DNA of 32,436 nt from an uncultured Ruminococcus sp. (lineage in GTDB: Bacteria > Bacillota > Clostridia > Oscillospirales > Acutalibacteraceae), in assembly GCA_902774325.1 (NCBI GenBank), contig CACYIC010000015.1:1-32436 (forward strand). The letters are read 5' to 3'. The notes beneath the pieces are model-generated. The model was not told where the DNA came from. It saw only the letters and a list, made by a program, of their open reading frames with translations, and did not search any database. The translations under genes were made by a program, and so were the position numbers. This document shows, one piece after another, positions 1-32,436 of the stretch (position 1 is its first letter; every line of letters begins with the position of its first letter).

Positions 1-20
1 AAAGCAGCCGCGCGGCAGAG

Positions 21-146
21 CTTTTGACCCGCCGTTGAAGGAGGCTTCCGATATAGCCGGACATTTAAAAAGGCGGATAAAGCGCCCACCGGCGCGCGCC
101 CACCGGCGCGCGGATAAAGCGCCCACCGGCGCGCGGATAGGGCGCC
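21..146. repeat. GC-rich composite repeat, copy 1
   Basis: A 17-bp word, CTTTTGACCCGCCGTTG (21-37), is followed after about 30 bases by reiterated GGCGGATAAAGCGCCCACCG-type units (about 69-146). The same 17-bp word and the same kind of GC-rich unit, in the same order, occur at 28345-28473. No credible gene lies here. The block sits just upstream of the ctsR control region and may continue to the left of the window. Confidence 0.8.
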
Positions 147-156
147 ATTGACGCAA

Positions 157-173
157 GGTCAAAAAAAGTCAAA
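157..173 (+). promoter_or_regulatory. CtsR operator, distal box
   Basis: GGTCAAAAAAAGTCAAA matches the CtsR consensus RGTCAAANANRGTCAAA at every fixed position. It lies about 120 bases upstream of the ctsR promoter, so it may be an auxiliary site or serve a gene to the left of the window. A small palindrome, TATTC-GCGA-GAATA (201-214), lies between this box and the proximal one. Confidence 0.8.
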
Positions 174-244
174 AAAATATAAAAATTTAGTATTCGGGAG
201 TATTCGCGAGAATAACAGAGAAATTATAAGATTTTATATAATTA

Positions 245-290
245 TTTGACTTTAACTGACTTTGACTTTCTCTGACCTTGCCGCTATAAT
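245..290 (+). promoter_or_regulatory. ctsR operon promoter with proximal CtsR box
   Basis: TTGACT (262-267), a 17-base spacer and TATAAT (285-290) form a strong housekeeping promoter. The -35 lies inside an inverted-orientation CtsR box, TTTGACT-TTC-TCTGACC (261-277, one mismatch). A weaker half-matching box, TTTGACT-TTA-ACTGACT, abuts it at 245-261. CtsR bound here would block RNA polymerase, giving the usual autoregulation relieved by heat or protein stress. Confidence 0.9.
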
Positions 291-332
291 ATACTCAAAG
301 CTCAAAAATGAGCCGGAAAGAAGGTAAGAAAA

Positions 333-785
333 ATGAGAATGAGCGATCTGGTGGCTCAGTACATCCTTGAGATGCTCGACGAACAGGACGGCAGCGCCGA
401 GATAAGGCGCAACGAGCTCGCGGGCAGCCTCGGATGCGTCCCGAGTCAGATAAACTACGTTATAACCTCGCGCTTCACGCCCGAGCAGGGATATATAGTT
501 GAAAGCAGGCGGGGCGGCGGCGGATATATAAAAATCAGCCGCGTAAAAATGGATAAGGGCACGGCTCTTATGCATATTATAAATTCGGTTGGCAATCATC
601 TTGATAAGTCCACCGCCGAGGTCATGCTCAATAATATGCTTCGGCAGGAGATGCTTGAGCTCAACACCGCGAGGGTTATGGCTTCGGCGCTCTCCGACAG
701 GACGCTCAGAAGCGTGGAGCAGGACAAGCGGGACGAGCTGCGCGCGGATCTCTTCAAAAATATGCTCCTCGCGCTCAATCAATAA
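333..785 (+). CDS. ctsR: CtsR, class III heat-shock repressor
   Basis: Dimeric winged-helix repressor of clp genes. The 150-residue length is normal for the family. The N-terminal helix-turn-helix region (about residues 22-50) is followed by the glycine-rich wing RRGGGGYI (59-66). In characterised CtsR proteins this wing senses heat and contains the arginine contacted by McsB. The C-terminal half (about 80-150) fits the helical dimerisation/ClpC-McsB interaction domain. AGAAGG lies 8 bases before ATG 333; a second ATG at 339 is less well spaced. It is the first gene of a four-gene operon and two kinds of CtsR box precede it, so it should repress itself. Identification is firm from sequence plus gene order. 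Confidence 0.97.
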   Translation: MRMSDLVAQYILEMLDEQDGSAEIRRNELAGSLGCVPSQINYVITSRFTPEQGYIVESRRGGGGYIKISRVKMDKGTALMHIINSVGNHLDKSTAEVMLNNMLRQEMLELNTARVMASALSDRTLRSVEQDKRDELRADLFKNMLLALNQ

Positions 786-800
786 AGGAGGAAAGGTATT

Positions 801-1322
801 ATGAAATGCAGTAAATGCGGCGTAAACAACGCCAATACCCATGTTAAGACGGTTATAAACGGCGAGCTCAGAGAATACGACCTCTGCTCGGAATGCGCTC
901 ACAAGCTGGGCTATACCGATATGTTCTCAGATATGCAGAGCGATTTTTCAAATATGCTCAGCGGCTTCTTCGGAAACGTGCTCCCGGCGAGGACTCAGGC
1001 GACGCGCTGCGAGTTCTGCGGCAGCAGCTATTCGGAGATCGCCCGCAGCGGTCAGGTCGGCTGCGCTCACTGCTACGAGCTCTTTGCCGACAGGCTCTAC
1101 CCCTCGATAAGGAGGATGCACGGCAATACGACCCACTGCGGAAAGCACAGCAAGACGGCTGAAAGGGCAAAGGCGGAGAGCGAGAAAAAGCCCGCCGAGC
1201 AGACCCGTGAGGATAAGCTCGCGGCAATGAAGGAAGAGCTTGAGCAGGCGATCAGGGAACAGAACTTTGAGCGCGCCGCCGAGCTCAGAGACAGCATAAA
1301 GGAAACGGAGGGTCAGGCATGA
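801..1322 (+). CDS. mcsA: McsA, zinc-finger activator of McsB
   Basis: Adaptor that activates the arginine kinase McsB and couples it to CtsR and ClpC. The 173-residue protein has four CxxC pairs, at residues 3/6, 29/32, 70/73 and 88/91, consistent with two zinc-binding modules. A C-terminal UVR motif follows (about 139-170, with FERAAELRDSI), like the one in the middle domain of ClpC. A strong AAGGAGG precedes ATG 801 and the stop overlaps the start of mcsB by four bases, implying translational coupling. Residues about 105-140 are charged and low in complexity, probably a flexible linker. Position between ctsR and mcsB is the standard Gram-positive order. Confidence 0.96.
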   Translation: MKCSKCGVNNANTHVKTVINGELREYDLCSECAHKLGYTDMFSDMQSDFSNMLSGFFGNVLPARTQATRCEFCGSSYSEIARSGQVGCAHCYELFADRLYPSIRRMHGNTTHCGKHSKTAERAKAESEKKPAEQTREDKLAAMKEELEQAIREQNFERAAELRDSIKETEGQA

Positions 1323-2314
1323 GCAGCGTAGTGATTTCGACAAGGGTGCGCCTCGCGCGCAACCTAAAGGACTATCCTTTCCCCTGCAGGCTCTCGGAGC
1401 AGGGCAGGCAGAAGGTGCTTCAAAGCGTAAGAAACGCGATAAAGAACAGCAACAGCGCGATCGCGGACGATTTTTCATACATCAAGCTCAGCGAGCTCGA
1501 TCAGCTCCACGGCGTATCGCTGGTTGAGAAAAGGCTTGTCAGCCCCGAATTCATCAGCGAGACCGAGGGCAGAGGGCTTCTTCTCTCAAAGGACGAGAGC
1601 CTCAGCATCATGATCAACGAGGAGGATCATATCCGCCTCCAGGTCATCAAGAAGGGTCTGGCTCTCGAGGAGGCTTACGACGTCGCAGACAAGCTCGACA
1701 CGCTTCTCGACGAGAACCTCGAGTTTGCCTTTGATGAAAAGCTCGGCTACCTCACCCAGTGCCCCACAAATCTCGGCACCGGAATGAGAGCGTCGGTCAT
1801 GCTCCATCTTCCCGCTCTCGAGCAGAGCCGCGCGATCGGCAGGATCGCGGGCAATCTCTCAAAGCTCGGACTCACGATCAGGGGAGCCCACGGCGAGGGA
1901 ACGGAGCCGAAGGCGGCGATGTACCAGCTCTCGAATCAGGTGACTCTCGGGATCAGCGAGAAGGCGGCGATAGAGAATCTCAAGAGCATAACTCTCCAGC
2001 TCGCGCAGCAGGAGGAGCAGGCGAGAGAACGCCTCTGCGCCGATATCGGCATCCGCGACAAGGTGAGCCGCAGCCTGGGTATCCTTCGCAGCGCGCTCAT
2101 AATCTCTCACGACGAGGCGCTTTCACTGCTTTCAAACGTCCGTCTGGGAGTGGAAACAAAGCAGATAACGGAGCTTTCCGAGGAAAAGATAGATTCTCTT
2201 ATGACGGCGGTCGAGCCTGCCACGCTTTCGGCGTCGCTCGGCAAGAGCCTCTCTCCCCACGACAGGGATATCGAGAGGGCAAGCCTCCTCAGAAGGGAGC
2301 TAATAAACCAATAA
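1319..2314 (+). CDS. mcsB: McsB, protein arginine kinase
   Basis: Phosphorylates arginine residues on CtsR and on damaged proteins, marking them for ClpC-ClpP. It belongs to the ATP:guanido phosphotransferase fold. Visible motifs are STRVRLARN (7-15), NEEDHIR (100-106), CPTNLGTGMR (148-157, containing the reactive-site cysteine) and RGAHGEGTE (188-196). At 331 residues it is slightly shorter than Bacillus McsB, because the N-terminus lacks about 15 residues before the VISTR strand. I see no better upstream start, and ATG 1319 overlaps the mcsA stop. A second ATP-binding arginine cluster is present in the C-terminal half. All key motifs look intact, so the kinase is probably active. Confidence 0.96.
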   Translation: MSSVVISTRVRLARNLKDYPFPCRLSEQGRQKVLQSVRNAIKNSNSAIADDFSYIKLSELDQLHGVSLVEKRLVSPEFISETEGRGLLLSKDESLSIMINEEDHIRLQVIKKGLALEEAYDVADKLDTLLDENLEFAFDEKLGYLTQCPTNLGTGMRASVMLHLPALEQSRAIGRIAGNLSKLGLTIRGAHGEGTEPKAAMYQLSNQVTLGISEKAAIENLKSITLQLAQQEEQARERLCADIGIRDKVSRSLGILRSALIISHDEALSLLSNVRLGVETKQITELSEEKIDSLMTAVEPATLSASLGKSLSPHDRDIERASLLRRELINQ

Positions 2315-2360
2315 TTATTCAAAAATCAAAAACGACCACTACAGATAAGGAGTGATTTTT

Positions 2361-4793
2361 ATGTTTGAAATCAAAGGATTTACGCAAAAGGCAAACAAGG
2401 CGCTCAACCTCGCTCTGGAATCCGCTCAGGAATTCGGTCATACCTACGTCGGCACCGAGCATATCCTTCTCGGCTTGATCGAGGAGGGCTCCGGCGCGGC
2501 AGCGGCGGCGCTTTCAAAATGCGGCGTAACCGCCGAGAAGCTCAGCGCGCGGATCAAAAGCACGATCGGCACCTCGCGCCGTACCGAGCTCACTCCCGAT
2601 GATTTCACGCCCAGAGTAAAGCGTATGCTCAGGTCGTCGGTGATGACGGCTAACCGCATGGGCAGCGGATATGTCGGCACAGAGCATATCCTGCTCTCGC
2701 TGATGTCCGACAGCGACAGCTATGCCTCGAGCTTCCTGCGCGAGATGGGCGTAAGCATGAATTCGCTCGCGGAGGCGATAAGAGGAAGCCTTGCTCAGGG
2801 CGGCGAGGACGCTTCCGCTCAGGAGGGAGCGGAATCCCCGGAGGGCGACGGCGCTCTCGAAAAGTTCGGCAGAGATCTCACAAAAGCCGCCAAAAACGGC
2901 GAGATCGACCCCGTGATCGGCAGAGAAAAGGAGATCGAGCGAGTTATCCAGATCCTTTCCCGCCGCACCAAGAACAACCCCGTGCTCATCGGCGAGCCGG
3001 GCGTGGGCAAAACGGCGGTAGCCGAGGGACTTGCGCTTGAGATCTCAAAGGGCAGCGTTCCCGAGATACTAAAGGGCAAGCGCGTAGTCGCCCTCGACCT
3101 CACCGGAATGGTAGCCGGAGCGAAATACCGCGGCGACTTTGAGGAGCGCATCAAGAGCGCGATAGACGAGGTGAAGAGCCGCAAGGACACCATCCTCTTT
3201 ATCGACGAGCTTCACACGATAATCGGCGCGGGAGCCGCCGAGGGCAGCGCGGACGCCGCGAATATTTTAAAACCCTCGCTTGCCCGCGGAGATTTTCAGG
3301 TCATAGGCGCGACCACCCTCAACGAGTACCGCAAATATATCGAAAAGGACGCGGCTCTCGAGCGCAGGTTCCAGCCCGTAAAAATCGGCGAGCCGACTCA
3401 GGAGCAGGCTATCGAGATCCTCAAGGGACTGCGCGACAGCTACGAGGCTCACCACAAGGTCAGGATCACCGACGAGGCGATCGAGGCAGCGGTAAGGCTT
3501 TCCGCCCGCTATATCGCCGACCGCTACCTGCCCGACAAGGCTATTGATCTGATCGACGAGGGCGCCTCAAAGGTCAGGCTTCAGGCTATGACCTCTCCCA
3601 ACGAGGTAAAGGAGCTTGAGGAGCAGATAAAGAAAATCGAGGCTGAGAAGTCCAGCGCGATCAACGAGCAGGATTTCGAGCGCGCGGCAAAGCTCAGGGA
3701 CGAGCAGAAGGAGGTTCAGTCCCGCCTTGAAAAAGCCAGGAAGGAGTGGCAGGAGAGGAGCCTCGACAGCAACGGCGAGGTCAGCTCCGAGGTGATCGCG
3801 AATATCGTTTCCGACTGGACGGGAGTTCCCGTGACCCAGCTCACCAAGGAGGAGAGCGAACGCCTGCTCAATATGGAGAAGCTGCTCCACGAGAGAGTGA
3901 TAGGTCAGGAGGAGGCTGTCTCCTCTATCGCCAGAGCCATCCGGCGCGGCAGAGTCGGGCTCAAGGATCCCAAAAGACCCGTCGGCTCCTTCATCTTCCT
4001 CGGTCCCACCGGAGTGGGCAAAACAGAGCTATGCAAGGCGCTTGCTCAGGCGATGTTCGGCGACGAAAACGCGATGCTCCGCCTTGATATGTCCGAGTAT
4101 ATGGAGAAGCATACCGTCTCCAAGCTCATCGGCTCGCCGCCCGGATACGTCGGCTTTGAGGAGGGCGGCCAGCTCACCGAAAAGGTTCGCAGAAAGCCGT
4201 ACTCGGTCGTGCTGTTCGACGAGATAGAAAAGGCGCATCCCGACGTATTCAACATGCTCCTGCAAATACTTGAGGACGGCAGACTGACCGACAGCCAGGG
4301 CAGGACGGTCGATTTCAAGAACACCGTCATCATCATGACCTCGAACGTCGGCGCAAGGCTCATCACCGACAAGCAGAACGCGCTCGGCTTCACGGGCGGG
4401 GAGAAGGAAAAGGAGCAGACCGACGTTAAGGAATTGGTGCTCGGCGAGCTTAAAAAGGTTTTCCGTCCCGAATTCCTCAACCGCGTCGACGATATAATCG
4501 TGTTCAGCAAGCTCACTCAGGATGAAATAAAGCGGATCGCCGGAAAGATGCTCGATACTCTCAGGCAGCGCCTTGAGGCTATGGATATCAGGATCAGCTT
4601 CACCGACGCGGCGGTCACCGCGATCGCCGACAAGGGCTTCGACGACAGCTACGGCGCCCGCCCGCTCAGAAGGGCTATCCGAAGCGAGATCGAGGATAAG
4701 CTTTCCGAGAAGATACTCGACGGCAGCGTCAGGGAATTTTCAGAGGTCGTCTGCGATTTTAAGGACGGCGGCTTTACCTTCGAGAATAAATAA
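2361..4793 (+). CDS. clpC: ClpC, AAA+ unfoldase
   Basis: Hexameric Hsp100 unfoldase that feeds substrates, including arginine-phosphorylated ones, to ClpP. Two Clp-N repeats occupy residues 1 to about 145. The first AAA+ module has Walker A GEPGVGKT (about 211) and Walker B FIDELHT (about 278). A middle domain with a UVR-type motif (about 434) follows, then a second AAA+ module with GPTGVGKTE (about 548) and FDEIEKAH. The C-terminal D2-small domain is complete; total 810 residues, typical of ClpC. I chose ATG 2361, eight bases after AAGGAG; a GTG at 2352 overlaps that ribosome site and is not credible. It is the last gene of the operon. No clpP is in the window. Confidence 0.97.
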   Translation: MFEIKGFTQKANKALNLALESAQEFGHTYVGTEHILLGLIEEGSGAAAAALSKCGVTAEKLSARIKSTIGTSRRTELTPDDFTPRVKRMLRSSVMTANRMGSGYVGTEHILLSLMSDSDSYASSFLREMGVSMNSLAEAIRGSLAQGGEDASAQEGAESPEGDGALEKFGRDLTKAAKNGEIDPVIGREKEIERVIQILSRRTKNNPVLIGEPGVGKTAVAEGLALEISKGSVPEILKGKRVVALDLTGMVAGAKYRGDFEERIKSAIDEVKSRKDTILFIDELHTIIGAGAAEGSADAANILKPSLARGDFQVIGATTLNEYRKYIEKDAALERRFQPVKIGEPTQEQAIEILKGLRDSYEAHHKVRITDEAIEAAVRLSARYIADRYLPDKAIDLIDEGASKVRLQAMTSPNEVKELEEQIKKIEAEKSSAINEQDFERAAKLRDEQKEVQSRLEKARKEWQERSLDSNGEVSSEVIANIVSDWTGVPVTQLTKEESERLLNMEKLLHERVIGQEEAVSSIARAIRRGRVGLKDPKRPVGSFIFLGPTGVGKTELCKALAQAMFGDENAMLRLDMSEYMEKHTVSKLIGSPPGYVGFEEGGQLTEKVRRKPYSVVLFDEIEKAHPDVFNMLLQILEDGRLTDSQGRTVDFKNTVIIMTSNVGARLITDKQNALGFTGGEKEKEQTDVKELVLGELKKVFRPEFLNRVDDIIVFSKLTQDEIKRIAGKMLDTLRQRLEAMDIRISFTDAAVTAIADKGFDDSYGARPLRRAIRSEIEDKLSEKILDGSVREFSEVVCDFKDGGFTFENK

Positions 4794-4884
4794 TTTGTAC
4801 TGAAAAAACGTCGACACGCCGTCGTCGTTTTCCCAAAACACAATCAAGCTTGTGCTTTGGCTCAAAATCATTTTCCGAAAAAAA

Positions 4885-4927
4885 AACGATCCCGGTGAAA
4901 AAAATTCGCCGGGATCGTTGCGCTTTT
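4885..4927 (+). terminator. Terminator of the ctsR-clpC operon
   Basis: Perfect 11-bp stem, AACGATCCCGG (4885-4895) with CCGGGATCGTT (4909-4919), then a short T run (to 4927). The A-rich left flank would give a T run on the other strand too, so it could act both ways. A weaker hairpin (CCAAA-CACAA/TTGTG-TTTGG, about 4832-4859) lies between it and the clpC stop. Confidence 0.88.
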
Positions 4928-4946
4928 TGCTGAAATATAGTACAAT
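4918..4946 (+). promoter_or_regulatory. Possible promoter for the 61-residue gene
   Basis: TTGCGC (4918-4923), 17 bases, TACAAT (4941-4946). The -35 overlaps the right arm of the preceding terminator. A perfect TATAAT at 4999-5004 is too close to the start codon and has no paired -35. Confidence 0.45.
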
Positions 4947-5021
4947 TACTTTGAAAATCAGGCATTTTGCAGCGCCGAATAAGGCGGCGGAAATGCGGTA
5001 TAATAGTTTCGGAGGTATGGC

Positions 5022-5207
5022 ATGAGTAAAAATGATATGGAATTTGAGAGGGCGTTCGGAAATTTTCTTGAAAGCCGGGTTTACGATAAGGCGGAAAATT
5101 CGCTGTTCGAGGTAGCGAGAGCCGCGTTCTTGGCAGGCTGGAAAGCCGCCGGCGGCGAGGAGATCAAGCCGGAAGAGATTTTGACGCTTCTGCCCGAGAA
5201 GAAATAA
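5022..5207 (+). CDS. Small protein of unknown function (61 aa)
   Basis: I do not recognise this protein. It has a good ribosome site, GGAGGT (5010-5015), seven bases before ATG 5022, and a single clean frame. It is followed by a terminator hairpin at 5243-5268, so it looks like a real stand-alone gene. The sequence is charged and amphipathic (begins MSKNDMEFERAFGNFL), with an alanine-rich helix around residues 27-43 and an acidic C-terminal tail ending LLPEKK. There is no signal peptide, membrane segment or cysteine. It is probably a soluble helical protein. It sits between the clpC terminator and a convergent dockerin gene; nothing in the context gives a function. Confidence 0.6.
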   Translation: MSKNDMEFERAFGNFLESRVYDKAENSLFEVARAAFLAGWKAAGGEEIKPEEILTLLPEKK

Positions 5208-5242
5208 ATCAGCTAATACTATTAAATAAGATTTAAAACAAG

Positions 5243-5268
5243 CAGCGGCAGTCATTATACTGCCGCTG
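5243..5268. terminator. Bidirectional terminator between convergent genes
   Basis: Ten-bp stem CAGCGGCAGT (5243-5252) with ACTGCCGCTG (5259-5268) and a six-base loop. On the minus strand it is followed by TTGTTTTAAAT, which suits the dockerin gene. On the plus strand the tail is ATTATTATT, after the 61-residue gene. Confidence 0.8.
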
Positions 5269-5312
5269 TGATTATTATTGTTGACCTTCTTACGAGAAAA
5301 CAGATATTGCAA

Positions 5313-6158
5313 TCAATAAACATATTTTACTTTCATATAACTGTATTCGACGTTAGGATCTGTTGTAGCCCAAATACTAACAGGAACTCGGGCAATGTAT
5401 TGCTGCACAGCTGTTGCATCCAAAATATCCCGTTTTCCGTCATGATTAAAGTCAGAGATGTAAGCTATGTACTCTACCATGCATTTACTTCCGTAGATAT
5501 ATATTGTAGCTTTTTTACCTACAAATGGCAATGTATCTGTTTCGGGGTATTCAATAAGCTTGGCGATGTACTTTTGAATTAAAGTAACGTCGTTTATCGT
5601 AATAATCCTGTCCCCGTCAACATCTCCGATTCTTATAAAAGGTGTGGCGCAATCAACGGTTGATAATATTGTCCCGAGGTCTTCATATTTTTCCGATTGG
5701 TAAGCTTTTAATGCGTCATAAAATTTATCCTCTTCAACATCATACACGCCAAATTCGAGCAAAAACGGCTCCCCTTCATTGATCATGAAATTCATTGTTC
5801 CGAGAAAACCTGTGCTCCACCAGCTTTTTCGGTATGTTGAGCAGGAAAAAACCAGCCAATCGACATTTCCCCGGTCATCAAAGTGATAGTATTGCTCCTT
5901 GAGATTGCAGCATATTTTTATATATCTGTCAACATTTGTAAGAATCAAATTGTTATTTGATTGTATTTCAATTGGTCTCTGCTTTTTTAATTGCGCGTCG
6001 GAACAATACCCGTTTGGATAATATTCCTCATTCACTAAGCCGTCATCATTAAGAAACATGCTGGAAACAGGTTCATTTATTACCGCCGCGCCGACGGAGG
6101 GAAGAAACGCGCATAAGAGTAATGCGGAAACAAGGACAAAACATAATATTTTTTTCAT
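5313..6158 (-). CDS. Secreted dockerin-domain protein
   Basis: The 281-residue product starts with a signal peptide (MKKILCFVLVSALLLCAFLP, likely cut near SVGA-AV). The start at 6158 is preceded by AGGGAGAG on the minus strand; upstream in-frame codons would bury the signal peptide. Near the C-terminus two calcium-binding dockerin half-repeats are visible, GDVDGDRIITINDVTLIQKY (about 178-197) and SDFNHDGKRDILDATAVQQY (about 235-254), each with the alternating D/N pattern of an F-hand. Type I dockerins bind cohesins in cellulosome-like assemblies. The linker between the halves is about 37 residues, longer than usual. The N-terminal 170 residues show no enzyme or carbohydrate-binding motif I know. 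The gene is markedly more AT-rich than both neighbours, suggesting transfer. Confidence 0.85.
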   Translation of the reverse strand: MKKILCFVLVSALLLCAFLPSVGAAVINEPVSSMFLNDDGLVNEEYYPNGYCSDAQLKKQRPIEIQSNNNLILTNVDRYIKICCNLKEQYYHFDDRGNVDWLVFSCSTYRKSWWSTGFLGTMNFMINEGEPFLLEFGVYDVEEDKFYDALKAYQSEKYEDLGTILSTVDCATPFIRIGDVDGDRIITINDVTLIQKYIAKLIEYPETDTLPFVGKKATIYIYGSKCMVEYIAYISDFNHDGKRDILDATAVQQYIARVPVSIWATTDPNVEYSYMKVKYVY

Positions 6159-6297
6159 AAATAATCTCTCCCTTCGGGTTGTTGTCATATATGATGTTCG
6201 GCTTGTCATATTACTAATCAAAACCGCCTTTTTGATTTGAACTATCCCATTTGATCATCTCCTTATATTTTTGTTGAAAAAACATTGCTTCAATAAT

Positions 6298-6326
6298 ATT
6301 ATATTATAAAAATATATAAAAATCAA
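6298..6326 (-). promoter_or_regulatory. Promoter of the dockerin gene
   Basis: On the minus strand: TTGATT (6326-6321), 17 bases, TATAAT (6303-6298). It leaves a leader of about 130 bases. In that leader, AAGGAG is followed by a possible 14-codon reading frame beginning MIKWDSSNQ; its spacing to the ATG is poor. Confidence 0.6.
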
Positions 6327-6411
6327 CAGATATTGGTAATATCGACTTGTATAAAAACATACCGCGATTTTGTGTACTGTGCATAAATAGATACACAAGA
6401 TTGTGAAAAAA

Positions 6412-6447
6412 CAGAGAAAAAACGTCCGGCAAAGCACCGGACGTTTT
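6412..6447 (-). terminator. Terminator of the V-ATPase operon
   Basis: Eleven-bp perfect stem (6419-6429 with 6437-6447, core AACGTCCGG/CCGGACGTT) and a seven-base loop. On the minus strand it is followed by a run of T. It begins nine bases after the ntpD stop. Confidence 0.92.
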
Positions 6448-6455
6448 AGATTAAT

Positions 6456-7109
6456 TTAATTGCTGTAATGATGCGCTTTTTCGAGCAGCATATCCTTGAC
6501 CTTCATCAGCCTTGTGCGGCTTGAGCGGTCGTTTTCCTCCAGCTTCATGGAAATATACTTTATAGTCTCCTGATAGCGGGGGATCATGACGTGCTCCAGA
6601 GAGTTGACTCTGCGGCGCGTTTTTTCGATTTCGGCGGACATGAGCTCGCAGCTCTTCTCATACTGCGCGAGCTTTATCAGATCGGGCAGCAGGTCGTTGA
6701 GGCTCATAACCGCGTCGTCAAGCTCAAAGGAGGTGAGAGCGAAGCCGTAGGGGAAGATGTCGCCGCTATCCGGCGTGCGGGTATCGGTGGAGAACTCAGG
6801 TATCTCAACGCTCATGACGTTTCTGACGTCGGTTTCAACGCTGAGCTGCTGCTTGGGAGAGAAGAGAGAGGCGTCCAGCGACTGCTTGCTCATCACCGCG
6901 GCGGCGTTCACAAAGTGAGCGTTGCAGCTCTCAAGCTCTGCGTCGACCTTCTCGCGCAGCTCTCCGGTCTCGCGCACCAGCTCGAGAAACCTGCGCATGA
7001 GCTCGTCGCGCTTGTCCTTGAGCATTTTGTGTCCCCTGACCGCCGTTATCAGCTGCTTTTTGAGCTTGGTGAGCTGCATGCGGGTGGGGTTTACGTTCAT
7101 AATAGCCAT
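6456..7109 (-). CDS. ntpD: V-type ATPase subunit D (central stalk)
   Basis: Rotor shaft subunit of the V1 sector, lying inside the A3B3 head and joining it to subunit C and the c-ring. The 217-residue length is normal. The conserved N-terminus NVNPTRMQLTKLKKQL and long N- and C-terminal helices that form an antiparallel coiled coil are visible; the C-terminal part contains RTRRRVNSLEH-like spacing (KTRRRVNSLEHVMIPR) typical of the family. ATG 7109 follows a G-rich site, GGGGGG, instead of a textbook AGGAGG. It is the last gene of the operon, 15 bases after ntpB, and a terminator follows directly. Confidence 0.96.
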   Translation of the reverse strand: MAIMNVNPTRMQLTKLKKQLITAVRGHKMLKDKRDELMRRFLELVRETGELREKVDAELESCNAHFVNAAAVMSKQSLDASLFSPKQQLSVETDVRNVMSVEIPEFSTDTRTPDSGDIFPYGFALTSFELDDAVMSLNDLLPDLIKLAQYEKSCELMSAEIEKTRRRVNSLEHVMIPRYQETIKYISMKLEENDRSSRTRLMKVKDMLLEKAHHYSN

Positions 7110-7124
7110 AGAATCCCCCCGATC

Positions 7125-8498
7125 CTACTGCTTTCCGTAGAATTCGTCGAGCATATCGTCCTTGATACGCTTGAGCTCGCTGCGGGGAAGGATATGCAGA
7201 AGCCTCCAGCCGATATCGAGGGTCTCCTCGATCGAGCGGTTGGCGTCATAGCCCTGAGAAACGTATTCTCTCTCGAACGCCTCAGCAAATTCGGCGTATT
7301 TTTTATCCATTTCGGTCAGAGCCGCCTCGCCGAGAATGACCATCAGCTCTCTGGCGTCCTTGCCTCGAGCGTAAGCCGCGAAGAGCTGGTTCATCGTGGC
7401 GGCGTGATCCTTTCTCGTCCTGCCGGGGCCTATGCCCTTGTCCTTGAGTCGCGACAGCGAGGGAAGCACGTCGATAGGCGGCGTCACGCCCTTGCGGTAC
7501 AGCTCGCGCGAGAGGATGATCTGACCCTCGGTGATGTAGCCGGTGAGGTCGGGGATCGGGTGGGTCTTGTCGTCCTCGGGCATGGTGAGGATCGGGATAA
7601 GCGTGATCGAGCCCTCCTTGCCGCGAAGTCTGCCCGCTCTCTCGTAAAGAGTAGCGAGGTCGGTGTACATATATCCGGGATAGCCGCGTCTGCCGGGGAC
7701 TTCCTTTCTTGCTGCGGAGACCTCGCGCAGGGCGTCGGCGTAGTTTGTGATATCGGTCATGATGACCAGAACGTGCATGCCAAGATCGAACGCGAGATAT
7801 TCGGCGGCGGTGAGCGCCATTTTGGGGGTCGCGATACGCTCGATAGCGGGGTCGTTCGCGAGGTTCACGAACATTACGGTACGGTCGATAGCTCCGGTTT
7901 CCTTGAAGGACTGGACAAAGTAGTCCGATTCCTCAAAGGTGATGCCCATCGCGGCGAATACGACGGCGAACTGCTCGTTTTTGCCGCGCACGGTCGCCTG
8001 ACGCGCGATCTGGGCGGCAAGGCGGGAATGGGGAAGACCCGAGGCTGAGAATATCGGCAGCTTCTGACCTCTTACAAGTGTGTTGAGTCCGTCGATAGCG
8101 GAGATGCCCGTCTGGATAAACTCCTGGGGATAGTTCCTAGCGGCGGGGTTCATGGGCGTGCCGTTGACGTCGAGGCGCTTTTCGGGGATCAGCGCGGGAC
8201 CGCCGTCGATGGGATTTCCCAGGCCGTCAAATACGCGCGAGAGCATATCGGGAGATACGGGAAGCTCCATCGAGCGTCCCAGAAAGCGAACCTTGCTGTC
8301 GGCGAGGTTGATTCCCGCGGCGGATTCAAAGAGCTGCACAAGGGCGTTTGAGCCGTTGACCTCAAGCACCTTGCAGCGGCGGGTCTCGCCGTTGGGCAGC
8401 TCGATCTCGCCGAGCTCGTCGTATTTAACGTCCTCAACGTCGCTGATCATCATCAGAGGTCCCGCGACCTCGCGGATCGTGCGGTATTCCTTTGGCAT
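7125..8498 (-). CDS. ntpB: V-type ATPase subunit B (regulatory head subunit)
   Basis: Non-catalytic nucleotide-binding-type subunit alternating with A in the hexameric V1 head. At 457 residues it matches bacterial NtpB. As expected it lacks a P-loop: the corresponding segment reads [18 protein letters not shown] (about 150-167). Other family blocks seen are [20 protein letters not shown] and [21 protein letters not shown] 8498 overlaps the ntpA stop (TGATG) and AAAGGAG lies just upstream, inside ntpA, so translation is coupled to subunit A at matching stoichiometry. No disruption seen. Confidence 0.97.
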
Positions 8499-10264
8499 CA
8501 GTCATCACTCCTTTGCAGCGCGTCCTTGATCTCGGCGTCGAGCTGGGCTTCGATGCTCTCGAGCTCGGCGTCGATCTTGTCCTCGGGCTCATATTTGAAG
8601 CGTCCGATCCTCTCTCTTACGGGGAGGTTGACAAGTATTTCGATATCGGCGCCCTGAGAGAGCGCCTCTCTTGCTTTGTCATAGAAGCTCAAAATCGCCC
8701 TCATCATCAGCACCTGCTTGGGCAGCGAGGTGTAGGTGTCTGTGGGGTCGAAGGCGTTCTGGTGGAGGTAGTCCTCACGGATCGAACGCGCCGATTCGAG
8801 CTTTAAGCGGTCGGGCGCGGAGAGCGCGTCCATACCGACGAGATTTACGATTTCCTGAAGCTCGCTCTCCTCCTGCAGCAGAGCCATGAGCCTGCCGCGC
8901 AGCTCCATGAAGTCGGGCGCGGCGTTTTCCGCGAACCATTTTTCGAGCTGGTCGGTATAGAGCGAGTAGGAGGTCAGCCAGTTTATGGCGGGGAAGTGGC
9001 GCTTGTAGGCGAGGTTCGCGTCCAGACCCCAGAACACCTTAACGATCCTCAGCGTAGCCTGCGATACCGGCTCGGAGATATCTCCGCCCGGAGGCGATAC
9101 GGCGCCGATGACCGAAAGCGCGCCCTCGGTGTCCTCTGTTCCGTTCACGATAACGCGGCCGGCGCGCTCATAGAACTGAGCGAGGCGGCTTCCGAGGTAG
9201 GCGGGATAGCCCTCCTCGCCGGGCATTTCCTCAAGACGGCCGGACATCTCGCGCAGAGCCTCAGCCCAGCGGGAGGTGGAGTCCGCCATGAGAGCGACGG
9301 TGTAGCCCATATCGCGGAAGTACTCCGCGATGGTGATGCCGGTATAGATCGAAGCCTCGCGCGCCGCGACGGGCATATCCGAGGTGTTGGCGATAAGTAC
9401 GGTTCTCTCCATGAGCGAGTTGCCCGTGCGGGGATCCTTGAGCTCGGGGAACTCGTTGAGAACGTCGGTCATTTCGTTGCCGCGCTCGCCGCAGCCGATA
9501 TAAACGATGATGTCGGCGGCTGCCCATTTCGCGAGCTGGTGCTGTACGACGGTCTTGCCCGAGCCGAAGGGACCCGGAACAGCCGCGACGCCGCCCTTGG
9601 CGAGCGGGAAGAGGGTGTCGATCGGGCGCTGACCCGTGGTGAGCAGGATGTCGGGAGAGAGCTTTCTCTTGTAGGGTCTGCCGACGCGGACAGGCCAGGT
9701 CGTGAACATCTTTACTTCCCTGTCGCCGTTTTCGGTTTCGATCACCGCTACGGCGGCGTCGATGTTGAAGTCGCCCTCCCTGATCTCCTTGACCGTGCCC
9801 GAGAGCTTGTTGGGCACGAGGATCTTGTGAAGAACGGCGGCGGTCTCCTTTACGGTTCCGAGCGTGTCGCCGGGGAGCACCTTGTCGCCGATCTTCGCGA
9901 CGGGCGTGAAGTGCCAGACCTTGCTGTGGTCGAGCGAGGGGACGTCCACTCCTCTCTTGAGGTTTGTGCCCGCGATCTTCATGATCTCCTCAAGCGGGCG
10001 CTGGATGCCGTCGTAGATCGCGCCGATGAGTCCGGGACCGAGCTCGACCGAGAGCGGAGCGCCGGTGGATTCGACCAGCTCTCCGGGGCCGAGACCCGAG
10101 GTTTCCTCATAAACCTGGATCGAGGCTCTGTCTCCGTGCATTTCTATGATTTCGCCGATCAGACGCTTGCTGCTTACGCGCACAACGTCGAACATGTTGG
10201 CGTCGCGCATTCCCTCGGCGATTACCAGAGGGCCCGCGACCTTAGTTATAATTCCTGTTTTCAA
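8498..10264 (-). CDS. ntpA: V-type ATPase catalytic subunit A
   Basis: Catalytic subunit that hydrolyses or makes ATP in the V1 head. The 588 residues include an N-terminal beta-barrel ([16 protein letters not shown]), the A-specific non-homologous insert (about 110-190), P-loop GPFGSGKT (about 231-238) and the catalytic block [13 protein letters not shown] (about 257-269). The later block [20 protein letters not shown] is also intact. The start is a TTG at 10264 with GAGGTG seven bases upstream; no ATG exists at the conserved N-terminus. It lies between the small subunit gene and ntpB, in the conserved order. Confidence 0.97.
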
Positions 10265-10278
10265 AGCGTTACACCTCG

Positions 10279-10602
10279 TTATTCGTTGAAAATAATGTCG
10301 GAGCCGACAGCCTTTTCCACAAAGGAGGAAAGACGGCTTCTGCCCGTGCCGCGTTTTCCGCGAACACCCGGCAGAGGGATGATTGCGGGAGTGATCTGTT
10401 CACTGTAGCGGGCAAGCTCCCTGCCCGACACGGCGTAAAGCTCCTCGGTGAGATAAATGATCGCGTACCGATCGGAGCCCGCGAGTTTTTTCAGAAGCGG
10501 AGCCGCTTCCTCCTCGCGCTCGCACGGGAATACGTCGAGCCCGATCGCCGAGAAGCCCTTAATGCTCTCGCTGTCGCCGAGAATAGCGATATTTTTAGCC
10601 AT
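10279..10602 (-). CDS. ntpG: V-type ATPase subunit F (small central-stalk subunit)
   Basis: Small rotor subunit that clasps subunit D and modulates V1 activity. The product is about 107 residues with the family start [17 protein letters not shown], the GLDVFP block (about 24-29) and the late block [11 protein letters not shown]. In the Enterococcus hirae operon the gene in this place is called ntpG, though the protein is generally called subunit F. The ATG at 10602 overlaps the ntpC stop by eight bases (TATGGCTAA); a GTG at 10611 would add three residues (MSF) but sits too near the AAAGGA. Sequence and position agree. Confidence 0.9.
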
Positions 10603-11566
10603 AAAGCTCACGCATCCTTTCTCTGATCACGTCAACAGGCGTGAGGGTGCGAAGCCCGCCGTCGATGATGTGGAGCGCCTTCTTCTCAGCCTCGCAGCCG
10701 AGGTAGTAGCCCAGCAGCGGCGCGGCGCCCTCGCAGGTCCTCCTGCAGCTTTCAACAGCGCAGGCGATCAGCCTGTTGTCGGTGAATTTTTCAAATTCCG
10801 CGGGAGAGACCTTGTATGCCTCGACCGCTTTATTGCAGTCGTATTCGCTGCGCTTTGAGAGATATTCGAGCAGAGGGCTCAAACCCTTGACAGCCGCGTC
10901 GATAACGGCTCTGCGGTCGAAGCCCTCGATGCGAACCAGCGCCTTGTGCAGGTATTCCCTGCCGGCTCCGGCTCTGGCGCCTCGGATAGCGACCTTGAGG
11001 TTGTTGTAGTATATAAATCTCAAAAAGTAATCGTGCAGAAATTTAGCGTCGGATTTTTCGCTCAGGCGCAAAAGCTCCTTGCTCAGCGCCTTGTCGAGCG
11101 CCGCGTCCGAAAGCCTCGCGTCGCCCTTGTGGGCGAGGATGCTGTACGCCTCGTCCGAATAGGCGGAGAGCCATTCGGGGAGAAGGTCGTGCCTGCGCTG
11201 CTCGACCGCTTCCCTTAGTCTGTCGACCCCGATCGTGACGGGAGAGAGCAGAAGCTGCTCGTAATCCCTGTCTGCGAGGGTGCCCTTGAGCACCACCTTG
11301 AGGTTGTGGACGTCGTTGGGAAGGATAAAGGGAGTGAAGATCTCCGGGTCGGGAGCGACGCTCCTGAGATATTTCCAGGTCTTTTCGCTGTGGTCGTCGA
11401 TGATCTCGTCGACCGTTTCGCCCTCGCCGTAGTTCTTCTCCTTTAAAGCCGCCTTCAGTTCGTCGCTGCTTTTGCAGGAGAGGAAGCGCTCGATATCGGC
11501 GTTCGAGAAGAGCGAGACCTCCCTGGCGCGCACGGAGCCTATGGAATATTCATAAGATAAAGCCAT
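10595..11566 (-). CDS. ntpC: V-type ATPase subunit C (d-type, c-ring socket)
   Basis: Funnel-shaped subunit that sits on the membrane c-ring and docks the D/F shaft; equivalent to eukaryotic subunit d. The 323 residues are nearly all helical, starting ALSYEYSIGSVRAREVSLFS, with the family-type segments FILPNDVHNLKVVLKGTLAD (about 79-98) and RFIYYNNLKVAIRGARAG (about 191-208). AAAGGAGG stands six bases before ATG 11566. It is tightly packed between ntpE (11 bases) and the subunit F gene (overlap). Divergence is high across this family, so the call rests on both motif and gene order. Confidence 0.94.
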   Translation of the reverse strand: MALSYEYSIGSVRAREVSLFSNADIERFLSCKSSDELKAALKEKNYGEGETVDEIIDDHSEKTWKYLRSVAPDPEIFTPFILPNDVHNLKVVLKGTLADRDYEQLLLSPVTIGVDRLREAVEQRRHDLLPEWLSAYSDEAYSILAHKGDARLSDAALDKALSKELLRLSEKSDAKFLHDYFLRFIYYNNLKVAIRGARAGAGREYLHKALVRIEGFDRRAVIDAAVKGLSPLLEYLSKRSEYDCNKAVEAYKVSPAEFEKFTDNRLIACAVESCRRTCEGAAPLLGYYLGCEAEKKALHIIDGGLRTLTPVDVIRERMRELYG

Positions 11567-11576
11567 AAGTCCTCCT

Positions 11577-12155
11577 TTAAGCGAAGAGCTGACTGTTGAT
11601 CAGATCCTCCAGCGCGTCGCGCCTGTCGGCAATCAGAGCGTCAAAGCTCATGTTCTCGTCTATGCCGCCGCTCTTGAGAATAAAGCCGCCGCCGATGCTC
11701 TCGGGCTTGTCCGAGAGCTCCGCCTCGAGTCCCGCGGCTCTGAGCCTGTCGGAAAAATCCCCGGGGAGCCTTTGCAGGTCGCGGCTGTTCAGGCAGATAG
11801 TTCCGCTTTTGCCGCCGAGCTTCGCGGCAAGGCGGTAGATCGCCTCAAAGTATTCGCTGTCGCTCAGCCCCGTGAGATAATCCCTCAGGGCTTCGATCGT
11901 CTTGTCTATTTCCAGTCTGCGGCGCTTGAGCAGCGCGTTTTTGATCTCAAGCTCGGCGCGGCTTTGGGTCGCGCTCTTGATCTGGGCGAGCTTTTTTTCT
12001 GTCTTTGCCTGAAGCTCGGCGTCCTTCTCGGCCGCCTTCTTTTCCGCTTCGGCGATCAGAGCCGCGCCCTTTGCCTGAGCCTCCTGCTCAATTGCCCTGA
12101 CGGTTTCGTCACAGTCTGAGTGGATACGGCTTAAAATCTTGTCACCGCCGTTCAT
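11577..12155 (-). CDS. ntpE: V-type ATPase subunit E (peripheral stalk)
   Basis: Stator subunit that links the V1 head to subunit I. The first 100 residues of this 192-residue protein form a long charged helix rich in A, E, K and Q, expected to coil with the G/H-like partner encoded first in the operon. The C-terminal half has the globular-domain features FEAIYRLAAKLGGKSGTICL and a GGFILKSGGIDENMSFDALI block, which is characteristic of subunit E. ATG 12155 follows GGAAGGTGA. The 36-base gap to ntpK is the largest in this part of the operon. Confidence 0.94.
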   Translation of the reverse strand: MNGGDKILSRIHSDCDETVRAIEQEAQAKGAALIAEAEKKAAEKDAELQAKTEKKLAQIKSATQSRAELEIKNALLKRRRLEIDKTIEALRDYLTGLSDSEYFEAIYRLAAKLGGKSGTICLNSRDLQRLPGDFSDRLRAAGLEAELSDKPESIGGGFILKSGGIDENMSFDALIADRRDALEDLINSQLFA

Positions 12156-12191
12156 CAGGACTCACCTTCCTTTCGTAGCTTTCGGGTTTCA

Positions 12192-14655
<2,464 letters not shown>

Positions 14656-14673
14656 ACAGCGTCACCGTCCTTT

Positions 14674-14985
14674 TTAGCCCAAGAGCGCGTCCGCCGCGTT
14701 TTTAACGACGGAGGGGCGGTTCTTTTCGGCGGTCGCCGTCAGCTCGTCGCAGCCCTTGAGCGCGTTTTCGCGCGCTTCGGCGAGCGCCCTCTCGCTTTCG
14801 CTCCGGGCTTTTTCGATTTCCGCGTCGCATTCGCCCAGCTTCTTCTGCTCGCGGTCAAAGACCAGCTGCTTAGCCTTTGCGCCCGCTTCCGAAAGCCCGG
14901 CGGCGGCGTCGGTTTTTGCCTGCGCCTCGCGCTGCCTGCACTCTTCCTCGGCGGCGCGGATGGCGTCCAACATATCCTTAGCCAT
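14674..14985 (-). CDS. ntpF: V-type ATPase peripheral-stalk subunit (G/H-like)
   Basis: Short 103-residue protein that is almost entirely predicted helix: A, E, K, Q and R rich, with heptad-like spacing (EEECRQREAQAKTDAAAGLS). In E. hirae and related operons the first gene encodes exactly such a subunit, which forms the peripheral stalk by coiling with NtpE; it is named ntpF there and subunit H or G elsewhere. ATG 14985 follows AAAGGAG by five bases on the minus strand. Upstream in-frame ATGs lie in the leader region and lack spacing. It opens the operon, about 70 bases after the predicted transcription start. Sequence alone is low complexity; position makes the call. Confidence 0.87.
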   Translation of the reverse strand: MAKDMLDAIRAAEEECRQREAQAKTDAAAGLSEAGAKAKQLVFDREQKKLGECDAEIEKARSESERALAEARENALKGCDELTATAEKNRPSVVKNAADALLG

Positions 14986-15033
14986 ATAGTCTCCTTTCAT
15001 GTTCAAAAAAGAAAACAGCTTTTGATAAGCCGC

Positions 15034-15056
15034 GTATGATATCGAATATATCATAC
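15034..15056. promoter_or_regulatory. Inverted repeat at the V-ATPase transcription start
   Basis: Perfect 9-bp arms GTATGATAT (15034-15042) and ATATCATAC (15048-15056) around a five-base centre. It begins at the predicted +1 of the ntp promoter. It could be an operator for a dimeric repressor or a 5' stem-loop in the mRNA. Confidence 0.6.
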
Positions 15057-15062
15057 CGGAAT

Positions 15063-15091
15063 ATTGTATCACAAATCTAAAAAAATTACAA
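15063..15091 (-). promoter_or_regulatory. Promoter of the V-ATPase operon
   Basis: On the minus strand: TTGTAA (15091-15086), 17 bases, TACAAT (15068-15063), with a TG one base before the -10 (extended -10). Confidence 0.82.
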
Positions 15092-15163
15092 TAATTTTTT
15101 CTCGGAATTCTTCGGTCAAATCAAGAAAAGTGACCAAAATGACAATTTGCCGGCTTTGGTATA

Positions 15164-15190
15164 TTTTCGGCGCGAAAAAACCGCCGAAAA
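15164..15190. repeat. Inverted repeat between divergent promoters
   Basis: Nine-bp arms TTTTCGGCG (15164-15172) and CGCCGAAAA (15182-15190), nine-base centre. It lies between the ntp and tetR promoters, outside both. It may be an operator or a transcription insulator. Confidence 0.5.
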
Positions 15191-15215
15191 AGCGTTTTAT
15201 AAACGAACAAAAACA

Positions 15216-15244
15216 TTGACATTGTTATTTGCAGATGATAAAAT
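15216..15244 (+). promoter_or_regulatory. Promoter of the tetR-RND operon
   Basis: TTGACA (15216-15221), 17 bases, TAAAAT (15239-15244), about 55 bases before the GTG start at 15300. Confidence 0.85.
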
Positions 15245-15299
15245 ATATAAGATGATAATATGTCACATCACTATAGAGATTTTTTAGGGGGAAAAAATA

Positions 15300-15914
15300 G
15301 TGATCAAAAAAACATTTTACAATCTTGGCGACGCCAAAAAGCAGAGGGTCACAAACGCGATCCTTCACGAGTTCGCCGGTCCGGACAACGGAAGGGTGAG
15401 CATCAACCGCATCATTGAGTCCGCGGGCATTTCGCGGGGCAGCTTTTATCAGTATTTTGACGATAAGATCGACCTTGTCGAGGTCGTGCTGCGCAATTTT
15501 GTGGATCAGGTCCTCGAAAAGTGCATGAAGGATATCGAGGAATCGAACGGCAACGTGTTTTACGTTTACGGCAAGATGTTCGATTACATCATCGAGCTCG
15601 GAAACGACGGGGAGAGCGCGGTCATAATCAAGAATCTCATGCTCAGCATGAGATCGGGCGGAACTCTCGTCAACGAGTATATGCGCAGCCGTTTCTCGGG
15701 ATTTGAGAAGCTCAGGGACATCACCTCCGAGTATTCCCGCGAGAATTTCCGCTTCAAGTCCGACGATGATATGCGCAGCCTGCAGCAGCTTCTCGACGCC
15801 GCGCTTCTCGGCACTCTGTTCAAGTATTACGTCTGCGAGCGCGAGCTTGAGCCGCTCAGGGACGAATACCGCCTGAAGCTCGCGATAATCGAGCAGGGCG
15901 CGGTGCTCAGATAG
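15300..15914 (+). CDS. TetR/AcrR-family regulator
   Basis: DNA-binding regulator of 204 residues. The N-terminal helix-turn-helix is clear (about 33-60), RVSINRIIESAGISRGSFYQ followed by YFDDKIDLVE, the signature of TetR domains. The C-terminal 140 residues form the variable ligand-binding helical domain and give no ligand. The start is GTG 15300 with AGGGGG eight bases upstream. The exporter gene follows 85 bases after the stop with no terminator or new promoter, so the two are probably one operon, and the regulator probably controls it in response to an exported compound. It diverges from the V-ATPase operon, which shares the intergenic region. Confidence 0.93.
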   Translation: MIKKTFYNLGDAKKQRVTNAILHEFAGPDNGRVSINRIIESAGISRGSFYQYFDDKIDLVEVVLRNFVDQVLEKCMKDIEESNGNVFYVYGKMFDYIIELGNDGESAVIIKNLMLSMRSGGTLVNEYMRSRFSGFEKLRDITSEYSRENFRFKSDDDMRSLQQLLDAALLGTLFKYYVCERELEPLRDEYRLKLAIIEQGAVLR

Positions 15915-15999
15915 ATAAAAAAGGCGGAGCCGCGCGCTTCGCTTATAAGATTTGATCAAGGGGATGACCGGCTATTATGCGAATATCCCGGGAGAGTAT

Positions 16000-18900
16000 A
16001 TGATTTCTAAATTCAGCGTAAAAAGACCGATGACCGTTTTTGTCGCGGTGGTGCTCGTCATCGTTCTCGGAGTGGTGGCGTTTTCAAAGATGACGCCCGA
16101 TCTGCTTCCGAATATGGATTTTCCGTACATCGTGATAATGACTCCCTATGCGGGTCAGACTCCCGAAACCGTTGAGATGTCGGTCAGCAAGCCGCTTGAG
16201 CAGAGCATGTCCGTGATCGACGGCGTTAAGCAGATCACCTCGAATTCCTCGGAAAACTACTCGACTCTGATGATACAGTTTGAGGACGGAACGAATATGG
16301 ACACCGCGACTATCGACGTGCGCTCCGCGCTCGATACGGTCTCCGATAAATGGGACGACAAGATCGGCGCTCCCTACCTTCTCAAGATCAACCCCTCGAT
16401 ACTTCCCGTCGCAATGGCGGCTGTCGATTACGAGGGAAAGGACAGAGCTGAGATCTCTCGCTTTGTCAGCGACGAGCTGATGAACCGGATCGAGGGAATA
16501 GACGGCGTCGCCTCGGTCTCAAATCAGGGGATACTTACCGAGAAGGAAAAGGTAGTTATCTCTCAGAAGAAGCTCGACAAGCTCAACAAAAAGATATCGG
16601 CGGCGCTTGACGACCAGTTTTCCGACGCGGAGGATAAGCTCAAGGACGCGCAGGAGGAGCTTGACAAAAGCATCTCCGATGCCGAAAGCGGAAGCGCCGT
16701 GATCTCGTCCTCGCTCGACGAGATAAACGAGCAGCAGGAGGCGCTCGCCACTCAGCTTTCGGAGGCGGGAGGCGACGCGAGAGACGGAAACAATCAGATA
16801 ATCTCGGCGAAGATGGAGCTTTTGGATCAGAAGTCGTCCCTGACCTCGACCAAAACCCAGCTTGAAACCGTTTATCAGGTGCTGCTGAATCTCCAAACCA
16901 CCTCCGAGGAGCTCGAGGAGGAGCGCGACAGGCTCGAAAAGGCGCTGCCCGTTCTCAAGGACGCCGGAGAGTCCTACAATAAAATACTCGAAAGCCTTGA
17001 CGATCCCGGGCTGACGGAGGAGGAGCGCGCCGAGCTAAGCAGGCAGACGGATGAAATAAACAAGCTGCTCGAGCCCTACGGCGCGAGCGTTGACAATATC
17101 GAGGAGGCCATCCTCGCGGTGAACGATTCCCTCGTCACGGTAGACAAGGCGATCGACGATCTGGAAAAGAATCTGAGCAGCTACGGCGTAAGCCTCGACT
17201 CGCTCGACGACACCCTCTCCGAGATGACAAAGCAGATCAGCACGATCGAGGGCGGCATCACGGAGATCGACAAGGCTATAACCGGACTCGACGACAAGAG
17301 CGTAACCGTAAACGACGCGCTGACCACGGTTTCAAAGCAGCAGTCGAGCGCGGATTTCAAGCTCTCCTCGACGGTCTCGACCCTCACAGCCAAGCAGACT
17401 CAGCTCGAGAGCGCTCAGACCCAGCTCGATTCAGCCAAGAGCGAGCTTGACCAATCCTTCGACACCCTCAAGGATCAGAAAAAATCCGCGAAGGAAAAGG
17501 CGGACCTCAAGAGCAAGGTGACGATCGAGAATATCTCAACGATCCTCACCGCCCAGAGCTTTTCGATGCCCGCCGGATATGTTGAGGACGACAAAAACAA
17601 CCGCTTCATGGTTCGCGTCGGTGATACGGTCAAGAGCGAAAAGGAGCTGGAAAACCTCGCGCTCTTCGATACCAAGATTGACGGCATCGGCGTTATCAGA
17701 TTAAAGGACGTCGCGGATATCTTTGTCGCGGACAATTCGGAAAATATCTACGCGAAAATCAATAACCGCGACGGCGTTATACTCAGCTTTACTAAGGCGA
17801 GCAATATCGCCACCTCGACCGTCTGCGACAACATCAACAGCGAATTCAAGGCTCTCGAGGAGCAGTACAAGGGTCTTGAGTTCACCTATCTCTACAGCCA
17901 GGGAGATTACATCCATATCATAATCAACGGCGTTCTGCAGAACCTTCTCATGGGAGCGGCGCTCGCTATAATCATTCTCTTCCTGTTCCTGCGGGATATC
18001 AAGCCCACGCTCATTGTCGCCTGCTCCATCCCGATAAGCGTCGTGTTCGCCATCGTTCTCATGTATTTCAGCGGCGTGACGCTCAACCTGATCTCGCTTT
18101 CGGGTCTGGCTATAGGCGTCGGAATGCTGGTAGACAACTCCGTAGTCGTAATAGAGAATATCTACCGCCTGCGCTCACTCGGGCACTCCGCGGCGGCAGC
18201 GGCGGTGAACGGAGCAAAGCAGGTCGCGGGCGCGATCGCCGCCTCGACCCTGACCACGATCTGCGTCTTTGTGCCCATAGTCTTTGTCGAGGGAATAACA
18301 AGGCAGCTCTTTGTCGATATGGCGCTCACTATCGCCTATTCGCTGCTTGCCAGCCTTGTCGTGGCGCTAACCCTTGTGCCCGCCATGAGCCGGGGTATGC
18401 TCCGCAGGATCAGAGACAGAAAAAGCAGCGGCGAGGGCAGGATAGCCCGGGCTTACGGGCGCTCGCTCAGGTTCGTGCTTCGCCACAAGGTCATCTCGAT
18501 AGCGGTCGTTATTGTTCTGCTTCTGGGCAGCGGCTTCGGCGCGCTGATACGCGGCTTCAGCTTCATGCCCTCGATGAGCGGCACCGAGATCCAGGTGGAC
18601 GTCTCGCTCGATCCGAACGTCACCTTTGAGGACACCGTCGCGGTCGGCGAGCAGGTCAACAGGGTGATGTCCAAGATCGACGAGTTTGAAACCGTCGGAG
18701 TGCTCGCGGGAAGCAGCACCTCCCTGATGGGACTCGGCTCGGGCAGCTCAAGTACCGGCAGCCTCATGGCTTACGGCGTTTTGAGGAGCGACAGCACCAA
18801 GAAGGGCGAGGAGATCACCAGGAAGCTCGAGAAGGAGCTTGCCTTTGTTGACGGCGAGGTGACCGTCGGAGGCAGCACCACAAGCTCGATGTCAACTCTC

Positions 18901-20031
18901 ATAGGCGAAAGCAATGTTCAGGTTGCGCTTTACGGCGACGATCTCGACGTCCTCCGCAGCACGGCAAAGGAGATCTCCGGGAAGCTCGAGAAGCTCGACT
19001 GCATTGAAAAATCAGACCCGGGACTCGGCGCCACCTCTCCCGAGATCAGGGTGACGGTGGACAAAAAGAAGGCTGCGGAAAACAGCCTGACGGTTGCTCA
19101 GGTGTTCCAGCAGGTCGCCTCAGCCGTATCGAGCGAAAAGACCTCCGCCACGCTCAAGGGAGAGGACGGCAAGGCGCTGGATATAGTGGTGGTCAAGGAC
19201 AATTCCCAAAAGACCACCGCCGACAAGCTGAAAAATATCAAGCTGACCTATACGGACGCGCAGGGCGAGGAAAAGAGCGTAAAGCTCGGAAAGATCGCCA
19301 ATATCAAGCGCGCCGAAACGTCGGATCTCATAAAGCGCAGAGATCAGAACCGCTTTTTGACGATAACCGCCGTGCCGAAGGAGGGTCATACCCTCACCGA
19401 GGCTTCAAACGCCGCGGACGCCGCTCTGCGCGATCTCAAGCTCCCGGCTGGCTGTTCGATAGAGTTTGAGGGAAGCAACGAGGAAACGATGGAGGCTGTC
19501 AGGCAGCTCCTGCTGATGATGCTTCTGGGCGTTATTATGATCTATCTTATCATGGTGGCTCAGTTCCAGAGCCTGAAATCGCCCTTCATAATCATGTTCA
19601 CGATCCCGCTTGCCTTCACGGGCGGCTTTATCGGTCTGCTGATAACGGGCTTCGACGTGAGCGTTATCTCTCTGATAGGCTTCATCATGCTCTGCGGAAT
19701 CATAGTGAACAACGGTATAGTGCTGGTGGATTATATCAATAAGCTCAGGATCGAGGGCTTGAGCAGGACGGAAGCGATAGTTGAGGCGGGTCAGACCCGT
19801 ATGCGCCCGATCCTTATAACGGCTCTCACCACCGTGCTCGGCCTTTCGGTCATGGCGCTCGGAATCGGGACAGGAGCCGAGATGATGCAGCCGCTCGCAG
19901 TCGTCTGCATAGGCGGTCTGCTCTACGCGACCTTCATGACGCTCTATATAATCCCGCTGATCTACGACGCCTTCAACAAGAAGGAGATCAAGGAGCTAAG
20001 CGACGAAGAACTCGAAATCGTCGAGGACTGA
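16000..20031 (+). CDS. RND-family efflux transporter with coiled-coil insert
   Basis: Large membrane exporter of the AcrB/SwrC type, 1343 residues against about 1050 for normal members. Transmembrane helix 1 (about 12-30) is followed by the porter domain. Between about residues 185 and 505 there is an extra segment that is nearly all charged coiled coil (repeats such as LKDAQEELDKSISDAES). Helices 2-6 follow (about 640-800), with the motif VGMLVDNSVVVIENIYR (about 707-723). A second porter domain and helices 8-12 complete the duplicated RND plan. AcrB's Asp-Asp pair is Asp-Asn here, and the position of AcrB Lys940 is Asn (IIVNNGIVLVDYIN). ATG 16000 follows GGGAGAG; the longer reading frame from 15952 has no ribosome site. 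No membrane-fusion protein or outer-membrane partner is encoded nearby, as expected in a monoderm. Confidence 0.9.
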   Translation: MISKFSVKRPMTVFVAVVLVIVLGVVAFSKMTPDLLPNMDFPYIVIMTPYAGQTPETVEMSVSKPLEQSMSVIDGVKQITSNSSENYSTLMIQFEDGTNMDTATIDVRSALDTVSDKWDDKIGAPYLLKINPSILPVAMAAVDYEGKDRAEISRFVSDELMNRIEGIDGVASVSNQGILTEKEKVVISQKKLDKLNKKISAALDDQFSDAEDKLKDAQEELDKSISDAESGSAVISSSLDEINEQQEALATQLSEAGGDARDGNNQIISAKMELLDQKSSLTSTKTQLETVYQVLLNLQTTSEELEEERDRLEKALPVLKDAGESYNKILESLDDPGLTEEERAELSRQTDEINKLLEPYGASVDNIEEAILAVNDSLVTVDKAIDDLEKNLSSYGVSLDSLDDTLSEMTKQISTIEGGITEIDKAITGLDDKSVTVNDALTTVSKQQSSADFKLSSTVSTLTAKQTQLESAQTQLDSAKSELDQSFDTLKDQKKSAKEKADLKSKVTIENISTILTAQSFSMPAGYVEDDKNNRFMVRVGDTVKSEKELENLALFDTKIDGIGVIRLKDVADIFVADNSENIYAKINNRDGVILSFTKASNIATSTVCDNINSEFKALEEQYKGLEFTYLYSQGDYIHIIINGVLQNLLMGAALAIIILFLFLRDIKPTLIVACSIPISVVFAIVLMYFSGVTLNLISLSGLAIGVGMLVDNSVVVIENIYRLRSLGHSAAAAAVNGAKQVAGAIAASTLTTICVFVPIVFVEGITRQLFVDMALTIAYSLLASLVVALTLVPAMSRGMLRRIRDRKSSGEGRIARAYGRSLRFVLRHKVISIAVVIVLLLGSGFGALIRGFSFMPSMSGTEIQVDVSLDPNVTFEDTVAVGEQVNRVMSKIDEFETVGVLAGSSTSLMGLGSGSSSTGSLMAYGVLRSDSTKKGEEITRKLEKELAFVDGEVTVGGSTTSSMSTLIGESNVQVALYGDDLDVLRSTAKEISGKLEKLDCIEKSDPGLGATSPEIRVTVDKKKAAENSLTVAQVFQQVASAVSSEKTSATLKGEDGKALDIVVVKDNSQKTTADKLKNIKLTYTDAQGEEKSVKLGKIANIKRAETSDLIKRRDQNRFLTITAVPKEGHTLTEASNAADAALRDLKLPAGCSIEFEGSNEETMEAVRQLLLMMLLGVIMIYLIMVAQFQSLKSPFIIMFTIPLAFTGGFIGLLITGFDVSVISLIGFIMLCGIIVNNGIVLVDYINKLRIEGLSRTEAIVEAGQTRMRPILITALTTVLGLSVMALGIGTGAEMMQPLAVVCIGGLLYATFMTLYIIPLIYDAFNKKEIKELSDEELEIVED

Positions 20032-20068
20032 ATAAGCTAATGAATAATGAATAGTGAATGATGAATAA
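20029..20068. repeat. Heptamer array A (TGAATAA type)
   Basis: Four exact-phase 7-base units TGAATAA, TGAATAG, TGAATGA, TGAATAA (20041-20068). A further TGAATAA at 20029-20035 includes the stop codon of the exporter gene. Arrays C and D carry the same motif in the opposite orientation. Confidence 0.85.
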
Positions 20069-20071
20069 TTG

Positions 20072-20127
20072 CGGTCGGGCAGATGGGTTTGCTTAATGAT
20101 GAACCTTTTGTGCCCGACCGAATTTTT
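20072..20127 (+). terminator. Terminator of the tetR-RND operon
   Basis: Ten-bp stem CGGTCGGGCA (20072-20081) with TGCCCGACCG (20111-20120), a 29-base loop and an AATTTTTATT tail. Confidence 0.82.
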
Positions 20128-20176
20128 ATTGCTGCGGGTTTGGAAAATGCGGCGGCTTCCTTGATTTTATTACAGA

Positions 20177-20205
20177 AAACGTTTGAAATAGGAGAAGCCG
20201 TTCTC
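20177..20205. repeat. Structured intergenic repeat, copy 1 (partial)
   Basis: Starts AAACGTTTGAAATAGGAGAA and contains the GAGAA-GCCG-TTCTC hairpin core shared by copies 2 and 3. The right part (ACCAAACGCACGGCATTAC) is absent here. Confidence 0.8.
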
Positions 20206-20224
20206 CCCGATGTCCCGCACTAAC

Positions 20225-20277
20225 AAAAAATCGGTCGGGCATGAAAGGTTAAAAAAACCAAACCTGTCTACCCGACC
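20225..20277 (-). terminator. Terminator for the convergent glycosyltransferase
   Basis: Stem GGTCGGG (20233-20239) with CCCGACC (20271-20277), inner pairing AGGTT/AACCT, and on the minus strand a T run (20231-20225). The outer stem repeats the one at 20072-20120. No gene lies between this hairpin and 20563. Confidence 0.65.
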
Positions 20278-20280
20278 AAA

Positions 20281-20311
20281 ATTTTCCATTTTCAATTTTC
20301 AATTTTCAATT
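20281..20311. repeat. Heptamer array B (ATTTTCA type)
   Basis: Four phased 7-base units: ATTTTCC, ATTTTCA, ATTTTCA, ATTTTCA, then ATT. Same period as the other arrays but a different unit. Confidence 0.85.
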
Positions 20312-20321
20312 AAAAAAATCC

Positions 20322-20373
20322 AAACGTCCGATATAGGAGAAGCCGTTCTCGACCAAACGCACGGCATTACAAA
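20322..20373. repeat. Structured intergenic repeat, copy 2
   Basis: About 52 bases sharing the hairpin core GAGAA-GCCG-TTCTC and the right arm ACCAAACGCACGGCATTAC with copy 3, 139 bases away. Left arm is CGTCCG here instead of CGTTTG. Read as minus-strand RNA, this change keeps pairing with the right arm by G-U wobble. Confidence 0.85.
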
Positions 20374-20397
20374 ACGGGTGCGGGTGTCCCGCCCGCA

Positions 20398-20432
20398 ATT
20401 ATTCACTATTCATCATTCTTTATTCATTATTC
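20398..20432. repeat. Heptamer array C (ATTATTC type)
   Basis: Five phased 7-base units: ATTATTC, ACTATTC, ATCATTC, TTTATTC, ATTATTC, then a run of seven T. Confidence 0.85.
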
Positions 20433-20460
20433 TTTTTTTCTGAACCCGAAGATATAAGCT

Positions 20461-20513
20461 AAACGTTTGATATAGGAGAAGCCGTTCTCAACCAAACGCA
20501 CGGCATTACAAAT
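20461..20513. repeat. Structured intergenic repeat, copy 3
   Basis: Full-length copy with outer arms CGTTTG/CAAACG and the inner hairpin GAGAA-GCCG-TTCTC. Nearly identical to copy 2 over about 50 bases. Confidence 0.85.
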
Positions 20514-20533
20514 CCGGAGCGAAGCGACCATTA

Positions 20534-20575
20534 ATTATTCATTATTCACTATTCACTATTCTTTATTCATTATTC
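20534..20575. repeat. Heptamer array D, overlapping a gene end
   Basis: Six phased units: ATTATTC, ATTATTC, ACTATTC, ACTATTC, TTTATTC, ATTATTC. The last two units encode, on the minus strand, the final residues (N-N-E-stop) of the glycosyltransferase. Confidence 0.88.
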
Positions 20576-21282
20576 TTCCCTTCCCCGTATCCCGCGTTAC
20601 TGAAGATGGTTTTATATATCCTGACGGAATCGGCTATGGTGCGGAAGTGGGTCGAGCTGTTGCCGTCAATATAGATCGCCTTGATCTTGATCTCCTTGAC
20701 GGGGATATTGTTGCGGGTGACGTCGATCAGCACCTTCATCTCGTATTCGTAGCGGCTGCCCTCGGTCTTGCACAGGATAGGGACGATGTCGTCTGAAAAA
20801 GACCTCAGCCCGCTCTGGGTGTCGTATATCCTCGCGGGCGTCAAGGTGTTGAGGAAAACCCGCGTTATCAGGTTTCCGCTTCGGCTGCGAAAGGGAGTGC
20901 TCCTGTCTAGCCTGCGGCTTCCGATAATAAAGGTGCCCCGGCTGCTCTGCGCGGCGCGGGTGACGGTGTTTATGTCGCTTATTCCGTGCTGTCCGTCGGC
21001 GTCAACGGTCGTCACGACATAAGGCGCCTCGCAGTTGTCGCGGATATATTTTAGTCCTGTCTTGAGCGCTGTGCCCTTGCCCTTGTTGCTTTTGAGGTGG
21101 ACTACGGCATTTGCGCCCGAAAGCTCGCCCGCTTTTCTGAAGATCTCCTGAAACTCCTCGCCGCTTCCGTCGTCGACGATCAGCACGGTGAAGCCGTAAA
21201 GCTTGAGATCCTCAACCACGCCGAGAAGCTTCTCGTCGGGATTGTAAGCGGGTATCAGCGCTATTTTTCCGTTGTGTTTCAT
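20563..21282 (-). CDS. Family 2 glycosyltransferase (DPM1-like)
   Basis: A 239-residue GT-A fold enzyme that would transfer a sugar from a nucleotide-sugar donor, in the manner of dolichol/polyprenyl-phosphate mannosyl- or glucosyltransferases. Visible motifs are LIPAYNPDEKL (9-19), the donor-binding VDDGSG (36-41), the metal-binding DADGQH (94-99) and the acceptor-region QSGLRSFS (about 166-173). There is no C-terminal membrane segment, so it acts as a soluble or peripheral enzyme. ATG 21282 lies eight bases after GGAGG. The C-terminal tail GEGKNNE is partly encoded by heptamer array D. It has its own promoter, 91 bases after a DNA methyltransferase gene. Donor and acceptor cannot be read from sequence. 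Confidence 0.88.
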   Translation of the reverse strand: MKHNGKIALIPAYNPDEKLLGVVEDLKLYGFTVLIVDDGSGEEFQEIFRKAGELSGANAVVHLKSNKGKGTALKTGLKYIRDNCEAPYVVTTVDADGQHGISDINTVTRAAQSSRGTFIIGSRRLDRSTPFRSRSGNLITRVFLNTLTPARIYDTQSGLRSFSDDIVPILCKTEGSRYEYEMKVLIDVTRNNIPVKEIKIKAIYIDGNSSTHFRTIADSVRIYKTIFSNAGYGEGKNNE

Positions 21283-21313
21283 CTGTCATGCCTCCCGATG
21301 CCTATCTGCTTTT

Positions 21314-21342
21314 ATAATACCACAGCTTGAGAGAAAAAACAA
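21314..21342 (-). promoter_or_regulatory. Promoter of the glycosyltransferase gene
   Basis: On the minus strand: TTGTTT (21342-21337), 17 bases, TATTAT (21319-21314), about 30 bases before the start codon. Confidence 0.7.
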
Positions 21343-21373
21343 TATATTATAATGCTTTATGATGCCTTTTCGA

Positions 21374-22312
21374 TCAAGCCTCGCGGCGGTTTTGCTTGCT
21401 TTTCGCGTTGCGTTCAAAAAAGACGCCGTTTTCATAGCCCTGGATGGTTTTGTCGAGCGCGGCGTCCTCGAGCCTCTTTTCAGCCCAGACGCAGTACTGA
21501 GGATTTTGCTCGATCCCGGAGTAATGCCTGCCGAGCTTTTTCGCCGTAACGGAGGTAGAGCCCGAGCCGAGGAAGGGATCAAAGACAAGGTCGCCCTCGT
21601 TTGACGAGGCGAGGATGAGCTTCGCTAGCAGTTTTTCGGGCTTCTGGGTCGGGTGAGCGGTGTTTTCCGCCATCGACCAGTAGGGGATGGAGATATCGTC
21701 CCAGAAGTTGGAGGCGAAGGTGTTGCGGAAGTTGCCCTCCTCGGTTTCCTCCCAGTCCTTCGGCTTGCCGTCGACTCTGTAGGGAGCGACGACCCTTCTG
21801 CGGAGCTTGACCGCCTCGTAGTTGAAGGTATAGGAATCCGAGCAGGTGGCGAACCATATATCCTCCATGCAGTTCTTCCAGTTGCGCTTGCTGCCGCGCC
21901 CCTTTTCCCTCTGCCAGGTGATACGGCTGCGGAGCTTGAAATGCTCCGAGAGCACGTCGCCTATTATCATTCCCGAGCGCCAGTCGCAGCAGACGTAGAC
22001 CGAGCCGTCGGGCTTGAGCAGGGGCTTAATCAGCCTTATCCAGCTCTCGGTGTATTCGCGGTAGCTTTTGTCGCTCCTGTGCGAAAAGCGTCTGCCGCCG
22101 AAATCCTTGGCGAGGTTGTAGGGCGGGTCGGCTATTATCAGATCGGCAAAGCCCTCGGGAAGCAGAGGAGCGACGCTGAAAAAGTCCCCGAGCACGGTTT
22201 TGTCGCGGATATCTCCGATATCGCAGGGAGCCGTCACCGAGACGCATTTTTCAAGGTGCTTCTGTCCTTCGTCAACGCCGATATCCAAGGTCTTATTGCG
22301 CGGAGATTTCAT
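21374..22312 (-). CDS. Solitary beta-class DNA methyltransferase
   Basis: DNA amino-methyltransferase of 312 residues. The catalytic motif IV, ADPPYN (61-66), precedes the AdoMet-binding motif I, FDPFLGSGST (244-253), with the probable target-recognition region between them (about 140-215). That order defines the beta class. DPPY, rather than SPPY, favours N6-adenine over N4-cytosine as target base. Motif X-like AHPTQKPEKL (219-228) is also typical. No restriction endonuclease or specificity gene is near, so it is an orphan methylase or the remnant of a system. ATG 22312 has GGTGAGG close upstream with short spacing. The product looks complete. Recognition sequence unknown. Confidence 0.9.
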   Translation of the reverse strand: MKSPRNKTLDIGVDEGQKHLEKCVSVTAPCDIGDIRDKTVLGDFFSVAPLLPEGFADLIIADPPYNLAKDFGGRRFSHRSDKSYREYTESWIRLIKPLLKPDGSVYVCCDWRSGMIIGDVLSEHFKLRSRITWQREKGRGSKRNWKNCMEDIWFATCSDSYTFNYEAVKLRRRVVAPYRVDGKPKDWEETEEGNFRNTFASNFWDDISIPYWSMAENTAHPTQKPEKLLAKLILASSNEGDLVFDPFLGSGSTSVTAKKLGRHYSGIEQNPQYCVWAEKRLEDAALDKTIQGYENGVFFERNAKSKQNRREA

Positions 22313-22378
22313 GTCCTCACCACTTCCCGTTCAAATGAAACGCCGCATTTTTTTGCCGCGCGGCGTTCCCGTAGATTT

Positions 22379-22407
22379 ATTATAGTCCGTTTTGCGGAAT
22401 TTGACAA
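22379..22407 (-). promoter_or_regulatory. Promoter of the methyltransferase gene
   Basis: On the minus strand: TTGTCA (22407-22402), 17 bases, TATAAT (22384-22379). A small GC hairpin (CGCCGC/GCGGCG, about 22340-22365) followed by TTTC lies in the leader and might attenuate. Confidence 0.85.
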
Positions 22408-22435
22408 GTATTTTGTTACTATTTAAAAGTATTGA

Positions 22436-22459
22436 GCAGCGCCCGGGGAAGGGCGCTGC
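22436..22459 (-). terminator. Terminator of the symporter operon
   Basis: Nine-bp stem GCAGCGCCC (22436-22444) with GGGCGCTGC (22451-22459) and a six-base loop. The minus-strand tail (TCAATACTTTT) is only moderately T-rich. It is 20 bases past the stop. Confidence 0.78.
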
Positions 22460-22478
22460 CTTGTGCTTGAGAAAAATA

Positions 22479-24023
22479 TCAGTCAAGCGAGTTTTTCTGG
22501 GACGCGGGAACCTTCTTTTCGTAGCAGGCGAAGGCGTCCTCAACAAGCTGCTTTTGGGGCTTGGGAGTGAGCAGGCTCACTACCGGAACGATGATCAAGC
22601 CGGCGAGCATGGTGAACGCGCCGCAGTTGATCGGGGACTGGAGGATGGGCGGGAAGATGTTGCGGAAGAAGAGGTTGAGCAGCATTAAGCCCGCGCCGAA
22701 GATGAAGCTTGCCCAGCAGGCTGCCTTTGTGGTCTTTTTCCAGTACAGACCGTAGAGGAAGGGAGCGAGGAACGCGCCCGCGAGAGCTCCCCAGGAAACG
22801 CCCATGAGCTGAGCAATGAATTTAACGCTCTCGTTCTTGCTGCCGTACTGATAGATGGCGATGAGCGCCGAGATCGCGATAAATACCACGATGAAGATCC
22901 TGATGAATACGACCTGCTTTTTGTCGTCCATCTTCTTGACGATATTGCCCTTGATGAGGTCGATGGTAAGGGTCGAGCTGGATGCGATAACAAGCGAGGA
23001 GAGGGTGGACATCGAAGCCGAGAGCACCAGGATAACCACAACCGCTATGAGCAGCGAGGGCAGGTTGGAGAGCATCGTGGGGATGATCGCGTCAAAGCCG
23101 TCCTTGGCTACGTCGACGTTAAAGAGTCTGCCGAAGCCGCCGAGGAAGTAGCAGCCGCCCGCGACTATGATCGCGAAGCCGGTCGAGATGATCGTGCCCT
23201 TCTTGATGTCGCGCTCGTGCTTGATCGCGTAGAACTTCTGAACCATCTGAGGAAGTCCCCAGGTGCCCAGAGAGGTCAGGATGACAACTCCGAGAAGGTT
23301 GAGAGGATCGGGTCCGAAGAAGGAATTGAATACGCCGGGAGTCGCGGACACCTCGGGATCGGAAACGCTCGCGAGCTTGTTGAGCGCCTCCATAAAGCCG
23401 CCCTGGGTGTTGAGCACCGCGACGATGACGGCGACGATTCCTATGAGCATGATGATGCCCTGGATGAAGTCGTTGATAGCCGTCGCCATGTAGCCGCCGG
23501 CGATGACGTAGATTCCCGTGAGCACGGACATCGCGACGATACACCAGACGTAGGGGATTCCGAACGCCATATTGAACAGGCGCGAGAGTCCGTTGTAGAG
23601 CGATGCGGTGTAGGGAATGAGGAAGATGAATACGATGATCGAGGCTCCGATCTTGAGCGCCTTGCTGTCAAAGCGCTTGCCGAAGAATTCGGGCATCGTC
23701 GCCGAATTGAGGTGCTGGGTCATGATCCTCGTGCGTCTGCCGAGCACCGCCCAGGCGAGGAAGGAGCCGACCAGAGCGTTTCCTATACCTATCCAGGTAG
23801 AGGCGATACCGTATTTCCAGCCGAACTGTCCCGCGTAGCCGATGAAGATTACCGCCGAGAAGTAGCTGGTGCCGTAGGCGAAAGCCGTGAGCCAGGGACC
23901 GACGCTTCTGCCGCCGAGCACAAAGCCGTTTACGTCTGTCGCGTTCTTGCGGCAGTAGATGCCGACGCCGACCATGACTCCGAAGAAGAGCACCAGCATG
24001 ATGATTTTGATTGCCATATCCAT
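22479..24023 (-). CDS. Sodium:solute symporter (SSS family)
   Basis: Membrane carrier of 514 residues that uses the Na+ gradient to import a small organic solute. About 13 hydrophobic helices are visible. Family features are the N-terminal GGRSVGPWLTAFAYGTSYFS (about 37-56), the GIYVIAGGYMATAINDFIQG block (about 170-189) and the Na2-site helix SASMSTLSSLVIASSS (about 335-350) with its paired Ser/Thr. Substrate (proline, pantothenate, other) cannot be told from these motifs. ATG 24023 follows AGGGGG. The 127 bases upstream hold hairpins (AGCCCG/CGGGCT, about 24091-24119) but no promoter, so the gene is probably cotranscribed with the ligase gene and therefore under the same T-box. Confidence 0.9.
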   Translation of the reverse strand: MDMAIKIIMLVLFFGVMVGVGIYCRKNATDVNGFVLGGRSVGPWLTAFAYGTSYFSAVIFIGYAGQFGWKYGIASTWIGIGNALVGSFLAWAVLGRRTRIMTQHLNSATMPEFFGKRFDSKALKIGASIIVFIFLIPYTASLYNGLSRLFNMAFGIPYVWCIVAMSVLTGIYVIAGGYMATAINDFIQGIIMLIGIVAVIVAVLNTQGGFMEALNKLASVSDPEVSATPGVFNSFFGPDPLNLLGVVILTSLGTWGLPQMVQKFYAIKHERDIKKGTIISTGFAIIVAGGCYFLGGFGRLFNVDVAKDGFDAIIPTMLSNLPSLLIAVVVILVLSASMSTLSSLVIASSSTLTIDLIKGNIVKKMDDKKQVVFIRIFIVVFIAISALIAIYQYGSKNESVKFIAQLMGVSWGALAGAFLAPFLYGLYWKKTTKAACWASFIFGAGLMLLNLFFRNIFPPILQSPINCGAFTMLAGLIIVPVVSLLTPKPQKQLVEDAFACYEKKVPASQKNSLD

Positions 24024-24150
24024 TTAAGAATACCCCCTGATTTTTTTCAGTGCCGAGGGAGCGGAGCCTTTATCGGAGCAAGCCTGAGCCCGGGCGAAGG
24101 GTCGTCCTTGCGGGCTTATTTCCTTTTGCTCTCCGCCCGCCTGCGGCGGA

Positions 24151-25800
24151 TTAGAGATTTTTTATATCTATCTCGTTTTGCTGGGCTACTACGCTTTCGC
24201 CGCAGTAGATCTTGCGCAAAACGGGTTTTTCGATTTTTCCGGTCGGATTTCTGGGGACCTTAGCGAAGATCACCCTGCGGGGACGCTTGTAGCGCGGAAG
24301 ATCGAGGCAGAATTGGTTGACCTCTTCCTCGGAGAGCGTCATGCCCTCCTTGACCTCGATGATCGCCGCCGCGATCTCGCCCAGACGGGGATCGGGAAGT
24401 CCGATAACGGCGACGTCCTTGATGGCGTTGTTGCTCCTGAGAAAATCCTCGATCTGAACCGGATAGAGGTTTTCGCCGCCGGTGATTATTACGTCCTTCT
24501 TGCGGTCTACCAGATAGATGAAGCCGTCCCTGTCGCGCTCAGCCATATCTCCGGTGTAGAGCCAGCCCTCGCTGTCGAGCACTTCCTCGGTCGCTTTTGC
24601 GTCCTTGTAGTAGCACTTCATGACTCCGGGACCCTTTACCGCGAGCTCGCCTACGCCGTCGGTCACCTCGTTCCTGTTCTCGTCTACGATCTTGACCTCC
24701 CAGCCGTAGCCGGCAACGCCTATCGCGCCGACCTTTTCGGTGTTCTCGACTCCGAGGTGGACGCAGCCGGGACCGATGCTCTCGCTGAGTCCGTAGTTGG
24801 TGTCGTACTGATGGTGCGGGAATATCGCTTTCCAGCGCTTTATCAGAGTGGGAGGCACGGGCTGAGCGCCGATATGCATCAGCCTCCACTGAGAAAGCTC
24901 GAAATTATTGAGGTCTATCCTGCCGCTGTCGATGGCGTCGAGGATATCCTGAGCCCACGGAACCAGCAGCCAGACTATCGTGCAGCGCTCCTCGCTGACG
25001 GTGCGGATTATCCATTCGGGGCTGACGCCGCGCAGCAGCACAGCCTTGCTGCCCGAATAAAGACTTCCGAACCAGTGCATTTTCGCGCCCGTATGATAGA
25101 GCGGCGGGATGCAGAGGAACACGTCGTCGCGGGTCTGACCGTGGTGCGCCTGCTCGACCTTTGCCGAATGCATGAGCGCGCGGTGAGCGTGGAGGATAGC
25201 CTTGGGAAAGCCCGTTGTGCCCGAGGAGAAGTAGATGGCGCCGTTGTCGTCGTCGGTGATGTAAACGCTCGGAGCCTGCGAGGAGCAGTAGGAAATCATC
25301 TCCTCGTAGCTGTCTGCGAAAACGGGGCACTCGGTTCCGACATAGAAGTAGTTTTTGACGCGGGGGAGACGGTCGCAGATCTCCTCGACTCTTCCGATGA
25401 ATTCGGGGCCGAATACAAGGAAGTCGGAGTCCGATTTCTCAACGCAGTATTTGATCTCCTCCGCGGTATAGCGGAAGTTGAGGGGAACGGCGACTCCGCC
25501 CGCCTTGAGGATACCGAAGTAGATCGGCAGCCAGTCGAGGCAGTTCATGAGGAGGATAGCCACCTTTTCGCCCTTCTTGAGTCCGCGCGAGAGCAGGAGG
25601 TTAGCGAAGCGGTTGGCTTTTACGTCAAACTCGCCCCAGGTGAGCTGCTTCCTGAAGGCGCCGCCTCGGGCTGACTCGATAAGCGAATACTCGCGCCAGG
25701 TTACGCGAGGCACGTTCTGTACCTCGGGGTTGATCTCCACCAGCGCGATGTCGTTTTTGAAATAAGTCGCGTTTCGTGTTAATAACTCGGTGATCGGCAT
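24151..25800 (-). CDS. Acyl-CoA synthetase-like AMP-forming ligase under T-box control
   Basis: Class I adenylate-forming enzyme: activates a carboxylic acid with ATP to an acyl-adenylate and then usually forms the CoA thioester. The 549-residue product has the P-loop-like AMP signature IYFSSGTTGFPKAI (about 186-199), NYGLSES (about 319-325), the hinge block YTGDMAERDRDGFIYLVDRK (about 420-439) and the catalytic lysine near PTGKIEKPVLRK (about 516-527). These are complete. The overall look is that of medium/long-chain or aryl acyl-CoA ligases, not of an aminoacyl-tRNA synthetase. ATG 25800 follows AAAGGA by eight bases, downstream of a T-box terminator; longer in-frame codons run into the leader. 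The acid substrate is unknown; the T-box suggests a link to an amino acid. Confidence 0.9.
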   Translation of the reverse strand: MPITELLTRNATYFKNDIALVEINPEVQNVPRVTWREYSLIESARGGAFRKQLTWGEFDVKANRFANLLLSRGLKKGEKVAILLMNCLDWLPIYFGILKAGGVAVPLNFRYTAEEIKYCVEKSDSDFLVFGPEFIGRVEEICDRLPRVKNYFYVGTECPVFADSYEEMISYCSSQAPSVYITDDDNGAIYFSSGTTGFPKAILHAHRALMHSAKVEQAHHGQTRDDVFLCIPPLYHTGAKMHWFGSLYSGSKAVLLRGVSPEWIIRTVSEERCTIVWLLVPWAQDILDAIDSGRIDLNNFELSQWRLMHIGAQPVPPTLIKRWKAIFPHHQYDTNYGLSESIGPGCVHLGVENTEKVGAIGVAGYGWEVKIVDENRNEVTDGVGELAVKGPGVMKCYYKDAKATEEVLDSEGWLYTGDMAERDRDGFIYLVDRKKDVIITGGENLYPVQIEDFLRSNNAIKDVAVIGLPDPRLGEIAAAIIEVKEGMTLSEEEVNQFCLDLPRYKRPRRVIFAKVPRNPTGKIEKPVLRKIYCGESVVAQQNEIDIKNL

Positions 25801-25840
25801 AAGACAAATCCTTTCCAAAATCAATAATAATTGCAATAAA

Positions 25841-26113
25841 GAAAAATAAAAGCCCGACAGCCAAATTGACCGTCGGGGCGAATGATCGCGGTACCACCCG
25901 AATTTACTGCGCTGAACGCAGCCTCTTGCGCGATATAACGGTCGCACCCGTCGCGGTCTACAGGATCAGGGGATCTTTCGGCGCGCGGCTCTCGGGATGT
26001 ATTCAGCTCGGTTCGATCCGTCGCCTCGCATCAAACGGCGACTCTCTGAGGGTATCTTCCCGCCTTACTTCTTCCCGGTCGCTGCCTTTGAGATAAGGTT
26101 CTCTTTATTTCAC
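25841..26113 (-). promoter_or_regulatory. T-box riboswitch leader, probable tyrosine specifier
   Basis: Minus-strand leader with the T-box core GGGTGGTACCGCG (25899-25887) and a following intrinsic terminator (stem CCCGAC/GTCGGG, 25879-25852, then TTTTATTTTT). Stem I is recognisable by AGAGAGTC and a distal hairpin GTCGCC/GGCGAC with apical TGATGCGA (about 26046-26017), and by the lower helix CGGGA/TCCCG. One base before that lower helix the specifier-loop strand reads GAA-UAC-A, placing UAC (Tyr) at 26001-25999. The acceptor-binding UGGU would pair with a tRNA having discriminator A, as tRNA-Tyr does. Uncharged tRNA would allow readthrough into the ligase and symporter genes. T-box identity is certain; the specifier is a reading by hand. 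Confidence 0.95.
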
Positions 26114-26119
26114 TTTAAT

Positions 26120-26148
26120 ACTATCGCACTTTAAAGCGTGTTTGTCAA
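26120..26148 (-). promoter_or_regulatory. Promoter of the T-box operon
   Basis: On the minus strand: TTGACA (26148-26143), 17 bases, GATAGT (26125-26120), with TG one base before the -10. A shifted -10 (TAGTAT) would give 19 bases. Confidence 0.7.
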
Positions 26149-26224
26149 GAGCAAACAATAAATATATAAAAACTTTGTGAATATTGCACGGATATGATAC
26201 AACGAATTTGGTTTAAATCACTAA

Positions 26225-26254
26225 AGCGCTTTGAAACGGCTGCCCGTCAGCGCT
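26225..26254. repeat. Two-step inverted repeat between divergent promoters
   Basis: Outer arms AGCGCT (26225-26230) and AGCGCT (26249-26254), inner arms ACGG/CCGT around CTGC. It lies between the T-box promoter and the nhaC promoter and belongs to neither. The remainder of 26150-26368 is AT-rich and shows nothing else I can name. Confidence 0.45.
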
Positions 26255-26368
26255 CAAAAAGCGGCTTTGCTTTAAAAATTCATCAGACCTTCATCTCGTT
26301 GTTTTCAACAAATCTTTTTCCTTTGATTTGGACAAATCCACAAAAAATAATTAGTTTTGCTTTAAATA

Positions 26369-26397
26369 TTGTCATCAACGTTTTAATATGTTAAAAT
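26369..26397 (+). promoter_or_regulatory. Promoter of the NhaC-type gene
   Basis: TTGTCA (26369-26374), 17 bases, TAAAAT (26392-26397), about 50 bases before the start. The leader is too short for a T-box or other large riboswitch. Confidence 0.8.
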
Positions 26398-26448
26398 GTG
26401 TCTGTTGTTTGTCGAAAAACGACGAAAAAAATGAAAGGGAAGAACAAT

Positions 26449-28119
26449 ATGAAAAAACATCTGAAGAATATTATTTTCATCGCTCTTATCGCGGTATACA
26501 TAATATTCTGCTTCGTTCAGGCGCCTATCACTCAGGCAGTCACCGGCAATGCCGACGACGGGACTCTCATGGGTTCGATGTGGTCGCTGCTGCCGCCTAT
26601 CGTGGCTATCGGTCTGGCGCTCATCACCAAGGAGGTTTATTCCTCTCTCTTCGCGGGAATCGTAACGGGCGGCGTGCTCTTTGCAATTTCGACCGCGAAC
26701 AGCTTTATGAACGGCTTTGAAGTCACCTTCAAATCCATTGTAAACGAAGGCATTATCGCGAATATCGCTGACAGCTATAACGTCGGCATCCTCGTGTTCC
26801 TCGTTGTGCTCGGCGCTATCGTCGTGCTCATGAACAAGGCGGGCGGCAGCCGCGCCTACGGCGAATGGGCGGCGACCCATATCAAGACCCGCGCCGGCGC
26901 CTGCATCGCGACCTTCATCCTCGGCGTTCTTATCTTTGTAGACGACTATTTCAACTGCCTCACCGTCGGTTCGGTAATGCGTCCCGTCACGGACAAGCAC
27001 AAGGTTTCGCGCTCAAAGCTCGCTTACCTCATCGACGCGACCGCGGCTCCCGTCTGCATCATCGCCCCGATCTCATCCTGGGCGGCGGCGGTCAGCGGAA
27101 CCGTTGAGGGCGTAAACGGAATCCAGCTCTTTATCAGCACGATCCCCTACAACCTCTACGCTCTGCTCACCCTCATAATGGTCGTGTTCATCGCTCTCGC
27201 TCATGAGGATTTCGGTCCCATGAAGCTGCACGAGGACAACGCCGCAAAGGGCGACCTCTTCACCACCAGAAACAGCGTTTACGAGAAGGACGACGAGCCC
27301 TCCCACAGCAAGGGCAGGGTTTATGACCTCATCATCCCCGTTGTCATTCTTATCTTCCTCTGCGTTGTCGGAATGCTCTATTCCGGCGGCTTCTTCGGCG
27401 GAGAAAACAATCTTGATTTCATCAACGCCTTCGCGAACTGCGACGCGTCCGTCGGTCTCGCGCTCGGTTCGATCGCCGCGCTGATAGTTGATATCATCTA
27501 CTTCATTTGCCGCGGCGTATTGAAATTCACCGAGTGCATGAGCTCCATCGTTTCGGGCTTCAAGCAGATGGTTCCCGCCATCCTCATCCTTGTTTTCGCA
27601 TGGACCCTCAAGACCATGACCGGTCTGCTCGGCGCGAGCGCCTTTGTAAGCGCTCTTGTTGAGAACGCGACCGCGATCCAGATCCTTCTGCCGCTCATCC
27701 TCTTTGTCGTCGCCGTCGGTCTTTCTTTCGCGACCGGCACCTCCTGGGGAACCTTCGGTATCCTCATTCCCATCGTCACGGGAGTATTTTCCTCAAGCCT
27801 TGCCAACGCGGGCGAGAACGGTATCCCCTCGATGGTCATCATCTGCATCTCCGCCTGCCTCGCCGGCGCTGTTTGCGGCGACCACTGCTCGCCTATTTCG
27901 GATACCACCATCATGGCGTCGACCGGCGCTCAGTGCGACCACGTGAACCACGTTTCGACCCAGCTGCCCTACGCGCTGACGGTCGCGGGCGTTTCGGCGG
28001 TCGGCTACCTGATCGCGGGCTTTGTTCAGAACGTCTTTGTGGTGCTCGGCGTTTCCATCGCCCTGCTCGTAGGCGTGCTGCTGCTTATCAAGCTGTTAAA
28101 TAATAAGAAAAAGGCGTAA
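26449..28119 (+). CDS. NhaC-family Na+/H+ antiporter-like transporter
   Basis: Integral membrane carrier of 556 residues and about 12 helices. The family-defining segment GDHCSPISDTTIMASTGAQC (about 480-499) is intact, as is the mid-membrane FVDDYFNCLTVGSVMRPVTD (about 162-181), which holds paired acidic residues likely to bind the ion. Members either exchange Na+ for H+ or, in some cases, couple Na+ or H+ to an organic solute; the exact substrate is not readable. At about 550 residues it is of the longer subclass. ATG 26449 follows AAAGGGA; upstream in-frame codons overlap the promoter transcript start. It diverges from a tyrosine-type T-box operon but has no T-box of its own, and a strong terminator ends it. 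Confidence 0.92.
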   Translation: MKKHLKNIIFIALIAVYIIFCFVQAPITQAVTGNADDGTLMGSMWSLLPPIVAIGLALITKEVYSSLFAGIVTGGVLFAISTANSFMNGFEVTFKSIVNEGIIANIADSYNVGILVFLVVLGAIVVLMNKAGGSRAYGEWAATHIKTRAGACIATFILGVLIFVDDYFNCLTVGSVMRPVTDKHKVSRSKLAYLIDATAAPVCIIAPISSWAAAVSGTVEGVNGIQLFISTIPYNLYALLTLIMVVFIALAHEDFGPMKLHEDNAAKGDLFTTRNSVYEKDDEPSHSKGRVYDLIIPVVILIFLCVVGMLYSGGFFGGENNLDFINAFANCDASVGLALGSIAALIVDIIYFICRGVLKFTECMSSIVSGFKQMVPAILILVFAWTLKTMTGLLGASAFVSALVENATAIQILLPLILFVVAVGLSFATGTSWGTFGILIPIVTGVFSSSLANAGENGIPSMVIICISACLAGAVCGDHCSPISDTTIMASTGAQCDHVNHVSTQLPYALTVAGVSAVGYLIAGFVQNVFVVLGVSIALLVGVLLLIKLLNNKKKA

Positions 28120-28135
28120 AATTTTCCCGGTAATT

Positions 28136-28166
28136 AAGGAGCGTGCTTCGGCGCGCTCCTTTTTAT
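28136..28166 (+). terminator. Terminator of the NhaC-type gene
   Basis: Eleven-bp stem (one G-U pair), AAGGAGCGTGC with GCGCGCTCCTT (28136-28161), closed by a TTCG tetraloop and followed by a T run. Confidence 0.95.
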
Positions 28167-28222
28167 ATATGAAAAAGAATCACAACGTTTCGTTTAACGG
28201 CAATGCTTTTTTTACGAGAATT

Positions 28223-28342
28223 GATTAGGCAGAGAATAGAACGATAAGGCAGTGAACAGAACGATAAGGCAGTGAACAAAACGATAAGGCAGCGGACAGA
28301 ACGATAAGGCAGTGAACAAAAGGATAAGGCAGCGGACAGAAC
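28223..28342. repeat. Six tandem copies of a 20-bp unit
   Basis: Head-to-tail copies of GATAAGGCAGTGAACARAAC, with variants GATTAGGCAGAGAATAGAAC (copy 1) and GATAAGGCAGCGGACAGAAC (copies 4 and 6). Copies 2, 3 and 5 have TGAACA; 4 and 6 have CGGACA, a partly alternating pattern. There are no spacers, so this is not a CRISPR array. No supported gene overlaps. Confidence 0.95.
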
Positions 28343-28344
28343 AA

Positions 28345-28473
28345 CTTTTGACCCGCCGTTGCAGAAGCTTTTTGTTTCTTTCCAAGTTTTCCAAAGGCGG
28401 ATGAAGCGCCCGCCGGCGCAAAGGCGGAAGGAGCACCCGCCGGCGCAAAGGCGGAAGGAGCGCCCACCGGCGC
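28345..28473. repeat. GC-rich composite repeat, copy 2
   Basis: The 17-bp word CTTTTGACCCGCCGTTG (28345-28361), a variable 31-base stretch, then three 27-bp units beginning AAAGGCGGAWGRAGC and ending CCGGCGC (28393-28419, 28420-28446, 28447-28473). It matches the block at 21-146 in word and order. It lies between the 20-bp array and the terminator of the hydrolase gene. Confidence 0.9.
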
Positions 28474-28509
28474 AAAAAAAGCGCCGCAGCGGTTTGTCCG
28501 TTGCGGCGC
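28474..28509 (-). terminator. Terminator of the glpK-hydrolase operon
   Basis: Twelve-position stem GCGCCGCAGCGG (28481-28492) with CCGTTGCGGCGC (28498-28509), one mismatch, five-base loop. On the minus strand it is followed by seven T (28480-28474). Confidence 0.95.
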
Positions 28510-28539
28510 ATGAGAAATAATTCAAAAGATATTGCGCGC

Positions 28540-29466
28540 TTACCCCAGCCACTCCAAAATATCCTTTACCACCTTTTCGTGGCAGGTTTCGTTCAGAAGC
28601 TCGTGGCGGCAGTCGCGGTAGAGCTTGAGCGTTACCTTTTTGCCCGCCTTTTTGAGCAGATCGTGAACCTTCTTGACGCCCTTTCCGTAATCTCCCACGG
28701 GATCGTCCGCGCCCGAGATCAGCAGGATGGGCAGGTTGGAGCCGATTTTCTCAAACCACTGCTTTTTGTTGCAGTCGCTCTGGAGCTTTACAAGATCCTC
28801 CATCGCGCTGATAGTGAAGTGGAAGCCGCAGTATTCGTCGGCGCGGTAGTCGTCGCGCTCGGTCTGAAGCTTCGAGAGCCAGTAGTACTTGTCGTCCTTG
28901 CCGAATTTCTTGTTGTAGGTGCCGAACATCATCTTCTCGATCATCGGGGAGATATGCTCTTTGCCGAATATTTTTTTCTGGGAGCGGATGAGAGTCAGCG
29001 CGGCTCCCGAGGCGGGATTCGGCCCGCCGGTGCCCATGACGATCAGCCTGTCGATAAAGCCCGCGTGCTCAAGCGCGAAATTGCGCACGATAAAGCTGCC
29101 CATGCTGTGACCCATGAGGATGTAGGGGAGAGCGGAGCTGTATTCGCTCCTGACCTCGCCGCCGAAGAGCAGTATATCCTTTTGCAGCAGCTTGTCGCCG
29201 TTCTTTTCGGCGATGAAGCCCAGCTCGTCCTTGTCCCTGGCGGTGAAGCCGTGACCGAGGTTGTCGTAGCCGAAGCAGATATATCCCGCCGCGGCGATCT
29301 CGCGCATGAATTTGTCATACCGCGAGATGTGCTCCGTCATGCCGTGAACGACGTGGAAAAGCCCCTTTGCCTCGCCCTCGGGGAGATAGACCCTGCCGCT
29401 GAGCGTGTGGATCCCGTCGCTTGAGGGAACCTTTTTTTCTATCATTTTGATATCCTTGAGCTCCAT
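28540..29466 (-). CDS. Alpha/beta hydrolase, monoacylglycerol lipase-like
   Basis: Serine hydrolase of 308 residues in the lysophospholipase/monoacylglycerol lipase group. The nucleophile elbow GHSMGS places Ser121; the likely acid is Asp254 or Asp255 in ISGADDPVG, and the base is His288 in CRHELLNE. The oxyanion-side HGM (41-43) and GYDNLGHG (66-73) are also typical. No signal peptide or membrane helix, so it is cytoplasmic. ATG 29466 overlaps the glpK stop by one base (TAATG) and its AGGAGG lies inside glpK, so the two proteins are translationally coupled. A monoglyceride-cleaving activity would release glycerol for GlpK; that is inference from context. Confidence 0.9.
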   Translation of the reverse strand: MELKDIKMIEKKVPSSDGIHTLSGRVYLPEGEAKGLFHVVHGMTEHISRYDKFMREIAAAGYICFGYDNLGHGFTARDKDELGFIAEKNGDKLLQKDILLFGGEVRSEYSSALPYILMGHSMGSFIVRNFALEHAGFIDRLIVMGTGGPNPASGAALTLIRSQKKIFGKEHISPMIEKMMFGTYNKKFGKDDKYYWLSKLQTERDDYRADEYCGFHFTISAMEDLVKLQSDCNKKQWFEKIGSNLPILLISGADDPVGDYGKGVKKVHDLLKKAGKKVTLKLYRDCRHELLNETCHEKVVKDILEWLG

Positions 29467-30947
29467 TATTGTCCTCCTGTTCTGCAGGCTCTGACCGCGC
29501 TGTGCCAGCCGTCGAGCAGTCGCCCGCGTTCCTCTTCCGTTATCATGCTCCTGAATGTTGTCGCCGAGCTATCGCCGCCAATCGCTTTTTCGTCAAGAAT
29601 ACCCGCCGCGAGTCCCGCGAGACAGGCGGCTCCCAGAGCCGTTGCCTCCTTTTGGCTCGGTCTGATGACCGTGACGTCGGAAACGTCCGCCTGAAACTGC
29701 ATGAGAAAATTATTAGCCGAAGCGCCGCCGTCAACTCGCAGGGCGCTTATTTTTTCGCCCATATCCTTTTCCATCGCCTCGATTACGTCCTCGGACTGAT
29801 AGGCGATGGACTCCAGCGCCGCTCTTATGATATGGTCGCCGCCGGTGCCGCGCGTCAGTCCCGTTATCGTGCCCCTCGCGCGCATATCCCAATAGGGCGC
29901 GCCGAGTCCCGCGAAGGCGGGAACGAGGTAAACTCCGCCGTTGCTCTTGAGCTTCTTCGCGAAGTATTCGCTGTCCGCGGCGTCGGAAATGAGCCTCATT
30001 TCGTCCCTGAGCCATTGGATCACGGCTCCGCCGACAAAGACGCTGCCCTCGAGCGCGTATTGAACAGGCTCGTTCTCTCTTGTCGCGGCGATCGTGGTCA
30101 GCAGTCCGCGCCCGCTCTGAGCCGGAGAGCTTCCGGTGTTTGCGAGCAGAAAGCAGCCTGTTCCGTAGGTTATCTTCAAATCGCCCGCGCTCCGGCAGCC
30201 CTGACCGTAGAGCGCCGCCTGCTGGTCGCCCGCGATGCCGCAGATCGGGACCTCGGCGCCCATGAGCTTCATGCTTCCGTAGACCTCGCCGCTGCTCTTT
30301 ACCTCAGGGAGCATCGAAAGCGGCACCCCGAGTCTTTCGCAGAGCTTTTCATCCCATTTTAAATTGTGGATATCATAGAGCATTGTGCGCGAGGCGTTGG
30401 TGCGGTCGGTGACGTGGACCCTTCCGTCTGTCAGCTTCCAGACAAGCCAGCTGTCAACCGTTCCGAAAAGCAGCTCGCCGCGCTCAGCCTTCTCCCTTGC
30501 GCCGGGAACATTGTCGAGAATCCATTTGATTTTTGTGCCGCTGAAATAAGCGTCGGGGCGCAGTCCCGTGACCTTTCCGATGTACGCTCCCAAGCCCTCG
30601 GCTTCAAGCTGCTCGCAGAGCTCGGCGGTTCGCCTGCACTGCCAGACGACAGCGTTATAGACGGGCTTTCCGGTCGCCTTCTCCCAGACTATCGAGGTCT
30701 CGCGCTGATTGGTGATGCCTATTGCCCCGACCTCGTCGGGCGAGATACCGCTTTTGGCTATGCACTCCGTCATCGAGGAATACTGATTCGCGTAGATGTC
30801 CATCGGGTCCTGTTCGACCCAGCCCTCGCGCGGGTAGATCTGCGGCAGCTCATGCTGCGAAACGCTCACGACGTTCAGCTCCCTGTCGAACAAGATGCTG
30901 CGGGCGCTGGTCGTGCCCTCGTCAAGGGCGAGAATATATCGCTTCAT
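29466..30947 (-). CDS. glpK: Glycerol kinase
   Basis: Phosphorylates glycerol to glycerol 3-phosphate with ATP, the entry step to glycolysis or lipid synthesis. The FGGY-family product has the normal 493 residues. Motifs include the phosphate-binding [14 protein letters not shown] (8-21), [12 protein letters not shown] (about 77-88), [15 protein letters not shown] (about 236-250), [18 protein letters not shown] (about 297-314) and the C-terminal [22 protein letters not shown] 30947 follows AAGGAGG by six bases. No glycerol facilitator (glpF) or GlpO/GlpD gene is adjacent; a lipase-like gene follows in the same operon instead, hinting at intracellular glycerol rather than imported glycerol as the substrate source. 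Confidence 0.97.
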
Positions 30948-30994
30948 TTCATGCCTCCTTTCCTGCCTTTTGTCGATTATATTTTCACATTTTC

Positions 30995-31023
30995 ATTATA
31001 CAACAACAACGCCCCGATTTCAA
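30995..31023 (-). promoter_or_regulatory. Promoter of the glpK operon
   Basis: On the minus strand: TTGAAA (31023-31018), 17 bases, TATAAT (31000-30995). A hairpin (AACGCCC/GGGCGTT, about 31008-31040) spans the -35 and could be an operator or a second terminator for bioY. Confidence 0.88.
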
Positions 31024-31062
31024 GAAAAATCAGGGCGTTCGGCGCAATAAAACTATATTAGG

Positions 31063-31096
31063 GCGCCTCCGAAAATTACCTGCTGTTCAGAGGCGC
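31063..31096 (-). terminator. Probable terminator of bioY
   Basis: Seven-bp GC-rich stem GCGCCTC (31063-31069) with GAGGCGC (31090-31096). The minus-strand tail is CCTAATATAGTTTTATT, so T enrichment is weak. It lies about 125 bases past the stop; the bases between show nothing recognisable. Confidence 0.55.
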
Positions 31097-31220
31097 GGAT
31101 GTCCTATAGTAGATTTTTGTCAAAACAACGAAGTCATACTGCGTATAAAGAGGAGTTTTGGCATAAATATGCTGTTAAAGATTTGTGGCTATGGGCGGCA
31201 AGAATAATTTAGAGATTCCA

Positions 31221-31769
31221 TTAAAATTTTATGATCTTGCTCAGCCTGTTCACGAGCACGGCAGCGGCGGCGATTTTGACCGCGTCGGGGATGAGGAAGG
31301 GGAGCACGCAGATCCCGAGCGAAGCCAAAAAGTCTGTTTTGGTGACGAACATGAACCACGGCGTTCCGAAGGCGTAGCAAACCAATACTCCCGCGACCAT
31401 CGAGACCGCGAGCGGAAGTATTTTTCTGCCGAATTTATCGGCGGCGATACCGCAGCACAGGGCTGTAAATATAAAGCCGATTATGTAACCGCCGGTCGGT
31501 CCCGCGAGGACTCCGAAGCCTCCCGAGCCCGAGAACACGGGCAGCCCCGTCATACCTATTAATATATATATAACAACGCTCAGCGTTCCGCGCTTCCAGC
31601 CAAGCATAGCCCCCGCGACGCAGACCGCGAAGGTTTGCAGCGTCACGGGCACCTGCCCGATAGGTATCTTTATGAGGGAGCATACGCAAATGATCGCCGC
31701 GAACATCGCCGTGTAAATCAGATCGAGCAGCGCCTTGTGAGAGCGCGTCGTTTTCTTTTCGTTTTCCAT
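31221..31769 (-). CDS. bioY: BioY, biotin-uptake S component
   Basis: Substrate-binding membrane subunit of an ECF-type biotin transporter. The 182-residue product has about six helices and the BioY blocks PIGQVPVTLQTF (about 37-48) and FSGSGGFGVLAGPTGGYIIG (about 79-98). The ATPase and T subunits (EcfA, EcfT) are not in the window, so it probably uses a shared module. The start at ATG 31769 was chosen because upstream in-frame codons lie in the promoter. It is controlled by a BirA operator. The C-terminus is rich in hydrophobic residues up to NRLSKIIKF and appears intact. Confidence 0.95.
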   Translation of the reverse strand: MENEKKTTRSHKALLDLIYTAMFAAIICVCSLIKIPIGQVPVTLQTFAVCVAGAMLGWKRGTLSVVIYILIGMTGLPVFSGSGGFGVLAGPTGGYIIGFIFTALCCGIAADKFGRKILPLAVSMVAGVLVCYAFGTPWFMFVTKTDFLASLGICVLPFLIPDAVKIAAAAVLVNRLSKIIKF

Positions 31770-31797
31770 ATTTTTCCGTAACCTGCCTTTCGGTTTT

Positions 31798-31851
31798 ATT
31801 ATAACTCCAAGCGTCATAATTGTCAACTTCTATTTTTGAGAAGGTTTACAA
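31798..31851 (-). promoter_or_regulatory. bioY promoter with BirA operator
   Basis: On the minus strand: TTGACA (31826-31821), 17 bases, TATAAT (31803-31798). The -35 lies in one half of an inverted repeat, TTGTAAACC (31851-31843), 15 bases, GTTGACAA (31827-31820). This fits the Firmicutes BirA operator, in which holo-BirA shuts off biotin genes when biotin is plentiful. Confidence 0.9.
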
Positions 31852-31944
31852 TATGCCTTACATGGAAAGAAATACGCCCTATTTTAACACATTTTTCTTA
31901 TAAGGAATAGTACTGGGTAATATTAACCAAATCAAAAAGAATAA

Positions 31945-32217
31945 TTCACCACAGAATCAAACGGCACCGCGGTCTATGAGCACAACAAGGCGGGCACGAT
32001 CAACGGTCTCAATACCTTCGATCTCCCGAGCGGAGCGATGGTTTATTCCAATTCCACCAGACTTTTCCACCTTGACGAGATGACCCCCAAGAAGGTCACG
32101 GTTCGTCTGTGGGTCGACGGCGAGGATCCCCAGTGCGACGACGACGTGCAGGACGCCGACCTCAAGGTAGCGCTCAGCTTTGTGGGCTGCGACGAGAACA
32201 ACGTTCCGATTTCGTAA
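31945..32217 (+). pseudogene. 3' remnant of a secreted-protein gene (TasA/camelysin-like?)
   Basis: An open frame of 90 codons with strongly coding, GC-rich codon use ends at TAA 32215-32217, but has no credible start: the frame is closed by TAA at 31942-31944 and the DNA before it is AT-rich and non-coding. The product reads like the C-terminal end of an exported bacterial protein, for example VTVRLWVDGEDPQCDDDVQD followed by a beta strand. That pattern resembles the last part of TasA/camelysin-type proteins; the resemblance is from memory and not certain. The left end looks like a deletion junction. An internal ATG at 32038 has no ribosome site. Confidence 0.6.
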
Positions 32218-32263
32218 TTGATTTGACGAAACGAAAAAGACGAACTCCAAAGGAGTGATAAGA

Positions 32264-32344
32264 TTGCCAAGGAAAAACAAAACTCAAGAGCCGTTTACTC
32301 CGGAGGATCTAAGCAGGCTGAATGATAAACAGACCGCTACTTAA
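32264..32344 (+). CDS. Possible 26-codon reading frame before the maturase fragment
   Basis: TTG 32264 lies eight bases after AAAGGAG and begins MPRKNKTQEPFTPEDLSRLN, ending at TAA 32342-32344. It could be the beginning of a former gene cut by the intron-related rearrangement or a real small peptide. Its frame differs from that of the overlapping maturase fragment. No function can be given. Confidence 0.3.
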   Translation: MPRKNKTQEPFTPEDLSRLNDKQTAT

Positions 32345-32436
32345 ACTGAAACAATTTATTAAGGGTTGGATAAATTACTTTAAGCTGGCAGATATGAAAC
32401 AACTGTTGCGTGAAACGGATAAATGGTTACGTCACC
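32322..32436 (+). pseudogene. ltrA: Group II intron maturase fragment (runs off the edge)
   Basis: A frame open from ATG 32322 to the window end encodes FIKGWINYFKLADMKQLLRE and then TDKWLRH. This is the X/maturase domain (GIIM) of group II intron-encoded reverse transcriptases, which normally follows about 300 residues of reverse transcriptase. None of the transcriptase domain precedes it here: the frame is closed by TGA at 32319-32321. So the left part of the intron protein is deleted, or this is a displaced 3' fragment. The right end is beyond the window, so the end of the gene and any intron RNA domains V-VI cannot be judged. Confidence 0.78.

Follow-up and report, generated by a model that had tools for sequence, protein, structure and literature searches.

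A tyrosine T-box leader before an AMP-forming CoA ligase in gut Clostridia: a candidate switch for arylacetate salvage

T-box switches turn on the genes behind them when the charged cognate tRNA is scarce, and the question raised by the locus described here is what an acyl-CoA ligase might do for a cell under the control of a switch that appears to read tRNA-Tyr. The locus lies in the window, that is, the whole analysed stretch of 32,436 nucleotides from an uncultured Ruminococcus sp., whose genome assembly comprises 2.1 Mb in 74 contigs and is 91% complete. A sequence-only reading of the window had proposed a tyrosine-type T-box before a complete ligase and had guessed that the enzyme could handle an aromatic acid related to tyrosine, such as a hydroxyphenyl acid, either to spare it or to convert it back, in an unusual starvation circuit.

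The leader, its genes and the host tRNA

The features of the locus, all on the minus strand, are as follows.

26207..26225 (-), conserved upstream element TTTAGTGATTTAAACCAAA, 77 nt before the -35 hexamer
26120..26148 (-), sigma-70-like promoter TTGACA-17-GATAGT with TG before the second hexamer, from a consensus scan only
25871..26091 (-), T-box leader from Stem I to the antiterminator, RF00230 match
25999..26001 (-), specifier codon UAC (Tyr) in the loop GAA-UAC-A, from the covariance alignment
25893..25896 (-), T-box bulge UGGU, complementary to the tRNA 3' end ACCA, from alignment and sequence
25873..25902 (-), antiterminator, from homology and sequence, its 3' half overlapping the 5' half of the terminator
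25853..25877 (-), intrinsic terminator stem-loop with a T-rich tail to about 25843, from pattern scan and fold
24151..25800 (-), AMP-forming acyl-CoA ligase of 549 aa (PF00501 and PF13193), proposed 4-hydroxyphenylacetate-CoA ligase
22479..24023 (-), sodium:solute symporter (SSS; PF00474), proposed to take up the acid

The identity of the switch as a T-box is firm at the sequence level. The Rfam covariance search matches RF00230 at 26091-25871 (minus strand) over the full length of the model (1-219) with 109.4 bits against a gathering threshold of 93 (E 1.4e-23); this is the sole Rfam match at or above gathering threshold in the whole window, and the alignment places UAC as its specifier. Together with the related leaders described below, the match rules out a chance or misread T-box. 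In an alignment of 16 leaders, 42 of the 52 predicted consensus pairs show compensatory changes, and the sequence AATACA is invariant (16/16). The tRNA-Tyr of the same genome has the anticodon GUA and the 3' end A-CCA and can therefore pair with both UAC and UGGU, as is required of a T-box ligand. The reading of specifiers was checked on four further T-boxes of this genome, two of them above gathering threshold, which precede genes that we take to be pheS, leuA, a tryptophan synthase beta-like gene and thrS; the alignment gives the specifiers UUC, CUC and UGG, and in the unaligned thrS leader ACC was read by eye.

The terminator stem (25877-25853) is followed by CTTTTATTTT, and a 45-nt stretch bearing the hairpin folds with -18.3 kcal/mol (z -5.14); the pattern scan itself, with one terminator-like site against 0.9 expected in shuffles, is weak alone. 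The antiterminator stretch taken by itself adopts the expected shape at -10.8 kcal/mol, no better than shuffles (z -0.16), so that its placement is by homology only. Since 25902-25873 and 25877-25853 share bases, antiterminator and terminator are mutually exclusive, as in other T-boxes. Thus, the core, Stem I and terminator that had been recognized from the letters alone are all in place.

The promoter assignment comes from a scan that gave two promoter-like sites against 0.8 expected in shuffles and is likewise weak alone; TTGACAAA is found upstream of the ligase in at least 13 of 17 close loci, among the rows listed. The element TTTAGTGATTTAAACCAAA has a single match in its own genome at up to two mismatches (none for the reversed-pattern controls) and recurs with 0-3 mismatches 76 nt before TTGACAAA in loci L009, L010, L088 and L094, which span T-box-bearing and T-box-less leaders. 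It lacks a match in 2 of the 17 close loci, the figure among the other loci being 1 of 89. It is possibly a site for a regulator.

Behind the leader, the gene does encode an intact AMP-forming ligase, with PF00501 at E 1.2e-70 and PF13193 at E 2.4e-11, but with its start moved: the listed 598-aa ORF begins at a GTG within the leader, and the likely start is the ATG at 25800, just preceded by GGAAAGGA, which gives 549 aa. Among the best 25 of its 107 NCBIfam matches, the ligase reaches the cut-off of no family. The top score of the 107 matches is 394.5 bits for NF004837, and the scores remain below the cut-off of 646.3 for PaaK (TIGR02155), so the enzyme is not a PaaK. Among enzymes of solved structure, those closest to it in sequence are fatty-acyl, feruloyl, malonyl and 4-coumarate ligases, with scores of no more than 244 bits; calling the substrate from the nearest structure was dropped as uninformative. 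The symporter gene starts 127 nt 3' of the ligase. No promoter- or terminator-like site was found between the two genes in the pattern scan, which makes their co-transcription plausible on sequence grounds.

An NhaC-type antiporter gene (PF03553) lies divergently at 26398-28119 (+), and members of its cluster also occur close to the ligase gene of L047, L053 and L079. As Wels 2008 (PMC2494555) describes an NhaC-family transporter gene preceded by a Tyr T-box, this recurrence near ligases suggests that the antiporter may carry tyrosine.

T-box leaders at related ligase loci

The same leader-ligase pair occurs in related genomes and is not a peculiarity of the window. Two overlapping samples were considered. 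The locus sample consists of 106 loci, namely the best 80 of the first genome scan (which yielded at least 80) and 26 from 25 of 59 relatives, one of these 26 being the window's own copy. The order sample covers 197 genomes with 69 ligase genes, of which 60 upstream regions were examined; nine genes (the window's own, partial or at contig edges) were omitted. One leader is shared by both samples, as L021 and L233.

In the locus sample, the 450 nt preceding the ligase contain a GGTGGTA core in 19 of the 105 other loci; in three further loci (L016, L019 and L021), the core precedes a symporter-ligase pair. No core was seen within this distance of the ligase in L063, L036 and L040, the loci of cultured R. 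albus or R. flavefaciens strains. RF00230 exceeds gathering threshold in 14 of 17 and in 5 of 8 sources tested in two batches; L035, L045 and L051 have the core but do not reach the Rfam threshold, and no Rfam T-box match was obtained for L014, L039 and L024. In the order sample, 21 of the 60 regions carry a T-box at E of 0.001 or better, 19 of them above gathering threshold, and 39 carry none. In all 21 cases the T-box is oriented toward the ligase: 16 stand ahead of it without an intervening reference gene, and 5 precede symporter plus ligase. The idea that the window's T-box is the leftover of a deleted, unrelated gene is thereby ruled out, since in other genomes the leader is again followed by this ligase, either directly or with the symporter ahead of it. 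The 43 distinct leaders (of 44) before orthologous ligase operons specify UAC (Tyr) in 41 cases and UUC (Phe) in two (L261 and L263), so the assignment to tRNA-Tyr is sustained by the alignment, by the host tRNA and by the relatives.

Several observations lie beside these counts. Core variants (GGTGGA/C/G) occur in L031, L042, L070, L081 and L109, and cores precede other genes in L010, L012, L029, L057 and L085. In L217 (genome G045), a core at 7886 on the minus strand precedes, by about 1.8 kb, the symporter gene of an SSS-PaaK2-IorA-IorB operon. In L154 (G010), a Tyr T-box and its ligase converge on genes that we presume to belong to the shikimate pathway. Titles among the loci of the first scan include Ruminococcus flavefaciens, R. 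albus and Lachnospiraceae, as well as several bins of Lentisphaeria/Victivallales. Eight ligases 71-73% identical to that of the window (L023, L030, L031, L034, L046, L062, L073 and L074) come from bins labelled Lentisphaerae, Lentisphaeria, Victivallales, Victivallaceae, Verrucomicrobia or Kiritimatiellae, which suggests either inter-phylum transfer or mis-binned contigs.

The control itself is patchily distributed. On a FastTree tree of 97 ligases, with a T-box in 21 of the 94 scored rows, the T-box state must have changed 13 times or more; the pairing is therefore not one simply inherited copy. A T-box is lacking at 15 loci whose ligases are 84-90% identical to that of the window (14 distinct upstream regions, with the symporter behind each ligase), and together with the 39 T-box-less regions of the order sample this indicates that T-box control is easily lost or gained. 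By eye, these close relatives (L006-L009, L011 and L087-L096) show a promoter and, right behind it, a short terminator-like hairpin; in L088, only a damaged 3' part of a T-box (the antiterminator) remains. Such losses might mean that the window's own T-box is a decaying relic whose regulation is gone. This is very unlikely, since the 109.4-bit match is full length, specifier and bulge are intact, the terminator is strong and the matching tRNA is present.

Linkage to iorAB and exchange with PaaK-type ligases

Which pathway the ligase belongs to is suggested by its neighbours. Clustering was possible for 100 loci (6 of the 106 were dropped because no ligase ORF was called), and as many loci are short, the counts are lower bounds: the symporter recurs in at least 34, a 577-aa protein in at least 22 and a 194-aa protein in at least 14, followed by a 438-aa protein (at least 6) and a 140-aa protein (at least 5). 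The symporter cluster adjoins the ligase in 33 of the 100 loci, and an iorA cluster lies within two genes of it in 22, directly behind it in 19. Representatives of the four recurrent proteins other than the symporter are IorA, with 723 bits for TIGR03336 (cut-off 651), IorB, with 290 bits for NF005325 (cut-off 230), a PaaK-like ligase, with 529 bits for TIGR02155, below the cut-off of 646, and a protein termed ACT-like here, which reaches the cut-off of no family.

The window genome has its own iorA at C7:35331-37058, that is on contig 7 and thus apart from the T-box ligase, with iorB, a PaaK-like gene and an ACT-like gene behind it; no T-box was found at this locus. A second IorA of the genome (L145, contig 5) is 41% identical, with a downstream PaaK-like gene 45% identical to that of L019. 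A pattern scan covering 143 loci found no T-box core directly before iorA in the 30 iorA loci L112-L141, and the lone core among them stands behind iorB and before a PaaK gene (L120).

Across the 197 genomes, the ligase is found in 69, iorA in 119 and both in 66. Thus, iorA accompanies 66 of the 69 ligase genomes as against 53 of the 128 others (Fisher p 1.5e-15), the searches having scored only the best candidates per genome, and a second, PaaK-type ligase, PaaK2, is present in 43 of the 53 iorA genomes lacking the ligase and in none of the 66 having both (p 4e-23), under a wider definition (41 best rows or adjacency) that is post hoc, set after the list had been seen; because the genomes are related, both p values are too small. 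The three ligase genomes with no iorA match are G064, G068 and G141, and in G141 the first 204 residues of iorA adjoin the ligase at a contig end. In 37 genomes, all of them without the ligase, PaaK2 is the gene immediately preceding iorA. Among the fetched loci without the ligase, the order SSS-PaaK2-IorA-IorB is found in 10 of 13, with PaaK1 and ACT behind in 7. A hand count in the 59-genome sample, which shares some genomes with the larger one, gave PaaK2 in 13 of 15 ligase-less iorA genomes and in 0 of 25 ligase genomes. As both kinds occur within families f3, f17, f20, f21 and f26, this looks like repeated exchange of enzymes in one pathway slot.

It could be argued that the ligase acts on some other acid (a hydroxycinnamate, a phenylpropionate, or a lipid or secondary-metabolite precursor) and that the ior linkage is incidental, in keeping with its structural neighbours and with the absence of a family above cut-off among its best 25 of 107 matches. 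The co-occurrence with iorA, the exchange with PaaK2 and the adjacency to iorAB speak against this, and we regard it as unlikely.

A second set of T-boxes bears on the choice between arylacetates. At least six T-boxes stand immediately upstream of PaaK1 among the matches listed for the 59 genomes, and the specifier is UUC (Phe) in all six examined; in G024, a Phe T-box lies within the operon, between ligase-iorA-iorB and PaaK1. UUC before PaaK1 as against UAC before the ligase suggests that the two ligases are split by amino acid. From the codon, gene order and exchange we infer, as the favoured assignment, that PaaK1 acts on phenylacetate and the T-box ligase on 4-hydroxyphenylacetate, both feeding an IOR that works in the carboxylating direction. 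One of the two UUC exceptions among the ligase leaders, in G221, heads LIG-IorA-IorB-PaaK1-ACT, and as this operon includes PaaK1, a Phe switch is not odd there.

Alternatively, the ligase might be broad on arylacetates (phenylacetate, indoleacetate and 4-hydroxyphenylacetate), the Tyr T-box sampling just one of the amino acids served. The two ligase leaders with UUC are compatible with such breadth, as is the difficile ligase described in PMC13285125, which is active on PA, HPA and IA; but the prevalence of UAC among the distinct ligase leaders, the uniform UUC before PaaK1 and the retention of both the T-box ligase and the PaaK-like ligase in the window genome and in others weigh against it, and this version seems doubtful, though worth keeping in mind.

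A proposed tyrosine salvage route and its relation to known systems

At the sequence level, the T-box class, the Tyr specifier, the tRNA match, the ligase and symporter families, and the linkage and co-occurrence with iorAB are directly seen. It is probable that the tRNA-Tyr T-box drives a starvation-induced salvage in which 4-hydroxyphenylacetate is turned, through its CoA ester and 4-hydroxyphenylpyruvate, into tyrosine. Uncharged tRNA-Tyr would accumulate and pair with the UAC of Stem I and the UGGU of the antiterminator, and transcription would read through into the ligase gene and probably the symporter gene too. The symporter would import 4-hydroxyphenylacetate, a tyrosine-fermentation product of neighbouring bacteria, and the ligase would convert it to the CoA ester at the expense of ATP. 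IorAB, whose genes lie elsewhere in the window genome and next to the ligase in other genomes, would carboxylate the ester with reduced ferredoxin to 4-hydroxyphenylpyruvate, from which an aminotransferase would yield tyrosine. The hydroxyphenyl-acid guess of the sequence-only reading is thus favoured, by way of gene order, co-occurrence, PaaK exchange and the Phe T-boxes. As for the unusual starvation circuit, the unusual part is the route; given the iorAB link, the logic of control is that of an ordinary T-box for amino acid biosynthesis.

The carboxylating direction we infer from starvation control combined with an AMP-forming ligase. IOR is reversible, and the oxidative direction is possible in principle. 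In that case, tyrosine would be fermented to 4-hydroxyphenylacetate with a gain of reduced ferredoxin, much as the IOR of B. thetaiotaomicron has been implicated in the conversion of phenylalanine to phenylacetate (cited in PMC13285125). However, by established T-box logic the switch comes on when charged tRNA-Tyr is scarce, and AMP-forming ligases typically favour CoA-ester synthesis (PMC13285125), so that a fermentative role is given even less credence than the relic.

Salvage in the synthetic direction is not needed for tyrosine in the window genome, where tyrA was found. The 33 genomes counted as lacking tyrA (24 with no match at E 0.001 and nine with weak matches) include 16 with the ligase, against 53 of the remaining 164 (p 0.11, no significant association). 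At E 0.001, tyrA is without a match in 13 of the genomes that carry the ligase, including G054 (99% complete) and G106 (100%). The suggestion that salvage replaces a lost tyrA is therefore unsupported.

On a wider scale, the data make it reasonably probable, with somewhat less confidence than for the tyrosine route itself, that gut Clostridia possess an undescribed regulon in which codon-matched T-boxes govern arylacetate salvage, UAC before a new family of 4-hydroxyphenylacetate-CoA ligases and UUC before the PaaK-like phenylacetate ligase, with IOR running toward synthesis. If so, the codon in the RNA would report the substrate of each ligase and also the direction in which the reversible IOR works. 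4-Hydroxyphenylacetate is a precursor of p-cresol, and this precursor would be recycled into tyrosine, providing a possible bacterial sink for the acid. A testable substrate would also be given to a widespread ligase family (69 of 197 genomes of the order) with no curated name among the best 25 of 107 matches. Whether gut anaerobes burn or build aromatic amino acids through IOR is unsettled, and building has been argued for Bacteroides from ligase chemistry (PMC13285125); a tyrosine-starvation switch before the partner ligase of IOR would be independent evidence for building.

The pathway is known in outline: an AMP-forming ligase whose gene adjoins ior in Bacteroides was found by assay to act as an arylacetate-CoA ligase, and a biosynthetic role is suggested for it (PMC13285125), and phenylalanine can be made from phenylacetate according to PMC7356843, which cites rumen work. 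No literature pairing 'T-box' with 'phenylacetate-CoA ligase' was found. Neither PMC2494555 nor PMC7778990 uses the terms CoA or ferredoxin in its main text, and 'CoA ligase' is absent from that of PMC3766115. Neither the tRNA-sensing control nor the assignment of the ligase family was found in print, and an earlier mention is possible in PMC2271356, PMC2650889, the Methanococcus aryl-acid paper or supplementary tables.

Compared with known systems, the leader shares with other RF00230 T-boxes its architecture, specifier logic and terminator/antiterminator switch, and on the proposed reading it likewise governs a gene that works toward the amino acid being sensed. The known examples in PMC2494555 include tyrS, tyrosine biosynthesis genes and NhaC-type transporters for Tyr, and phenylalanine-4-hydroxylase, whereas here the regulated gene encodes an AMP-forming CoA ligase; it is the link to iorAB that makes this an instance of ordinary T-box logic on an unusual route. 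With PaaK (TIGR02155), the ligase has in common the operon slot (that of PaaK2) and the proposed chemistry, the two being distant adenylate-forming relatives that both match NF004837. With the IOR-based synthesis of aromatic amino acids from aryl acids, proposed for methanogens and represented by the Bacteroides ligase-ior pair (PMC13285125), it has in common the combination of an AMP-forming ligase and indolepyruvate:ferredoxin oxidoreductase. Unlike those systems, the one described here is found in Clostridia, employs a non-PaaK ligase and is under tRNA-sensing control, which indicates both the direction and the amino acid.
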